This document shows, piece by piece, positions 1-59,709 of a stretch of 59,709 nucleotides of DNA (the stretch's first letter is position 1; the number at the start of each line of letters is the position of its first letter). Under the pieces are notes generated by a model, which ran no database searches, was not told where the DNA came from, and worked only from the letters and a program-made list of their open reading frames with translations. The stretch covers positions 1 through 59,709 of the forward strand of contig JAFUJQ010000021.1 of assembly GCA_017473705.1 (NCBI GenBank), written 5' to 3'. Origin of the DNA: Bacteroidales bacterium. GTDB taxonomy: Bacteria; Bacteroidota; Bacteroidia; Bacteroidales; UBA932. The translations under genes were made by a program, and so were the position numbers.

Positions 1-1
1 T

Positions 2-2251
2 GAAGACGGAGCCGACGGAAAGCCAGGCGCTGATGGTGAGGATGGAGCTGACGGAGCTGACGGAAAGCCGGGTGCAGACGGAAACGACGGAGTTACCCCT
101 CAGTTCAAGATCGAAAACGGATACTGGTATGTATCATATGACAACGGAAGCACTTGGAAGCAGCTTGGAAAGGCTACCGGTGAGGACGGTAAGGACGGTG
201 AGGACGGAAAAGACGGACTCAGCGGAGACTCGATGTTCACCAATGTGGACGTAAGCAACACTGACTATGTTTTGTTCGTACTCAGCGACGGCACACAGAT
301 CAAGGTTCCTACATGGAAGGCATTTGAGGCTCTCAAGGCTCTCGTCAACCAGATGAACTCCAACATATCAGCACTTCAGACAGCTGTCACAGCTTTAGAG
401 AACAATGACTATGTGACATCAGTGACTCCAGTGACTGAGAATGGCGTGGTCATCGGATACAGCATCACATTCGCAAAGAGCGGTTCGATAATCATATACC
501 ATGGTGAAGACGGCGAAGACGGAAAGGACGGTGTGGATGGAACCGACGGCCAGACGCCCCAGATCGGCATAGGCAAGGACACTGACGGCAAATACTACTG
601 GACGCTTAACGGACAGTGGCTGCTCGACTCGGAGGGCAAGAAGATCCCTACCACCGGCGCGGACGGCAAGGACGGTGCGGACGGCATTATTCCGGAATTT
701 AAGATCGAGGAAGGCAACTGGTGGATTTCATATGACAACGGAGTATCATGGACAATGGTCGGCCAGGCAACTGGTGACCAGGGCCCGCAGGGTCCACAGG
801 GACCTCAGGGACCGTCAGGAAGCAATTCATCATGTCTGTTTACAGGCGTGTCATGGGACAGTGACTATGTTTACCTCGATATAGTCAGCGGCGAGACACT
901 GACCATCCCTCAGGCATCTGTCGCAAATGCCGGCAACGGTGTCACCATCAAGCTCAGCAGCACTTACGAATACTCGGCTTTGTTCTATGGTACATTTACG
1001 AACAAAGGCGTGGACATGAAGGTGACGATATATTACGGCACTAGCAGCAACCTGACTCTCTACAACTACATGGGCAGCGTAACCAGGACCAGCTTCAGCG
1101 GCAGTTCATATACCATGACAGTAGACCAGCTGTTCCCGGAAAAGACCTACTATTACTTTACTGAAACAGTGAACAATGGCAAGGCTGTATACAGCGGCGT
1201 AAGCTCATTCACGACCAAGGCAGTGACAGGATATGAAAACAACTTCGCCATTGACGGAGCTGTCAACCTCTCAGAGGGCGGAACAGCCAACAGCTACATT
1301 GTGACAGAGCCTGGAACATACTGCATCTCTGCCGTGAAAGGCAACAGCACTACATCAGTAGGAAGCGCATCTTCGGCAAACGTAGTATGGGAATCCTTCG
1401 GAACATCGACCACCCCTGATGTAGGCGACCTTATGAAAGGTGCATTGTATCAGGATGGCAAGGTATACTTCAAGACCAACGACACATTCAACGAAGGCAA
1501 TGTCCTGATTGCTGTCAAGGACGCTTCCGGCAACATTCTCTGGTCATGGCATATCTGGATGACTGACCAGCCTGCCGAGCAGGTTTACTACAGGAGCGCC
1601 GGTACAGTCATGGACCGCAACCTTGGAGCCACATCTGCAACCCCAGGAGACGTGAAGGCACTCGGACTTATGTATCAGTGGGGACGAAAGGATCCGTTCC
1701 TCGGTTCATCAAGCATCACATCTCCTGTAATGGCAAAGGCCACCATGACATGGCCTGCGGCCAAAGCATCTACAGCGACGACCGGAACCATAGATTATGC
1801 AACGAAGCATCCTACCGTGATGCTTTATGGTCAGGGCAGCAATGAGTGGATGTATGAAACTGACGAGACGCTCTGGGCTGAAAACAAGACAATATATGAT
1901 CCATGTCCTGCCGGATGGCAGATTCCTCCAACCGGTGAAAACGGATATTGGGTGAAGGCATATGGATCGTACAGGATCAACGGAGACATCTTCGACTACA
2001 CCAACCGAGGCATAAACTTCAGCGGAAAGTTCGGAAGCGATGCGACAATATGGTACCCGGCAACCGGATACTACGGAGCTGCTAACGGTGTATTCTACGG
2101 AACCGGAGAAGACGGAAGCTATCCTGGCTACACTCTGGGTGACACATTCGGATTCCTGCAATACTGCGTAAAGAGCGATGAAGACTATCTATATATGCTC
2201 TATGTGTCAGACATGGGAGGAGCCGATCCGGTAAGATGTATCAAGGAATAA
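2..2251 (+). CDS. collagen-like repeat surface protein, C-terminal part (start lies before the window)
   Basis: The reading frame is open from the second base, so the first in-frame ATG (233) is internal; 749 residues are visible. Blocks of Gly-X-Y triplets rich in GAD/GED/GKD alternate with a motif around PQFKIENGYWYVSYDNG that recurs as IIPEFKIEEGNWWISYDNG, as in Bacteroides proteins carrying DUF4988-like domains. A QGPQGPQGPQGPSG block follows, then a fibronectin-III-like stretch (about 940-1230). The last ~330 residues form a module with ILWSWHIW, MDRNLGA, YQWGRKDPF and DPCPAGWQIP, resembling FISUMP-type domains, and end in VRCIKE. The signal peptide is not visible. Surface exposure is inferred from the repeats. 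The same C-terminal module ends the fimbrial protein at 56800. Confidence 0.8.
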   Translation, partial: EDGADGKPGADGEDGADGADGKPGADGNDGVTPQFKIENGYWYVSYDNGSTWKQLGKATGEDGKDGEDGKDGLSGDSMFTNVDVSNTDYVLFVLSDGTQIKVPTWKAFEALKALVNQMNSNISALQTAVTALENNDYVTSVTPVTENGVVIGYSITFAKSGSIIIYHGEDGEDGKDGVDGTDGQTPQIGIGKDTDGKYYWTLNGQWLLDSEGKKIPTTGADGKDGADGIIPEFKIEEGNWWISYDNGVSWTMVGQATGDQGPQGPQGPQGPSGSNSSCLFTGVSWDSDYVYLDIVSGETLTIPQASVANAGNGVTIKLSSTYEYSALFYGTFTNKGVDMKVTIYYGTSSNLTLYNYMGSVTRTSFSGSSYTMTVDQLFPEKTYYYFTETVNNGKAVYSGVSSFTTKAVTGYENNFAIDGAVNLSEGGTANSYIVTEPGTYCISAVKGNSTTSVGSASSANVVWESFGTSTTPDVGDLMKGALYQDGKVYFKTNDTFNEGNVLIAVKDASGNILWSWHIWMTDQPAEQVYYRSAGTVMDRNLGATSATPGDVKALGLMYQWGRKDPFLGSSSITSPVMAKATMTWPAAKASTATTGTIDYATKHPTVMLYGQGSNEWMYETDETLWAENKTIYDPCPAGWQIPPTGENGYWVKAYGSYRINGDIFDYTNRGINFSGKFGSDATIWYPATGYYGAANGVFYGTGEDGSYPGYTLGDTFGFLQYCVKSDEDYLYMLYVSDMGGADPVRCIKE

Positions 2252-2281
2252 CAGCACAGAAGCCGACCCCACATAGAAGAT

Positions 2282-2311
2282 AAAAAGCCGACCCTAATGG
2301 ATCGGCTTTTT
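2282..2311 (+). terminator. intrinsic terminator after the collagen-like gene
   Basis: Perfect 10-bp inverted repeat AAAAAGCCGA / TCGGCTTTTT with a 10-nt loop, 30 bp after the stop codon. The A and T tracts make it usable in either direction. Confidence 0.85.
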
Positions 2312-2651
2312 ATCTTCTTTTCAGTTGACATAAGTATCTTCTCGAACCGTCCGACACTATTTTGGCCATTTTACTGTCGGACGGTATCCAAAGTGCATCA
2401 AAATGATCTATTTCAGGCACCGTCAGACAACTTTTTGCCGGTTTTAATGTCGGTTGGATGAGATGGACACCGACGAACCGATTTCATACAAGGATGTACT
2501 TGGGGAAGTCGCAGATCCAGTCTTTGATCCGGTCAATTCAAGCGAGGTCAAGAATCTTTCAGCCTGCACATTTCGGAGAAGTTTCGAAATGACAGGACGC
2601 CATTTCGTCAAAAATTGCTATCTTTGCATGATTATGTCTTTATTATAAGGT
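2312..2651. other. intergenic region with two related stem-loops
   Basis: No credible gene here; the short open frame around 2454-2648 shows no protein-like features. The stretch holds two consecutive related hairpins. The first is ACCGTCCGACA (2346-2356) with its perfect complement TGTCGGACGGT (2375-2385). The second, weaker one is ACCGTCAGACA (2419-2429) with TGTCGGTTGG (2449-2458). About 28 of 40 aligned positions agree between the two. The parE promoter lies near the right end. Confidence 0.6.
2619..2626 (+). promoter_or_regulatory. -7 element of the topoisomerase IV subunit B gene
   Basis: TATCTTTG matches the Bacteroidetes -7 consensus TAnnTTTG, 25 bp before the ATG at 2652. No good TTTG -33 box is seen at the usual distance. 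Confidence 0.55.
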
Positions 2652-4577
2652 ATGGCAACTGATAACACTAATATTGTAAACTACACAGACGACAACATCA
2701 AGACGATGGAGGGCGTGGAGCACATCCGCAAGCGCCCTGGAATGTACATCGGAAGGCTCGGAAACGGAGACGACCAGGGAGACGGCATCTATGTGCTCCT
2801 GAAGGAGGTAGTGGACAACTCCATCGACGAGTTCTCAATGGGATTCGGAAAGCAGATCCAGATCACTGTGACAGAGAAGGAGGCGACAGTAAGGGACTTC
2901 GGACGAGGCATTCCGCTCAACTCTGTGGTCAAGGCGGTGAGCGTCCTGAACACCGGAGGTAAATATGACACAAAGGGATACAAGAAGTCCGTAGGTCTGA
3001 ACGGAGTGGGTCTGAAGGCGGTGAACGCGCTTTCTGAGCATTTCTATGTCGAGGCATACAGAGACGGCATGAGCTCATTCGCAGAGTTCCGCATGGGCAA
3101 GCTGGTGGATTCAGGCCAGAAGCCTACCAAGGAGAAGAACGGCACAATGGTGAAGTTCATCCCTGACGAGCATCTCTTCGTCGGCTATACCTTCCATATG
3201 GACATCATCGAGTCCATGATGAAGAACTACTCATACCTCAAGAAGGGCCTGACGCTCAACTTCAACGGCACTGCCTACAAGTCTGAGAACGGTCTTCTCG
3301 ACCTCATCAAGGACAACATGTCGGAGACTCCTCTCTACGAGCCGATCCACCTTATCGGCGAGGATGTGGAGATCGTCCTGACACACGGAAGCAGCTATGG
3401 AGAGAACATAGCATCTTTCGTCAACGGACAGAACACACGCGACGGAGGTACCCACCTCGCCGCCATGCGCGAGGGTGTGGCTAAGACACTCAAGGAATTC
3501 TACAAGACATTCGCGAAGAAGGACTTCGCTCCCGAGGACATCCGTCAGGGTATCATCGGAGCCATAAGCATACAGATCCAGGAGCCTAACTTCGAGGGCC
3601 AGACCAAGACCAAGCTCGGCTCGACATACATGTGGGAGACCGACATCGAGAACGAGGACGGAAGCCACACATACGACCAGGGTCCGACCATCAGAAGCTT
3701 CGTAAACGACTTCATCAAGACCAACCTTGACAACTATCTGCACATGCACAAGGAGATAATCCCTGTCCTCCAGCAGAAGATCACCGAGTCGGAGACGGAG
3801 AGAAAGGAGATATCTACAATCCAGAAGAAGACAAAGGAGAGGAACAAGCGTACCAACATCTACAACCGCAAGCTCCGCGACTGCGAGATCCACTACAACG
3901 ACAAGCTTCCTGCTGCGAAGAAGGAGTTCGCAGAGCTCACAAGCATCTTCATCACCGAGGGAGACTCTGCGAGCGGAACCATCACCAAGGCACGCGACGC
4001 AAAGACACAGGCCGTGTTCAGCCTCAGGGGCAAGCCGATCAACTGCTACAAGGAAAGCAGAAAGAAAGTTGCCGAAAACGAGGAGCTGAACCTCCTCATC
4101 AACGCCCTTGGCGTGGAAGATGATATGGAGAACCTCAGATACAACAAGATCATCGTCGCGACCGATGCCGATGACGACGGTATGCACATCCGCATGCTCG
4201 TGCTGACGTTCTTCATGAAATACTATCCGGACCTCATACGCCGCGGACATGTGCATATCCTCCAGACTCCCCTCTTCAGGGTCAAGAACAAGAAGGAAGT
4301 GCGTTACTGCTACTCTATCGAAGAGAAGGACAAGGTCGTAAGGGAGATGAAGACCGGTGTGGAGATCACACGATTCAAAGGTCTCGGAGAGATTTCTTCA
4401 AACGAGTTCGTGGAATTCATCGGAGAGAAGATGAGACTTGACAGAGTGAAGCTGAGCGACGAGGAGTCCATAGCGGAGATCATGGAGTTCTACATGGGTG
4501 ACAACACCATCGACCGTCAGAACTTCATCCGCCAGAACCTCCGAAGCGAAGCCGAACTGGAAGACGTAAACATATAA
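2652..4577 (+). CDS. parE: DNA topoisomerase IV subunit B (ParE)
   Basis: 641-residue type IIA topoisomerase ATPase/Toprim subunit that with ParC decatenates and relaxes DNA. The GHKL ATPase motifs are visible: EVVDNSIDE (about residue 52), DFGRGI (about 82) and GLNGVGLKAVNA (about 115). The Toprim domain has EGDSASG (about 436) and the metal-binding DADDDGMH (about 505). The reading FITEGDSASGTITKARDAKTQ favours ParE over GyrB in Bacteroidales, where both are of similar length. No parC follows; the next gene is an acyltransferase after a terminator. Confidence 0.88.
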   Translation: MATDNTNIVNYTDDNIKTMEGVEHIRKRPGMYIGRLGNGDDQGDGIYVLLKEVVDNSIDEFSMGFGKQIQITVTEKEATVRDFGRGIPLNSVVKAVSVLNTGGKYDTKGYKKSVGLNGVGLKAVNALSEHFYVEAYRDGMSSFAEFRMGKLVDSGQKPTKEKNGTMVKFIPDEHLFVGYTFHMDIIESMMKNYSYLKKGLTLNFNGTAYKSENGLLDLIKDNMSETPLYEPIHLIGEDVEIVLTHGSSYGENIASFVNGQNTRDGGTHLAAMREGVAKTLKEFYKTFAKKDFAPEDIRQGIIGAISIQIQEPNFEGQTKTKLGSTYMWETDIENEDGSHTYDQGPTIRSFVNDFIKTNLDNYLHMHKEIIPVLQQKITESETERKEISTIQKKTKERNKRTNIYNRKLRDCEIHYNDKLPAAKKEFAELTSIFITEGDSASGTITKARDAKTQAVFSLRGKPINCYKESRKKVAENEELNLLINALGVEDDMENLRYNKIIVATDADDDGMHIRMLVLTFFMKYYPDLIRRGHVHILQTPLFRVKNKKEVRYCYSIEEKDKVVREMKTGVEITRFKGLGEISSNEFVEFIGEKMRLDRVKLSDEESIAEIMEFYMGDNTIDRQNFIRQNLRSEAELEDVNI

Positions 4578-4590
4578 CTAGTAAAGTAAG

Positions 4591-4613
4591 TCTTCCTCCC
4601 GAGGAAGATTTTT
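4591..4613 (+). terminator. intrinsic terminator after parE
   Basis: TCTTCCT/AGGAAGA stem with a short CCCG loop followed directly by a run of T, 14 bp after the parE stop. Confidence 0.75.
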
Positions 4614-4628
4614 GTAAAACTTTTTGCT

Positions 4629-5180
4629 ATGTGGAGAAAATTCTGCGGATGGCTGCTCCGCGCATTGGGTTGGACTGCTGTCGACCCTGTAGCCCCTGAA
4701 AAGAAATGCATCATCCTCGGTGTGCCTCACACATCGATATGGGACTTCGTCATTTCATACCTGTATTATGAATCAGTTGGCGGAAAGCCATACTGCATGA
4801 TCAAGGGAGAACTGTTCTGGGGACCGCTCGGCTGGCTCCTTCGCAAGCTCGGAGGCATTCCTGTGGACAGGTCAAGGGGAAGCAATGTAGCCCTCAGCGT
4901 CATCAAGGAGATGAAAGAGAAGGACGTTGTGCACCTCGCACTCGCTCCGGAAGGCACCCGCAAGCCGGTGAAGCGTTGGAAGACAGGTTTCCACACAATA
5001 GCACGCCAGGTAGGATGCCCTGTATACATGGGATATTTCGACTGGGGCACAAAGCGCATCAGCCGCGGCCAGAAGGTGGAGCTCACAGACGACGCAAGAG
5101 CGGACATGGAGCGCATACAGGCCATGTATGAGGAGATGCACCTTGTCGGCAAGCATCCTGAAATGTACATTACTCACTAA
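4629..5180 (+). CDS. 1-acylglycerol-3-phosphate acyltransferase family (PlsC-like) protein
   Basis: 183 residues, short for PlsC. The HX4D catalytic motif reads PHTSIWD near residue 35 and the substrate-binding motif APEGTR is near residue 106. Family members acylate lysophosphatidic acid or related lysolipids at the inner membrane. It sits 15 bp before an acyl-CoA ligase on the same strand, so the pair could activate and transfer acyl chains; that link is inferred. The exact acceptor is unknown. Confidence 0.75.
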   Translation: MWRKFCGWLLRALGWTAVDPVAPEKKCIILGVPHTSIWDFVISYLYYESVGGKPYCMIKGELFWGPLGWLLRKLGGIPVDRSRGSNVALSVIKEMKEKDVVHLALAPEGTRKPVKRWKTGFHTIARQVGCPVYMGYFDWGTKRISRGQKVELTDDARADMERIQAMYEEMHLVGKHPEMYITH

Positions 5181-5195
5181 AATCTAAATATATTT

Positions 5196-6884
5196 ATGCT
5201 ACAAATCTACAAACGTATGAAGAGGATGAGGGAGAAGTATGTCGACACCCTCGCCAAACTATACGAGTATGCCACTACTGTGTACTCAAAGAAGCAGTAC
5301 ACACAGTGGTATGACACCAAGAAAGGTGGCTACACTTACAGTGAACTCAAAGCAAAGTGTGACAGCCTCTCGAAGAAGCTGACACAATATGGCATCGGAG
5401 CAGGAGACAAGGTTGCGATCCTTTCGCAGTCAATGCCTAACTGGTCCGTAGCCTTCTTCAGTATAGCTCCATTCGGAAGAATCGCCATCCCGATCCTTCC
5501 GGACAGCTCGGAGAATGAAGTCACAAACATCCTCAACCACTCTGAGAGCAAGGTGATCTTCGTGTCACAGAGGCTTGCGTCTAAGGTCAGCCAGGAATGT
5601 CGCGACAAGATGACCCTCGTCATCGACATCGACACTTTCGAGGTGATCAAGGCCGACGATGACAAGTTCACATGTGACGGAAGGCCAAGCGTGCCGACTC
5701 CTGAGGACATAGCAGCCATCCTTTATACTTCAGGCACAACCGGAAGCGCAAAGGGCGTAGTGCTCAGCCACAGGAACCTGACATCAAACGTAATCACCTG
5801 CTACCACTCATGCAAGAGGACAGAAAAGGACAGATGGCTCTCGATACTGCCTATGGCCCACACTCTCGAGATGACCCTCAGCATGCTTTATCCGATGTAC
5901 TGCGGTGCAACCGTATACTATCTTCCTAAGCCACCAGTGGCATCACTGCTGCTCAAGGCCATGAAGATCGTGAAGCCTACGACAATCCTTTCCGTTCCGC
6001 TCATCATCGAGAAGGTATACAGGAACAGCGTGCTTCCTACAATCAAGAAGAGCCGCACCCTAACCTGGATGAACGAGAACATGAACGGTCTCATGTGCAA
6101 GATCATCGGAATGAAGCTCAAGAAGACATTCGGAGGTCACATCTCATTCTTCGGCATCGGAGGTGCGAAGCTTGATCCTGAAGTCGAGGAATTCCTCCTC
6201 AAGGCGAACTTCCCTTACGCCATCGGATATGGTCTTACAGAGACTTCCCCACTCCTTGGCTATGCAATGAACGGCTGGAGAGCAGTGGGATCATTCGGGT
6301 ATCCCGTATACAACGTGAGACTCAAGCTCCACAACGTCAATCCTGAAACAGGCGAAGGCGAGGTGGTCGCAAAGGGACCGAACGTGATGCTCGGATACTA
6401 CAAGGACCCTGTCCGCACAAAGAGCGTATTCACAGAGGACGGATGGTTCCGCACCAATGACATCGCGGTCAAGGACGAGAAGGGACGCTACTTCATCAAG
6501 GGACGCAACAACAACATGATCCTCGGTCCTTCGGGAGAGAACATCTATCCAGAGGAGATCGAGAGCGTGATCAACAATGTCGACGGCGTGAACGAGTCCA
6601 TCGTCGTCGAGAGAAATGGACGCCTGGTGGCACTGGTACAGCTTGACGAGAACATGATCGAATGGGACAAGGAAGGAGAGGACAACTTCTACGAGAAGCT
6701 TGACGCCATGAAGGAGAAGATCCAGAAGATGGTGAACAAGAACGTGAACAAGACTTCGCAGGTAAGCTCTGTAGAGGTGATGAAAGAGCCTTTCGAGAAG
6801 ACTGCAACCCAGAAGATCCGCCGCTTCAAATACAAAGACTCAGCTCCGACAGTCGAAGAAGAGTCAAAGAGCAAGGGTGAATAA
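5196..6884 (+). CDS. long-chain fatty acid-CoA ligase / AMP-dependent synthetase
   Basis: 562 residues of the ANL adenylate-forming family, expected to convert fatty acids to acyl-CoA or acyl-AMP using ATP. The P-loop-like A3 motif YTSGTTGSAKG lies at about residues 177-187, YGLTETSP gives the A5 motif, and the A7-A8 region reads GWFRTNDIAVKD followed by KGRNNNMI. The C-terminal lysine region (TATQKIRRFKYK) is present. A second ATG at 5217 is a possible start. It follows the PlsC-like gene closely, suggesting one lipid-remodelling unit. Confidence 0.82.
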   Translation: MLQIYKRMKRMREKYVDTLAKLYEYATTVYSKKQYTQWYDTKKGGYTYSELKAKCDSLSKKLTQYGIGAGDKVAILSQSMPNWSVAFFSIAPFGRIAIPILPDSSENEVTNILNHSESKVIFVSQRLASKVSQECRDKMTLVIDIDTFEVIKADDDKFTCDGRPSVPTPEDIAAILYTSGTTGSAKGVVLSHRNLTSNVITCYHSCKRTEKDRWLSILPMAHTLEMTLSMLYPMYCGATVYYLPKPPVASLLLKAMKIVKPTTILSVPLIIEKVYRNSVLPTIKKSRTLTWMNENMNGLMCKIIGMKLKKTFGGHISFFGIGGAKLDPEVEEFLLKANFPYAIGYGLTETSPLLGYAMNGWRAVGSFGYPVYNVRLKLHNVNPETGEGEVVAKGPNVMLGYYKDPVRTKSVFTEDGWFRTNDIAVKDEKGRYFIKGRNNNMILGPSGENIYPEEIESVINNVDGVNESIVVERNGRLVALVQLDENMIEWDKEGEDNFYEKLDAMKEKIQKMVNKNVNKTSQVSSVEVMKEPFEKTATQKIRRFKYKDSAPTVEEESKSKGE

Positions 6885-6902
6885 TCACTCGATACCGGAC
6901 AC

Positions 6903-6937
6903 AAAAAAGGGTTTGACATTACGTCAGACCCTTTTTT
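6903..6937. terminator. bidirectional intrinsic terminator
   Basis: AAAAAAGGGTTTGAC pairs with GTCAGACCCTTTTTT around a 5-nt loop with a single G:T mismatch. With A and T tracts on both sides it can end the acyl-CoA ligase transcript (plus) and the leftward Sel1 operon (minus). Confidence 0.88.
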
Positions 6938-6944
6938 AGATACT

Positions 6945-6990
6945 TTCATTTCGATTTCTCCCCGGAACATCATTTTAATTGCCATAATCA
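6945..6990. repeat. composite scar copied from the Sel1 locus upstream end
   Basis: Bases 6951-6974 repeat exactly 24 bases found inside the Sel1 gene at 10395-10418, and 6977-6990 repeat 14 bases found just upstream of that gene (10672-10685). The shared TTCATTTC (6945-6952 and 10664-10671) precedes both. This joins two separated pieces of the locus's far end at its near end. Confidence 0.75.
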
Positions 6991-7932
6991 GTCAAACATT
7001 ACACCTGGGTTCATCGCTGAAGGACTTCGCCATTCGATACCTCGGCGGGCGAGGGCTGCTCTCTTTGCACTCCAGTAGCTGTGGCAGAAACCCATTCCAC
7101 GAGGCTCGTCCTTGAGTTGCTCCTCCAGTTCCTGTTCCACCTCGTAAATGACCTGCTCCCATTCCGGAGTCGCCTGTACGGGGTCCACCTTGAGCATTCC
7201 ACCCAATCCATTCCAACTGTCAAGTGCAATCTTGCTTTTCGGATTGTCTGTTATCCATGCAAGCTTGTAGATCCATCTGTCCACCTCACGGAAGTAATAC
7301 TTGTCAAAATTCTCATTGAGAAAATCGTCGTAGTCGGATGCGTATGGAAAGTCAACGTAGACTCTGTATAGCTCGCACAATGAGTGGAAGAGTCTTGGCG
7401 TTTCCCTCTTGTCTATGTAGTCGTTTTCGAGGATCTTTGAAATGAAGTGGGCCTTGTAGGTAGGATTGATGTTCGCAGACTTGTAAGGGGCCATATCCTT
7501 CATTTCGTGAATCCATTCCCGCACAAGGGGGATGTTTTTCCAGAGCAGGCCTTCTTCAAGATTGCTGTTCATCTGACTCACAAGGTCTGCGGCATGCTCC
7601 TCCTGCCAGTCAAATTCAAGATCGGAGTCATTGCTGAAGAAAAATATGTATCGTCCCTGCATGGAGATACGTTCGTTGGGAATTCCGAATTCAGGAGTGC
7701 CGAGTACCTGCCATTTGCGGTTGACGGAGAAGGACTTGCCGCGGTACTCGAATTTCATTTCGTTTTCATCGATCTCCATGATGGTCAGTTCCTGACCGTC
7801 GATGTCGAAAACATTTCCGACCTCAAGGTCTTCGGCAAGAATACGAGTCCATCTCTTGCTTCTGTTGCCGATACCCATGTCCATGGAAGTCTCGATCTTT
7901 ATTATATTAAATAACTGCTCCATTTGCTTCAT
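6988..7932 (-). CDS. hypothetical protein of the Sel1 locus
   Basis: 314 residues with no signal peptide or membrane segment and no family I can name. The N-terminal ~100 residues read like a small beta-rich domain (ILAEDLEVGNVFDIDGQEL), the middle is helical and acidic, and the end is distinctive: GMGFCHSYW, then GIEWRSPSAMNPGVMFD. It is the last gene of a leftward group with two Sel1-repeat proteins, 27 bp after the first. Alternative start ATG at 7923. Probably cytoplasmic; function unknown. Confidence 0.7.
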   Translation of the reverse strand: MKQMEQLFNIIKIETSMDMGIGNRSKRWTRILAEDLEVGNVFDIDGQELTIMEIDENEMKFEYRGKSFSVNRKWQVLGTPEFGIPNERISMQGRYIFFFSNDSDLEFDWQEEHAADLVSQMNSNLEEGLLWKNIPLVREWIHEMKDMAPYKSANINPTYKAHFISKILENDYIDKRETPRLFHSLCELYRVYVDFPYASDYDDFLNENFDKYYFREVDRWIYKLAWITDNPKSKIALDSWNGLGGMLKVDPVQATPEWEQVIYEVEQELEEQLKDEPRGMGFCHSYWSAKRAALARRGIEWRSPSAMNPGVMFD

Positions 7933-7959
7933 GGTTTATTCGTTACTGAAGATCTCTTC

Positions 7960-9462
7960 CTATGAGTTGTTGTCTCCCGATAGCCAGTTTAACCATTCCT
8001 GGGTATCAGGATTAGGAATGCCGCAATCAAACATCAGTTCCATGAACATTGCCGCTTCCGGATCGGATATCTCTCCGTCGGCCAGCATGATGAGGGACAT
8101 GGCGTTTGAGATACCCTGTTTGGTAGTCTGATCAAGTCCCTTTATTATTTCGACAGCCTCTTCCTTGTGCATTTCGATGGCGTTGCAGAGCAATTCTTTT
8201 TGCTTTGCTTCATCGGGCACGAAATGCCTCAAGAAAATGACGATCATGTTAGTCTCACCATCATGAAGCCCGTCTGTATTGCCTAGTGTTATCATCAGGC
8301 TTGCTATGGCTGTCAGCTGCTTGAATGTTACCGCACTTCCGTCTATCAATACTGTATCCCTGTCCTCTTCCGAGGCAGAGAGATTCCTGTAGGCTGGCAG
8401 ATGATATTTTTCAATCTCAGCGGCATGTTTGGAAAGGCGTCCCGCCCTGTAAGCCTTTATGGCCTCAATGATCATGTCCTCTTCATGAAGTCGTGCGCCG
8501 AGCAGTGCAAACGTATCCAATGCTTCCTGCTTGCCCGAACTCAGAGAGAGTTCCCCATTGGACAGCATCTGATGCAATTTGCTGTAGCACGAGCCCCCAT
8601 TGAAGTTGGCTCCCATCCTGTAATGATCAAATGCCTTCCTGTAGTTTACAGGAACGTCATATAACCCCTCTCTGTAGATGTCTCCAAGAAGTTCATTTGC
8701 ACCTATATGTTTGTAGTCACTGCATTCTTGCAGGTATGTCAAGATCAGTTCGCGTAATGTGTCTTTCTGCTCGGTCTCGTCCTCCTCACACTGTTCATAT
8801 AGACTGCAATCTTCAAGAGCTGTATAATACATGGATGCAACGTCAGCCACCTCATTTCCTTCTTCCAATGTGTCCATCATGCTATCCCAGTCAACAAGGG
8901 TTCCGTCCAGTTCGACTCCTCGTGCTATTGCCAGATCTCCGTAAACTTCTGTGAGCCCTCCTTCCAATGCCTGCTCGTAGTGGTAAACTGCCTCTTCTCT
9001 CTTACCCAAGGCATAGAGAGCGTCACCGTTCAACATGTGCCAATGAGGACACTCGTCAACCTCCAGCAGCCTTTCCAATACCTCGTGTGCTGCTTCAAGA
9101 TTTTTCTCAATGCCGAATCGTCCGTAAATAACATTCACCAGCTGAGTAAACATGGCGTACTCGTTTCTTTTGTCAAAACTGGCAGCTATAAGACTTTCTG
9201 CTTTTTCGGGATTATATTCACCTTCTCCTCTATATAGCATCAGTGCCAGGAGTACAATGGCATCGTCAACGCCGCCGTTTAGTGCTTTACGAAGATAATC
9301 GTTTGCCACATCGATGTAGTTTTCCTCCCAATGCCACGCCATGTGTAGTTGAGCCATCTGATAACAGGCTACCGGATCACCGGCATCGGCTTTTTTTCTG
9401 ATTACTCTGATCTCCTTGTCAGAAATATTTCTGACTCCAGCAAGTGTGTAAAATCTTCTCAT
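7960..9462 (-). CDS. Sel1/TPR-like repeat protein with C-terminal TerB-like segment
   Basis: 500 residues. Repeated helical pairs such as DAGDPVACYQMAQLHM and GGVDDAIVLLALMLYRGEGE are typical of Sel1-like repeats, which serve as protein-interaction scaffolds. It is closely related to its upstream neighbour (both begin MR(R/K)FYTLAG). Unlike the neighbour it has an extra ~130-residue tail ending in SLIMLADGEISDPEAAMF, which resembles the metal-binding ADGEI motif of TerB-like domains; that reading is tentative. No signal peptide. 16 bp separate it from the paralogue, so an operon is likely. Confidence 0.75.
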   Translation of the reverse strand: MRRFYTLAGVRNISDKEIRVIRKKADAGDPVACYQMAQLHMAWHWEENYIDVANDYLRKALNGGVDDAIVLLALMLYRGEGEYNPEKAESLIAASFDKRNEYAMFTQLVNVIYGRFGIEKNLEAAHEVLERLLEVDECPHWHMLNGDALYALGKREEAVYHYEQALEGGLTEVYGDLAIARGVELDGTLVDWDSMMDTLEEGNEVADVASMYYTALEDCSLYEQCEEDETEQKDTLRELILTYLQECSDYKHIGANELLGDIYREGLYDVPVNYRKAFDHYRMGANFNGGSCYSKLHQMLSNGELSLSSGKQEALDTFALLGARLHEEDMIIEAIKAYRAGRLSKHAAEIEKYHLPAYRNLSASEEDRDTVLIDGSAVTFKQLTAIASLMITLGNTDGLHDGETNMIVIFLRHFVPDEAKQKELLCNAIEMHKEEAVEIIKGLDQTTKQGISNAMSLIMLADGEISDPEAAMFMELMFDCGIPNPDTQEWLNWLSGDNNS

Positions 9463-9478
9463 AATATCGTTGATTTAG

Positions 9479-10639
9479 CTATACCCATGCGTCGAAACGG
9501 CCGTCGTCATCCGGACCTTCGTCCTCGTCGTATAGAGGTTCGTCGTCCGGGATGGCGTCATAAGCCGGGATGTGGAACATCTCTATTTCTCGCGCGAACC
9601 GTGTCAGTCGGCCATGGTTGTATGCTTCGACGGTTGCAGCAAGAAGTCTGGTGTCATGCAGTCTTGCACCATTGATCATGCAGAGGTCCATAGCCTCTTC
9701 ATTGCTCATCTGACCTAGTTGAATCTCGTTTGTCAGCAGCATGTCATACATCTTCCCGAAGCACGATGCGTGCATGAATTCAGATCCCTGGACATAGTGT
9801 CCCCAAGCTTTGACAGGATCCACAGGAACATCGATCTTTCCCTCTCTGTAGATGTCTCCAAGCAGTTCCATAGACATCGGATGGCACCACTCTGTGTTCA
9901 GTTCCAATGCATGGATTATCATCTGTCTGTATTCATCGCGGGCCTGAGTGTCTTCCGGATCGATGTCATAGTAGCTTTCGATCCTGTCAAGAATGAAGTA
10001 GTACATGCACATCGGGTCCATGGCATCATTGCCTTCCATCAATGTGTCGTTATATGCCTCATAGTCTCTGAAGCTATAGTCGTCGTTTATTCCTCTTGCC
10101 AATGCGAGATCGCCATACGCGCTATTCTCTCCGCCCGCTACAGCCTTTTCGTACCACTGCTCTGATTCCACTATCTTTCCCTCGGCCATGAGAAAATCTC
10201 CCATAAGGGCGCACCAATATGGATCTTCGCCTTGTGAGAGAAGCTGATCAAGCGTCTGCTTGACAAGGTCGATGTTCTGTCCGTATCCGTACCTGCCATA
10301 CAGAAGATTCCTGAGCTGAAACGCTACTGCACGATCACTTCTGTTATTGATGGCCTTCTCCAGAAGCTTTGCAGCCGCTACAGGATCGAAAGGCTCGATT
10401 TCTCCCCGGAACATCATTATGGCTATAGTGGCGTCTGCATCTGCCACGCCACCTTCGCTCGCCTTCTGCAGCAGTTCGTGCGCCGATGATACATAATCCT
10501 CGCACTCATGGAGATGCAGATAGATTTCCGCCAACTTGTAACAGGCGACAGGATCACCTTCCAGAGCCTGCTGCTTGATCAATTCCTTTTCTTCCTCCGA
10601 AATGGAGAGAATACCGGCCAGGGTGTAAAATTTTCTCAT
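9479..10639 (-). CDS. Sel1/TPR-like repeat protein (paralogue)
   Basis: 386 residues with Sel1-type repeats (LEGDPVACYKLAEIYL, GGVADADATIAIMMFRGE, MELLGDIYREGKIDVPVD). It aligns over its length with the 500-residue neighbour but stops in a very acidic tail (DEDEGPDDDGRFDAWV) where the neighbour continues into a TerB-like region. The pair looks like a tandem duplication. It is the first gene of the leftward group, about 120 bp after a -7 element. Confidence 0.75.
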   Translation of the reverse strand: MRKFYTLAGILSISEEEKELIKQQALEGDPVACYKLAEIYLHLHECEDYVSSAHELLQKASEGGVADADATIAIMMFRGEIEPFDPVAAAKLLEKAINNRSDRAVAFQLRNLLYGRYGYGQNIDLVKQTLDQLLSQGEDPYWCALMGDFLMAEGKIVESEQWYEKAVAGGENSAYGDLALARGINDDYSFRDYEAYNDTLMEGNDAMDPMCMYYFILDRIESYYDIDPEDTQARDEYRQMIIHALELNTEWCHPMSMELLGDIYREGKIDVPVDPVKAWGHYVQGSEFMHASCFGKMYDMLLTNEIQLGQMSNEEAMDLCMINGARLHDTRLLAATVEAYNHGRLTRFAREIEMFHIPAYDAIPDDEPLYDEDEGPDDDGRFDAWV

Positions 10640-10759
10640 AGCTAAAGGGTGTTTGTGATCAAATTCATTTCAATTGCCATAATCATGGAAGTCTCTATTC
10701 TGATGATATTGAAGTCCTGTTTCATAACCTTTCTGTCATAAATCATAATATCTTATTGG

Positions 10760-10767
10760 CAAATATA
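10760..10767 (-). promoter_or_regulatory. -7 element for the Sel1 operon
   Basis: On the minus strand TATATTTG matches TAnnTTTG, about 120 nt before the ATG at 10639; a clear -33 TTTG box is not seen. It would leave a long leader. Confidence 0.5.
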
Positions 10768-10846
10768 ATGTTTTTCCTGACAATGCTTGTGACAATGTGC
10801 ATGGAAGCGTATATACTCACCCTGTGGTCACATCCATATAAACACG

Positions 10847-10878
10847 AAAGAAGGCGACTAAATTCAGTCGCCTTCTTT
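10847..10878 (-). terminator. terminator after rplI
   Basis: Perfect 13-bp stem AAAGAAGGCGACT / AGTCGCCTTCTTT with a 6-nt loop, 22 bp beyond the rplI stop in the direction of transcription. Confidence 0.8.
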
Positions 10879-10899
10879 ATTTATTCGGTAATATTGAAA

Positions 10900-11343
10900 T
10901 TACTCAGCTACGATCTCATACTTGAAGGTACCCTTGATGTCCTTGTAGCACTTTACAGTTGCCTCGTATACACCAAGCTCCTTAGCAGCCTCAGCTACTG
11001 TGATGTCCTTCTTGTCAACCTCGATACCAGCTGCTACGAGAGCCTCAGCGAGCTGAGCTGTAGTAACTGAACCGTAGATCTTGCCAGTCTCGCTTACCTT
11101 TGCTGCAACCTTTACAGTTGTCTCTGCGAGCTTTGCTGCGAGAGCCTCTGCGTCTGCAACGAACTTAGCGATCTTGTGAGCCCTCTGACGGAGGTTCTCA
11201 GCGTGTACCTTCTTTGCAGAAGGAGTCGCCATGATTGCGAAACCCTGTGGGATAAGGTAGTTGACAGCGTATCCTGTCTTTACATTGACGATATCGTCTG
11301 CGTGGCCAAGGTTAGCCACATCCTTCTTAAGAATAATCTCCAT
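10900..11343 (-). CDS. rplI: 50S ribosomal protein L9
   Basis: 147 residues, the normal size. The N-terminal MEIILKKDVANLGHADDIVNVKTGYA is the conserved rRNA-binding domain with its GYA-NYL(I)PQG signature, followed by the long connecting helix and C-terminal domain. Third gene of the rpsF-rpsR-rplI operon, 13 bp after rpsR. Confidence 0.97.
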   Translation of the reverse strand: MEIILKKDVANLGHADDIVNVKTGYAVNYLIPQGFAIMATPSAKKVHAENLRQRAHKIAKFVADAEALAAKLAETTVKVAAKVSETGKIYGSVTTAQLAEALVAAGIEVDKKDITVAEAAKELGVYEATVKCYKDIKGTFKYEIVAE

Positions 11344-11356
11344 TTTGCTGTCCTCC

Positions 11357-11623
11357 TTATTTCAAAAGATCTGTTACGTATGGGAGAAGTGCAAGATGTC
11401 TTGCTCTCTTCACTGCCTGAGCCACCTTTCTCTGGAACTTGAGTGAAGTACCGGTGAGACGACGAGGAAGGATCTTACCCTGCTCGTTGAGGAACCTCTT
11501 GAGGAACTCTGCGTCCTTGTAATCAACATACTTGATACCAGCCTTCTTGAAGCGGCAGTACTTCTTCTTTCTAACCTCTACTGTAGGAGGGTTAAGATAA
11601 CGGATTTCATTGTTCTGTGCCAT
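11357..11623 (-). CDS. rpsR: 30S ribosomal protein S18
   Basis: 88 residues. The family signature is visible as [18 protein letters not shown], then PRRLTG and [19 protein letters not shown]. Binds S6 in the platform of the small subunit. Lies 14 bp after rpsF with no ssb gene between, as usual for Bacteroidales. Confidence 0.97.
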
Positions 11624-11637
11624 AATTCTAGTCCTCC

Positions 11638-11976
11638 TTATTTAGCCTGTTTGTTAGCCCTTCTCTTCTCAGCATATGCAACTGCGTGCTTGTCCATTGC
11701 GAAAGTGAGGAAACGCATGATCCTCTCGTCGCGACGATACTGAGTCTCGAGTCTTGCGATCACCTGAGTGTCAGCCTTGAACTCGATGAGATAATAGAAT
11801 CCTGTTGTCTTCTTCTGGATAGGGTAAGCGAGCTGCTTGAGACCCCAGTCCTCTTCGTACACGATCTCACCGCCCTTTGCAACGATGTAGTCGATGTACT
11901 TCTTTACCGTTTCCTTCATCTGGGCCTCAGACAAAACGGGAGTAGCAATGAAAACGGTTTCGTACTGTTTAATCAT
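11638..11976 (-). CDS. rpsF: 30S ribosomal protein S6
   Basis: 112 residues. [17 protein letters not shown] and the central [24 protein letters not shown] are the canonical S6 fold and signature. First gene of the operon. Its 5' leader carries a hairpin with a UCCG bulge region, consistent with autoregulation by the S6:S18 pair. Confidence 0.97.
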
Positions 11977-12011
11977 TTTGTTTTGTAATTAATTGTTTAA
12001 TAATAATTTGC

Positions 12012-12046
12012 GCCCATTTCAGCGGACTCAATCCTCCAAAATGGGC
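12012..12046 (-). promoter_or_regulatory. probable S6:S18-binding leader hairpin of the rpsF operon
   Basis: In the transcript an outer stem GCCCAUUU/AAAUGGGC encloses GGA and UCCG segments that can pair and leave a CCG-containing bulge. Known rpsF leaders bound by S6:S18 use a conserved CCG in such a bulge. The position, between the mapped promoter and the rpsF start, fits. Assigned by eye, not by a covariance model. Confidence 0.6.
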
Positions 12047-12048
12047 TG

Positions 12049-12080
12049 CAAATATAGTTATAATAAATGATTATACCAAA
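12049..12080 (-). promoter_or_regulatory. promoter of the rpsF-rpsR-rplI operon
   Basis: Minus-strand TTTG (12077-12080), 20 nt, TATATTTG (12049-12056): an exact match to the Bacteroidetes -33/-7 promoter. Confidence 0.8.
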
Positions 12081-12088
12081 TTTTCCCG

Positions 12089-12610
12089 CTATTCTGCTGT
12101 CGCAAGCGGCGAAGGCACATTGTACACTCGGGCTGCAAGCTCCTTGTCGAGCATATACATACCATATTTATTATCCTCGACCGCCTCAAGGTTGAATATC
12201 ATCTCGCGCGCAGACTCCTCCTCCTCGATCTGTTCGTCGATGAACCATATCAGTCTGTTCTCCGATGCATAGTCCCTGTCTTCCTTTGCGATTGCAACGA
12301 GATTCTGGATGAGAGATGTCACCTTCTTCTCGTGCTCGAGAGTCTGCTTGAACATATCAAGGACAGAATCCCAGGTTGCAGGAACTGCTTCAACAGGCAG
12401 AAGCTCCACCTTTGCATCACGGGAATTGAGATAGTTCATGAAGATGCGCGCATGTGCCTGCTCTTCCTGGAACTGGATGTAGAACCAGTTCGCTACTCCC
12501 TTGTAACCCTTCGCCTCTGCATCAAGAGACATTGCAAGATAAAGATAGGCTGACCACAGCTCGGCATTCACCTGAGTGTTGATGGCGTTGTGTAATTTCT
12601 GGCTTAACAT
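12089..12610 (-). CDS. ferritin (FtnA-like)
   Basis: Iron-storage ferroxidase, 173 residues from the chosen ATG at 12610. An in-frame start at 12655 is rejected because it lies at the promoter -7 element. With the chosen start the ferroxidase ligands fall at E17, E50, H53, E94, Q127 and E130, the numbering of bacterial ferritin FtnA, and the protein begins MLSQKL as ferritins do. Cytoplasmic 24-mer that oxidises and stores Fe(II). Single gene with its own promoter. Confidence 0.95.
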   Translation of the reverse strand: MLSQKLHNAINTQVNAELWSAYLYLAMSLDAEAKGYKGVANWFYIQFQEEQAHARIFMNYLNSRDAKVELLPVEAVPATWDSVLDMFKQTLEHEKKVTSLIQNLVAIAKEDRDYASENRLIWFIDEQIEEEESAREMIFNLEAVEDNKYGMYMLDKELAARVYNVPSPLATAE

Positions 12611-12642
12611 ATTCGATTGATTTTTAGTTTTCATTTCCAATG

Positions 12643-12673
12643 CAAATATAGCCAAAATTATCCAAAATGCAAA
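12643..12673 (-). promoter_or_regulatory. ferritin promoter
   Basis: Minus-strand TTTG (12670-12673), 19 nt, TATATTTG (12643-12650), exact consensus. Predicted transcription start near 12637 gives a leader of about 27 nt to the ATG at 12610 and excludes the upstream in-frame start. Confidence 0.8.
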
Positions 12674-12807
12674 CTTATTTTGAATTATTCTAAACTAATT
12701 AGCGAAATCTCATACTGACAAAAAGTCACTTTTACATGTAAAAAGGTAGAACTTTGGAAAGAATTCGTAAATTAGCACTTTATTTCAGTACTAAACCATA
12801 CCAAAAA

Positions 12808-14193
12808 ATGTCTGAAAGCAACGGAAACTTCAAGAAGGACATGCGCCCCATCGATGTGTGGGGTCTGGCATTAGGCGCCATCATAGGCTGGGGATGCTTC
12901 GTCCTGCCCGGAAGCGCATTCCTGCCTAAAGCCGGTCCTCTGGGCACCATGGCCGGAATGCTGATAGGAGCGCTGCTCATCATCATCATAGCACTCAGCT
13001 ATGGCTATCTCATCAGGAAATACCCTATCAGCGGAGGCGAATTCATATATACAAAGGAAGCGATCGGCAAAAGGAATGCATTCGTCTGCGGATGGGGAAT
13101 GATCCTCGCCTACTGGAGCCTCATTCCGCTCAACGCGACGGCCCTCGCCCTCATAAGCCGCTTCCTCTTCCCTGGCATAGTCCAGCAGGGACTTCTATAT
13201 CAGATCGCAGGATGGGATGTATATGCGGGAGAAGTGATCCTGGCATCTGCATTCATAATAATAATGGCCGTCATCAACATCAGAGGCATCAAGCAGGCGG
13301 CGTGGCTGCAGACAGCCATATCGCTGACGCTTGTAGGATGCATCTGCATCGTGACCTTCCTCGTGATGGGAATGTCAGACTGGTCAAACCTCGAGCCCGG
13401 ATTCCCGGATGGCAGAAGATGGTGGAAGGGAGTGTTCAGTATCGTGGCCATGGCCCCATGGGCGTTCATCGGCTTCGACTGCATCCCGCAAAGTGCCGAA
13501 GAATATAACTTCAGCCACAAGAAGTCAACCGGTATCATGATTTCTGCCATCCTGGTCGCTGCAATACTTTACATCGCCGTATGCGCCGTGACTGCAGTAG
13601 GCCTGAAGCCTTGGCAAGATCTGCTTGCAGACCGCGTTAACTGGCCGACCGGACATGTAGTACGCAACACATTGGGCATGGTCGGACTTAGCATGCTCGG
13701 CATAGCAATGTTCTGTGCCGTGGTATCGGGAATGAATGCATTCTACATCTCTACTTCACGTCTTATGTACGCCATGGCGAACGAAGGAAGCCTTCCGAAA
13801 TGGTTCGCAAAGCTGTCGCCCAAATATGGCACGCCGAAGAATGCTATCATATTCGTCATGTGCGCAAGCCTTTTCGCGCCATGGTTCGGCAGGGAGATCC
13901 TCTTATGGATTGTAGACATGACAAGCGTCGGCGCAGCGATAGTATTCACATACACGACAGCTTCGGCCGCAATAATCGCAAGAAAGAAGGGCGACAGGCT
14001 GCAGATGTGGATCGGATGGATCGGCTGCATCTTCTCGCTGTTCTTCCTGTCGCTGCTGATTGTTCCCGGAATGCCGGGATATCTCTCATTCCAGAGCCGC
14101 GTCGTGCTGTTTGCATGGATCGGCATAGGTGTAATGTTTTATCTAATCATCAGAAAGAATTATGTCAAAGGACAGAACCGAATATCTGCTTAG
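12808..14193 (+). CDS. APC-superfamily amino acid permease
   Basis: 461 residues from the ATG at 12808 (MSESNGNF); an in-frame TTG at 12754 is a weaker start. About 12 hydrophobic segments, with the APC TM1 unwound-helix motif ALGAIIGWGCFVLPG near the start and ISGGEFIYTKEAIG in TM2-3. Inner-membrane amino acid or amine uptake or exchange; the substrate cannot be read from sequence. Its 3' end overlaps the next gene by 32 bp, so it is probably co-transcribed with the glycine-lipid genes, which makes glycine or a relative a possible cargo (inference). Confidence 0.82.
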   Translation: MSESNGNFKKDMRPIDVWGLALGAIIGWGCFVLPGSAFLPKAGPLGTMAGMLIGALLIIIIALSYGYLIRKYPISGGEFIYTKEAIGKRNAFVCGWGMILAYWSLIPLNATALALISRFLFPGIVQQGLLYQIAGWDVYAGEVILASAFIIIMAVINIRGIKQAAWLQTAISLTLVGCICIVTFLVMGMSDWSNLEPGFPDGRRWWKGVFSIVAMAPWAFIGFDCIPQSAEEYNFSHKKSTGIMISAILVAAILYIAVCAVTAVGLKPWQDLLADRVNWPTGHVVRNTLGMVGLSMLGIAMFCAVVSGMNAFYISTSRLMYAMANEGSLPKWFAKLSPKYGTPKNAIIFVMCASLFAPWFGREILLWIVDMTSVGAAIVFTYTTASAAIIARKKGDRLQMWIGWIGCIFSLFFLSLLIVPGMPGYLSFQSRVVLFAWIGIGVMFYLIIRKNYVKGQNRISA

Positions 14194-15007
14194 GGTGGAG
14201 GAAGTGCTGGGACCCAAGCTCATGAAGAAGCTCCCCCGCTTCGCCATCAATTTCATAAAGAGACGCATCCATCAGGATGAGATCAATGACTGCATAATGA
14301 AGGCCGAGCACTACTGCGGTGCAGGATTCTTCGAAGAGGCCCTTAAATATGTAGGCATTACATATAAGGTGCGCGGCCAGGAGAATCTCAAGCTTGACAA
14401 GAAATACCTGTTTGCATGCAACCACCCGCTCGGGGGTCCTGAAGCGCTGATCATCGGATCGCTCTTCAACAATCTCTACGGAGAGGTGTTCAAAGTGCTC
14501 ACCAACCAGCTCCTGAGGCATCTGAAGCCGCTCAAGGAGTTCTTCATCCCTGTGAATGTGGTAAGTTCAAAGCAGAGCCGTGACCTTGGTGTCAAGGTGG
14601 CCGACATGTTCAACTCGGACTCTCAGGTCCTCATCTTCCCTGCCGGCCTCTGCGCAAGGAAGATTGACGGCAAGGTGACAGAGCTGCCCTGGAAGAAGAC
14701 ATTCATCACCCAGGCCCGCAAGTATGAAAGAGACATTGTCCCGCTCCATATTTCAGGATTCAACTCCAAGAGATTCTTCTTTTTCTGCAAGCTGAGCAAG
14801 TTCCTGAGACTGAAGTTCAACCTCGGAATGATATTCCTCGTGGACGAGCTTTTCAACAAGGCAGGACAGGAATTCGTCATAACCATAGGCAAGCCGATCC
14901 CATATACCACATTCGACAAGTCGAAGACCGACCTGCAGTGGGCTGCAGACGTCAAGGATGTAGTGCAGAAGCTTTCAGAGGGCAACGGATGCCTTCCAAA
15001 CATGTAA
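14162..15007 (+). CDS. glsA: probable glycine lipid O-acyltransferase GlsA (PlsC family)
   Basis: 281 residues. The acyltransferase motif is present as CNHPLGGPEA (NHX4-type) and the second motif as IFPAGLCARK. The N-terminus (KKLPRFAINFIKRRIHQDEIND) resembles Bacteroides GlsA, which O-acylates N-acyl-3-hydroxyacyl glycine to give mature glycine lipid. The neighbour is a GlsB-like N-acyltransferase 10 bp downstream, which supports this. A general lysophospholipid acyltransferase is the alternative. Confidence 0.7.
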   Translation: MSKDRTEYLLRVEEVLGPKLMKKLPRFAINFIKRRIHQDEINDCIMKAEHYCGAGFFEEALKYVGITYKVRGQENLKLDKKYLFACNHPLGGPEALIIGSLFNNLYGEVFKVLTNQLLRHLKPLKEFFIPVNVVSSKQSRDLGVKVADMFNSDSQVLIFPAGLCARKIDGKVTELPWKKTFITQARKYERDIVPLHISGFNSKRFFFFCKLSKFLRLKFNLGMIFLVDELFNKAGQEFVITIGKPIPYTTFDKSKTDLQWAADVKDVVQKLSEGNGCLPNM

Positions 15008-15017
15008 ACTTGAAACC

Positions 15018-15950
15018 ATGTCAGTTCCAATCATAGAACCCATTGAGGTTCACCTCCTTAAAAAGGAGCTGAACCAGGAGACATTCCTCCGCAACACCAA
15101 CAGAGGAAACAATGAAATATATATAGTCAACAACGAGAACGCCCCGAATGTGCTGAGGGAGATCGGACGCCTGCGCGAGGTGTCGTTCCGCGCCGTCGGT
15201 GGCGGAAGCGGCACGGAGTGCGACCTGGACCACTTCGACCTGGAGGACAAGGCATGCTTCCAGCTGGTGGTATGGAATCCCGAGGACGAGGAGATCATCG
15301 GAGGCTACAGATTCACAAGGTGGAAGATGGCCCAGTTCCATGAAAACGGACAGCCATATGTAAACACCGAGCATCTCTTCGACTTCTCACAGGAGTTCAT
15401 AGATGAATATTTCCCATACTGCGTCGAGATGGCCCGCGCTTTCGTGCAGCCTAAATATCAGTCTGCTCTTGGAGGACGCAAGGCCCTCTTCGCGCTTGAC
15501 AACCTCTGGGACGGCATCGGCGGCATCGTGGCGACCGACCCGAGCGTGAAATATCTTGCAGGCAAGGTGACCATCTACAGTTCAAGCCCGGAGCTCAGCC
15601 GCAAGGCGATGATATACTATCTTGACAAGCATTTCGGCGACCGCAAGGGGCTGCTCACTTCCAAGAACCCGGAAAGATGGACAGAGGAACAGGAAGAATA
15701 TTTCCAGGAGATGTTCACGGGAGCAGGATACAAGGAAGACTACCAGATACTTAACAATTTCGTCAAGTCTCTCGGCGATGTGATTCCGCCGCTCATTCAC
15801 TCGTACATCGGACTGTCGGAGACTATGAAGACATTCGGAACCACATTCGACCCCGACTTCGGAGACTGTTACGACACAGCGATGATGATCACCATCGCAG
15901 ACATATACAAAGAGAAATACGACCGATATATAAGTTCATTCAATAACTAA
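15018..15950 (+). CDS. glsB: probable glycine N-acyltransferase GlsB (GNAT/OlsB-like)
   Basis: 310 residues of the OlsB/hemolysin-like GNAT family. The acyl-ACP binding core reads EIGRLREVSFRAVGGGSG, then IGGYRFTRW and EMARAFVQPKYQS. In Bacteroides the homologous enzyme links a 3-hydroxy fatty acid to glycine, the first step of glycine-lipid synthesis. Pairing with the PlsC-type gene upstream matches the known two-gene module, although here the glsA-like gene comes first. Confidence 0.75.
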   Translation: MSVPIIEPIEVHLLKKELNQETFLRNTNRGNNEIYIVNNENAPNVLREIGRLREVSFRAVGGGSGTECDLDHFDLEDKACFQLVVWNPEDEEIIGGYRFTRWKMAQFHENGQPYVNTEHLFDFSQEFIDEYFPYCVEMARAFVQPKYQSALGGRKALFALDNLWDGIGGIVATDPSVKYLAGKVTIYSSSPELSRKAMIYYLDKHFGDRKGLLTSKNPERWTEEQEEYFQEMFTGAGYKEDYQILNNFVKSLGDVIPPLIHSYIGLSETMKTFGTTFDPDFGDCYDTAMMITIADIYKEKYDRYISSFNN

Positions 15951-15953
15951 ACT

Positions 15954-17129
15954 ATGACGCAGACTTCACGTACCAGAGAGATCTGGATCGACTGGATGAG
16001 GGTGGCCGCATGCTTCATGGTCATCGTAGTACACAGCACCGAGCCTTTCTACCTCGGAGGAGACGGCTCACTCATACTTACAAAGACAGATGCCATCTGG
16101 TCATCATTCTTCGACTCTTTCGTACGCGCCTGCGTCCCTCTGTTCATCATAGCGTCCAGCTACCTGCAGTTCCCTCTGCACTACTCTGCCGGAGAGTTCC
16201 TCCGCAGGCGTGCGGTGCGGATTCTCATTCCGTTCGTGCTATGGACCGTCGTATATGCCCTCGTATGGGGCGAGCCTGTGGAGAACTTCAAGAACCTCCT
16301 GATGAACTTCAACTATGCAGCTGGACATCTATGGTTCGTATACATGCTCATAGGAGTATATATGCTGATGCCTCTGCTCTCCCCTTGGGCCGAAAAGGTC
16401 GGGAAGAAAGAGCTGCAGGTGTATCTCGGAATATGGCTCTTCACCACACTCATCCCTCTGCTCCGCGACTGGCTGTCAGGCGGCGAATTCGCCGTGATAT
16501 ATGGCCCTTCAGGACTGCCAAGGCAGACCTTGTTCCCTCTCTGGGGCGAGGCCAGCTGGAACGGATACGGTACATTCTACTACATCAGCGGATTCGTCGG
16601 ATATCTGCTCCTCGGACTCTATTTCCGCAAGTTTGTCGGAGAACTGTCATGGAAGAAGACACTTGCGATTGCCATCCCGGCATATCTGGCAGGATTTGCA
16701 ATCTCATTCGGTGGATTCCTCAGACGTGTCCTTGAGACAGCCGAGGGCACATTCCCGGTCGGAGGACTTGTAGAAAAGGCTGTCTGGTGGGAGACCACAT
16801 GGTGCAACGACACCATCGGAGTCGTCCTCATGACTGTCGCATGGGTGCTCATATTCAAGAAATGCAAGTCTGAAGGCAGATTCTACAATAAAGTGCTGCT
16901 TCCTGTGTCAAAGGCCAGCTACGGCATATATCTGTCACACCTGCTGGTCCTCGTGCCGGTCTGCGGCTGGTTCCGCAGCCACCTCGGCCTCGGCCTTGAC
17001 GGCTGCCTCGGCATATGGACCACACCTGTGCAGATAATGGCATCAGCAATTATCGGTTTCACATGCACTGCAATAGTTTCGATTCTTCTCCAGAAGATTC
17101 CTAAAGCAGGCAAATACATCGTCGGATAG
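15954..17129 (+). CDS. acyltransferase family 3 (OafA/YrhL-like) membrane protein
   Basis: 391 residues with about 10 membrane segments. The start IWIDWMRVAACFMVIVVH contains the conserved R-x10-H signature of AT3 enzymes; AVRILIPFVLW follows. These proteins move acyl groups, usually acetyl, to cell-surface glycans. It begins 3 bp after glsB, so it may share that transcript. Substrate unknown. Confidence 0.8.
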   Translation: MTQTSRTREIWIDWMRVAACFMVIVVHSTEPFYLGGDGSLILTKTDAIWSSFFDSFVRACVPLFIIASSYLQFPLHYSAGEFLRRRAVRILIPFVLWTVVYALVWGEPVENFKNLLMNFNYAAGHLWFVYMLIGVYMLMPLLSPWAEKVGKKELQVYLGIWLFTTLIPLLRDWLSGGEFAVIYGPSGLPRQTLFPLWGEASWNGYGTFYYISGFVGYLLLGLYFRKFVGELSWKKTLAIAIPAYLAGFAISFGGFLRRVLETAEGTFPVGGLVEKAVWWETTWCNDTIGVVLMTVAWVLIFKKCKSEGRFYNKVLLPVSKASYGIYLSHLLVLVPVCGWFRSHLGLGLDGCLGIWTTPVQIMASAIIGFTCTAIVSILLQKIPKAGKYIVG

Positions 17130-17139
17130 AACCTATTCA

Positions 17140-17170
17140 TTTGATATTTATATCAAAAGGGTTAACTTTG
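17140..17170 (+). promoter_or_regulatory. promoter of the SGNH-MBOAT operon
   Basis: TTTG (17140-17143), 19 nt, TAACTTTG (17163-17170), exact consensus, 27 bp before the GTG start at 17198. Confidence 0.8.
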
Positions 17171-17197
17171 CAGGCTTGAATCAAAAGTAACCCTGAA

Positions 17198-18556
17198 GTG
17201 AAACGTTACCATATCCTTATATTCATTCTTTCGGCCATCAGCGCGCTGGGGGTCATCAGCCACTTTTTCCCGCAGGAGGGCGTAAAGGTCGGCGGACTTA
17301 CCTTCAAGTTCGCCTCGCTTAAAGACGTTCTCGGCACTGAGGAGAAAGAGCCGGAAATCAACACGCCATCTCCCGAGGAACTCCTCGAGATGTACAACAA
17401 GGCGATCGCCGACGCACAAAGGGAGACCTTCGAAAGATTCTTCACAACAAGTCCGACCAGGTTCTACCTGCCGGAGGATGACTACACCTTCTTCGACACC
17501 GTCTTCACCGCATTTGAAAAGGCTGACAGCAGCAAGGTGAGAGTCGTTCACTATGGAGACTCCCAGATTGAAATCGACCGAGTGACTCACGTGATCAGGG
17601 ACACGCTTCAGAACATGTTCGGAGGTGACGGCCAGGGAATGATGCCGGGAAGAAAGCACTACACATTCAGCTCAGCGGCGGGCACTTCCGACGAAGGCAT
17701 CAGATACATGCTTTTCGGCAACAGGTACGGAGGGAACAAATATGGTCCATATGCAGATTTCGTCCGCACTTCCGGTCCTGCATCGCTGACATATCGCCAG
17801 TCTTCGTCCAAGACAGCCAAGGTCAGACGTTTCAACCAGGTAACGGTCCTTGCAGGAAACACCACAGGTAACGGATTGAGCATCTCTTGCGGCGGCAGCA
17901 CAGTCTCCTTCCCTGCCGGAGAAGACTATGTCAGAGCAGTATTCAGTGTTCCGGACAGCTCTGTCCGCACGAACGTGAAGCTGTCAGCTGCAGCGGACAT
18001 CTATGGAGTATTGCTGGACAACGAGACCGGAGTGGCAGTAGACAACGCACCGATGCGAGGATGCTCGGGAACGATATTCACCCAGATGAACAAAGGCCAG
18101 CTCGAAAGATTCTACAAAGACGAGAACGTGAAGCTGATCCTTATGCAGTATGGAGGAAACAGAGTGCCAAGCATAAAGAACTCAGCACAGATATCCAAGT
18201 ACTGCACCACATTACGAAAACAGATAAGACTTGTGCAGAGCCTGGCACCGGATGCCAGACTCGTCTTCATCGGTCCTTCAGACATGGGAAGACCGGGCAC
18301 ATATCCGGCAATCCCGGAACTGGTCGACTCCCTCAGGAGCATGGCGACCTCTGAAGGGGCTGCCTACTGGGACATCTTCGGCGCTATGGGTGGAAAGAAC
18401 TCCATGGCCACATGGGTGAACGCACGTCCTGCCCTGGCAGGTTCCGACCACATCCATTTCACAACGCGCGGTGCGGAAAAGACAGGAGAGATGATGATGC
18501 AGTCATTCAAGCTATACTATGAATACTACCTCTGGAGGAAAGAGTTCGAAGAATAA
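17198..18556 (+). CDS. SGNH/GDSL-like hydrolase, O-acetyltransferase partner of the MBOAT protein
   Basis: 452 residues, GTG start. One N-terminal membrane anchor (YHILIFILSAISALGVIS) puts the rest in the periplasm. The nucleophile block VVHYGDSQIEID and the C-terminal DHIHFTTRGAE give the Ser-Asp-His arrangement of SGNH enzymes. Its stop codon overlaps the MBOAT start (TAATG). Together they look like AlgJ/AlgI or PatB/PatA systems that acetylate a surface polysaccharide. Confidence 0.8.
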   Translation: MKRYHILIFILSAISALGVISHFFPQEGVKVGGLTFKFASLKDVLGTEEKEPEINTPSPEELLEMYNKAIADAQRETFERFFTTSPTRFYLPEDDYTFFDTVFTAFEKADSSKVRVVHYGDSQIEIDRVTHVIRDTLQNMFGGDGQGMMPGRKHYTFSSAAGTSDEGIRYMLFGNRYGGNKYGPYADFVRTSGPASLTYRQSSSKTAKVRRFNQVTVLAGNTTGNGLSISCGGSTVSFPAGEDYVRAVFSVPDSSVRTNVKLSAAADIYGVLLDNETGVAVDNAPMRGCSGTIFTQMNKGQLERFYKDENVKLILMQYGGNRVPSIKNSAQISKYCTTLRKQIRLVQSLAPDARLVFIGPSDMGRPGTYPAIPELVDSLRSMATSEGAAYWDIFGAMGGKNSMATWVNARPALAGSDHIHFTTRGAEKTGEMMMQSFKLYYEYYLWRKEFEE

Positions 18557-20385
18557 TGGAGAAGATATTTTCATTTGACCCCAATTCGCCTCTGCTGTTC
18601 ACGCAGTTCTACTTCTGGGCTTTCCTGGCAGTGGTATTCATGGTGTTAACATTGATCGGGAACAAAAGGCTGCTGAGGAACGCATTCCTGTTCCTGGTCA
18701 GCGTCTTCTTCTATTTCAAGACCAGCGGACTGTCACTGCTGATCCTTCTGTTCGTAACTGTCTCAGACTTCCTGATAGCCAAGAGGATCTCCAGATCAAA
18801 GAAGGAAGGCGCCAGGAAGGCCTGGCTCATCCTCAGCGTTGCCATAGACCTCTCGATACTATGCTACTTCAAGTATGCATATTTCTTCGCAGACTTCATA
18901 CAAAGCATCACCGGTCTGGAAATCAAGGTTGTCAACATATTCTCACAGATAGGAAACATCATTGCGGGCAAAGAACTGTTCTCTGTCGACTCGATTGTCC
19001 TCCCTGTCGGCATCTCATTCTTCACATTCCAGGTCATCAGCTACACTGTGGACGTGTATAGAAAGGAGATAGAGCCGGTAAGGAATCTTCTGGACTTCGG
19101 ATTTTATGTGAGCTTTTTCCCGCAGCTTGTCGCAGGCCCGATAGTCAAGGCCAGCGATTTCATACCACAGCTCTACAAGAACTTCCATCTCGGACGCAGG
19201 CAGTTCGGAATTGCCATATTCTGGATCCTGAACGGTCTTGCCAAGAAGATAATCCTCAGTGACTACATTGCCGTGAACTTCGTTGACAGGGTGTTTGAGA
19301 ACCCGCTGCTGTTCACGGGATTCGAGAATTTCGCAGCGCTTTTCGGATACTCCCTCCAGGTCTATGCAGACTTCTCAGGATACACTGACATCGCAATCGG
19401 AGTGGCAATGCTTATGGGATTCTACCTGCCTCAGAACTTCGACTCGCCATATAAGGCAGCGAATCCGCAGGATTTCTGGAGAAGGTGGCACATGTCCCTG
19501 AGCCGATGGCTGAAGGGATATCTCTACATCCCGCTCGGAGGCAACAGGGAAGCTTCTTTCGGCACATATTTCTGGATTGTGCTCTTTGCGATAATCGCGG
19601 CCATCCTGTCAAGCAGCTGGGCTGTGTCACTGATATTCGTCGGCATAGCTCTGCTGATGATTGTGATTTCCCACTTCAGCAAAGAAAGGAAAAAGAGCAT
19701 CATCGCAAACCTCAACAGATTCATCACCATGCTCCTCGGGGGATTATGGCACGGAGCTTCATGGAACTTCATCATATGGGGAGGTCTGAACGGTGTCGGC
19801 ATGATCGCTTTCCAGCTCTGGAAGAAGACCGGCTGGCATCTCAAGATGCTCTTCATCACGGTCATCACCGCCACCCTGTGTGCAGTCCGCCACTTCTATC
19901 CGCTTCCTATATGGAATCTCCTGACAGTGTGGATGCTGGTGATCTTTGCAGGCACCGCAGTCAGATATGTCTATCATCTGTGCAAGGGCCAGAAGGGTCA
20001 GAAACTGGGATATGTATGGGGCGTCATCCAGACATTCGTATTCATCACATTCACACGTCTGTTCTTCAGAAGCGGCAGCAATCTTGACCCTGAAACAGCT
20101 AACATGGAAGCCTGGAGCACAGCCAAGAACATGGTGAACCAGATAGGATCCAAATGGAACACGGAGGTGATTCCCGACATCATCGCCAACTACTGGGAAG
20201 TATTCACACTCATCATACTCGGAATGATCATCCACTGGCTTCCGAGCCGTTGGAAGAGGTGGTACAGGATCAACTTCGCCCTCCTGCCGATACCGGTGAT
20301 GCTCCTCGTAGTTGTCGCGGCAGTGTTCGTGATCTACCAGTTCATAACAGCCGACATGCAGGCGTTCATATACTTCCAGTTCTAA
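18556..20385 (+). CDS. MBOAT-family O-acyltransferase (AlgI/PatA-like)
   Basis: 609 residues with 11-12 hydrophobic segments. Family motifs are visible as LPVGISFFTFQ, QLVAGPI, DFWRRWHMSLSRWLK and the active-site histidine in GGLWHGASWNF (about residue 399). It passes acyl groups across the inner membrane to the linked SGNH protein. The gene begins on the stop codon of the SGNH gene, so translation is coupled. Confidence 0.9.
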   Translation: MEKIFSFDPNSPLLFTQFYFWAFLAVVFMVLTLIGNKRLLRNAFLFLVSVFFYFKTSGLSLLILLFVTVSDFLIAKRISRSKKEGARKAWLILSVAIDLSILCYFKYAYFFADFIQSITGLEIKVVNIFSQIGNIIAGKELFSVDSIVLPVGISFFTFQVISYTVDVYRKEIEPVRNLLDFGFYVSFFPQLVAGPIVKASDFIPQLYKNFHLGRRQFGIAIFWILNGLAKKIILSDYIAVNFVDRVFENPLLFTGFENFAALFGYSLQVYADFSGYTDIAIGVAMLMGFYLPQNFDSPYKAANPQDFWRRWHMSLSRWLKGYLYIPLGGNREASFGTYFWIVLFAIIAAILSSSWAVSLIFVGIALLMIVISHFSKERKKSIIANLNRFITMLLGGLWHGASWNFIIWGGLNGVGMIAFQLWKKTGWHLKMLFITVITATLCAVRHFYPLPIWNLLTVWMLVIFAGTAVRYVYHLCKGQKGQKLGYVWGVIQTFVFITFTRLFFRSGSNLDPETANMEAWSTAKNMVNQIGSKWNTEVIPDIIANYWEVFTLIILGMIIHWLPSRWKRWYRINFALLPIPVMLLVVVAAVFVIYQFITADMQAFIYFQF

Positions 20386-20393
20386 ACAACATA

Positions 20394-20490
20394 GACCAAG
20401 TGCAGTTCCAGTATGTTTTTGCACTCGGTCCCCATAAAAAACAATAGACCAAGTGCAAAATGTCCACAAAACTGCACTTGGTCTATTTAT
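20394..20490 (+). terminator. two tandem related hairpins after the MBOAT gene, the second a strong terminator
   Basis: The first hairpin pairs GACCAAGTGCA (20394-20404) with TGCACTCGGTC (20420-20430). The second pairs AATAGACCAAGTGCA (20443-20457) with TGCACTTGGTCTATT (20473-20487), 15 bp perfect. The two share the ATAGACCAAGTGCA arm. Confidence 0.7.
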
Positions 20491-20500
20491 TTGCCATGCT

Positions 20501-20653
20501 CGGGCCGGTCTGCGAAAACTTTCAGTTTTCTTGACTGCAAGTCTGACGACTTGCCGGATATCTCAACCCCCAGTCACTGAGTGACAGCCCCCTTTCAGGG
20601 GGCATTTCGGCCCTGCCCGGGCCGGTCTGCGAAAACTTTCAGTTTTCTTGACT
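20501..20653. repeat. 36-bp exact direct repeats flanking small palindromes
   Basis: The same 36 bases occur at 20501-20536 and 20618-20653. Each copy begins CGGGCCGGTCTGCG and contains the hairpin GAAAAC-TTTCA-GTTTTC. Between them lie GTCACTGAGTGAC and GCCCCCTTTCAGGGGGC palindromes. No gene is seen; the look is that of a dispersed intergenic repeat. Confidence 0.75.
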
Positions 20654-20654
20654 T

Positions 20655-20685
20655 ATGGATGCAAAATAGACTATTTTGCATCCAT
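20655..20685 (-). terminator. inverted repeat overlapping the end of pta
   Basis: ATGGATGCAAAATAG (20655-20669) is the perfect reverse complement of 20671-20685, which encodes the last four codons and stop of pta. The stem may end or stabilise the pta mRNA, though no clear U tract follows. Confidence 0.55.
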
Positions 20686-21678
20686 AGCCTGGCACGCTGT
20701 GATTGCTACCATTTTGTAGATATCGTCTACTGAGCAGCCGCGGCTGAGGTCGTTTACCGGACGGGCTATGCCCTGGAGGATAGGACCTATTGCATCGGCG
20801 TTGCCGAGTCTCTGGACGAGCTTGTAGGCGATGTTACCTACTTCGAGGCATGGGAATACGAGGACATTTGCGTGACCTGCGATCTCTGAGCCCGGAGCCT
20901 TCTTCTGGCCAACTGATGGCACGAGAGCTGCGTCTGCCTGAAGTTCTCCCTCAACCTTGAGTGCAGGGTCAAGTTCCTTGGCAAGCTTTGTTGCCTCGAC
21001 AACCTTGTCTACAACTTCATGCTTTGCAGAGCCCTTTGTCGAGAATGAAAGCATTGCTACTCGTGGATCTGCGAAACCTGCCACACTCTTTGCGGTCTGA
21101 GCTGTGCAGACAGCGATCTGTGCAAGCTGTGATGCATCCGGCATAGGAGTCACAGCAACGTCACCAACCACAAGAACTCCATCCTCACCATACTCAGGAG
21201 TCTGAGTGATCATGAGCATCGCACCGCTGACGCAAGTGATGCCAGGAGCACACTTGATGATCTGGAGAGCCGGACGAAGAGTCTCACCTGTTGTAGAGAG
21301 AGCACCGCTGATCTGACCGTCAGCATCGCCGCTCTTGATGATGAGGCAGCCGAAGTAGAGAGGATCGAGAACGAGCTTTGCAGCCTGCTCAGGAGTCATG
21401 CCCTTGCTCTTGCGGAGTTCGTAGAGGAGGTTTGCATATTCTGCAGTCTTCTCGCTTGTTGCCGGATCAATGATCGTAGCCTTGCCGATGTTCTTCAGAC
21501 CGAGCTTGTCAGCGAGGGCGAAGATCTCGTCAGGATTACCGATAAGGATGATGTCAGCGATGTCGTCTGCAAGAGACTTGTCTGCCGCTGTAAGTGTGCG
21601 CTCCTCGAGAGACTCAGGGAGAACGATGCGCTGCTTGTTTGACTTCGCACGCGCGATGATGCTATCAATAAGAGACAT
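20671..21678 (-). CDS. pta: phosphate acetyltransferase
   Basis: 335 residues, the size of the short-form Pta. Converts acetyl-CoA and phosphate to acetyl phosphate in acetate formation. Recognisable stretches are RIVLPESLEERTL at the start, SGALSTTGETLRPALQI in the middle and a C-terminal NVLVFPCLEVGNIAYKLVQR. An ackA partner is not adjacent. A near-consensus -7 element (GATATTTG on the minus strand, 21708-21715) lies upstream. Confidence 0.95.
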   Translation of the reverse strand: MSLIDSIIARAKSNKQRIVLPESLEERTLTAADKSLADDIADIILIGNPDEIFALADKLGLKNIGKATIIDPATSEKTAEYANLLYELRKSKGMTPEQAAKLVLDPLYFGCLIIKSGDADGQISGALSTTGETLRPALQIIKCAPGITCVSGAMLMITQTPEYGEDGVLVVGDVAVTPMPDASQLAQIAVCTAQTAKSVAGFADPRVAMLSFSTKGSAKHEVVDKVVEATKLAKELDPALKVEGELQADAALVPSVGQKKAPGSEIAGHANVLVFPCLEVGNIAYKLVQRLGNADAIGPILQGIARPVNDLSRGCSVDDIYKMVAITACQAMDAK

Positions 21679-21743
21679 AATGTATATTATTTAGATTTTC
21701 AGTTTTGCAAATATCACACAAAAATAACAATTAGACCTGACAC

Positions 21744-22208
21744 TTACAAGCGTCCGGAATACGTGGTCGGATAATTGACTTTCTTCTTGGTGTTATAGAA
21801 TCCGAGCGAGAACTCGAGGCTGTCGTCAGTGATTGCTCCCCTGAACTCATCAGCACGATAGCCGTCATACGGGCCTCCCATGGCCCAAGGAGTGATACCG
21901 TCGCCATAGAATTCCCATACTCCTTCTTCAGTCTCAGTCACAGGCACGTCCATGATGGTCACGTCTATCCTCACAGGCATTGCAGGCACGAACTTCACCT
22001 TGCAGAGCTGTATGTCCACCGCAGTCTTGTCTTCATTGAATTCGACGAGAACCTTCACATTGTCCTGGTCAAAAGGCTTGTTCTCATAAATGACAGTCAT
22101 CCTGCCTGAATATTCCGGAGACTGGTCATCAATGACCGTATCGGGCTTTTCGCACGAACAAAGCAGGGCAAGGGCCGCTGCAAAAATCAGTGTGATTCTT
22201 TTCATCAT
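21744..22208 (-). CDS. small lipoprotein with possible calycin-like domain
   Basis: 154 residues. Signal peptide with lipobox LLCSC (Cys at about residue 19) marks it as a lipoprotein. The mature part is beta-rich (YSGRMTVIYENKPF, WEFYGDGITPW, RGAITDDSLEFSLGFYN) and recalls the calycin-like lipoproteins of Bacteroides; this is a tentative assignment. Its ATG overlaps the stop of the TonB receptor gene (ATGA), so the two are translationally coupled and probably work together at the outer membrane. Confidence 0.7.
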   Translation of the reverse strand: MMKRITLIFAAALALLCSCEKPDTVIDDQSPEYSGRMTVIYENKPFDQDNVKVLVEFNEDKTAVDIQLCKVKFVPAMPVRIDVTIMDVPVTETEEGVWEFYGDGITPWAMGGPYDGYRADEFRGAITDDSLEFSLGFYNTKKKVNYPTTYSGRL

Positions 22209-24478
22209 AAATTAATTCTTATACCTGCAGTCCATCTCATAGGCTTTCCTCTCTGGAAGAAAGAATTGCCGACAGACTTGAAGTAAAACACATTGTATTC
22301 CTCATTGAGAATATTATCCATCCTGAATCTCAGATCAAACCACTTGAAATCCAAAGTCAGATCAACGCCAAGCATGGCCACGACAGGCTCTGACAGCGCA
22401 TTCGCCTCATCCCACCAGATCCTTCCGACAGCGCTGCAGTCAGCCCCTGCAGACAAGCCGCGCATGAGATCACCGGCAAACCCAAGCGTATACCCCACCC
22501 TCGCATTCACCGTATGCTCCGGCGAATACGGTATGCGGTTGCCGCTGTAGTCATTGTTTCCGTCATCATATTTCGTGAAACGGGCGTCCGTGTAGCCATA
22601 TGAAGCTGAAAGGTCAAGCCCTTTATATGAATATGAAGCCGAGGCTTCCACGCCTATACTGCGCGACCTTCCGACATTTGCCATCATTCGTCCTGTGGAC
22701 TTACCCGGAGGGAAAAGGGTGATCTGCTGATCGCGGCATGCTATGTAAAAAGCTGTCGCAGAAGCAGAAAGACGATGCCCTCCCCTGTTTACATCCAGGC
22801 TTCCGCCGGCCTCATAGTTCCAGGTCTTCTCCGGCCGATAGGCCGTGTCATCTGCTGTCACGGCCACTCCAGGATCATCGAGATATACTCCCAGATCGGC
22901 CATCAGGCCGTTCATCATCATGTTCTGCAGGATGTCAGAGAATATCTGGGTGTTGAATCCTCCGCTGCGATAGCCTTTGGACACCACGGCAAAGGCACGG
23001 GCCTTCACGCCACGTCCCATAGTCCCGAAATCATATAAAGCCGACACCTTAGGGAGCAGTTCAAAATAATGCTGACCGACCTCACCCTTATATATAGTCT
23101 CATATTGTTTCCAGTCGTCCATCGTCGGCAGGAAACGGTAGTTGATCGAGGCGTCACTGCAATAGCTCATCATGTTGCCTTCGTAGTCAAGCCTCAACCC
23201 GGCCGTGAAGAGCCATTTGCCGAAGGTGAAATATGATTCATGATATAGAGCTGCTCCAAAGGTATGGATACCGAACTCGCTGCCTATCGGGAAGTTGTCT
23301 TCCCTGATGGCAAGAGGGGCGTCATAGCCGCCTGACACATCCTCCGGAATGTTTGCATTGGCATTTCCGAGGATGAGGTCTGATATGCCGTCGTGCTTGA
23401 AATGCACCGGAGCCGACATCCTGTTGAACTTCCAGAAGGCAAACGCTCCGCTCTGCCAGTCCCACCAGTCCGTCTTCCGGGACTCCTTCGGTTTGAGTAC
23501 AAATTCCTGCGTCAGAGCGCCTTCCCGCTGGATCTGAGCAAGAGTGAACATTGAACGCGTCGTGAAATCCTGATCCAGGTCCATCCTGTCGAAGAGCATC
23601 TGAAGCGCAGATATGCTGTTGAGTGTATAATTGGCCGATTCAAGACGCAGCTTTACAGCCTCTGTCACACTCAGCCTCTTATATCCGCAATGGTCATTGT
23701 ATGAGGTCTCGAGCAGTTCACCGGTCTGAGGCAGATACTGCCTGTATGGCCATCCTCCCTGGGCCAGGACTCCGGCCGATAGAATGTTCTCGAAATAAAG
23801 GTCCGGGCGGAGCTGCTTCTCAAGGCGAAGCCTGAACGAAACCGCGTCAAGCGGGTCACACTTGCCTCCATCGTATGCATTCGTATAGAACCCGTCCGAA
23901 TGACGGAATCCCACACCGGCGCCGACTGCCAGTCCCTTGGAAGTCTTGCGATATATGGATGCCCGAGCCGAAACCGAATTGGCGGAGCCGTATTCCAGGC
24001 CTGCACGGATGCCTTCATATGATGATGGCGAAAGCGTATTCAGCGACAGCACTCCGCACATCGAGTTCCTGCCATAGAGAGTGCCCTGCGGGCCTCTGAA
24101 CATGTCTGCGCGACGGATGTCGAGCATATCCATGTCATATGCATTCTTATTGAGGACGGGGACATCATCCACATACAGACCCAGGACCGGATTCTCCATC
24201 CTGGAGCCGAATCCGCGGAGATATATCGACGAGGTCATAGCCGAGCCATAGTCCGGAATATGCAGGTTCGGGATTATCGCAGACAGTTTCTTCGGCGAAT
24301 CGATGTACCTGCCTTCCAGCTCGTCAAGATACACCACAGAAACAGGAGAAGCCAGCCTCTCCACAGGCAGAGCCTGCTTGGCCGAACTCTCCACCATCGA
24401 ATGTGAAAGAGTATCTTTCAGCTCCACGTCATAAACCGGAGCCGACAGCAGAATCGATATGACAGTTGCAATAAACAC
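22205..24478 (-). CDS. TonB-dependent outer membrane receptor
   Basis: 757 residues. A plug domain (SPVSVVYLDELEGRYIDSP, then IYLRGFGSRMENPVLGLYVDDVP and FRGPQGTLYGRNSMCGVL) is followed by a long beta-barrel. It lacks the N-terminal carboxypeptidase-like domain of SusC-type receptors and has no SusD partner, so it more likely takes up a metal chelate, vitamin or similar ligand. The only start in frame is GTG at 24478, and the signal sequence is short and lacks a basic N-region. The promoter lies so close that the mRNA may be leaderless. Confidence 0.85.
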   Translation of the reverse strand: MFIATVISILLSAPVYDVELKDTLSHSMVESSAKQALPVERLASPVSVVYLDELEGRYIDSPKKLSAIIPNLHIPDYGSAMTSSIYLRGFGSRMENPVLGLYVDDVPVLNKNAYDMDMLDIRRADMFRGPQGTLYGRNSMCGVLSLNTLSPSSYEGIRAGLEYGSANSVSARASIYRKTSKGLAVGAGVGFRHSDGFYTNAYDGGKCDPLDAVSFRLRLEKQLRPDLYFENILSAGVLAQGGWPYRQYLPQTGELLETSYNDHCGYKRLSVTEAVKLRLESANYTLNSISALQMLFDRMDLDQDFTTRSMFTLAQIQREGALTQEFVLKPKESRKTDWWDWQSGAFAFWKFNRMSAPVHFKHDGISDLILGNANANIPEDVSGGYDAPLAIREDNFPIGSEFGIHTFGAALYHESYFTFGKWLFTAGLRLDYEGNMMSYCSDASINYRFLPTMDDWKQYETIYKGEVGQHYFELLPKVSALYDFGTMGRGVKARAFAVVSKGYRSGGFNTQIFSDILQNMMMNGLMADLGVYLDDPGVAVTADDTAYRPEKTWNYEAGGSLDVNRGGHRLSASATAFYIACRDQQITLFPPGKSTGRMMANVGRSRSIGVEASASYSYKGLDLSASYGYTDARFTKYDDGNNDYSGNRIPYSPEHTVNARVGYTLGFAGDLMRGLSAGADCSAVGRIWWDEANALSEPVVAMLGVDLTLDFKWFDLRFRMDNILNEEYNVFYFKSVGNSFFQRGKPMRWTAGIRINL

Positions 24479-24485
24479 AAGAGTG

Positions 24486-24493
24486 CAAAGATA
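24486..24493 (-). promoter_or_regulatory. -7 element of the TonB receptor gene
   Basis: TATCTTTG on the minus strand, exact -7 consensus, with GTTG 20 nt upstream (24514-24517) as an approximate -33. Only 7 bp lie between the element and the GTG start. Confidence 0.65.
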
Positions 24494-24581
24494 ACACTAA
24501 TCCCCCGTTTTGCCAACTGTCATTATTGATATGTATTTGCCCGATCGTGCCTATGCTGATGGACCACAAGATATTCTGGGC

Positions 24582-24664
24582 AAAAGCACAAATAAGCCGG
24601 GTTTTGTGCTTTTGGCATTGGAAATGGGACTCTAAAGCACAAATAAGCCCTATTTTGTGCTTTT
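24582..24664. repeat. tandem pair of hairpins, family 1 copy A
   Basis: AAAAGCACAAA (24582-24592) faces TTTTGTGCTTTT (24602-24613); 21 bases later AAAGCACAAAATA-type arms recur at 24634-24664 with the same TTTTGTGCTTTT. The same pair, with different loops, occurs at 46963-47045. It lies between the divergent TonB receptor and isomerase-like genes. Confidence 0.8.
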
Positions 24665-24688
24665 GGCATGACTGACGGGGTGGAGGGT

Positions 24689-24718
24689 TTTGATTTTGGA
24701 ATGAATTTGGTAAATTTG
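24689..24718 (+). promoter_or_regulatory. promoter of the isomerase-like gene
   Basis: TTTG (24689-24692), 18 nt, TAAATTTG (24711-24718), a near-exact Bacteroidetes promoter 25 bp before the ATG at 24744. Confidence 0.7.
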
Positions 24719-24743
24719 AGGGAAATTCTAAATCTTCGTCAAT

Positions 24744-25985
24744 ATGAACATCGGACTCTACACTCTGACTTCGCCGCTGTACAATGAGGCGGCTGTCAAT
24801 GCATCTTCGGCAGAATTCATATCGGCAATCGAAGCCGAACTCGGTCTTGGATTCGACTTCAGGGGCCCTGACTTCTCAGACTACGGAAGCCACGACCTGG
24901 ACATAGTATATGTCCGCACAGGAGGCACAGAAGGCCTTTTCAAGGAAGTGATGGGCAGAATGGAAGGTCCGATCCGCATACTCACATCAGGCAAGAGCAA
25001 CTCGCTCGCCGCCTCAATGGAAATCCTCTCCTACCTCAACCAGCAGGGACGCACAGGAGAAATCATCCACGGAAGCATCCCATACATAGCAGACAGGATC
25101 CGCATACTGGCAAAGGTGCAGGAGGCACGCAGCAGGCTCAGCGGCATAAGGCTCGGCATCGTCGGAGCGCCGTCAGACTGGCTGATATCCAGCGTGGCCG
25201 ACAGACCGTCATACGCTGAGAACCTGGGTGTGACCCTGGTAGACATCCCGATCAACGATGTGGTGACCGAATATCACAAGGCATCGACAGCAAACCTCGG
25301 AGAGACTGCAGAGCAGGCGAAGGTCGAGTTCGAGGCGAAGGCGCCGAAGGCCCTGCACCAGTATGCTGAGGGAGCATTCAAAATCTACAAGGCTCTCAGA
25401 AACATCATCAAGAGACACAACCTCTCAGGCCTGACCATCAGATGCTTCGACCTGCTTGACTCAATAGGCAACACAGGATGCCTTGCCCTCGCCATCCTCA
25501 ATGCAGAGGGATTCCCTGCAGGATGCGAAGGCGACGTGCCGACGCTGATGACCATGGCCATAGGCAACGCCCTGACAGGAGTCAGCGGCTTCCAGGCCAA
25601 CCCGTCACGCATAGACCCGGAGACTGGGGAGATGCTCATGGCACACTGCACGATCCCGCTCAACATGGTCCGGAAATATGGATTCGACACCCATTTCGAG
25701 TCCGGTATCGGCGTGGCCATCTGCGGCGAGATGCCTCTCGGTGACGTAACTGTCCTGAAGGTCTCGGGAGACCTGACCAGGGCGTTCTGCTGCGAGGCCG
25801 AGCTGCTTGAGAACCGCTCGGAGAAGGACCTCTGCCGCACTCAGACGGTGCTCCGGATAAAAGGAAACGGAGCAGAACGAAAAGCCGTCTGCTCCGAATA
25901 TTTCCTGAAGAATCCTATCGGCAACCACCACGTCGTGTTCCCTGGAAGCCACAAGGATCTGTTTGATGCCTTCTGCCGGTTCTAG
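24744..25985 (+). CDS. L-fucose/L-arabinose isomerase-family protein
   Basis: 413 residues, shorter than FucI (about 590) or AraA (about 500). The C-terminal part has the family's metal-binding features: CEGDVPTLMTMAIGNALTG, MLMAHCTIP and a terminal HHVVFPGSHKD. The N-terminal half contains RILTSGKSNSLAASMEIL and a Rossmann-like GIRLGIVGAPSDWLI. Probably a ketose-aldose isomerase of unknown sugar. The GH95 fucosidase is 25 kb away, so a fucose role is not shown. Its stop overlaps that of the convergent flavo-diiron gene. Confidence 0.75.
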   Translation: MNIGLYTLTSPLYNEAAVNASSAEFISAIEAELGLGFDFRGPDFSDYGSHDLDIVYVRTGGTEGLFKEVMGRMEGPIRILTSGKSNSLAASMEILSYLNQQGRTGEIIHGSIPYIADRIRILAKVQEARSRLSGIRLGIVGAPSDWLISSVADRPSYAENLGVTLVDIPINDVVTEYHKASTANLGETAEQAKVEFEAKAPKALHQYAEGAFKIYKALRNIIKRHNLSGLTIRCFDLLDSIGNTGCLALAILNAEGFPAGCEGDVPTLMTMAIGNALTGVSGFQANPSRIDPETGEMLMAHCTIPLNMVRKYGFDTHFESGIGVAICGEMPLGDVTVLKVSGDLTRAFCCEAELLENRSEKDLCRTQTVLRIKGNGAERKAVCSEYFLKNPIGNHHVVFPGSHKDLFDAFCRF

Positions 25986-27160
25986 GCAAGAAGGTCAGCT
26001 ATTGCAGCCATATCACACTTCTCACGGGTGTATGCCTGTGGGAACGAGAGGCCTGTGCCGAGGATTTCGTATCCCATAGCCTCCGCAAGGGCATTGAGCT
26101 GGTTGACGCTTGAGCCGGACCATGTATATGAGCCGAAGGCGTAGAAGCGTCTGCCCTTAACCGCACGTGCCTGAAGGGCCTTCATGAAGGTCTCGACAGG
26201 AGGGAAGATGCCGTTGTTATATGTAGGAGATCCCGCCACGATAGTATCATATTTGAACACATCGCGAAGAGCTCCCGAGACACCAAGATCACCGGCGTTG
26301 TTGCATGCCAGGTCATGGATTGCATATGGAATGCCGCGGGCCTCGAGCTCGAGAGCGAGGGCGTCAGCAGCAGCGGCTGTGTTGCCGTACATCGAACCAT
26401 ATGCTATGCATACTCCCCTCTCCACCTCATAGCGGCTCATCTTGTCATAGAGAGCGACGACCTGCGGAATGCAATCCTGCCACACAGGACCGTGCGTGCT
26501 GCATATCCTCTTGATATCCAGACCGCTGAGCTTCTTCAAGGCTGTCTGCACAGGATTGCCATATTTTCCGACAATATTCGAATAGTAACGGATCATCTCG
26601 TCACGATATTCCTCGAATGTATCAGGATTGTCCACGACATCCTCGTCAACAGCCTTGAATGTGCCGAATGCATCTCCCGAGAACAATGTCCCCTCCTCCG
26701 TAAGCCATGTCACCATGGTCTCCGGCCAGTGCACCATAGGGATCATAAGGAAGCTGAGACTGCAGCTGCCGAGGCTTATCCTGCCGCCTTCGGCAATGAC
26801 TGTGATCCTGTCTTCCGGTGTTCCATAATATCCCTTGAGCATAGGAACCGTCTTGGCGTTGGCCACTATCTGCATCTGAGGATATTTCTCCAGCATGTAT
26901 GCAATGAGCGAAGAATGGTCCGGCTCCATATGGTTTACCACGAGATAGTCTATCGGACGCTCGCCTATGGCCTCCTTCACATTGGCCAGGAACTCCTCCT
27001 CAAATCCGCACTCGACAGTATCTATGAGCGCAACCTTCTCATCAGCAACTATATATGAATTATAGCTCACGCCATATGGCAGCGGCCACAATCCCTCGAA
27101 GAGCACTTTGTCAAAATCATTGACACCTACATAATATGTTCTTTCGCTTAACTGTACCAT
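25982..27160 (-). CDS. flavo-diiron protein (FprA/ROO family, class A)
   Basis: 392 residues. An N-terminal metallo-beta-lactamase-like domain carries the diiron ligands H77, E79, D81 and H82 (HMEPDH), H144 (PMVHWPE), D163 (SGDAFG) and H223 (STHGP). A flavodoxin domain starts near residue 250 (AYGSMYGNT binds the FMN phosphate). Such enzymes reduce O2 to water or NO to N2O in anaerobes and protect against oxygen or nitrosative stress. No rubredoxin domain is fused. Confidence 0.93.
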   Translation of the reverse strand: MVQLSERTYYVGVNDFDKVLFEGLWPLPYGVSYNSYIVADEKVALIDTVECGFEEEFLANVKEAIGERPIDYLVVNHMEPDHSSLIAYMLEKYPQMQIVANAKTVPMLKGYYGTPEDRITVIAEGGRISLGSCSLSFLMIPMVHWPETMVTWLTEEGTLFSGDAFGTFKAVDEDVVDNPDTFEEYRDEMIRYYSNIVGKYGNPVQTALKKLSGLDIKRICSTHGPVWQDCIPQVVALYDKMSRYEVERGVCIAYGSMYGNTAAAADALALELEARGIPYAIHDLACNNAGDLGVSGALRDVFKYDTIVAGSPTYNNGIFPPVETFMKALQARAVKGRRFYAFGSYTWSGSSVNQLNALAEAMGYEILGTGLSFPQAYTREKCDMAAIADLLA

Positions 27161-27183
27161 AATCCTTTTAATGTTTAATCGGA

Positions 27184-27191
27184 CAAAATTA
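27184..27191 (-). promoter_or_regulatory. -7 element of the flavo-diiron gene
   Basis: TAATTTTG on the minus strand, exact -7 consensus, 23 bp before the ATG at 27160 and overlapping the end of the GtrA gene. No clear -33 box. Confidence 0.55.
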
Positions 27192-27599
27192 GTGTCTTTT
27201 TCGGAATATGACCTGATTATTCATGATAAAATTGATGATCCCCGTAACGCACATCGCAACAAGATTGCAGATGACCACATCCCAGCCGAAGATGCGCTCC
27301 ACCAGCAGCAGGAATCCCAGACGCAGCAGAAAGACTGCCGTGCAGGAAATGTCATAATACAGAAATGTCAGAAACGGATTCCTTGTCTTCTCCCTGTCTT
27401 TCCAGACATAGAAATAGGATATCAGGAAATTAGTTATGACAGCGCACTGAAAGGATATCGCCGGCGAGACCACGTATTCGCCCCAATACCCCTTCGTGAA
27501 GACCAGGTCAGAAAGCACCCAGAGGACAAGCGTGTCGACCAATGTGCCGACCAGGCTTGTCCCGGAATACTTCAGAAATCTGACCAGAGTCCTCCACAT
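27189..27599 (-). CDS. GtrA-family membrane protein
   Basis: 136 residues with four membrane helices. FLKYSGTSLVGTLVDTLVLWVL and the C-terminal GIINFIMNNQVIFRKR match the GtrA family, thought to flip or supply lipid-linked precursors for surface polysaccharides. Third gene of an operon with a CDP-alcohol phosphatidyltransferase (4 bp apart). Confidence 0.85.
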   Translation of the reverse strand: MWRTLVRFLKYSGTSLVGTLVDTLVLWVLSDLVFTKGYWGEYVVSPAISFQCAVITNFLISYFYVWKDREKTRNPFLTFLYYDISCTAVFLLRLGFLLLVERIFGWDVVICNLVAMCVTGIINFIMNNQVIFRKRH

Positions 27600-27603
27600 G
27601 GCG

Positions 27604-28320
27604 TCAGTCCATCTTGTGCGGCGGGTCTATCCTGGCGTAGCCCTTCGCATCGTTTATGATAGTCACGACATATATCACCGACAGCACAAGGAGAATGAAG
27701 ATTCCCACGAAGTCAAGAGCCGCGAAGGTCAGGTCATGACCGAAGAGCACGAATGTGTGCGAGAACTCGCTAAGAGGCCTGATCAGGGCGAAGAGCGTGT
27801 TGACTATGATCATTATGATCCTGAACTCTGTCGGTCCCATCTTGGCGTATGTCAGCCTGAACTCCTTCTTAAGATGGGCATTGATGCTGACATTGATGGT
27901 AAGCAGGAGATATACGACCAGAACCATCAGAGCCAGCGTGAAATGCATCAGACCGGACAGCCCGACGCCTACGAATATCATCACTTCATTGACAGCATCG
28001 ATCGTATGGTCGAGATAATATCCATATATCGGACGCTGATGGTTGCGGACCCTTGCCAGGGTGCCGTCCAGCGAATCTCCATACCAGTTGATAACAAAGC
28101 CCAGCGAGCTGAGCCACAGGAAGTTGATATTCCTCCCTGCCAGAGCATATCCCACCGCGATCACCAAGGCTCCGAACGTGCCTATATAGGTCAGGATATC
28201 CGATGTCATCCAGCGGGGCTGCTTCTGGGCCAGCCACACCAGCACTTTCTTCTCAAGAGCATTCAGAACCGATGTCTGAATCCTTACTGCATCTGCCTTA
28301 TTTCCCATAAGTATCTTCAT
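27604..28320 (-). CDS. CDP-alcohol phosphatidyltransferase
   Basis: 238 residues, several membrane helices. The catalytic signature DGx2ARx8Gx3Dx3D is perfect: D85-G86, A89-R90, G100, D104 and D108 (preceded by D82). The enzyme joins a CDP-alcohol, usually CDP-diacylglycerol, to an alcohol such as glycerol phosphate, serine or inositol phosphate; the acceptor cannot be told here. It overlaps the upstream acyltransferase by 23 bp, so this is a phospholipid operon. Confidence 0.88.
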   Translation of the reverse strand: MKILMGNKADAVRIQTSVLNALEKKVLVWLAQKQPRWMTSDILTYIGTFGALVIAVGYALAGRNINFLWLSSLGFVINWYGDSLDGTLARVRNHQRPIYGYYLDHTIDAVNEVMIFVGVGLSGLMHFTLALMVLVVYLLLTINVSINAHLKKEFRLTYAKMGPTEFRIIMIIVNTLFALIRPLSEFSHTFVLFGHDLTFAALDFVGIFILLVLSVIYVVTIINDAKGYARIDPPHKMD

Positions 28321-29143
28321 TTACAAGGTTATATACCGAAGACCTCAGAAATGCCCTGAAGCCGTCCATGTCTTTGAATTGCGACTGCTGTTCGGGAGTT
28401 ATGATCTCCCCTATGGCGATCCTTGTACGCCTGCCTCTCTTGTTGAAGACTTCAGAAGGCAGACGGAGCAGACGGACACGCCAGTCTATGAGTCCGAGCG
28501 AATAATAGAAATCAGAATTGCGGTCCATGAACGCCACAGGCAGCACCGGGACCTTCAATTTCATTATCAGCCTGACGGCCGCCTCCTGCCATTCCCGGTC
28601 CCTGACACATCTGTCCTTAAGGCTGAGGTCCGACACCGCCCCTGACGGGAATATCCCGAGCGGATGTCCGGCCTTGACATGCTCCATTGCGGCCTTGACG
28701 CCCATTATGCTCTCCCTGGTCGGTGCCGTCTTCACATTGCCCGTTGGCGTGACACAGATGAAATTGTCGCCAAGAGTCTCTATCCGTGAGAGGAACCGGT
28801 TCACCATAACCTTGTAGTCGGAACGAAGATGCCCGAACAGATCGACAAGCATCACTCCGTCAATGCTTCCATACGGATGGTTGCTTATCGTGATGAACGG
28901 GCCGTCCGGAAGCGATGCGAGGCGCTCTGAATGAAGAACATCATATCGCACTCCAATATCCTTCAGCACGGCCTCGGCGAAAGCCGGGCCACGATGCAAA
29001 GAGTTCCGGTCATACAGGTCATTGACTTTATTTACAGCCAGCGCATTCATCAGCAGACGCGCAAAGGCATTGCCTGCTTTTCCACGAAAGACAGGAGCAA
29101 TGGATTCCAGCTCATTGAGAGTAAGAAGAGGCATAGCAGTCAT
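28298..29143 (-). CDS. PlsC-type lysophospholipid acyltransferase
   Basis: 281 residues from the ATG at 29143 (MTAMPLLTLNELE); an in-frame GTG at 29182 is less likely. The catalytic motif SNHPYGSIDG and the second motif IFPSGAVSDLSL mark an acyltransferase of the PlsC/hemolysin-like group. First gene of the operon with the CDP-alcohol phosphatidyltransferase and GtrA genes, so probably phospholipid or lipid-anchor synthesis. Confidence 0.8.
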   Translation of the reverse strand: MTAMPLLTLNELESIAPVFRGKAGNAFARLLMNALAVNKVNDLYDRNSLHRGPAFAEAVLKDIGVRYDVLHSERLASLPDGPFITISNHPYGSIDGVMLVDLFGHLRSDYKVMVNRFLSRIETLGDNFICVTPTGNVKTAPTRESIMGVKAAMEHVKAGHPLGIFPSGAVSDLSLKDRCVRDREWQEAAVRLIMKLKVPVLPVAFMDRNSDFYYSLGLIDWRVRLLRLPSEVFNKRGRRTRIAIGEIITPEQQSQFKDMDGFRAFLRSSVYNLVNEDTYGK

Positions 29144-29219
29144 TTTGCCTTCACACAAGCAAATTATGTGACAAAACGCCACGGCCCCAGGTCAAAAGTT
29201 GTCCAAATTGAAGAAGGTT

Positions 29220-29251
29220 TTTGTCTCAACTGCCGATTTTTGCTATATTTG
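29220..29251 (+). promoter_or_regulatory. nitroreductase promoter
   Basis: TTTG (29220-29223), 20 nt, TATATTTG (29244-29251), exact consensus; 22 bp to the ATG. Confidence 0.8.
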
Positions 29252-29273
29252 AGAGATTGAAAAACAGAACGCT

Positions 29274-29885
29274 ATGAAACTTTACTCTATCATCGCGGCA
29301 GGCGTGGCATTGATCGCCGCCGCTTCATGCTGCCAGCAGGCAGAGCAGACAACCGGTGAAAACCAGGTCATCGAAAACATCATGTCAAGACGCAGCATCC
29401 GCAAGTACAAGCCGGTCGCCGTGTCTCGCGACACGCTCCAGACCATCCTCGAATGCGGAATCAACGCCCCTAACGGCATGAACAAGCAGTCATGGGAAGT
29501 GCGCATAGTGGACAATCCTGCAGTAATGGAAGAGATCCAGACCATGATGACAACATCAAACCCTGAGGCAAAGCCGGAGATGGTGAAGGGATGCTTCAGA
29601 GATGCTCCTGTCATGGTATTCATTGCCAACGACCCGTCATATGACTGCTCACCTATAGACTGCGGACTGCTGTCGGAGAACATCATGCTCTCGGCATGGT
29701 CACTCGGAGTCGGCTCCGTATGCCTCGGAAGCCCGATAAGATTCCTCGTCAACTCTCCGGAGGCGATGGCAAAGCTCGGATTCAGCGAAGGCTACACTCC
29801 GATAATCTGCATCGGACTGGGATATGCAGCAGAAAGTCCCGAAGCAAAGCCTCGTGACTGGAGCAAGGTGAAATATGTCGAATAA
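29274..29885 (+). CDS. nitroreductase-family lipoprotein
   Basis: 203 residues. The signal peptide ends in AAASC, a lipobox, so this flavoenzyme-like protein is predicted to be membrane-anchored outside the cytoplasm, which is unusual for nitroreductases. The fold signature is clear: MSRRSIRKYKPVAVSRDTL, CGINAPNGMNKQSWEVR (FMN site) and SAWSLGVGSVCLGSP. Likely FMN-dependent NAD(P)H oxidoreductase of unknown substrate. Single gene with a strong promoter. Confidence 0.85.
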   Translation: MKLYSIIAAGVALIAAASCCQQAEQTTGENQVIENIMSRRSIRKYKPVAVSRDTLQTILECGINAPNGMNKQSWEVRIVDNPAVMEEIQTMMTTSNPEAKPEMVKGCFRDAPVMVFIANDPSYDCSPIDCGLLSENIMLSAWSLGVGSVCLGSPIRFLVNSPEAMAKLGFSEGYTPIICIGLGYAAESPEAKPRDWSKVKYVE

Positions 29886-30173
29886 CTATTTGCGGTGTCC
29901 CGGACCTTCAGGGAACCATCCCTTGCGCACCCGCTCACGCTGATGGAAGAGCTCAAGGATGCTCCAGAATGAAGAAAAGGCAATGACACCGAAGATTGTC
30001 GATACGATAAGATTGCAGACAAGCATTGAAAGGACTGCGAATATAACACCAGCAAGCAAGAATATCCACCAGCACTTTACGCCAAGGTAATACTCCGCCT
30101 TGATGACGATAGGATGAAAGAAACCTATTACGAGAAAAGTGGCAAGTCCCACAAGCAGTCCGCTGAAATTCAT
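29886..30173 (-). CDS. DUF4491 family small membrane protein
   Basis: 95 residues with three membrane helices and a conserved tail QRERVRKGWFPEGP. It matches the Bacteroidales DUF4491 proteins (about 97 residues, starting MNF.GLLIGLATFLIIG). Function unknown. Its stop abuts the nitroreductase stop (convergent), and its promoter faces that of the LuxR-type gene. Confidence 0.8.
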   Translation of the reverse strand: MNFSGLLVGLATFLVIGFFHPIVIKAEYYLGVKCWWIFLLAGVIFAVLSMLVCNLIVSTIFGVIAFSSFWSILELFHQRERVRKGWFPEGPGHRK

Positions 30174-30189
30174 AGTTACAATAAAATTT

Positions 30190-30227
30190 GGTATCTTTGT
30201 ATAAGGTATTGACCAAGCAAAGATACC
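30190..30227. promoter_or_regulatory. inverted repeat with two facing -7 elements
   Basis: GGTATCTTTG (30190-30199) and CAAAGATACC (30218-30227) are perfect inverted copies 18 nt apart. Each contains TATCTTTG, the -7 consensus, for the LuxR-type gene (plus) and the DUF4491 gene (minus). The predicted start sites lie between the arms, so each promoter transcribes through the other. Confidence 0.65.
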
Positions 30228-30247
30228 ATTTTTATATTAAAACCGCA

Positions 30248-30820
30248 ATGACCCCCTGCTTCGCCATAATAGACAGCAATACACTCAGCAGAATGTCGCT
30301 TCAAGGCATGCTGAAGGACATATATGACCAGGTCGAAATATACTGCTACAGCAACATCATAGAGTTCATACGCGACTCGAACAGGCACTTCGTGCATTTC
30401 TTCGTCAGCGCCGACATCCTGTTCGCCGACGCGGACGAGTTCGAGACCCTCAAGCCTCAGACGACAGTGATCTGCCAGGGACATGGCGAGGCATTCGCCA
30501 GAGCAGGATTCAGGACGGTAGACAGCACGATGCCGGAGCAGGAAATCATAGGCGCCCTGCTGGAGCTTGACGATAACCTCAAAAGGAAGAGCGACAACGA
30601 CATCAGCATGACGGACAAGCTTTCACCACGCGAGAAGGAAGTCCTCGTACTGATAGTCAAGGGATTCATCAACAAAGAGATAGCACAGCAGCTGAACATC
30701 TCCACTCCGACAGCCATCTTCCACAGGAACAACATCTGCGAGAAGCTTCAGACCAGGTCCATAGGCAAACTGACCGTATACGCTGTGCTTTCCGGCCTTG
30801 TGGACCTTAAGGAGATCTAG
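30248..30820 (+). CDS. LuxR-type transcriptional regulator with degenerate receiver domain
   Basis: 190 residues from the ATG at 30248; an in-frame TTG at 30188 precedes the promoter element and is rejected. The C-terminal LuxR helix-turn-helix is clear (LSPREKEVLVLIVKGFINKEI, then STPTAIFHRNNICEKL). The N-terminal ~120 residues have receiver-like length and start (CFAIIDSNTLSRMSLQGML) but lack an obvious phosphoacceptor Asp, so signalling is probably not by phosphorylation. It could bind the inverted repeat at its own promoter. Confidence 0.82.
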   Translation: MTPCFAIIDSNTLSRMSLQGMLKDIYDQVEIYCYSNIIEFIRDSNRHFVHFFVSADILFADADEFETLKPQTTVICQGHGEAFARAGFRTVDSTMPEQEIIGALLELDDNLKRKSDNDISMTDKLSPREKEVLVLIVKGFINKEIAQQLNISTPTAIFHRNNICEKLQTRSIGKLTVYAVLSGLVDLKEI

Positions 30821-31947
30821 CGGGTGAGCAGTTCCTGGAGGTTGAACCTCAGCTGGACCATCTGCTGGGTGCCGCAGTATTTCTGGCCGTTGAAATGGAA
30901 TATGGCGGCCAGCCTTATCTTCAGATATTTCGACGAGCCTTTGATGTCAGGCTCATAGAACACCTCGAGCCTGTCATACAGTCCAGGGCCTGTCGTACCG
31001 TTGTCATACACCCTATAGAAAGGATCACCCATATAAAGAGACGGGCCATACTTTGTGTCTGTATTGTCCTTGCTGTTGTAATACGGCATCAGGTCAGTTC
31101 CATAATACATGCGGTTGAGTATTCCCACATTCCAGTTGCGCAGTTCCAGGTCAAACTCCCCTCCGCCCGGGAACACATAGCCGCTGGCGTGTTCCCTGTC
31201 GTTCTGCAGGCCCTGTAGCCATCCGAAACGCATGGAGAACTTCTGCATGTCCATCATATGACCGAAGTCAAGACGGATGTACGGGTTTATGAGAATGTTG
31301 TCCACCACGCCCTTGTGCATGTCTGAATTGGCATAATGATACATATATGCAGAATATCCTGCTGAGAGCATGGAGGCCAGCCTGCCTTCTCCGCTGGAGA
31401 ATATCATGAACCTCTCCCTGCTGTCATTGCCGTACTGTCCCATCCAGTCGCACGCCACCTCGAAATGCGCCTTCGGGCGGTTGAACTGCAGCAACAGTCC
31501 TTCAAGATTGTTGTCATAGAAGGTCAGCGAATCCGAGAAAAATGCCTGAGAGTATTCCCCATTGGTCTTCTTTCGAGGAAATATGCCGGCATACATCGTC
31601 ATGTCGGTCTCACCGAAATCCTTCTGAAGTCTGTAATACAGTGTAAGCTCATTGATCAGATTGTCGGTCCTGCCACCGAAGTCCTTCATCACGTCCACGC
31701 CTATCATGACCTTATGGTCGGCATCCGCCTCCGGCTGGGCTATGGCGAGGCCAACTGACGGAGTGACACGGGCTCCGAAGATGGTCATCGAGCGGGAGAA
31801 GGCGCTCTTGTAGAGCTCCCTGTTGTCAAAATTCATCTCGAAGTCCACATCATAGGCGAACTTGACGGACTTGTCTCTGGCCGCAGAGCCGGAGGCAAAG
31901 GCCGTGACGAGCAGGATGAATATGAATAATCTTCTATAGGTCAGCAT
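30817..31947 (-). CDS. outer membrane beta-barrel protein (unrecognised)
   Basis: 376 residues from the ATG at 31947 (MLTYRRLFIFILLVTAFASGSA, a signal peptide); the upstream in-frame start is excluded by a -7 element at 31969-31976. The mature protein is rich in alternating aromatic beta-strands (MIGVDVMKDFGGRTDNLINE, YLKIRLAAIFHFNGQKYCG) and ends QLRFNLQELLTR, as barrels do. Function unknown. Its stop codon overlaps that of the convergent LuxR-type gene. Confidence 0.72.
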   Translation of the reverse strand: MLTYRRLFIFILLVTAFASGSAARDKSVKFAYDVDFEMNFDNRELYKSAFSRSMTIFGARVTPSVGLAIAQPEADADHKVMIGVDVMKDFGGRTDNLINELTLYYRLQKDFGETDMTMYAGIFPRKKTNGEYSQAFFSDSLTFYDNNLEGLLLQFNRPKAHFEVACDWMGQYGNDSRERFMIFSSGEGRLASMLSAGYSAYMYHYANSDMHKGVVDNILINPYIRLDFGHMMDMQKFSMRFGWLQGLQNDREHASGYVFPGGGEFDLELRNWNVGILNRMYYGTDLMPYYNSKDNTDTKYGPSLYMGDPFYRVYDNGTTGPGLYDRLEVFYEPDIKGSSKYLKIRLAAIFHFNGQKYCGTQQMVQLRFNLQELLTR

Positions 31948-31968
31948 ATTTTCAGGTATAAAATCTTT

Positions 31969-32002
31969 CAAAGATAGCACTTTTCACGTATTTTTGCACA
32001 AA
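31969..32002. promoter_or_regulatory. divergent promoters of the barrel gene and the GSCFA gene
   Basis: Minus strand: TATCTTTG (31969-31976) with TTTG at 31999-32002 (22-nt spacing, slightly long). Plus strand: TATTTTTG (31989-31996), 18 bp before the GSCFA ATG. The two overlap. Confidence 0.6.
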
Positions 32003-32014
32003 TAAGGATTCACC

Positions 32015-32872
32015 ATGAAACTGCAGACCCCCGTGACCGACGAAAGATGCAATGTCGGCATATCATACAATGACAAGATCATGATGCTCGGAAGCTGTTT
32101 TTCAGACAGCATAGGCACCCAGCTGAAGAACTTCGGCTTCGAGGTATGCGTCAATCCTTTCGGCACATTATACAATCCGGCATCCATACTCTCCAGCATC
32201 AGGCGGCTGATCAGCGGCGACCCGTTCACGGCGGAGGACTGCGTCAGCATCGGAGCCGGCGACGGACGCGTCTGCTCATTCAGCCATCACACGTCATTTG
32301 CACGAGGTTCCGAGAAAGATTTCCTCGAAAATGCAAACAGCAGACTGCAGGAGGCACGTGCATTCTTCATGGAGTGCAACAAGGTCATCATAACCCTCGG
32401 CACCAGCTGGTGCTTCAGGCATATTGAAAAGGACAGGATAGTGTCAAACTGCCTCAAAAGGAATGCTGCCGAGTTCGAGAGGATCTTCCTCGACGAACTC
32501 CAGACGGTGGCCATGCTCAACGAGATCGTCACACTCTGCCATGACAAGGAATTCATTTTCACCGTGAGCCCTATACGTCACTTCAAGGACGGCGCGCACG
32601 GCAACCAGATCAGCAAGGCAGCTCTGCTTCTGAGCGTGGACAAGATAATAAGGTCCATGGGAGCCGGCCTTGACTATTTCCCTGCATATGAAATAATGAT
32701 GGACGAACTTCGAGACTACCGTTTCTATGCGGAAGACATGTGCCACCCGTCACAGCAGGCCGTGGACTACATCAGGGAGCGTTTTCTCGACTGGGCGCTT
32801 CCGAGCGACGAGCAGGACAGGCTAAAAGAAAACATCCGCGCCTACAGGCACGGATGTCATATCGTGAAATGA
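32015..32872 (+). CDS. GSCFA domain protein
   Basis: 285 residues. Begins with the family motif MLGSCFSDSIG (the GSCFA signature region, about residues 24-34), followed by VNPFGTLYNP and later TLGTSWCFRH, TVSPIRHFKDG and MCHPSQQAVDYI. The fold is SGNH-hydrolase-like, with Ser in GSCF and DxCH near the end as possible catalytic residues. Function in Bacteroidetes unknown. Confidence 0.88.
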   Translation: MKLQTPVTDERCNVGISYNDKIMMLGSCFSDSIGTQLKNFGFEVCVNPFGTLYNPASILSSIRRLISGDPFTAEDCVSIGAGDGRVCSFSHHTSFARGSEKDFLENANSRLQEARAFFMECNKVIITLGTSWCFRHIEKDRIVSNCLKRNAAEFERIFLDELQTVAMLNEIVTLCHDKEFIFTVSPIRHFKDGAHGNQISKAALLLSVDKIIRSMGAGLDYFPAYEIMMDELRDYRFYAEDMCHPSQQAVDYIRERFLDWALPSDEQDRLKENIRAYRHGCHIVK

Positions 32873-32882
32873 TGTCTTTCGA

Positions 32883-33572
32883 CTAGAAGTTGAAGCCGAG
32901 GCCTACATAGAACACACCTGTGTGCTTTGTATATCTGTAGTCCTTTACCTGCTCACCTGTGTATCTGTTGAGCATTCCGATGTTATAGCCGGCCTTTACA
33001 TTGAACTTCTCCATGATGGTGGCACCGACACCAAGACCAAGCTTGAGGTCAAAGCGTCCGTACTCTGGATGTGTGTCAGGATTTATTGCAGAAGAGCTCT
33101 CACCCTTTGTCACAGTCTTTCCTGTGTAGTTGTGATACTTGAACATATAGTCATCTGCACTTACCTTCGACACAGATGTAAGACCAAAGGAGAACACCGG
33201 GCCTGCGAATGCATTAAGCTTCACCGTACCCAGCTCATATGAATACTTCACGAGAACAGGAACATCGAAATATGTCTCGTTAAATGACTCCTTGACGAGC
33301 ACATCAAGCACTTCATCTCTGTCAGACTCACCCATATATGAGAATCTCACTCCCGGCTGAAGTGCGAGAGAGCCCCATCCTCTGTCCATAAGGTTCAGGT
33401 CATATGTGGCTTCGACATAGAAGCCATCAAGACCGTCTGTTTCAGTTTCGCCACTCACCCTCTCAGTTGTAATTCCATGGTTGTATCCGACGCCGACGCC
33501 AAGCTGTGCATAAGCCTCAGTGGCAATGAACATCGCAGCGACTGCTGCAATCACAAAATAAAACTTCTTCAT
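32883..33572 (-). CDS. outer membrane beta-barrel protein (OMP_b-brl_2 / PorT-like)
   Basis: 229 residues with a signal peptide ending AYA. Strands such as GVGVGYNHGITTE, WGSLALQPGVRFSYMGES, VLVKYSYELGTVKLNAFAGPVFSFG and a terminal VFYVGLGFNF (C-terminal aromatic) fit an 8-10 stranded barrel. Role unknown. A -7 element (TATTTTTG, minus, 33617-33624) lies 45 bp upstream. Confidence 0.8.
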   Translation of the reverse strand: MKKFYFVIAAVAAMFIATEAYAQLGVGVGYNHGITTERVSGETETDGLDGFYVEATYDLNLMDRGWGSLALQPGVRFSYMGESDRDEVLDVLVKESFNETYFDVPVLVKYSYELGTVKLNAFAGPVFSFGLTSVSKVSADDYMFKYHNYTGKTVTKGESSSAINPDTHPEYGRFDLKLGLGVGATIMEKFNVKAGYNIGMLNRYTGEQVKDYRYTKHTGVFYVGLGFNF

Positions 33573-33616
33573 GTCAATCTGAAATTAGTTAATACATAAT
33601 CAAATCAAAGTGTATG

Positions 33617-33624
33617 CAAAAATA
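33617..33624 (-). promoter_or_regulatory. -7 element of the barrel gene at 33572
   Basis: TATTTTTG on the minus strand, exact -7 consensus, 45 bp before the ATG. Confidence 0.55.
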
Positions 33625-33698
33625 AGTCATATGAATTTCCATTAAAATAGAGCAGTTTGTCTTTTGGATTACAAATAATGTCAAAAGGAGGAATCTAT

Positions 33699-33729
33699 TT
33701 TGAAAATACAAAACTTTGGTTCACCTTTG
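33699..33729 (+). promoter_or_regulatory. promoter of the ABC transporter operon
   Basis: TTTG (33699-33702), 19 nt, CACCTTTG (33722-33729), one mismatch to TAnnTTTG. It directly abuts the putative operator. Confidence 0.65.
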
Positions 33730-33755
33730 TAGTGTACTATTTCACTAATACACTA
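33730..33755. promoter_or_regulatory. putative operator for the YtrA-type regulator
   Basis: TAGTGTACTA (33730-33739) and TAATACACTA (33746-33755) form a 10-bp inverted repeat with one mismatch and a 6-nt spacer just after the -7 box. The AGTGTA / TACACT half-sites (12 nt apart) resemble operators described for Bacillus YtrA. A GntR/YtrA-type gene is the third gene of the operon. Confidence 0.6.
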
Positions 33756-33805
33756 TAAAACTTCCGTAAGGAAGACTTAACATATAGACATAAAAACATA
33801 CCGCT

Positions 33806-34633
33806 ATGATCACAATCAAAGATCTTGGATTCAGCTACGGCGACGTGCCGGTACTGAAAAACATCACGATGAATCTGGAAGAAGGCCGCATCTATGGCCT
33901 TCTCGGAGGAAACGGAGTCGGAAAGACAACCCTACTGACCTTGCTTTGCGGACTAAAGAAGCCGCAGCTCGGATCGATAGACATCGACGGGTATGCTCCA
34001 TACGACAGAAAGCCGACATTCCTTGCCGACCAGTATTACCTGAGCGATGAGGTTGCAGCAATGAACATGAAAGCTGCGGACTATGCTGTCAATTACGGAA
34101 AATTCTGGACAGGATTCGACATGGGCAAATTCAACGAGGTGATGAATGTCTTCGAGGTCGATGCGCAGCAGAAGATGAACAAGATGTCATTCGGACAGCT
34201 GAAGAAGACATACATCGCCTTCGCGCTGGCATGCAACACCAAGTATCTGTTCATGGATGAACCGACTAACGGCCTTGACATCCCCTCAAAGGCACAGTTC
34301 AGAAAAGCTGTCACCAGATATACACGCGAAGATTCGGTGATACTGATTTCAACGCATCAGGTACGCGATCTGGAAAACATCATCGACCCGATCATCATAC
34401 TCGACCGTCAGGACGTGCTCTTGAATGCCTCTGTCGCGGAAGTTTCGGAGAGACTGTATTTCGACTACACCAGCGAAAGGAATCCTGACGCGCTCTACTG
34501 CGAGATGATTCCGGGCGGAAACATCCAGGTCTATCTCAATCAGACAGGAGAGGACAGCAAGGTAAATCTCGAGGCTCTCTTCAATACAGTCCATCAGCAC
34601 AAGGAACTTATCAAAAGAATCTTTAACAAATAG
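33806..34633 (+). CDS. ABC transporter ATP-binding protein
   Basis: 275 residues. Walker A GGNGVGKTT (about residues 34-42), Walker B KYLFMDEPTNGLD, H-loop STHQVRD. The signature motif is degenerate (MSFGQLKK rather than LSGGQ), as in YtrB-type exporters. First gene of an operon with a six-helix permease and a GntR-type repressor, an arrangement typical of stress- or antibiotic-induced exporters. The substrate is unknown. Confidence 0.9.
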   Translation: MITIKDLGFSYGDVPVLKNITMNLEEGRIYGLLGGNGVGKTTLLTLLCGLKKPQLGSIDIDGYAPYDRKPTFLADQYYLSDEVAAMNMKAADYAVNYGKFWTGFDMGKFNEVMNVFEVDAQQKMNKMSFGQLKKTYIAFALACNTKYLFMDEPTNGLDIPSKAQFRKAVTRYTREDSVILISTHQVRDLENIIDPIIILDRQDVLLNASVAEVSERLYFDYTSERNPDALYCEMIPGGNIQVYLNQTGEDSKVNLEALFNTVHQHKELIKRIFNK

Positions 34634-34638
34634 ACACC

Positions 34639-35526
34639 ATGAAAAACGATATATTCAATTTCCGCAGATTCGGAAAATATTTTGCAACAGACCTCAGAAC
34701 CTGCCGGGCCAATTATGGCCTGAGCATGCTGACGCTCTCACTGCTTTCACCTCTCGTATTATACGTGATTGTTGCGACAATCAACCAGATCATGCATAAC
34801 ACATGGGACGGGCCCGATATTGGCTTGAGAGTCTTTGCATTTGCCGTTGCCATGATATGTATGGTCGTTACAATGCCTGTGAAATGTTATGGAAAGATCA
34901 CTGAAAAGCAGTATGGATCATTCTGGCTTACTCTTCCGGCATCAAGACTGGAGAAATTCATCAGCATGATACTGATGACCTGCATAATTGTCCCTGTATC
35001 AGGAGCTTTACTGTACCTCGGCCTGGATGCTCTGATCTGTGCATTTGACCACACATGCGGACAGAACCTTTTTGCCGGAGGATTGGATCTCCTCCAGAAG
35101 ATGGGAGAAGCAAACGAAGTGACATTGAATCTTATTGACGAAAGCATTACGGTTGAAGACGCAACATTCGCTCAGGAAATCATCAGGCAGATGAATAATC
35201 CCTGGATGTACATAGATGAGATTTTCTGCTTCACATTGCCATTCCTTCTCGGAGCTGTATTCTTCAGGAACGGCAAGACTGTAAAGACATTCATCGCGCT
35301 GTTTGCAATAAGCACATTGACCGGCATGATCATGTCACCTATAATGACTGACTGGGCGTTGAAATTATTTGAAAATGCCAATGATGATCCGATGGGAATC
35401 TTCAATAACATGTTCAACAACAAGCTGTTCAAGAATCTTGTGCTCATAGACACAGTCACCGACACCGTGACAAATCTCGCCCTGATGGCCGGCATCTGGT
35501 TCAGGATCAAGACCTTAAAGCATTAG
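34639..35526 (+). CDS. ABC transporter permease
   Basis: 295 residues, about six membrane helices (for example LSLLSPLVLYVIVATI, VFAFAVAMICMVVTMPV, FISMILMTCIIVPVSGALL). Follows the ATPase gene by 5 bp. Similar in plan to small ABC-2 type permeases regulated by YtrA repressors. No further family assignment can be made by eye. Confidence 0.8.
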   Translation: MKNDIFNFRRFGKYFATDLRTCRANYGLSMLTLSLLSPLVLYVIVATINQIMHNTWDGPDIGLRVFAFAVAMICMVVTMPVKCYGKITEKQYGSFWLTLPASRLEKFISMILMTCIIVPVSGALLYLGLDALICAFDHTCGQNLFAGGLDLLQKMGEANEVTLNLIDESITVEDATFAQEIIRQMNNPWMYIDEIFCFTLPFLLGAVFFRNGKTVKTFIALFAISTLTGMIMSPIMTDWALKLFENANDDPMGIFNNMFNNKLFKNLVLIDTVTDTVTNLALMAGIWFRIKTLKH

Positions 35527-35530
35527 GATC

Positions 35531-35881
35531 ATGGAATTCAACGGTAACAAATCAATATATCTGCAGATATGCGATGCGATATGCGAGCTGATCCTCAGCG
35601 GAGAACTTGCACCGGATACACGCATAATGTCTGTACGCGAGTACGGAGCAGAGATCGGAGTAAACCCCAACACCGTGATGAGGGCGTATGAAAAACTCAC
35701 AAACGACGGTATCATATATAACAAGAGGGGTATCGGCTACTTCATCAGCAGTGATGCAGCAGAAACAGTCAGGGCAAGCCAGAGAAAGGAATTTCTTGAG
35801 AATGAGCTTCCTGAAATAATAAGGAAGATGAAGCTTCTTGGACTGTCTCCGGAAGAGTGTTTGCAGGTAAATGAAAAATAA
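35531..35881 (+). CDS. GntR-family transcriptional regulator, YtrA subfamily
   Basis: 116 residues: an N-terminal winged helix-turn-helix (IYLQICDAICELILSGEL, MSVREYGAEIGVNPNTVMRA, YEKLTNDGIIYNKRGIGYFI) and a short C-terminal helix pair, the size of YtrA regulators that lack a large effector domain. Four bp after the permease gene. It most likely represses its own operon through the inverted repeat at 33730-33755. Confidence 0.88.
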   Translation: MEFNGNKSIYLQICDAICELILSGELAPDTRIMSVREYGAEIGVNPNTVMRAYEKLTNDGIIYNKRGIGYFISSDAAETVRASQRKEFLENELPEIIRKMKLLGLSPEECLQVNEK

Positions 35882-35890
35882 TTAAATTTG
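35860..35890 (+). promoter_or_regulatory. promoter of the lipoprotein pair
   Basis: TTTG (35860-35863), 19 nt, TAAATTTG (35883-35890), exact consensus, inside and just after the end of the GntR gene. Confidence 0.75.
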
Positions 35891-35927
35891 CAGCATCTAA
35901 GACCTGAGCCGGAGTAACAAGCCAGGA

Positions 35928-36371
35928 ATGAAAAGGACATTGACACATATATTCATACTGCTGCTGACTGCAGCTGCGGCATCTTCATGCAGTGTCGCCA
36001 TGGACTTTGAAGACGGCATGGCTTCAAAGCCTCTACGCGACAGACAGATCCTGATTTCCGGACAGGTCATGGATGCCTCCGGAAACATACTGAAAGACAT
36101 CACAATAGACTTCAACGCCTATGTGCTTGACAACACCGGCGGGTCTACAGTGAGTTCCGAGACAGTCCATACCGACAGCAAAGGACTCTTCAGCATCAAC
36201 TCGGAGGGAGCACAGGAAGCGCTTCTATGCACTGTAACGGCGTCAGACAAGAAAGGCATGTATGATAGCCAGACCAAGCAGATCATAGTCACCTGGGACG
36301 GTCCTTCATTTCAGGACAATCTGTTCGTTGTCAACGACTGCAACTTCCACCTCAACAAGAAAGGCAACTGA
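35928..36371 (+). CDS. lipoprotein with a carboxypeptidase-regulatory-like fold
   Basis: 147 residues. Signal peptide with lipobox AASSC. The mature part reads ILISGQVMDASGNILKDITI and VHTDSKGLFSI, typical of a CarboxypepD_reg-like beta-sandwich; it resembles Bacteroidetes putative lipoproteins noted near radical-SAM genes, but none is seen here. Its stop overlaps the start of the next lipoprotein, so the two are coupled. Confidence 0.72.
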   Translation: MKRTLTHIFILLLTAAAASSCSVAMDFEDGMASKPLRDRQILISGQVMDASGNILKDITIDFNAYVLDNTGGSTVSSETVHTDSKGLFSINSEGAQEALLCTVTASDKKGMYDSQTKQIIVTWDGPSFQDNLFVVNDCNFHLNKKGN

Positions 36372-36799
36372 TGAAAGCGGGAACATTCATATTGATGGGA
36401 GCTTTGTCCCTCATGCTCGCTTCCTGCTCGAAGGAGGCGGCATATGACAATTCTTTAGATGACGGGATCAGGCTTGAAGGACTGGTAATCGACGCAGAGA
36501 GCGATGCTCCGGTCAACCATGTGGAAATCCTGATAGAATGGGAGTCTGTCGAAAGCCCTGTCACCATCTACTCTTCCGATAAGGGACGGTTCTCAACCAT
36601 ACTGTCTGCACCTGAGAAATATCCCGCTGTGATCAGTCTGACACTCACAGACATAGACGGCGAAGAAAACGGAGGCCTCTTCGAAGGTCTCAGTGACAAG
36701 ATTACCATACTGGAAGAAGGTGATTTCAGTGAACCGTCTATTCTGACTTACCGTTTGTCTCGCGCCACTGCTTCGGAGAGCAGCCCACAATCTTTGTAA
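36371..36799 (+). CDS. lipoprotein (coupled second member)
   Basis: 142 residues. Lipobox LASC with Cys near residue 19. RLEGLVIDAESDAPVNHVEI and YSSDKGRFSTIL again suggest a small beta-sandwich like that of the preceding lipoprotein, possibly a diverged duplicate. The last 62 bp overlap the end of the convergent AraC gene. Function unknown. Confidence 0.68.
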   Translation: MKAGTFILMGALSLMLASCSKEAAYDNSLDDGIRLEGLVIDAESDAPVNHVEILIEWESVESPVTIYSSDKGRFSTILSAPEKYPAVISLTLTDIDGEENGGLFEGLSDKITILEEGDFSEPSILTYRLSRATASESSPQSL

Positions 36800-37904
36800 A
36801 CTGCCTGTGAAAATTGGATCTGTCGCTGAACCCTGAAAGTTCGGCGATTATGTTTGTCGACATCTCCGGATTTTCAATCAGAAGCCTCTTTGCCTCCTCA
36901 ATACGCAGACCGGTCCTCCATGTCTTGAAGTCCATGCCCACCTTCGTAGTGAAATACAGGTGCAGCATCTCCTTGGTCGTATTGAGCTCCTTCGCTATCT
37001 GATCACGTGTCTTGTCATACTCGCGGAAACGCTTTTCCTGCACCCATTTCTGGAGAGCGCGCTCTATCCTCGCCAGCTGAGGGTCAGTGAGTTCCGTCTG
37101 ATCTGCGGCTCCATCCCTGCCCTGCTTGAATTTCTTCCTGCGTTCGATCCTCTCCATGATCTCCTGACCGGAGAGAGTCTTGTATGCGAATGCATCCAGA
37201 AGGAGCTTGTGACTGCCGAGGAACGATATGAAGTTGGCTGTAAAATACAGCATGAAGAGCACATACCACAGGGCATATATCTTCATGAAGCCGTGAGGCA
37301 GAAGCATATAGACCAGGATGAACATCTGCGTCAGCATCATGATGACATAGCAGAAGCGTATCCATTTGAGCTTGTGGTCCTGTTCTTCGTCATAATACTG
37401 CTCGATCTTCCTGAGGCTCCTTATATAAGTCCTGTGGAAGATGATGATATGGATGCTGCAGTTTATGATGAAAAGGACTATGGCCGATGCAATGATGGCA
37501 GTACGGGCCCAGCCGTTCTCCATCCAGAATCCCTTCATGAGCACCCAACTCATGATGGCTATGGCTGCCACATTGATGTAGAACTTGTCGTTGTCGCCCT
37601 CCTCCAGGAGATTGGTGAGCGAGAACGACAGGATTGAAGACGACATTGCCGTCACGATGAACATCATCAGAGAAGAAAACACCTCGTAGTTATCTATGCC
37701 GGAATAGCGCAGGCACACATAGAAGAGGACAGAACACGCGAGCAGACACATCGCTATCGTATTCTTCGTCTTTGCCAGCTTGCGCGAATACTCCGTATCA
37801 GGCACATTGATGAGAAAGAGGAGGAATGCCAGAATGAACGCCGTTACCGCCGCTATGACAAGCGACAGCTCTATGTTGAAGACGATATTTAGCAGACCGG
37901 ACAT
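36738..37904 (-). CDS. membrane-anchored AraC-family regulator
   Basis: 388 residues. Six to eight N-terminal hydrophobic segments (for example LVIAAVTAFILAFLLFLINV, IYALWYVLFMLYFTANFI) followed by an AraC helix-turn-helix pair: DQIAKELNTTKEMLHLYFTT and IIAELSGFSDRSNFHRQFTKIVG. This membrane-HTH layout is common in Bacteroidetes and suggests a signal sensed in the membrane or periplasm. It overlaps the convergent lipoprotein gene, so the transcripts are antisense at their ends. Confidence 0.85.
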   Translation of the reverse strand: MSGLLNIVFNIELSLVIAAVTAFILAFLLFLINVPDTEYSRKLAKTKNTIAMCLLACSVLFYVCLRYSGIDNYEVFSSLMMFIVTAMSSSILSFSLTNLLEEGDNDKFYINVAAIAIMSWVLMKGFWMENGWARTAIIASAIVLFIINCSIHIIIFHRTYIRSLRKIEQYYDEEQDHKLKWIRFCYVIMMLTQMFILVYMLLPHGFMKIYALWYVLFMLYFTANFISFLGSHKLLLDAFAYKTLSGQEIMERIERRKKFKQGRDGAADQTELTDPQLARIERALQKWVQEKRFREYDKTRDQIAKELNTTKEMLHLYFTTKVGMDFKTWRTGLRIEEAKRLLIENPEMSTNIIAELSGFSDRSNFHRQFTKIVGCSPKQWRETNGKSE

Positions 37905-37928
37905 CGTGACAGGCTAAGAATCATTAAA

Positions 37929-37958
37929 ATCCGGCACCCTTGTGCATGAGTGCCGGAT
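37929..37958 (-). terminator. terminator after the deoxyhypusine-synthase-like gene
   Basis: ATCCGGCAC / GTGCCGGAT stem (9 bp, 12-nt loop), followed on the minus strand by TTTTAAT, 21 bp after the stop. Confidence 0.75.
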
Positions 37959-37978
37959 CGATATTGTTTTGGGGTAAA

Positions 37979-38950
37979 TTACCAGCCGAGTACGTATGAG
38001 AAGATGAGCGGAGCCACGATTGTAGCATCTGACTCTACGATGAAGCGTGGAGTGTCGATGTCGAGCTTGCCCCATGTGATCTTCTCGTTAGGAACTGCAC
38101 CTGAGTATGAACCGTATGATGTGGTACAGTCAGAGATCTGGCAGAAGTATGCCCAGAGCGGAACATCTGGCCATGCAAGGTCCTGAGCCATCATAGGAAC
38201 GACGCAGATCGGGAAGTCACCTGCAGTACCGCCGCCGATCTGGAAGAAGCCTACTCCCTGTCCGCCGCAGTTCTCACGATACCACTCTGTGAGGAAGATC
38301 ATGGTCTCGATACCGTTCTTGATCATGTTTGGCTCGAACTCGCCGCTGATGCAGTGTGCGGTGTAGATATTTGCTGTTGTACAGTCTTCCCATGCAGGAA
38401 CCACGATAGGAATGTTCTTCTCGCATGCTGCAAGCACCCAGCTGTCCTTAGGGTCGATCTCGTAGTACTGCTCGAGAACGCCGCTGCGGAGGAGCTTGTA
38501 GATCACTTCCCAAGGGAAGAGTCTCTCGCCTGTAGCCTTCATCTCGTTCCATACGTCGAGAAGGTGGTCCTCAAGGCGGCGGAATGCCTCTTCTTCAGGG
38601 ATACATGTGTCTGTGACACGGTTCATATGCTTCTCGAGGAGCTCTTTCTCCTGCTCTGGTGTAAGGTCACGGTAGTTAGGAACCCTGTAGTAGTGGTTGT
38701 GAGCCACGAGGTTCATGATATCCTCCTCAAGGTTGTTTGCCGAGCAAGACACGATCTGGATCTTGTCCTGACGGATCATCTCTGCGAGAGAGAGACCGAG
38801 CTCTGCGGTAGACATGGCGCCTGCCATTGCAAGCATCATCTTTCCGCCCTTGTTCATGTGCTCGTCATATGCCTTTGCTGCGTCTACGAGGGCTGCAGAG
38901 TTGAAATGACGATAATGATGAGTGATAAACTGTGAAATAGGTCCTTTCAT
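37979..38950 (-). CDS. deoxyhypusine synthase-like protein
   Basis: 323 residues of the DHS family. NAD-binding stretches SCSANNLEEDIMNLVAHNHY and GGGTAGDFPICVVPMM are present, and the catalytic lysine of DHS is matched by K295 in ITWGKLD after SGAVPNE. Bacteria lack eIF5A, so the true reaction is unknown; related enzymes make homospermidine or modify other amines using spermidine or similar donors. Divergent from lysA. Confidence 0.85.
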   Translation of the reverse strand: MKGPISQFITHHYRHFNSAALVDAAKAYDEHMNKGGKMMLAMAGAMSTAELGLSLAEMIRQDKIQIVSCSANNLEEDIMNLVAHNHYYRVPNYRDLTPEQEKELLEKHMNRVTDTCIPEEEAFRRLEDHLLDVWNEMKATGERLFPWEVIYKLLRSGVLEQYYEIDPKDSWVLAACEKNIPIVVPAWEDCTTANIYTAHCISGEFEPNMIKNGIETMIFLTEWYRENCGGQGVGFFQIGGGTAGDFPICVVPMMAQDLAWPDVPLWAYFCQISDCTTSYGSYSGAVPNEKITWGKLDIDTPRFIVESDATIVAPLIFSYVLGW

Positions 38951-39021
38951 TTTGCTATATTTTTATTACGTTAGTTGTTGCGTAGATTTCATATATTCTG
39001 CGAAATTACGGATTTTTTCGC

Positions 39022-39029
39022 TATTTTTG
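39022..39029 (+). promoter_or_regulatory. -7 element of lysA
   Basis: TATTTTTG, exact -7 consensus, 61 bp before the ATG at 39091. Confidence 0.5.
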
Positions 39030-39090
39030 CAATCGTTTTTCGGACATTTTCGGGAAACGGACGGAACTTAGCACAATTTATTACCAAAAG

Positions 39091-40311
39091 ATGCTGGATA
39101 TCAACACTATAGAGAAGCTGGACAAAATCGCCACTCCTTTTTATTACTATGACATGGACCTGTTCCGCAGGACGGTGGACACCGCCTCGGAACTCGCTCA
39201 GCAGCATAACATCATGGTGCACTACGCCGTGAAGGCGAATGTGGAGCGCAGGCTTCTGGAATATATCAGCTCAAAAGGCTTCGGAGCAGACTGCGTCAGC
39301 GGAAACGAAGTGCTCCATGCGCATGAATGCGGCTTCCCTGCCGGGAAGATCGTGTATGCCGGAGTCGGAAAGAGCGACAAGGAAATATACAATGCATTGA
39401 AGCTCGGTATAGAGGCGTTCAACTGCGAATCACTTCAGGAGATATACGTCATTAACGAGATGGCGCATGTGCATGGCCTGAAGGCCAATGTATCGGTCAG
39501 AATAAACCCTGACATCGACGCCCACACCCATAAATATGTGACCACCGGTCTCTATGAGAACAAGTTCGGCATCTCGCAGCACGAGTTCGACAAGCTCATA
39601 GACATACTCAAGAAAAGCGAACACATCAACTTCATCGGCCTGCACTTCCACATCGGATCGCAGATCACCAGGGTTGACGAGGTCTTTGCCCTTGAGTGCC
39701 GGAGAGTCAACGAGATCGTAGCTTACTTTGAAAGGAACGGACTGACCGTCAGCAACATAAACCTCGGAGGAGGACTCGGAGTGGACTATGACGACCCTGA
39801 CGAGAATCCGATTGCGGACTTCGGGACATGGTTCAGGACCATCTCAGAGAACATCGTCCGCAGAGACGACCAGAAGGTGCATGTGGAGCCGGGACGTTCG
39901 CTTGTCGCGCAGTGCGGCACGCTGATGTCGCGGGTGCTTTTCGTCAAGAGCGGAGAGACAAAGAACTTCCTCATAATGGATGCCGGAATGAACGACCTCA
40001 TAAGGCCTGCACTCTATGGTGCATACCACAAGATCGAGAACCTTTCGGCATCACAGAGGACTTTCTACCCTACCCATCAGGCATACGACATCGTGGGTCC
40101 GGTCTGCGAGTCCAGCGACGTCTGGGGCGCAGGACGCCTGCTCCCGCTGAGCGTCCGTGGCGACCTGATGGCGATACGCAGCACAGGAGCTTACGGCCAG
40201 GTGATGGCAAGCAGATACAACATGAAGGACCTCGCTCCGTCAGTCTTCAGCGACTCGCTCGAAGATGCTGCCGAAGCAGTCGACTACTTCACACTGTCAT
40301 CCCGAGCATAG
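39091..40311 (+). CDS. lysA: diaminopimelate decarboxylase
   Basis: 406 residues of the alanine-racemase-fold PLP decarboxylases; last step of lysine synthesis. PLP lysine K48 in HYAVKANV, then FHIGSQITR, INLGGGLGVDY, EPGRSLVAQCGTLMSRVLFVK and GPVCESSDVWG with the active-site Cys, and GAYGQVMASRYN near the end. The final residues TLSSRA and the stop codon are encoded within a TGTCATCCCGAGC repeat element, so the natural C-terminus may have been replaced. Confidence 0.93.
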   Translation: MLDINTIEKLDKIATPFYYYDMDLFRRTVDTASELAQQHNIMVHYAVKANVERRLLEYISSKGFGADCVSGNEVLHAHECGFPAGKIVYAGVGKSDKEIYNALKLGIEAFNCESLQEIYVINEMAHVHGLKANVSVRINPDIDAHTHKYVTTGLYENKFGISQHEFDKLIDILKKSEHINFIGLHFHIGSQITRVDEVFALECRRVNEIVAYFERNGLTVSNINLGGGLGVDYDDPDENPIADFGTWFRTISENIVRRDDQKVHVEPGRSLVAQCGTLMSRVLFVKSGETKNFLIMDAGMNDLIRPALYGAYHKIENLSASQRTFYPTHQAYDIVGPVCESSDVWGAGRLLPLSVRGDLMAIRSTGAYGQVMASRYNMKDLAPSVFSDSLEDAAEAVDYFTLSSRA

Positions 40312-40322
40312 CCGAGGGAACT
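40295..40322 (+). repeat. CHPER-type dispersed repeat element at the lysA stop
   Basis: TGTCATCCCGAGC, ATA, then GCCGAGGGAACT: the start and end match a repeat common in Bacteroidetes intergenic regions (TGTCATCCCGAG...CGAGGGATCT, from general knowledge). It supplies the lysA TAG. Arms TCCC/GGGA replace the TTTC/GAAA arms of the related element in the DPP-IV gene. Confidence 0.65.
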
Positions 40323-40346
40323 ATTGAATAAGAAAAGTAAAATTAT

Positions 40347-41678
40347 ATGTTTGAGAATTTAAGCGAAAGACTTGAGAGATCGTTCAAGATCCTCAAGGGA
40401 GAAGGAAAAATCACCGAGATCAACATCTCGGAAGCAATGAAGGACATCCGTCGCGCCCTCCTGGACGCCGACGTCAGCTATAAGATAGCCAAGCAGTTCT
40501 GCGACGAGGTCAAGAAGAAGGCCATAGGACAGAACGTGCTCACTGCCGTGAAGCCTCAGCAGATGATCGTGAAGATCGTCCATGACGAGCTCGCCGCGCT
40601 CATGGGAAGCGAATCTTCGGACATCAACATCAAGGGCAGTCCAGCTGTAGTGCTCGTTGCCGGTCTTAACGGTTCCGGTAAGACCACATTCTCCGGCAAG
40701 CTCGCTCTCAACATCAAGAGCAAGAGAGGCATGAAGGTACTCCTGGCAGCCTGCGACTATTTCCGTCCTGCAGCTATCGACCAGCTGAAGGTGCTCGGAG
40801 AGCAGATCGGAGTTGAAGTTTATGCAGAGGAAGGCGTCAAGGATCCTATACAGATCGCTCAGCACGCCATCGCAAAGGCGAAGGCTGAGGGATACTCGGT
40901 AGTGATCGTCGATACAGCCGGCCGTCTTGCAGTAGACCAGGAACTCATGGATGAGATCTCCGCTCTCAAGGAGGCCCTCAACCCTACCGAAACTCTCTTC
41001 GTCGTAGATGCCATGACCGGTCAGGACGCTGTCGAGACAGCAAAGGCATTCAACGACAGGCTTGACTTCGACGGAGTCGTGCTCACCAAGATGGACGGTG
41101 ACACCCGCGGTGGTGCGGCGCTCTCCATCAAGGCGGTGGTAGGCAAGCCTATCAAGTTCGTCAGCACAGGAGAGAAGATGGAGGCGCTTGACGTATTCCA
41201 CCCTTCACGTATCGCAGACCGAATCCTCGGCATGGGTGACGTGGTTTCACTCGTGGAGAAGGCGCAGGAGCAGTTCGATGAGGCTCAGGCCCGCGAGCTC
41301 AAGAAGAAGCTGGCCAAGGACCAGTTCACCCTCTGGGACTTCTATCACCAGATCCAGCAGATCAAGAAGATGGGTAACATCAAGGATCTCGCTTCGATGA
41401 TTCCGGGCATGGGCAAGGCGCTCAAGGATGTGGACATGGACAATGACTCGTTCAAGGGCATCGAGGCCATCATCCTTTCGATGACTCCATACGAAAGAGA
41501 GCATCCTGACTGCCTCAACGGCAGCCGTCGCAAGAGGATAGCAGACGGTTCGGGAACATCGCTTCCTGAGGTGAACAGGCTCATCAAGCAGTTCGAAGGC
41601 ACCCGCAAGATGATGAAGACAGTGATGGGAGCCAACGCAGGAAACATAATGAGAGGCGCGATGAAGCGCAGAAGATAA
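40347..41678 (+). CDS. ffh: signal recognition particle protein Ffh
   Basis: 443 residues. N-domain, then GTPase G-domain with GLNGSGKTTFSGKLA, DTAGRLAVDQELMDE and TKMDGDTRGGAALSI, then the methionine-rich M-domain (MIPGMGKALKDVDMDN, MKTVMGANAGNIMRGAMKRRR) that binds SRP RNA and signal sequences. Acts with FtsY in co-translational targeting. Confidence 0.97.
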   Translation: MFENLSERLERSFKILKGEGKITEINISEAMKDIRRALLDADVSYKIAKQFCDEVKKKAIGQNVLTAVKPQQMIVKIVHDELAALMGSESSDINIKGSPAVVLVAGLNGSGKTTFSGKLALNIKSKRGMKVLLAACDYFRPAAIDQLKVLGEQIGVEVYAEEGVKDPIQIAQHAIAKAKAEGYSVVIVDTAGRLAVDQELMDEISALKEALNPTETLFVVDAMTGQDAVETAKAFNDRLDFDGVVLTKMDGDTRGGAALSIKAVVGKPIKFVSTGEKMEALDVFHPSRIADRILGMGDVVSLVEKAQEQFDEAQARELKKKLAKDQFTLWDFYHQIQQIKKMGNIKDLASMIPGMGKALKDVDMDNDSFKGIEAIILSMTPYEREHPDCLNGSRRKRIADGSGTSLPEVNRLIKQFEGTRKMMKTVMGANAGNIMRGAMKRRR

Positions 41679-41682
41679 CAGC

Positions 41683-41718
41683 AGAAGAAGGTGATCGGGG
41701 TCATGATCACCTTCTTCT
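41683..41718 (+). terminator. terminator after ffh
   Basis: Perfect 14-bp stem AGAAGAAGGTGATC / GATCACCTTCTTCT with an 8-nt loop, five bases after the ffh stop. The Pif1-type gene ends 9 bp further on the other strand, so it may serve both. Confidence 0.85.
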
Positions 41719-41726
41719 TGTTTATA

Positions 41727-43802
41727 TCAATACTCCGCTGTTATGGCGAGGATTTCTTCGCCGTATTTCTTGTATGAGGCTTCGCCGAAGCCCTTGATGG
41801 CCAGGAGTTCCTCTCTGGTGTGCGGGATGATGGAGGCTATCGCCATCAATGTGCTCTGGTGCATGATGGTGTAGGCCGGAACATTGTCTTTCTTGAAGCG
41901 TTCCATCCTCCATTGCATCAGCTTCTCTCTGAGTTCTTCGTTTACCGATCCAGGAACCGCTTCCAGCTTGACCTTTGATGAAGCCTTCCTCACCTTGCGA
42001 TCTTCCAGGTTGCACTCTGTCCTGATGCGCGCATATTCATCCACCGTGAAGCGTCCTTCCTTCACACAAGTCAGTGCCCGGCATTTGATGTCAAGGCATA
42101 TGAGCAGCTGCTCGGAGATCTCGCCGGCCTTCGCCTTCACATCCTTGTTGTCAATCGACAGCCGGCTGCATCTGCATACATATTCATATACCTCTTCAAG
42201 AATCGGATAGAAATACCCGGCTGCCTTGGTGACCCTCTCGTTCATGAACTCTTCCGGCATACGGGTCATATGGATATACTTCAGCTGCTTCTCGAACTTG
42301 GCTGCAACGCCACGGGCATCCTCCAGCACCTGGGTGCGTGACATCAGGCCCGCATACTCCGTTCCATAGACTTTCTCCACAGTGCCGGACCATGCCACTC
42401 TGTAGCGGTCAAGAAGCTTGACGGCCTCATCAAGCCTGAACATTTCACAAAGGACGTCATATTGATAGCGCCGTTCCTCTTCCTGCAGATTGCCGGACAC
42501 GACCTCGACCGACGGAATCGCCCTGTTGAAAGATGCAACATCCGCATCAGAGCATATGCCGGAGGCCCTTATCGGAGACTCCAGAGATATGCCCTCCAGG
42601 GAGCGGCAGCGGGACAGGGCCACATAGACCTGTCCGAAGGCAAACGCCGCAGAGGCGTCTATGATGACCCGGTCAAATGTCAGGCCTTGACTTTTATGTA
42701 TGGTGATAGCCCATGCGACACGGAGCGGAAGCTGTCTGAATGTTCCTATGACCTCCGGCATGATCTCCCCTTCCTCATTGAGGCCGTATTGCAGGTTTTC
42801 CCACTCCACAGGACCGACGAACACCGTCGTTCCGTCGGAGCATTCCACCTCGACAGATGCATTGGAGTTGACAGCAGTCACCTTTCCTATCTTACCATTA
42901 TAGTATGCGCCGTCAGGGTCATTTCTCACGAACATGACCTGTGCGCCTTCCTTCAGTGACAGCACATGGTCTGCCGGATATGTATTTTCCGGGAACTCTC
43001 CCTGGACATCAGCCTCGAACTGGCGGAGCTCACCGGGAAGCTCATCGAGTTTCATGGCGTTGAAACTGTCTGCCTGTGCATTATGCGTCGTCAGTCTGAT
43101 GGTCTCGCCATCGTCCTCATATGCATGCAGGCGCGAATTCAATGCCCTCAAGACGCCTTCTGTCGCAGAGTTTTCGCGGACGGCATTGAGAATCTCCAGA
43201 AATTCAGCATCCTTCTGCCTATGCACCTTCTGAAGCTCTATGGTGACATATGACAGTTTCTGCAGAGCCTTGGAATGGAAGAAATATGGTGACGGATACA
43301 CCTGGTTCATATATTGACGCTCATTCTCCTTCACCACAGGGGAAAGCTGCTGGGCATCACCGATCATCAGCAGCTGTACACCTCCGAACGGCTTCTCATT
43401 ATGGCGATAACGTCTGAGCGTCATGTCCACAGCATCCAGCAGGTCCGCACGGACCATGGAAATCTCATCGATGATCAACAGATCCAGAGTACGTATTATC
43501 TTCTGCCTTTCCTTGCGGAGGCTCCTGTAGCGCTCCGGCATCTGATATTCCGTCACAAGCTCCTTGACATCAGGAAGATATGGACATAGGGGTAATTGGA
43601 AAAACGAATGGATCGTACTGCCTCCGGCATTGATAGCCGCAACCCCGGTCGGTGCCAGCACGACATACCTCTTCGAAGTGGTCTCGGTCACATATCGGAG
43701 AAACGTGGTCTTTCCCGTCCCCGCCTTCCCTGTCAGGAAGACCGACCTCCCCGTACAGTTCACATACCTCTCCGCCAGCTGAAAAATTCCATCCTTCTCC
43801 AT
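41727..43802 (-). CDS. Pif1-like DNA helicase with C-terminal HRDC domain
   Basis: 691 residues from the ATG at 43802; an upstream TTG in frame lies in the -7 element and is rejected. Walker A LTGKAGTGKTTFLR, Walker B LLIIDEISMVRADLLD, GDAQQLSPV and a C-terminal ITIHKSQGLTFDRVII mark an SF1B Pif1-type helicase. The last ~65 residues (LREKLMQWRMERFKKDNVPAY, IKGFGEASYKKYGEEIL) form an HRDC nucleic-acid-binding domain. Likely resolves G-quadruplexes or other replication blocks. Confidence 0.88.
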   Translation of the reverse strand: MEKDGIFQLAERYVNCTGRSVFLTGKAGTGKTTFLRYVTETTSKRYVVLAPTGVAAINAGGSTIHSFFQLPLCPYLPDVKELVTEYQMPERYRSLRKERQKIIRTLDLLIIDEISMVRADLLDAVDMTLRRYRHNEKPFGGVQLLMIGDAQQLSPVVKENERQYMNQVYPSPYFFHSKALQKLSYVTIELQKVHRQKDAEFLEILNAVRENSATEGVLRALNSRLHAYEDDGETIRLTTHNAQADSFNAMKLDELPGELRQFEADVQGEFPENTYPADHVLSLKEGAQVMFVRNDPDGAYYNGKIGKVTAVNSNASVEVECSDGTTVFVGPVEWENLQYGLNEEGEIMPEVIGTFRQLPLRVAWAITIHKSQGLTFDRVIIDASAAFAFGQVYVALSRCRSLEGISLESPIRASGICSDADVASFNRAIPSVEVVSGNLQEEERRYQYDVLCEMFRLDEAVKLLDRYRVAWSGTVEKVYGTEYAGLMSRTQVLEDARGVAAKFEKQLKYIHMTRMPEEFMNERVTKAAGYFYPILEEVYEYVCRCSRLSIDNKDVKAKAGEISEQLLICLDIKCRALTCVKEGRFTVDEYARIRTECNLEDRKVRKASSKVKLEAVPGSVNEELREKLMQWRMERFKKDNVPAYTIMHQSTLMAIASIIPHTREELLAIKGFGEASYKKYGEEILAITAEY

Positions 43803-43814
43803 AACATCATATAT

Positions 43815-43834
43815 TTTCAACAAATATAGTCATT
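43815..43834 (-). promoter_or_regulatory. promoter core of the Pif1-like gene
   Basis: Contains TATATTTG (minus, 43821-43828) and agrees with the WG-lipoprotein promoter core (44710-44729) in 19 of 20 bases. Confidence 0.65.
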
Positions 43835-43875
43835 CAACGCAACTTTGCAATGCTTTCGCACACCGGCGCCCCTGG

Positions 43876-43940
43876 CGCGTAAGCGCCTGACAGACAGGCG
43901 CTTACGCGAACCTCGTGCTCCCTTTGGGGAGCACGAGGTT
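43876..43940. repeat. two abutting perfect hairpins
   Basis: CGCGTAAGCGCCTG / CAGGCGCTTACGCG (43876-43908) directly joined to AACCTCGTGCTCCC / GGGAGCACGAGGTT (43909-43940), each 14 bp with 4-5 nt loops. They lie downstream of the WG-repeat gene but have no T tract. The rest of 43829-44023 holds no gene. Confidence 0.75.
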
Positions 43941-43981
43941 TCCGTAAAACGCTGCAGCTCAGGCCGTTAGAGGCCAGGGCT

Positions 43982-44039
43982 TTGGCACTATTTTATCTGC
44001 TCACCAGCAGAGCTGGCACTATTTTATCTGTTCATCAGG
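43982..44039. repeat. 31-bp imperfect tandem duplication of the WG-gene 3' end
   Basis: TGGCACTATTTTATCTG followed by TCACCAG or TCATCAG occurs twice, 31 bp apart. The right copy contains the stop codon of the WG-repeat gene; the left copy is a diverged duplicate of its last codons and stop. Confidence 0.7.
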
Positions 44040-44692
44040 GCTCTGAGGGCGGATTCCGCGTCGTAGCGGGATTTGAAGTTCGGCTGGATGATGATGTTGT
44101 TCTTCCTGTCTATCGCTCCCCAGAGTTCGGTCGGGAACTGGACGATGGCAAGGCCCTGGTCATTCATGCCGGCTGCATACCAATATTGAGGCTGGATGTA
44201 CCAGTTGCCGTAGTAGTCAAGATATCCCCAGAGTTCAGTTCCGGCATCCTGTTCTTCCCACAGATCTATGCCGAGATATCTGCCCTTCTCGATGCTTCTC
44301 ATCGCTGAATCCACGTCATACCTCGAACGGAAGTTGAACTGGATCACGGTCTGGGCATATACATTGATGGCGCCCCAGCGGGCGTTGACAGGCTTGACTA
44401 CTGCAAGTCCAAGGTCGGTATTAAAGTCTACAGCATATTCATATACAGGCGCTATCACCCAGACTCCATATTCATTGAGATATCCATACAGACCTGTACC
44501 CGGATCCTCCTGTGCTGTAAGTTTGGAAGGATTAGGGGCGATCGCAGAAGTTGCAGCCACCACCGGATTGACCACAGTACCATACGGACCGGAATACAAC
44601 GCCTGGTTTGCTGTGCGGGTCGCCATATTGAGAAGTCCGCAGGAAGACACTGCAAATGCAGCGCAAAGCAGAAGAGGAAGAAGTCTTTTCAT
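44024..44692 (-). CDS. WG-repeat lipoprotein
   Basis: 222 residues. Lipobox VSSC (Cys at about residue 18). Two ~70-residue modules repeat: LYGYLNEYGVWVIAP...RSRYDVDSAMRSI and LWGYLDYYGNWYIQP...KSRYDAESALRAL, each with WG motifs (RWGAI, LWGAID). WG-beta repeats are surface or periplasmic binding modules of unknown ligand. Upstream promoter core nearly identical to that of the Pif1-like gene. Confidence 0.8.
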   Translation of the reverse strand: MKRLLPLLLCAAFAVSSCGLLNMATRTANQALYSGPYGTVVNPVVAATSAIAPNPSKLTAQEDPGTGLYGYLNEYGVWVIAPVYEYAVDFNTDLGLAVVKPVNARWGAINVYAQTVIQFNFRSRYDVDSAMRSIEKGRYLGIDLWEEQDAGTELWGYLDYYGNWYIQPQYWYAAGMNDQGLAIVQFPTELWGAIDRKNNIIIQPNFKSRYDAESALRALMNR

Positions 44693-44709
44693 ATTGAAGC
44701 GTGATTAAA

Positions 44710-44729
44710 TTTCATCAAATATAGTCATT
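44710..44729 (-). promoter_or_regulatory. promoter core of the WG-lipoprotein gene
   Basis: TATATTTG on the minus strand (44716-44723), 23 bp before the ATG. Confidence 0.65.
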
Positions 44730-44755
44730 ATTCCCTAATATCCAATAGGATAGCG

Positions 44756-46933
44756 CTATTCACTTTTGAGGTACTTGAGCCAGAAGGCCTGGTTGGCCTT
44801 GAGGAAGTGGTCGCCCTGATAGCCACGATAGCCGTGCATGCCGTCAGGATAGATCATGAAGTCGAACTTCTTTCCTTCGCGATGGAGGGCATCGAGGAGC
44901 TGAAGGGTGTTCTGATGATGGACGTTGTCGTCGCTGGTGCCGTGGGTCAGCTTGAGCATGACGGGTTCTACAGATTTCTCGACTCGCTGCGCTCGCTCGA
45001 AATGACAATCGGAATATTCTGTCGGATAGCCCGAGACGTAATTCAGGACCTTTGACACTTCGTAGCCTTCAGGATTGTTCTGAGGAGTGTCCATATAGCG
45101 CTCCGTGTAGTGTGAGTCATAAAGCGCCCAGTCATATACACCACCGCCGGCGATGCCATAATGGAACTTGTCCGGTGCCTGCATCAGGAGCATCGAGGTC
45201 ATCGTGCCTCCGAACGAGAATCCCTCGACTCCGATCTTGTCTCCGTCAACATAAGGCAGGGTCTTGAGCCAGTCTGCCCATGCACAGAAATCACGGACTT
45301 CCCACACGGTGAGCTGCCTGTAGATCATGTCGAGGCCGGCGCGGCCGTTATGGCCAGCGGCACGTGGGTCGACTGTTATCTGGATGATGCCGTTCTCGGA
45401 ATACCACTGATTGACAGCATTCGGAGTCACCCATCTGTCGCGTACCATAGGGGTGTTCGGACCGCCATAGATGTCAACATGCACAGGATATTTCTTCGAC
45501 TCATCGAAATCTTTAGGATACACTATCGTTGCAGGAAGCCTGAATCCGTCTTCTGTGGTCATGAACACAAGTTCACCCAATGCATACTTCGACGCATCAT
45601 AATCAGGCCCCTGCAGGTCTGCCACCACTGAACCCTGACGGATATTCTTCCCTGACGCCGGGAAGACGGCCACCTTGGTCGGGGTTGTCAGATTGGAGTA
45701 TGAAGCAGCGAAATATTTTCCGTCAGGAGAGAATGACACGCCTGTGACATTATATGCAGGGTCTGTCAATGCCGTGATGACGCCTTTCTTGTCCACCTTG
45801 TAGAGAGCCTGCTTTGCGACAGCGTCACGCTTGGCCGTGTAGTATACATCTCCTTTCTTTTCATCAACGCGTATGATGGCGACGTTCCAGTTCGGACCGT
45901 CTGTGAGGCGGCGGAACTCCTTGCCGTCGTATGAAAGGAAGTAGATCTGCTGCCAGCCGGTCTCGAACTCTCGGGCCATGTAAAGTCCTCTGTCTGTGAA
46001 GACTACACCATCAAACCAGTTGAGCCAGGTCTTGTATGTCTCGTTGTAGACGTGGCGCTTGGTGCCGTCGGATGCGTTCACTGCATAGAGGTCTATGGTG
46101 TTCTGCAGGCGCGGCATGCGGGCTATGAAGAATTCCTTGCTGTCAGGGCTCCAGAAAGGGATGCCGAAGTATTGGTCCTGAGCGGGGTCGAAGTCGGCCC
46201 ATGTGATAGATTTCTCGACTCGCTCCGCTCGCTCGAAATGACAATCGGACGTCTCGTTCTGCATGACAGTGTCAAGATCGACTATGCCGATGCGGACCTG
46301 AGGGTTGGTCTGGCCGGCTTTCGGGTAGCGGGTCTCGCTGAGGGAGCCGCCAAGGGCGAGATCCGTCACGCGAGGGCTCTGCGACTGAGAGGCGGCGGCT
46401 GACGGGTTGGCGAATGCAGAGTATATAGGGAACATCGGCACCTGGCTGTTATCGAAACGGTAAAATCCGATCTTCCTGCTGTCCGGAGACCACCAGAACG
46501 CCTTGTAACGCGACGGGCGGCCGAATATTTCCTCATAGTACACCCATGATGCATAGCCGTTGAGAATGACATCCGATCCGTCAAAGGTCAGTCTGGTCTC
46601 TGCTCCGCTGACGATATCCACCACATACAGGTCGTTGTCGCGGGTGAATGCCAGCTTGGTGGAGTCTGGAGAATATGTAAGATTGACAGCACCAGCCGGA
46701 TTCACCGGGAAAGCAGCATATTTCGAAGGAGCCTTGACCCCTTCGGTACGCTTGCCGGTACGGGCATTGACCACAAAAGCAAAGCTGTCTGCATATGATC
46801 CGTCATATGTGAACATCACATCGTCGTTGTCAAGCCATTTCCACGCACGTGGTATCGGGTTGAACTCCCGGGCATATGAAAATGCTGAAGCAAGCCCGAA
46901 GAGCATAGTCAAAAGTAAAACCTTGTATTTCAT
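44756..46933 (-). CDS. S9 family dipeptidyl peptidase IV-like protease with two in-frame repeat insertions
   Basis: 725 residues. Signal peptide MKYKVLLLTMLFGLASAFSYA; beta-propeller with the double-Glu region YYEEIFGR; hydrolase domain with S573 (GFSFGGT), Asp at 668/669 (THGTSDDNVH) and H700 (DGMHGYRG). Releases N-terminal Xaa-Pro type dipeptides outside the cytoplasm. Residues 229-242 and 641-654 (SDCHFERAERVEKS, SDCHFERAQRVEKS) are inserted peptides encoded by a dispersed repeat; the second lies 13 residues before the catalytic Asp, yet the triad is intact. Confidence 0.9.
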   Translation of the reverse strand: MKYKVLLLTMLFGLASAFSYAREFNPIPRAWKWLDNDDVMFTYDGSYADSFAFVVNARTGKRTEGVKAPSKYAAFPVNPAGAVNLTYSPDSTKLAFTRDNDLYVVDIVSGAETRLTFDGSDVILNGYASWVYYEEIFGRPSRYKAFWWSPDSRKIGFYRFDNSQVPMFPIYSAFANPSAAASQSQSPRVTDLALGGSLSETRYPKAGQTNPQVRIGIVDLDTVMQNETSDCHFERAERVEKSITWADFDPAQDQYFGIPFWSPDSKEFFIARMPRLQNTIDLYAVNASDGTKRHVYNETYKTWLNWFDGVVFTDRGLYMAREFETGWQQIYFLSYDGKEFRRLTDGPNWNVAIIRVDEKKGDVYYTAKRDAVAKQALYKVDKKGVITALTDPAYNVTGVSFSPDGKYFAASYSNLTTPTKVAVFPASGKNIRQGSVVADLQGPDYDASKYALGELVFMTTEDGFRLPATIVYPKDFDESKKYPVHVDIYGGPNTPMVRDRWVTPNAVNQWYSENGIIQITVDPRAAGHNGRAGLDMIYRQLTVWEVRDFCAWADWLKTLPYVDGDKIGVEGFSFGGTMTSMLLMQAPDKFHYGIAGGGVYDWALYDSHYTERYMDTPQNNPEGYEVSKVLNYVSGYPTEYSDCHFERAQRVEKSVEPVMLKLTHGTSDDNVHHQNTLQLLDALHREGKKFDFMIYPDGMHGYRGYQGDHFLKANQAFWLKYLKSE
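44972..45013 (-). repeat. CHFER-type repeat element inside the DPP-IV gene, copy 2
   Basis: 42 bp, exactly 14 codons in phase, differing by one base from the copy at 46208-46249. Coding-strand order is TGTCATTTCGAGCG ... GTCGAGAAATCT. Outer arms TTTC/GAAA can pair. Confidence 0.9.
46208..46249 (-). repeat. CHFER-type repeat element inside the DPP-IV gene, copy 1
   Basis: 42 bp in phase, encoding residues 229-242 between VMQNET and ITWADFDP; 41 of 42 bases match the other copy. Confidence 0.9.
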
Positions 46934-46962
46934 CTGATCATCATTTATATCATTGCTTGGTC

Positions 46963-47045
46963 AAAAGCACAAAAAACGGCAATTATGTGCTTTTGGAGGT
47001 CATTTTTGGCTTCTAAAGCACAAATAAGGGCGTTTTTGTGCTTTT
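46963..47045. repeat. tandem pair of hairpins, family 1 copy B
   Basis: AAAAGCACAAAA (from 46963) faces TATGTGCTTTT (to 46994); 20 bases on, AAAGCACAAATAAG (from 47015) faces TTTTGTGCTTTT (to 47045). Same arms, spacing and pairing as at 24582-24664. It lies between the DPP-IV start and the end of the RecD-like gene. Confidence 0.8.
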
Positions 47046-47049
47046 AAAA

Positions 47050-48495
47050 TCAACCGGCGAAGAGTTCATCCTTGAAGTTCACCAGGTAGACCTTCTCAGT
47101 GGCGCGGGTCATGGCCGTATAGAGCCATTTGAGGTCGTCCGCCGTCAGCTCTTCCTGCCAGAACGGGTTGTCTATGAACACGCACCTCCACTGGCCTCCC
47201 TGGGACTTGTGGCAGGTGATGGCATTGGCATACTTGAGCTGAAGCGCATTGTAATATTTGTCCTCACGGACCGCCTCATAGCGTTTCCTCTTCGTCGTTA
47301 TATGCGAGTAGTCCTCATTCACGCCCTGATAGAGCATGTTGGACTGCTCATAGGTCAGAGACGCACTCTCTGACTCAAGGGTGTCGAGAATCACCTTGGC
47401 AGTTATCTCCTGGTCGTCATAGTCAGGGAACGAGATCCTGGCCTCAGCGAAGTGCAGGCCATATCTTTCCTCGAAACGGGATATCTTCTCCAGCTTCGCT
47501 ATGTCACCGTTCGCTATGTAATCCATACCCTCGACTCCATCAAGGAACTGATAGCAGTTCTTCACTATCATCAGCTTGTCATCCCTGACAAGACGTTCCT
47601 CCTTGAACTGAACCGTCGAACGGATGCCGAGGTTATACTTGATCGCCCTCTTGTTGGACCTGCAGAGGATGATGGTCTCGTCCTCCCCATACCGAGCATA
47701 TGCATCGGATATCTTCTCGATAAGGTCTCCCCCGCCGATACGCTCCACATCATCAAACTGCTCCACCTCAAGACCAAGGTCACACAGGTCCATGACCCCC
47801 GGGCCATACTCCAGCTCGGAAAGAAGCGTACGTATCATGGTCGCATTATACAGAATGCCGGACTCGCTCTGCTGGCGCACCACCGTCCTGAGCTCCGCGA
47901 AGACGGTGCCGCCCATCATGGCCATATAGTCATGCAGCAGCGCAGGACTGGCATCAAGCCCCACAGGAGGCAGCTGTGCAGAATCACCGATGAGGATGAC
48001 CTTGCATTCGACACCGGAGCGCACGAAGGCAATCAGATCGTCAAGAAGATTGCCCGATCCGAAGCTCGTCGTTGACTGCTGCTGACCTGATTCTATTCCG
48101 ATCAGCGACACCTCGTCCACGACAAAGAGAGTCTCCTTGTCCTTGTTCGGAGCCAGCGAGAACTGACCGAACCCGTCGCCTCCGACCGACTTCTGCCTGT
48201 ATATATGCTTATGGATGGTATATGCCGGCTGGCCCGCATAGGACGAGAGCACCTTGGCGGCGCGGCCCGTGGGGGCAAGCAGCACACATTTGGTCTGGAA
48301 CTCCTTCAGGACTGATATGACAGAAGATATGGCCGTGGTCTTTCCCGTACCGGCATATCCATTCACCACAAGGATGTCGTCATCGTCAGTGCTGACAAAA
48401 TCAGCAACCTTTCTCAGAAGAGCATCCTGGCATGGAGTCGGCTCGTGCTGAAGGCGGCCAGTGAATGCCGAATACAGGAAATCACTTCTTCCCAT
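47050..48495 (-). CDS. RecD/Dda-like SF1 DNA helicase
   Basis: 481 residues. Walker A NGYAGTGKTTAISS, LLAPTGRAAKVLS, Walker B FVVDEVSLIG, IGDSAQLPPVG, and C-terminal AITCHKSQGGQWR with LYTAMTRATEKVY. A compact RecD-like 5'-3' helicase probably for DNA repair. Its ATG overlaps the trkH stop (TGATG), so it is translated with trkH, an odd pairing. Confidence 0.88.
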   Translation of the reverse strand: MGRSDFLYSAFTGRLQHEPTPCQDALLRKVADFVSTDDDDILVVNGYAGTGKTTAISSVISVLKEFQTKCVLLAPTGRAAKVLSSYAGQPAYTIHKHIYRQKSVGGDGFGQFSLAPNKDKETLFVVDEVSLIGIESGQQQSTTSFGSGNLLDDLIAFVRSGVECKVILIGDSAQLPPVGLDASPALLHDYMAMMGGTVFAELRTVVRQQSESGILYNATMIRTLLSELEYGPGVMDLCDLGLEVEQFDDVERIGGGDLIEKISDAYARYGEDETIILCRSNKRAIKYNLGIRSTVQFKEERLVRDDKLMIVKNCYQFLDGVEGMDYIANGDIAKLEKISRFEERYGLHFAEARISFPDYDDQEITAKVILDTLESESASLTYEQSNMLYQGVNEDYSHITTKRKRYEAVREDKYYNALQLKYANAITCHKSQGGQWRCVFIDNPFWQEELTADDLKWLYTAMTRATEKVYLVNFKDELFAG

Positions 48496-49946
48496 CAGCT
48501 GTTCCTCCTGAACATCATTGATACGACAATCAGCACAGGATATATCTCGACACGGCCGAGGAACATATCGAATGCATAAATGAGCTTAGCCATAGATGAC
48601 TGAGCCGCATAACAGTCCATGCTGCCCAGCTCGCCAAGTCCAGGTCCGACCGAACCGATGGAAGCGATCACGCCTGAAACCGCATCTGCAGCGCTCTCGC
48701 CGCAGAGCATGACGAGGAATATGGACAGAATTATGAGGAACACATAAGTCACGATATACATCAGGACCGACATCACCGAACTGTCCGAAAGGTGCTGACC
48801 GCTCATACGCACATGGCTCACCTCTGACGGGTGCAGCCTGTGCTTGAGCTCATGACCCACAGCCTTGAAGGCTATCAGGATCCTGTCGATCTTGATACCA
48901 CCTGTAGTCGAGCCAGAACATCCGCACTGGAACGAAACGAAGACCAGCACGAGGCATGCAAGCCAAGGCCACATCGAATTGTCGCATATGGCAAAGCCTG
49001 CGGTCGACATATAACTTATCACGGTAAAGAAGGAATCCATCGCCGCCTCTCCCCAGTCCTGATAGCCTCCACGTGTCATCAGAGAGAACATCACTATGAC
49101 TGAGCATACTATGATGGAGCCGATGTAATACTTCACAACGGTGTTGTTCATCGGCTTGAGCGACTTGGTCGCAAATGCGGCGTATATGAGTCCGAAGTGC
49201 ATCGCGCACACGGTCATGAAGAACATGAATATCACATTGATGACATCCGAGTCGAATGCTCCCACAGACGCATTCCTTGTACTGAAGCCACCTGTGGCTG
49301 CCAGGCTGAAGGCATGGTTGACGGCATCGAAGAACGGCATGCCGGCCGCCCACAGGGCAAGGCATGATGTCACTGTGAAGCCTAGATATACACTGGCTAT
49401 GATCGTCACTGTCTTGCTGGACTTGTACCTGTACCCCTCCTTGGAAAGCGACGACATCTCCATAGTAGTCAGCTTGTGACGGTATGGACTGGCTCCCGGA
49501 AGGACAAGAAGCAGGAAGACCACGACTCCCAGGCCACCGATGTAATGCGTCGAAGACCTCCAGAAGAGGAGGCTCTTCGGCAGAGCCTCGATGTCAGTCA
49601 GGATTGTAGATCCCGTCGTAGTATATCCGGAAACGCTTTCAAACCAAGCATTTACAAGTGTAAACTCCCCTCCCCAAAGCACATACGGAAGCATTCCGAA
49701 TATGAATGAAAGTATCCATGAGAGGACTATGGTGAGGAAACCGTCCTTCAGGGTCATTGCTGACGCCTTCTTCACGAAGATGAAAGGGAACGCGCCGACA
49801 AGGAGAGTGATGACGAAACTTATGAGCAATGGCGTGAATGCCGAGTCCATGCCGTATATTATGGATACGGCAAGGGACAGGAACATGAACAGCGCGCTGA
49901 CGAGCAGGGCCAGTCCCACGTTTCGTGATATTGACTTGATGTTCAT
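48495..49946 (-). CDS. trkH: TrkH-family potassium uptake protein
   Basis: 483 residues with about 12 membrane segments. The four selectivity-filter loops are visible: SGYTTTGSTI, AATGGFSTRN, MSTAGFAICD and IGSVGPGLGE. SGSTTGGIKIDR is the conserved segment after the third pore. No trkA is adjacent; a sensor-like membrane gene precedes it by 3 bp. Confidence 0.92.
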   Translation of the reverse strand: MNIKSISRNVGLALLVSALFMFLSLAVSIIYGMDSAFTPLLISFVITLLVGAFPFIFVKKASAMTLKDGFLTIVLSWILSFIFGMLPYVLWGGEFTLVNAWFESVSGYTTTGSTILTDIEALPKSLLFWRSSTHYIGGLGVVVFLLLVLPGASPYRHKLTTMEMSSLSKEGYRYKSSKTVTIIASVYLGFTVTSCLALWAAGMPFFDAVNHAFSLAATGGFSTRNASVGAFDSDVINVIFMFFMTVCAMHFGLIYAAFATKSLKPMNNTVVKYYIGSIIVCSVIVMFSLMTRGGYQDWGEAAMDSFFTVISYMSTAGFAICDNSMWPWLACLVLVFVSFQCGCSGSTTGGIKIDRILIAFKAVGHELKHRLHPSEVSHVRMSGQHLSDSSVMSVLMYIVTYVFLIILSIFLVMLCGESAADAVSGVIASIGSVGPGLGELGSMDCYAAQSSMAKLIYAFDMFLGRVEIYPVLIVVSMMFRRNS

Positions 49947-49949
49947 ACG

Positions 49950-50729
49950 TTATTTCCTGTCTTTCAGCGCCTTGACCCTCCTCTTTAGTTCCTGGTTCTC
50001 CTCCATCAGATCTGTTATGCCTGCATTGATGTTCGCAAGCTGGTCATCTCCTTCGAACGTATATGTGTACCGGCGTCCCGATGCCTTGTATGCATCCAGG
50101 CCGTCAGACATTCTATATAAAGGATTGACATAGTTGGCAATGATGAAATACATGAGCAGGAAGATCAGAAGCAGACCGGCGCCCACTGACACCACTCCAG
50201 GGATGATGCTCCTGTAGAATCCCGCGTCGAAATTGGCTGAATTCGCTATCAGGTCTTCGTGAATGGCCTCATTTAGAGTGTTGATGTCATCACGGAAGCT
50301 TGTGTATCGAGGCTGAAGAGTGCCGAAGAACCACTCTCCCGTATTGACACTGTCTGCCAGAAAGACCTCGTCAAACTTCATGGATGTCCTCATGTATGCA
50401 TCGAAAGACACGACTACCGAATCAACCATAGGCAGAGCCTTCGGCGACTTGATCGAAGCCTTGAGGGAATCCGCCTGGGCTGTGAAATCGTCAAGGTCGA
50501 AGTCCGGCATAAGAGATATGTCATTGGTCACCACGACTGCAAGCATCTGCTGGTCATACTCCTGCGTGATGTCCGCCAGTCTCTGTGAAAGGCCGATGCT
50601 CTTTATGTTGGAAGCGATGAGCTCCGACACATAGTCGCTCATCCTGCGGTATTCCAGGATTGAAATCACTCCGGACAGCAGCAATACTACCGCTATCGAT
50701 CCGAGTGCTCTGACAAGTTTCTTCCTCAT
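49950..50729 (-). CDS. membrane protein with four-helix sensor-like domain and C-terminal coiled coil
   Basis: 259 residues from the ATG at 50729 (MRKKLVRALG); the upstream in-frame start falls before the -7 element. Two membrane helices (LGSIAVVLLLSGVISILEY and SIIPGVVSVGAGLLLIFLLMYFI) enclose a ~150-residue helical periplasmic domain like the 4HB_MCP type. A HAMP-like segment and a short coiled coil (LMEENQELKRRVKALKDRK) follow, with no kinase or output domain. Three bp before trkH, so possibly a partner or regulator of it. Confidence 0.7.
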   Translation of the reverse strand: MRKKLVRALGSIAVVLLLSGVISILEYRRMSDYVSELIASNIKSIGLSQRLADITQEYDQQMLAVVVTNDISLMPDFDLDDFTAQADSLKASIKSPKALPMVDSVVVSFDAYMRTSMKFDEVFLADSVNTGEWFFGTLQPRYTSFRDDINTLNEAIHEDLIANSANFDAGFYRSIIPGVVSVGAGLLLIFLLMYFIIANYVNPLYRMSDGLDAYKASGRRYTYTFEGDDQLANINAGITDLMEENQELKRRVKALKDRK

Positions 50730-50749
50730 AGTCAAATAATTTTCCTCAA

Positions 50750-50781
50750 CTTGCAAATATAGCAATATTTCAATAGATTTG
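50750..50781. promoter_or_regulatory. overlapping divergent promoters
   Basis: Plus: CTTG (50750-50753), 20 nt, TAGATTTG (50774-50781) for the GH95 gene. Minus: TATATTTG (50754-50761) for the sensor-trkH-helicase operon. Confidence 0.7.
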
Positions 50782-50808
50782 TGACAAGATCAATCATTTC
50801 ACGAATCC

Positions 50809-53163
50809 ATGAGAAAAGCCCTATCCATAGCGTCCGCACTCATCATTGCGGCATGCACATCGCAGAACGGACATGATCCTGAAAAGACATTATGGTTCGA
50901 CTCCCCCGCCCAGGCATGGGAAGAGACCCTTCCGGTCGGAAACGGCCGAATGGGTATGATGCCTTACGGAGAAGTGGAGAAAGAGAGAGTCATCCTGAAC
51001 GAAATCTCGCTATGGAGCGGTTCTGAGGCCGATTATTCCAATCCGGACGCCGCCGAAAGCCTCCCTGTCATAAGGGAACTGCTCAGACAGGGCAGGAATG
51101 CGCAAGCGCAGGAGGTCATGTATGAGAGGTTCGTGCCGCACAAGCCGACAGGGGGCGGGACATACGGCAGCTACGAAATGCTGGGACAGCTGACCGTGGA
51201 GTTCTCATATGACAGCGAAGCGGAAACTGTCCGATATGCCAGAGGCCTTGACCTGGAGACCGCCACAGCCTGGACGTCATTCACACGCAACGGCACGAGA
51301 TATTCCAGAAAGTGCTACGTGTCGCGCCCGGACGATGTGATGGTCATGGAAATTGAAGCCGACGGACCAGACAAGATCAGTTTCCATGCATATCTCGACA
51401 GGGCAGGAAGGTGTACGCTCGAGACCACTGAAGACGGCCTCCTCAAGATGTACGGAACTCTCGACAGCGGAGCGGAAGGCATAGAAGGAATGAAATACGC
51501 CGCTTATGCCAGAGTAATTACCGAGGGCGGTCAGACAAATGTCATCAAGGACTCCAATGCAATTGCCGTCAAGGACGCCGCCAAGGCATGGATCATAGTC
51601 AGCGCAGCGACAGACTACTTCGAAGGTGACGGATATGAAGCCAAGGCCTATGAGCTCCTGATGGCCGCCGGCAGACCTCAAAAGATGGACACGAAGGCCA
51701 TCAAGGCACACAGGGAGCTGTTCGACAGGGCAAGCGTGAGCATCGCCTCATGCGCAGGCAGCGAAGGCCTGCCGACTGACGAAAGGCTGCAGGCCTATGC
51801 CGAAGGCGCAGCCGACAATGCCCTCGCCTCACTATACTATAATTTCGGACGCTACCTGCTGATCTGCAGCACACGCGAGGGCAGCCTGCCGCCTAATCTC
51901 CAGGGCCTCTGGGCAGACACGTTCTGGACACCATGGAACGGAGACTACCACACCAACATCAACGTACAGATGAACCACTGGATCGCCGAACAGGGCAACC
52001 TGAGCGAACTCCACATGCCTCTGACCGAGCTGGTGCTCAGCCTCATCCCGAGCGGAGAGAAGACAGCCAAGGACTTCTACGGCCCCGACGCGGAAGGATG
52101 GGTGCAGCATATGATGACCAACGTATGGAACTATACTGCTCCTGGCGAGCACCCTTCATGGGGAGCGACCAACACCGGCGGCGCATGGCTCTGCGCCCAT
52201 CTGTGGGAGCATTATGCATACACCGGAGACATTGACTACCTTGAAAGAGCATACCCTGCCCTCGAAGGAGCATCCAGGTTCTTCCTCTCCACCATGATGG
52301 AAGAACCGAAGAACGGATACCTCGTGACAGGCCCGACATCATCACCCGAGAACGAGTTCATATGCGACGGCAGGAAGGTGAGCATCTGCATGGGACCGAC
52401 CATGGACAACCAGCTCGTTCGGGAACTCTTCACCAACACCATTGCCGCCGCTGAGATACTCTCTTCTGCAGGCAGGACTGTCGACAGCACCGTCGCCGCC
52501 AGGCTTTCAGAAGCCCTCGGCCGCCTTGCGCCACACCGCATAAGCGATGAAGGATACCTGATGGAATGGCTGGAGGACTACCAGGAAGCGGACATACACC
52601 ACAGGCATGTATCGCATCTGTACGGACTGCATCCGGGCAATCAGATTTCTCCGACCAAGACGCCCGAGCTTGCCCAAGCATGCAGAGTCACACTCGACAG
52701 ACGAGGCGACGAGGCCACCGGCTGGAGCCGTGCATGGAAGCAGAACTTCTGGGCACGCCTCGGTGACGGCGACCGCGCCCTGAAGCTGCTCCGCAGCCTC
52801 CTGCAGCCCACCCCGACCGGCCCGGCGCACCACAGCGGCACATACCCCAACCTCTTCTGCTCACACCCTCCATTCCAGATAGACGGCAACTTCGGCGGAG
52901 CCGCCGGCATCGGAGAGATGCTCCTGCAGAGCCACGAAGGCTTCATAAACGTACTCCCGGCATTGCCGGCCGAATGGAAAGACGGCAGCCTGAAAGGCTT
53001 CAAGGTACGCGGAGGAGCGACAGTCGACCTGACATGGAAAGACGGCAGCCCTGTAGAAATGACCATAACAGGAGGCTGGCAGGACACCCTCACCATCGTA
53101 TACAAGGACAAGACGACAGTCATCTCCCTGCCTCAGGGCCGAACCCGCACCATCAGGCTCTGA
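50809..53163 (+). CDS. glycoside hydrolase family 95 (alpha-L-fucosidase type) lipoprotein
   Basis: 784 residues. Lipobox AAC (Cys at about residue 16) predicts a lipoprotein. GH95 features: WFDSPAQAWEETLPVGNGRMG, QMNHWIAEQGNL with the asparagines of the active site, SSPENEF holding the probable general acid Glu, and PPFQIDGNFGG with the general base Asp. Family members remove alpha-1,2-linked L-fucose (some L-galactose) from host glycans or plant xyloglucan by inversion. No SusC/SusD genes are adjacent, so this is an orphan CAZyme. Confidence 0.92.
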   Translation: MRKALSIASALIIAACTSQNGHDPEKTLWFDSPAQAWEETLPVGNGRMGMMPYGEVEKERVILNEISLWSGSEADYSNPDAAESLPVIRELLRQGRNAQAQEVMYERFVPHKPTGGGTYGSYEMLGQLTVEFSYDSEAETVRYARGLDLETATAWTSFTRNGTRYSRKCYVSRPDDVMVMEIEADGPDKISFHAYLDRAGRCTLETTEDGLLKMYGTLDSGAEGIEGMKYAAYARVITEGGQTNVIKDSNAIAVKDAAKAWIIVSAATDYFEGDGYEAKAYELLMAAGRPQKMDTKAIKAHRELFDRASVSIASCAGSEGLPTDERLQAYAEGAADNALASLYYNFGRYLLICSTREGSLPPNLQGLWADTFWTPWNGDYHTNINVQMNHWIAEQGNLSELHMPLTELVLSLIPSGEKTAKDFYGPDAEGWVQHMMTNVWNYTAPGEHPSWGATNTGGAWLCAHLWEHYAYTGDIDYLERAYPALEGASRFFLSTMMEEPKNGYLVTGPTSSPENEFICDGRKVSICMGPTMDNQLVRELFTNTIAAAEILSSAGRTVDSTVAARLSEALGRLAPHRISDEGYLMEWLEDYQEADIHHRHVSHLYGLHPGNQISPTKTPELAQACRVTLDRRGDEATGWSRAWKQNFWARLGDGDRALKLLRSLLQPTPTGPAHHSGTYPNLFCSHPPFQIDGNFGGAAGIGEMLLQSHEGFINVLPALPAEWKDGSLKGFKVRGGATVDLTWKDGSPVEMTITGGWQDTLTIVYKDKTTVISLPQGRTRTIRL

Positions 53164-53171
53164 GAGGGGCC

Positions 53172-54449
53172 CTACCACTTGGCGAAAGCCGCGTCACTGC
53201 TGATGGTGCGCGCCCTGTCTATCTCGTCAGCCTTGATATACTTCTTCAGCATGGCCACGCTGCTGTGCCCCGTGACCGAGCATATATTGAAGACATTCAT
53301 GCCGGCAAGATACATCAGAGTGGCCCCGGTCCTTCGCGCCGTGTGGGTGTGGACCAGTTCATACTTCGGATGAGTCTCCAAGGTCGGGACTCCGCCTGAG
53401 GTGGTCTCTATCGTCACGGCCTCATCCACCCCGGCAAGCCTTGCGATCTCCTTTATGCAGGAGTTGATCGCCTTCTCGGGAATATGCGGAAGAGAGTACC
53501 CATACTTCTCCATGATGTCCTTCAGCTCTTCCTTTGCAGGGATGGACACATTGGCCCCGGTCTTCTTCTGTCTTATGTTTATGATCACATTCCCCTCAGC
53601 ATCCCTGATGATGTTCTCGGGGCCGATATTGTTGTAGTCAGACACCCGCTGGGCTGTATAGACTCCCACCATGAATATGTCCCTTGCATACTCATGGTTT
53701 CTCGAAAGGTGCGATATGTCCACATCCCTGATGGCTGTAAGCTCATCCTTCGTCAGGTAGACATTGTCCACATCCTTCCTCCGTGCCCGGAAGTTCCTTC
53801 CCAGGCACTTTCGGTTGCTGTGGTAGCCCTCCGACTCGGCAGCCGCAAGGATCGTGGCGAGAGTATTCAGGCACTTGGCCGCCGTGTTCACATTATATCT
53901 GCGTTCATTATAGAGATAGTCAAGGAACTTCGTACGGAACTCGAAATCTATCTCATCGAAATCATACACGCGTCCTGATTTCCCGAAGAAATCCGCCAGG
54001 AGATTGCGCACAGAGGTGACAGACTTCACGGTTCCCTTCGAGAAATTCGTGCCCTTTGCGGTCTTTCGCGTCCCCTTCTCCGCCTGATTACGATACAGGT
54101 CGACATACTTCTCCAGGGTCATATAGTGCTTCTGCTTCTGGATTGACTCCCTGAATACAATCTCATACACGATCTGGCGCACCTGATCTGCGGTGACGCC
54201 CTTCCTGCTGACGATCCTCTCGTCAATAGTCAGTCTGATTTCCTCCAACTTCTGAAAGGTCCTCCTTCCCTCAGCCGTATTGATGAAATCTCGGAACGAC
54301 ATGCTGGTTCTCGAGAGGTTCCACTTATGAACCGGCACCATAAGATGAGTAGACTGCCGGATGTTGATCTTCAAGATCGATGACTGCACACGGACACATA
54401 TAGGCGCAAAGCCGTTCTTCTTCGTGCGCAAAAAGAAAGTTGTTGCCAT
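53172..54449 (-). CDS. tyrosine-type site-specific recombinase (phage-integrase family)
   Basis: 425 residues from the ATG at 54449 (MATTFFLRTKKNG), the usual start of Bacteroidetes recombinases; an upstream TTG is rejected. Arm-binding and SAM-like N-terminal domains precede the catalytic domain with R (YTAQRVSDY), K (RQKKTG), HTHTARRTGATL (H-x-x-R), TGHSS (H) and the nucleophile Y (LKKYIKAD). All catalytic residues are present. It ends 8 bp from the convergent GH95 stop and points away from a fimbrial gene with no start codon. Similar enzymes control surface phase variation in Bacteroidales. Confidence 0.93.
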   Translation of the reverse strand: MATTFFLRTKKNGFAPICVRVQSSILKINIRQSTHLMVPVHKWNLSRTSMSFRDFINTAEGRRTFQKLEEIRLTIDERIVSRKGVTADQVRQIVYEIVFRESIQKQKHYMTLEKYVDLYRNQAEKGTRKTAKGTNFSKGTVKSVTSVRNLLADFFGKSGRVYDFDEIDFEFRTKFLDYLYNERRYNVNTAAKCLNTLATILAAAESEGYHSNRKCLGRNFRARRKDVDNVYLTKDELTAIRDVDISHLSRNHEYARDIFMVGVYTAQRVSDYNNIGPENIIRDAEGNVIINIRQKKTGANVSIPAKEELKDIMEKYGYSLPHIPEKAINSCIKEIARLAGVDEAVTIETTSGGVPTLETHPKYELVHTHTARRTGATLMYLAGMNVFNICSVTGHSSVAMLKKYIKADEIDRARTISSDAAFAKW

Positions 54450-54699
54450 AGTCAAGAATTCATGATTAAGTTTAGGGTGCGGCTGCAATCGTACACAATG
54501 TGCAAGTACCCGTTTAGTACCACTTCAAACAAGTGTCCCCACAAGTCGCTATTCTCCCTACATATAAACAATTAGACCAATAGATTAATCTTTATTCTCC
54601 CCCGCCCCGCACCTTGACGGTCCCCCTGAAAAGCACCGTTCAAGTACCACAATATAACAAGAATATGCTTGTGCAAGCATACATAGGGGAATTTATTGG
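54450..54699. other. region between recombinase and fimbrial cluster, likely recombination and control site
   Basis: No gene and no consensus promoter found. It contains AGTACC three times (54505-54510, 54516-54521, 54643-54648), a CACTT/AAGTG hairpin (54521-54535) and the perfect 18-bp palindrome at 54664-54681. The open frame of the fimbrial gene enters from a stop at 54655 without any ATG, GTG or TTG before 54889. Confidence 0.6.
54664..54681. repeat. 18-bp palindrome, candidate recombinase site
   Basis: TATGCTTG-TG-CAAGCATA, perfect 8-bp arms around a 2-bp centre, 18 bp upstream of the putative lipobox Cys codon of the truncated fimbrial gene. Confidence 0.6.
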
Positions 54700-55710
54700 T
54701 GCGGCAAGCACCACGCCACTCCCGACGAGAGCGACACCAAGATTCCTATCGACTTCAGCGCCATTTCCAACACAGCTGAAGTAAAATCCACCACGCCTCT
54801 CTCATCCATCCACGATGACTTCGGCGTCTGGGGCATCGCCAGAAATTCATCCCAGCCGTACGACTACATACTTTGGGAGCAGGATCGCATGACTCAAGTT
54901 GTTGAGTCCTCTAACGGGTATGTTCCAGTCGAAGCAGCCTTCTGGCTCTCAGGCTACACATATAATTTCATAGCCATTGCTCCATTCATATCAGGTGTAG
55001 ACCACCTTGAGGTAATAGGTAAGACATCTTCATCGAATGACGCCGTGACATTCGACTACAGCATGGCGGATAAATACAACAAGTCGTCAGCGAACTATGA
55101 TCTTGACTTCGACCTCATGGGAGCTGTCGCACAGAGTACCGTAGATAAGGCGGCAACACATAAGTCACAGCAGGACCTCACCTTCTGGCATATGCTTGCA
55201 CAGATCAACATAAAGCTTGCATTCAAGGATGAAAGCGGCAATGCCACTACAGGATCAGCGGAGCTTCGTCTTCAGAATGTAGACCAGGATGCTTCGTATA
55301 GAATCACTTCGCTCGCCAGCACGGATTCACAGAATCCTGACAAAGTATCCTTGGAGGTCAATTGCACCAATACATCCAAGACATACACAGTCAACCCTTT
55401 AGTATTTGACGGTACAAATGATAACAGGAACTCGTCAGCTCCCGCAGTCAACACCTGGACATGGACACTAAATATAGTTCCTCAGAACATTGAAGACTTC
55501 AGGTTGACGCTTGACTTCAACATCGGAGGAGACGAATTCCGTAATTATGAGATAAACCTCTTCCCGAGCAGTACAACTCCAAAGGAATACGGCTACAACC
55601 AGCAATACAACTGGAATATCACCTTGACTCCGAAATACGTAAGGTTCGAAGAACCCCAAGTAACCCCATGGCAGTCAGGCACAGAAATCCCTGGAGTCGA
55701 AATCCAATAA
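54700..55710 (+). CDS. fimbrillin-family protein lacking start codon and signal peptide
   Basis: 336 codons from a TGC codon that could be the mature lipobox Cys (CGKHHATPDESD). IPIDFSAISNTAEVKS, DFGVWGIARNS, FIAIAPFISGVDHL, LTFWHMLAQINIKLAF and the C-terminal VTPWQSGTEIPGVEIQ fit the fimbrillin (Mfa1/FimA-like) family, whose members are exported lipoproteins processed into fimbriae. No initiator lies before the ATG at 54889, which is internal to the domain. Either a 5'-deleted gene or a cassette activated by DNA rearrangement. Confidence 0.8.
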   Translation, partial: CGKHHATPDESDTKIPIDFSAISNTAEVKSTTPLSSIHDDFGVWGIARNSSQPYDYILWEQDRMTQVVESSNGYVPVEAAFWLSGYTYNFIAIAPFISGVDHLEVIGKTSSSNDAVTFDYSMADKYNKSSANYDLDFDLMGAVAQSTVDKAATHKSQQDLTFWHMLAQINIKLAFKDESGNATTGSAELRLQNVDQDASYRITSLASTDSQNPDKVSLEVNCTNTSKTYTVNPLVFDGTNDNRNSSAPAVNTWTWTLNIVPQNIEDFRLTLDFNIGGDEFRNYEINLFPSSTTPKEYGYNQQYNWNITLTPKYVRFEEPQVTPWQSGTEIPGVEIQ

Positions 55711-55721
55711 AAACATAGAGA

Positions 55722-56786
55722 ATGAATAGGATACACATCATCATTATACTGGCAATAGCCATTCTGTCTGGTTGTGATAAGCATCCAGAACCGAATGGAG
55801 GGTTGGCAAACGGACCATATTCCTATATCTTCTTCGATGCAGGTGTGGTCAGTACCAAAGGTGAGTTGGTTGAGGGCGAGACCCTTCCATCATATACGGG
55901 AACTGCTTTCGGTGTTATGGGCTTCAGACCAGACGGATCAACACCGATATTCGACATGTATGGCACAGCCGATGATAAAACAGAGTCTGCTTTTGACAAT
56001 GTAGCAGTGATGTACCGACCAGGAAAAAATGCAGCATTCCGATATGACGAGCTGGCAACGTGGCATGGTGGGGAACATGACTTTTATGCCTATTATCCAT
56101 TTAGCTATACTGGAGGAGCAGGCAAGGCCATTTCTAATATTGGCAAGAGCGGAAATCGCCCGTATGTCGCATATACACAACCAGCGCAACTGAACACAAT
56201 GACGGATGTAATGACAGCATACGCTCCAGATCAGACAGCATCAACATCTGCTGTGCAGCTGATATTCAACCATAGGCTGTTTGCCTTTGACGTGGTCTTG
56301 AATAATAATCAGTCTGAATCATTAAGGGACATCATAATTAATGATGCAGTCATTCAGTTCTATGAGATTCCTGAAAGTGCCACACTGTATTTTGACACTC
56401 CTACAGTTGTAGATTCGCCTTCTGGTTCCCAGACAATTTCACACGATTTCATCACATCGCCTGTCACTGTCCATCACCCGACCGGAAACGCCACTTCTGT
56501 AACATATATTTTCAACCAGGGTTCGTCTGCAACAGCAAATCCTTTCCTGTTCCTGCCATGTACTGCCTTAAAGCTGAAGTTTGAAGTCACTTATGTCAAT
56601 TCATGGAACGAAGTGAGAACATTCACAGTGGACCATAGCTCGACGGCACTTACTCTATCAGGAGGCTTTCAGGCTGGACATAGATATGCTTTGGTGCTTA
56701 ATGTCAGTGACAAAGGACAAGGAATCGAATTTGTGCCAACACTTGTAGACTGGACAAACAAGAACCTTGATATAGAGTTCAATTAA
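55722..56786 (+). CDS. fimbrillin-family lipoprotein
   Basis: 354 residues with a complete signal peptide and lipobox LSGC (Cys at about residue 18). STKGELVEGETLPSYTGTAFGVMGF, YDELATWHGGEHDFYAYYP and QLIFNHRLFAFDVVL are typical of the fimbrillin N-domain. The terminal VPTLVDWTNKNLDIEFN resembles the C-terminal strand used in donor-strand assembly. Codons are AT-richer than the housekeeping genes. 11 bp after the truncated fimbrillin gene. Confidence 0.82.
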   Translation: MNRIHIIIILAIAILSGCDKHPEPNGGLANGPYSYIFFDAGVVSTKGELVEGETLPSYTGTAFGVMGFRPDGSTPIFDMYGTADDKTESAFDNVAVMYRPGKNAAFRYDELATWHGGEHDFYAYYPFSYTGGAGKAISNIGKSGNRPYVAYTQPAQLNTMTDVMTAYAPDQTASTSAVQLIFNHRLFAFDVVLNNNQSESLRDIIINDAVIQFYEIPESATLYFDTPTVVDSPSGSQTISHDFITSPVTVHHPTGNATSVTYIFNQGSSATANPFLFLPCTALKLKFEVTYVNSWNEVRTFTVDHSSTALTLSGGFQAGHRYALVLNVSDKGQGIEFVPTLVDWTNKNLDIEFN

Positions 56787-56799
56787 CTTATAATACTAT

Positions 56800-59367
56800 A
56801 TGAAGAGTATCCTAAACTTTATATACATAGTCAGCATTGTCCTGCTTGTAGCTTCATGTTCGCTGAAGGAGGCATATGAAACAGACCACAGCAATGGAGG
56901 AGTTGAGTTCGTGCTGAGACCGACTTCTTATCTTGGTTATAATGTCGCCACAAAAGCAGCGACAATCCTACCGTCTGATCAGCTCACAGCTTTGGAAAGT
57001 AAGATTGTGAATGCATATTTTCTCGCGTTCAAGGCCGACGGCACCAGGATTATGAAAGAGAACTTGACTGTCAGTGAGACAGGAATTTCATCTGTCACGT
57101 TATTTCCGGAAAACTCGAATGACAACAGGGTGACAGTATGCTTTCTTGTAAATATGCCGGAAAGTTTCGTTGAGTCTCTTGACAATGTCAGCAAACTCAA
57201 CACTCCTCTTTCTCTTCAGTATGCTGAGGGTCATATTGGTATCCCTGTCCTGAATGGTCAGCAGTGCCTTCCTATGTTCGGCATGCAAGATTATACCCTA
57301 TTCGCGTCTTCCACAAGACAAACAGTTGCGGTTGATGTCAGGAGACTAGTGGCAAAGGTTGTGGTAAATTTGGGAGTAGATATGACAGATGGCCTTGGCG
57401 GCATCATTCAATCATCGGCTAATGCATATTATAGTCTCAAGAATTTCTCTATCACAAATCTGCCAAATAAAGTCAGTTTAATTCAACCTGCGACAGAAAG
57501 TGCATGGGTTAGAGAGGTTGGCACAGATTACTTTGAAGATGTTATTTCTGCCGATCTGTCGTCACCGGTCAAGATATATGATACCGATGCAGCAAACGAC
57601 AAGAACAAGTCATATTCTTTTACGTTCTATGCGCCGGAATATCTTCTGCAACCTTCAGTCACATTAACGACTGCGCAGAAACTTATTACCAGTAATCAAT
57701 GGAACAAGCACACCCGTTACGAGGAGGACAAACGTCCAATATACATCACTCTTAACGGTTTCCTTCACACTCCTGATGACGAGGATTTCTCTGTGGATTA
57801 CAGTCTCTATTTTGGGGAGGATGCATATGATAATTTCAGCTTGCTGAGAAACACTCAGTACACCAACAATCTTTCCATAACCGGAAGCGATCATATCACT
57901 AGCGATGATGGTAGAGTGGAGTTGAACCCGCTCAACCTTGTCGATGTCTATGGTCAGGCCGCTAACTGTTACGTGATTTCAAGCTCTGGCCCATATCAGC
58001 TTGATACATATGAAGGAGTAGTGAAGAACATTGATGGTTCGACACCAAAACTCAAAGGAACGCCTGTGGTTGTGTGGAATGACAATTCCAACAATGTTAT
58101 TGAATTCATTCAGACAACGAGCGACAATAAGATTCTGTTCACGGTAAACGGCAATGAGCCAGGCGCCACTGTTACTGCAGGCAATGCAGTCATCGGCATA
58201 GAATCAAGCGAGGGCAAACTGCTTTGGTCGTGGCACATATGGTTCAGTCCTTCTGACAACAGGCCTGACTCTGATGTCAACCTTGATAGATATCCAAACG
58301 AAAGTGGTAACTGGAACCAAATGTACATCATGAACAGGGCCTTGGGGGCAACAGATGTTATCGACGTTGACCTGCTTGGTCTTATTCCGAGCTTGAGCGG
58401 ATTCCGTTGGAGTGGTGGCTTATATTATCAGTGGGGCCGTAAAGACCCTATGTTTTCGCCCAAAGCTGGTACAAGTGTGGAAACTGGTCAGACAACAATC
58501 GAAGCAACAGGCGCAAGTTACATCAATTCTGTTCAAAACCCGAATACATTCTACAAAGATTGGGATGCAAACATAGCTGGATGGGCTGCGACAAAGTCCA
58601 AGAATGACCCATGTCCTCCAGGATACAAAGTTCCATCTAAAGATGTATGGCGCTCTACAAACCCTGACCAAGACTTGGAGGTACCGGTTTTGGGAAGTCT
58701 GACAACAGCAGAAGCCTATACTTATAACTTAACGCGAAATGCTACTGATCAGTCAGCAAGTCCGTTCGTCTTTTACCCATATAGCGGAAACTATAACGAG
58801 GCGGGAGAATTTCAGGAAAACATTCACACTGAGGGTGTTGATTATACTCCTGATGATTATATAATAGAGTCTGACTTTCCCGAAATAGGTGACACATACT
58901 CCGGTCTAGGTGCACTTGCTCGGCCTCAAACATGCTATAGAGTTAAAAATGTTGATTATAGTTACGAAGCTGATGTCAATCATGGTATATTATGGGCTAA
59001 TGATAAATACTCATTAAAATATGGTTTCTCGTCCATATCTTTAAATAGTAACAGCGGAGGAATTTTTGGTGCGCTTACTGACTATCTTCAACGCACATTT
59101 AATTGCGACTACCAGACGGTAACTGTAAAGTATACCTCTTCTGGTAGTGTCTTAAACCGCATTTATACTGTTAGCGCTTTAGAAGATGGAGAATGGCAGA
59201 ATCAACAAACCGTTACTATTAGAAGTAACGTAACATTACACACTCTGGTTTCCCAAGGAGTTATTGACTATCTTTCTACCCTGCATTCTCAAGATGCTTA
59301 TACATATGCTAAAACGACCGATGTCAGCCCAGCATCTGGATGCCAAGTCCGCTGTGTAAAAGAATAG
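56800..59367 (+). CDS. large fimbrial tip-type lipoprotein (DUF4906-like) with FISUMP-like C-terminal module
   Basis: 855 residues. Signal peptide with lipobox VASC (Cys at about residue 20). The N-terminal ~380 residues (IVNAYFLAFKADGTRIMKEN, VDVRRLVAKVVVNLGV, LRNTQYTNNLSITGSD) resemble DUF4906-type tip adhesins of Bacteroidales. From about residue 385 a second module carries ANCYVI, LLWSWHIWF, MNRALGA, YYQWGRKDPM, DPCPPGYKVP and ends VRCVKE, as in the collagen-like protein at the left end. Probably the tip or adhesive subunit. The 3' half is strongly AT-rich. Confidence 0.82.
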   Translation: MKSILNFIYIVSIVLLVASCSLKEAYETDHSNGGVEFVLRPTSYLGYNVATKAATILPSDQLTALESKIVNAYFLAFKADGTRIMKENLTVSETGISSVTLFPENSNDNRVTVCFLVNMPESFVESLDNVSKLNTPLSLQYAEGHIGIPVLNGQQCLPMFGMQDYTLFASSTRQTVAVDVRRLVAKVVVNLGVDMTDGLGGIIQSSANAYYSLKNFSITNLPNKVSLIQPATESAWVREVGTDYFEDVISADLSSPVKIYDTDAANDKNKSYSFTFYAPEYLLQPSVTLTTAQKLITSNQWNKHTRYEEDKRPIYITLNGFLHTPDDEDFSVDYSLYFGEDAYDNFSLLRNTQYTNNLSITGSDHITSDDGRVELNPLNLVDVYGQAANCYVISSSGPYQLDTYEGVVKNIDGSTPKLKGTPVVVWNDNSNNVIEFIQTTSDNKILFTVNGNEPGATVTAGNAVIGIESSEGKLLWSWHIWFSPSDNRPDSDVNLDRYPNESGNWNQMYIMNRALGATDVIDVDLLGLIPSLSGFRWSGGLYYQWGRKDPMFSPKAGTSVETGQTTIEATGASYINSVQNPNTFYKDWDANIAGWAATKSKNDPCPPGYKVPSKDVWRSTNPDQDLEVPVLGSLTTAEAYTYNLTRNATDQSASPFVFYPYSGNYNEAGEFQENIHTEGVDYTPDDYIIESDFPEIGDTYSGLGALARPQTCYRVKNVDYSYEADVNHGILWANDKYSLKYGFSSISLNSNSGGIFGALTDYLQRTFNCDYQTVTVKYTSSGSVLNRIYTVSALEDGEWQNQQTVTIRSNVTLHTLVSQGVIDYLSTLHSQDAYTYAKTTDVSPASGCQVRCVKE

Positions 59368-59386
59368 TCGTACAGAATCTATATTC

Positions 59387-59444
59387 CAACAACCGGCCGC
59401 TACTTCATGGATGTTCGTTCCATGCCTGTAGCGGCCTGTTGTTG
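59387..59444 (+). terminator. long hairpin after the fimbrial cluster
   Basis: CAACAACCGGCCGCTAC pairs with GTAGCGGCCTGTTGTTG (one mismatch) around a 24-nt loop, 20 bp after the stop. No T tract, so termination is likely but not certain. Confidence 0.55.
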
Positions 59445-59613
59445 TCCGCGCCGCCCTCCCACCATCTCCACCATCTCCACCATCGCCTCCAGCCGCCTCC
59501 CTCCCGTCTGCATGTCCGCTTGCAATATCCATCAGCATGCCAGCCTTGCCTAGACGCCTGCCTATCCGTGTAAGCATCCGACGAAATGCATATTGACCAA
59601 TTAGCCGCCATTA
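59445..59613. other. non-coding stretch after the fimbrial hairpin
   Basis: No gene found. CACCATCTC recurs as a short direct repeat (about 59459-59485). CCGCCATTAC (59606-59615) pairs imperfectly with GTAGTGGCGG just inside the following decamer array. Confidence 0.5.
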
Positions 59614-59709
59614 CTGAGGTAGTACCCGGTAGTGGCGGCTAGTAGTTGGTAGTAACTGGTTATTTCCTGCTATTAGCGGGTAGTACCTGCCAGTTGCAAG
59701 GTAGTAGCT
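59614..59709. repeat. degenerate 10-bp tandem repeat running off the window
   Basis: Successive decamers read AGTACCCGGT, AGTGGCGGCT, AGTAGTTGGT, AGTAACTGGT, TATTTCCTGC, TATTAGCGGG, TAGTACCTGC, CAGTTGCAAG, GTAGTAGCT, with a one-base slip in the middle. Consensus about GTAGTAnCTG. The array continues beyond the end. Confidence 0.7.

Follow-up and report, generated by a model that had tools for sequence, protein, structure and literature searches.

Phase variation in Bacteroidales is described, in the available portions of the literature, as promoter inversion, shuffling of restriction systems, SusC/D shufflons, and the movement of larger segments into expression loci. The tyrosine-recombinase switches of Bacteroides in Weinacht 2004 reportedly involve invertible promoter regions. 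In the pilE/pilS system of Neisseria, silent copies without the pilin 5' end alter one major pilin by RecA-dependent gene conversion. In the integron attI-attC reaction and in attP-attB reactions of the lambda and CTnDOT types, one site carries extra recombinase sites and the other consists of the core only. The nearest printed system that we have seen is the region EE shufflon of Bacteroides fragilis. According to the accessible part of its description, large segments invert and thereby place alternative genes of the ragA/susC type downstream of an invertible promoter; the inverted repeats are extensive, and the repeat region there overlaps the start codon (PMC5729914). The available text of PMC12632263 cites work on tyrosine recombinases that switch outer surface proteins in Bacteroides and on a fimbria-like locus that is phase-variable (Weinacht 2004), and it also states that diversity-generating retroelements act on Bacteroides tip pilins. 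Genes of the fimbrillin family lie near invertons in a survey of the gut, as far as its accessible text goes (PMC11892184).

We analyzed a stretch of 59,709 nucleotides from a Bacteroidales bacterium (the window), which is the whole of contig C3 in a draft assembly of 171 contigs with a completeness of 71%. The window contains a fimbrillin gene without a start codon beside a tyrosine recombinase gene. We consider it likely that a recombinase operates an exchange, probably an inversion, that places cassettes of accessory pilins and a tip protein behind a major pilin, that gene conversion acts in addition, and that this locus is the silent half of the system.

Such an exchange would resemble the intergenic shufflon of region EE in moving alternative surface-protein genes to one expression point (PMC5729914, in part). 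Unlike region EE in the same partial text, with its extensive inverted repeats and the invertible promoter upstream, the putative core in the window is short and lies at the Cys codon that follows the signal peptide, only the silent side has heptamer pairs, and the units are pilus cassettes. As in Bacteroidales shufflons, there are silent genes without a 5' end (three of the four loci known) and an expressed partner at a shared site (all three relatives). The locus shares a tyrosine recombinase and a pilin-type surface operon with the systems of Weinacht 2004, as far as these are covered by the sources at hand; unlike in those systems, the split falls within the coding sequence, close to the signal-peptide boundary, and the exchange would involve whole cassettes. 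Silent copies without a 5' end and an expressed relative elsewhere are common to this locus and Neisseria pilE/pilS, but the window locus has a recombinase, arm-like sites, and a minor-pilin operon. The repeated putative sites beside the core of one partner only, as read from sequence, recall attI-attC and attP-attB pairs of the lambda and CTnDOT types; however, no cassette array or element ends were seen, and the unit is part of a pilus operon. Diversification of the type V pilus tip is also the outcome of diversity-generating retroelements in the partial text of PMC12632263, but these act by targeted mutation, whereas whole tip cassettes would be exchanged here. The arrangement is not described in the available portions of PMC5903667, PMC12632263, PMC11892184, PMC5729914, and PMC10939037. 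No description of a tip-cassette exchange with one-sided arm-like sites was found in the literature searched, in which subscription journals were thinly covered, and one may still have been published.

The start-less fimbrillin gene and the adjacent recombinase

The open frame of the first fimbrillin gene, acc1 (+ strand, 54658-55710), begins right after a TAA codon (54655-54657). A preliminary description of this DNA stated that the frame runs back to this stop codon with no start before 54889, and reading of the codons confirmed it: ATG, GTG, and TTG are all absent upstream of the ATG at 54889, which is the first start codon. The frame matches the fimbrillin family Mfa_like_1 of Pfam (E = 6.6e-15). 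Fourteen codons without the look of a signal peptide precede TGC 54700, a lipobox-like Cys codon, which was correctly named as the opening of the mature protein; the mature part extends over 54700-55710. The next gene, acc2 (+ strand, 55722-56786, 354 residues, Mfa_like_1), encodes a second accessory fimbrillin with its own start and a lipoprotein-like signal. PF13149 was found in both acc1 and acc2, as for type V (FimA/Mfa-like) pilus lipoproteins. The large last gene (+ strand, 56800-59367, 855 residues) probably encodes the tip pilin. It has a normal start and a lipoprotein-like N terminus, as does acc2, in agreement with the intact signal peptides reported earlier for these two genes. Its match to DUF4906 falls below the cut-off, and it is homologous to the last gene of the silent locus in the related genome G227 (28%, E = 6e-65), while acc2 is homologous to acc3 of that locus (33%).

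The promoter motif of the Bacteroides type is TAnnTTTG. An exact match is absent from the given silent regions of the window and of the relatives G227 and G265, and there is one match, on the minus strand, in that of a third relative, G361. The stretches 59387-59444 and 59569-59709, 3' of the last gene of the window, comprise a strong inverted repeat, then a 26-bp piece common to contigs C165, C154, and C150 of the same genome, and GGTAGTA-rich sequence that reaches the end of the contig.

The tyrosine recombinase gene (- strand, 53172-54449; start at 54449, stop at 53172) is arranged head-to-head with acc1. It is intact and encodes 425 residues with Phage_int_SAM_5 and Phage_integrase domains. 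A complete recombinase close by and in the opposite direction had been proposed, and this is borne out at a distance of 251 bp from the junction. Residues R268, K296, H369, R372, H395, and Y404, which we take to be the catalytic residues of a tyrosine recombinase, are invariant across seven aligned homologs. Two of these seven match Arm-DNA-bind_5 weakly (best E = 0.41). No sequence relative of the recombinase was found in the PDB at E = 0.01, and none of 129 stretches obtained by scanning viral contigs with it was confirmed. A second recombinase of the window genome, 50% identical to the first, is encoded on contig C143 (L063, 67-1386). A gene downstream of it is VirE-like, as named from its translation, and the C143 protein is probably the integrase of a mobile element.

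Related loci, paired heptamers, and the junction

The recombinase clade was found in four of 400 sampled genomes of the same genus, including that of the window, and its members are 67-71% identical. In a profile scan, in which up to four candidates per genome were scored, they reached 891 (G227), 887 (window genome, G000), 885 (G361), and 767 bits (G265), and the next best score was 491. At an E-value threshold of 1e-60, the profile had matches in 42 of the 400 genomes. Among 166 genomes (those at least 90% complete, plus the window's own), E = 1e-150 was reached by the window genome alone. A search with acc1 matched one of 61 genomes, its own. When GTDB contigs were scanned, 33 matched the pattern and a single relative was confirmed: L044 (SIG155), from a Bacteroidales metagenome assembly, which is G227. 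A two-sequence fimbrillin profile, with up to five candidates per genome scored, matched 13 of the 400 sampled genomes, mostly weakly, with two strong copies each in G227 and G361.

In all four genomes, the clade recombinase is linked to a fimbrillin gene that points away from it. Two genes, one of which encodes PDDEXK_2, lie between them in G227, where the recombinase is about 4 kb from the heptamer pairs described below. The start-less architecture of the window recurs in G227 and G265, and all three frames are open through to a stop codon. The silent first gene therefore lacks a usable start in three of the four loci (G265 has one TTG immediately 5' of the Cys codon), and the silent cassette of G361 retains its start codon.

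Paired heptamers resembling AAGTACC-N4-AAGTACC, with an 11-bp step, are located between the recombinase and the pilin gene in all four loci. We read them as putative arm-type binding sites of the clade recombinase. The preliminary description does not mention them. In the window, the distal pair P1 (AAGTACC-N4-TAGTACC, + strand, 54504-54521) lies at -196/-185 from the Cys codon, and the proximal pair P2 (AAGCACC-N4-AAGTACC, + strand, 54631-54648) at -69/-58. The proximal pair is placed at exactly -69 from the junction Cys codon in all three start-less loci (window, G227, and G265). G361 has no Cys codon at the junction, and its value of -69 depends on a register set by the analyst, with the spacing holding within 1 bp; its proximal pair is 67 bp from the first base common to both gene copies, compared with 68 bp in G227 and G265. 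The distal pair is found at -196 in the window and at -171 and about -183 elsewhere, and one of its halves is degenerate in G265.

With one mismatch allowed per half, seven such pairs were counted in 433,554 strand-bases of the window and the fetched contigs, all at the four clade loci, from which the motif had been defined before counting. No pair was found within 1 kb of the expression cores in the three loci that have one, coverage in G361 reaching about 0.6 kb downstream, to the contig end. A looser test, in which two similar pairs of any heptamer were accepted, was positive in four of four pilus regions (about 300 bp each, picked around the junction). It was positive in two of 28 upstream regions (195-500 bp) at other recombinase loci, which represent 26 distinct places because L006/L080 and L007/L090 repeat, and in none of 100 mononucleotide shuffles of each region. 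One of the two positive upstream regions belongs to a sister recombinase in G321 (421 bits; locus L079, 1202-1445), which is accompanied by an AGTACCA heptamer in two 11-bp pairs. They face the opposite way relative to the recombinase gene when compared with those of the pilus loci, and no pilin gene was recognized among the translated frames beside it.

The putative crossover core GTG-N7-CAC (+ strand, 54699-54711) overlaps the lipobox-like Cys codon (TGC GGC AAG CAC, encoding C-G-K-H). It was placed by position, as the boundary of identity between silent and expressed copies in G227 and G265 corresponds to this point. The cores of the window, G227 (TGT GGC GGG CAC), and G265 (TGT GCG GGG CAC) share GTG-N7-CAC and encode Cys-x-x-His. 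The core sequence of G361 differs, with GCAC kept at the same register. In G227, about 23 codons past the core Cys, there is a hydrophobic, signal-like stretch that has a lipobox-like Cys of its own; this gene therefore has a lipobox besides the one at the core.

Other candidate sites were rejected. A palindrome near the junction had been named as a sequence to search for in the genome; it is real in the window (54665-54680), yet it was not seen in the junction regions of the relatives. Two sets of 12-nt inverted repeats (54670-54681/55191-55202 and 54691-54702/55364-55375) are at odds with the junction and may plausibly have arisen by chance. A 24-bp match (96%, E = 5.7e-4) to 54684-54707, present in one of 60 relatives, is located in the same reading frame (KGIYWCG) of a lipoprotein-like gene of G018 (L004, 1501-1524) and is probably fortuitous. 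Neither a pilin nor a recombinase was recognized on the 3-kb stretch of G018 that carries it.

Copies of the expression type, having a start and a signal peptide, are located behind another fimbrillin gene in all three relatives. In G227, the copy is directly 3' of a fimbrillin gene taken as the major one, in an operon with DUF3575, DUF5119, and Mfa_like_1 genes that ends in a 1319-residue frame with DUF4906 and P_gingi_FimA; the matches to Mfa_like_1, DUF5119, DUF3575, and DUF4906/P_gingi_FimA were all over their cut-offs. The silent and expressed copies of G227 agree at 25 of 100 positions before the core, at 262 of 270 (97%) after it, and then at 20 of 60 in an ungapped comparison; in a BLAST alignment, the similar stretch reaches 502 bp at 87%. 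In G361, agreement changes from 18 of 100 before the junction to 26 of 28 directly after it, and the likeness, which starts in the 5' untranslated part, amounts to 98.4% across 611 bp, where the contig ends.

The partner search in G265 had been set beforehand as a test. A DNA search gave a 64% copy on contig C79 with an unmatched 5' end, and inspection revealed that this copy is located behind a 386-residue fimbrillin-like frame and has its own start and signal peptide. The silent and expressed genes have exactly 13 bp, GTGTGCGGGGCAC, in common at the Cys codon, flanked by identities of 25/100 before and 27/100 after, and become identical again at the 3' end. The silent gene of G265 is a different pilin, closest to the silent acc2 of G227 (38%) and without a match to acc1 of the window. 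Therefore, the site is common to different cassettes. The preliminary description proposed a comparison of strains; the comparison with relatives revealed silent and expressed copies that diverge abruptly at a position matching about 54699, and the expression-type copies of three relatives support its suggestion that recombination near 54660-54700 fuses acc1 to an expressed 5' end elsewhere. In the expression loci L066 (G227) and L068 (G361), a similar hairpin is located between the presumed major fimbrillin and acc1 (11-bp stem, 8-nt loop, about -20 kcal/mol, z = -6.8 and -6.4). Attenuation of transcription at this hairpin may keep minor pilins less abundant than the shaft.

The proposed exchange and its alternatives

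In the proposed mechanism, accessory pilins and a probable tip protein would be kept as a cassette whose first gene has neither a start codon nor a signal peptide. The recombinase and the two paired heptamers, as arms, would mark the silent site, and the core (54699-54711) would be the point of crossover. The partner would be an arm-less core in the pilus operon, just 3' of the major fimbrillin gene. Crossover would provide the stored protein with a start and a signal peptide and bring the cassette under the control of the operon, and the resident cassette would shift to the silent site. The arms would stay with the recombinase after each exchange; therefore, the exchange could be repeated. 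The likeliest geometry would be an inversion of a segment that holds both cassettes tail to tail. Linkage and spacing suggest that the clade recombinase performs the reaction, and we infer that it is reversible, that it proceeds by inversion, and that the stored cassette is silent. The near identity of the copies beyond the core in G227 and G361 would not be needed for a plain reciprocal inversion, which suggests additional gene conversion. More tentatively, and with somewhat less than an even chance of being correct, the recombinase may be a domesticated integrase acting on a one-sided site (arm-plus-core versus core-only) at the pilin signal-peptide boundary, where one crossover would swap the accessory-pilin and tip cassette while the start, the signal peptide, and the major pilin stay fixed. 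The core sequence would then be free to differ between species because the arms set its position.

A start and signal peptide at the same junction had been expected elsewhere in the genome. Such copies are present in the three relatives; in the window's own 71% complete assembly, neither a DNA search nor a 20-mer search with up to three mismatches found a partner. A two-sequence profile of the major fimbrillin, run without a positive control, gave no match for it in this genome, and a core of the form TGYGSSRRGCAC is absent from the fetched stretches of C46, C134, C143, C165, and C7 (partial for C46 and C7). Contig C46 looks like another fimbrial locus from its translations. Contig C134 carries a part of acc2 and a last gene that are 49% and 45% identical, respectively, to those of the expressed cassette of G227. 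It begins inside acc2, and the expression junction of the window genome is therefore missing from the assembly. The long-tip cassette on C134 is presumably the partner. Two cassette types, with a short and a long tip, are kept in two species, and the short one is at the recombinase in both. As the window genome and G227 have the same types in the same places, they do not demonstrate switching, and no switched state or alternative orientation was seen in any genome examined.

The ends of the contigs bear on the geometry. The last 92 bases of the expression contig of G227 are the first 92 of its silent contig, which would put the cassettes tail to tail and the cores about 15.5 kb apart, as inversion needs; this overlap is suggestive only, because it lies within a repeated PDDEXK_2 gene. 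Silent and expression contigs end on identical 141 bases in G265 (end of C119, start of C79) and in G361 (end of C133, start of C138), and two genes of G265 that are about 65% alike turn identical at the shared 141-mer. Ends that share 141 bases are typical of a branch in the assembly graph at k = 141, a usual maximum of MEGAHIT. Thus, both 5' ends continue into one and the same sequence, either because it is a repeat or because the population is mixed. The shared bases are located well downstream of the core and do not demonstrate switching there, and no third contig with these 141-mers was found in the G265 or G361 assembly. A repeat of about 88 bp follows the stop codon of both G227 last genes (L065 and L066). 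It is present several times in the silent locus, close to PDDEXK_2 (Rpn-type) genes, and is a possible 3' boundary of the cassettes.

RecA-type gene conversion from silent copies, as from pilS to pilE in Neisseria, with the recombinase as a bystander or maker of the archive only, seems unlikely as the whole explanation. It would account for the 97-98% identity past the junction over 270 bp in G227 and 611 bp in G361 and for the return to identity at the 3' end of the G265 gene. However, the 13 bp shared at the G265 junction, with poorly matching sequence on either side, is too little for homologous exchange, and the distance from the junction to the heptamers is kept in four loci.

A mobile element that an integrase has inserted into a fimbrillin gene, with its arms and core as an attP-like region and the present state as just an integration, is a still less probable explanation. 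One integrase with arms and a core does form an attP-like layout, relatives of the recombinase at less than 60% identity occur in phage (49) and plasmid (41) records, and the sister recombinase on C143 is followed by the VirE-like gene. However, a different gene is found 5 to about 50 bp past the 3' end of the recombinase gene in each of the four loci; from their translations, these are GH95-like (window), TonB-like (G227), transposase-like (G361), and imidazolonepropionase-like (G265). A gene at so short a distance leaves no room for the missing 5' part of the fimbrillin gene or for the end of an element.

That the locus is a dead remnant, in which the fimbrillin 5' end was lost by deletion, is very improbable, even though the window contains no start codon for the gene and its own genome yielded no partner. 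G227 and G265 have the same start-less architecture, and none of the three frames is interrupted before its stop codon. The spacing between the heptamers and the junction Cys codon is the same to the base, and three relatives have expression-type copies. Finally, a chimeric contig or another assembly artefact at 54655-54700 can practically be dismissed: the assembly is incomplete and the window is one of its draft contigs, but the order of recombinase, heptamers, and junction is found in three other assemblies with matching spacing (within 1 bp in G361).

Implications for pilus variation

In the recombinase-operated exchange of pilus cassettes proposed here, the exchanged unit would be the adhesive end of a type V pilus. 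The crossover would occur near the signal-peptide boundary, and a single start and signal could therefore serve any in-frame cassette. The position and the choice of partner would be set by one-sided arm sites, without long inverted repeats; therefore, scans that depend on long repeats could overlook such switches. The heptamer pair, the 69-bp spacing, and the start-less lipoprotein frame together provide a signature that can be searched for in complete genomes. If the proposal is correct, cells of one clone could alter the binding target of their pili while the shaft is kept.
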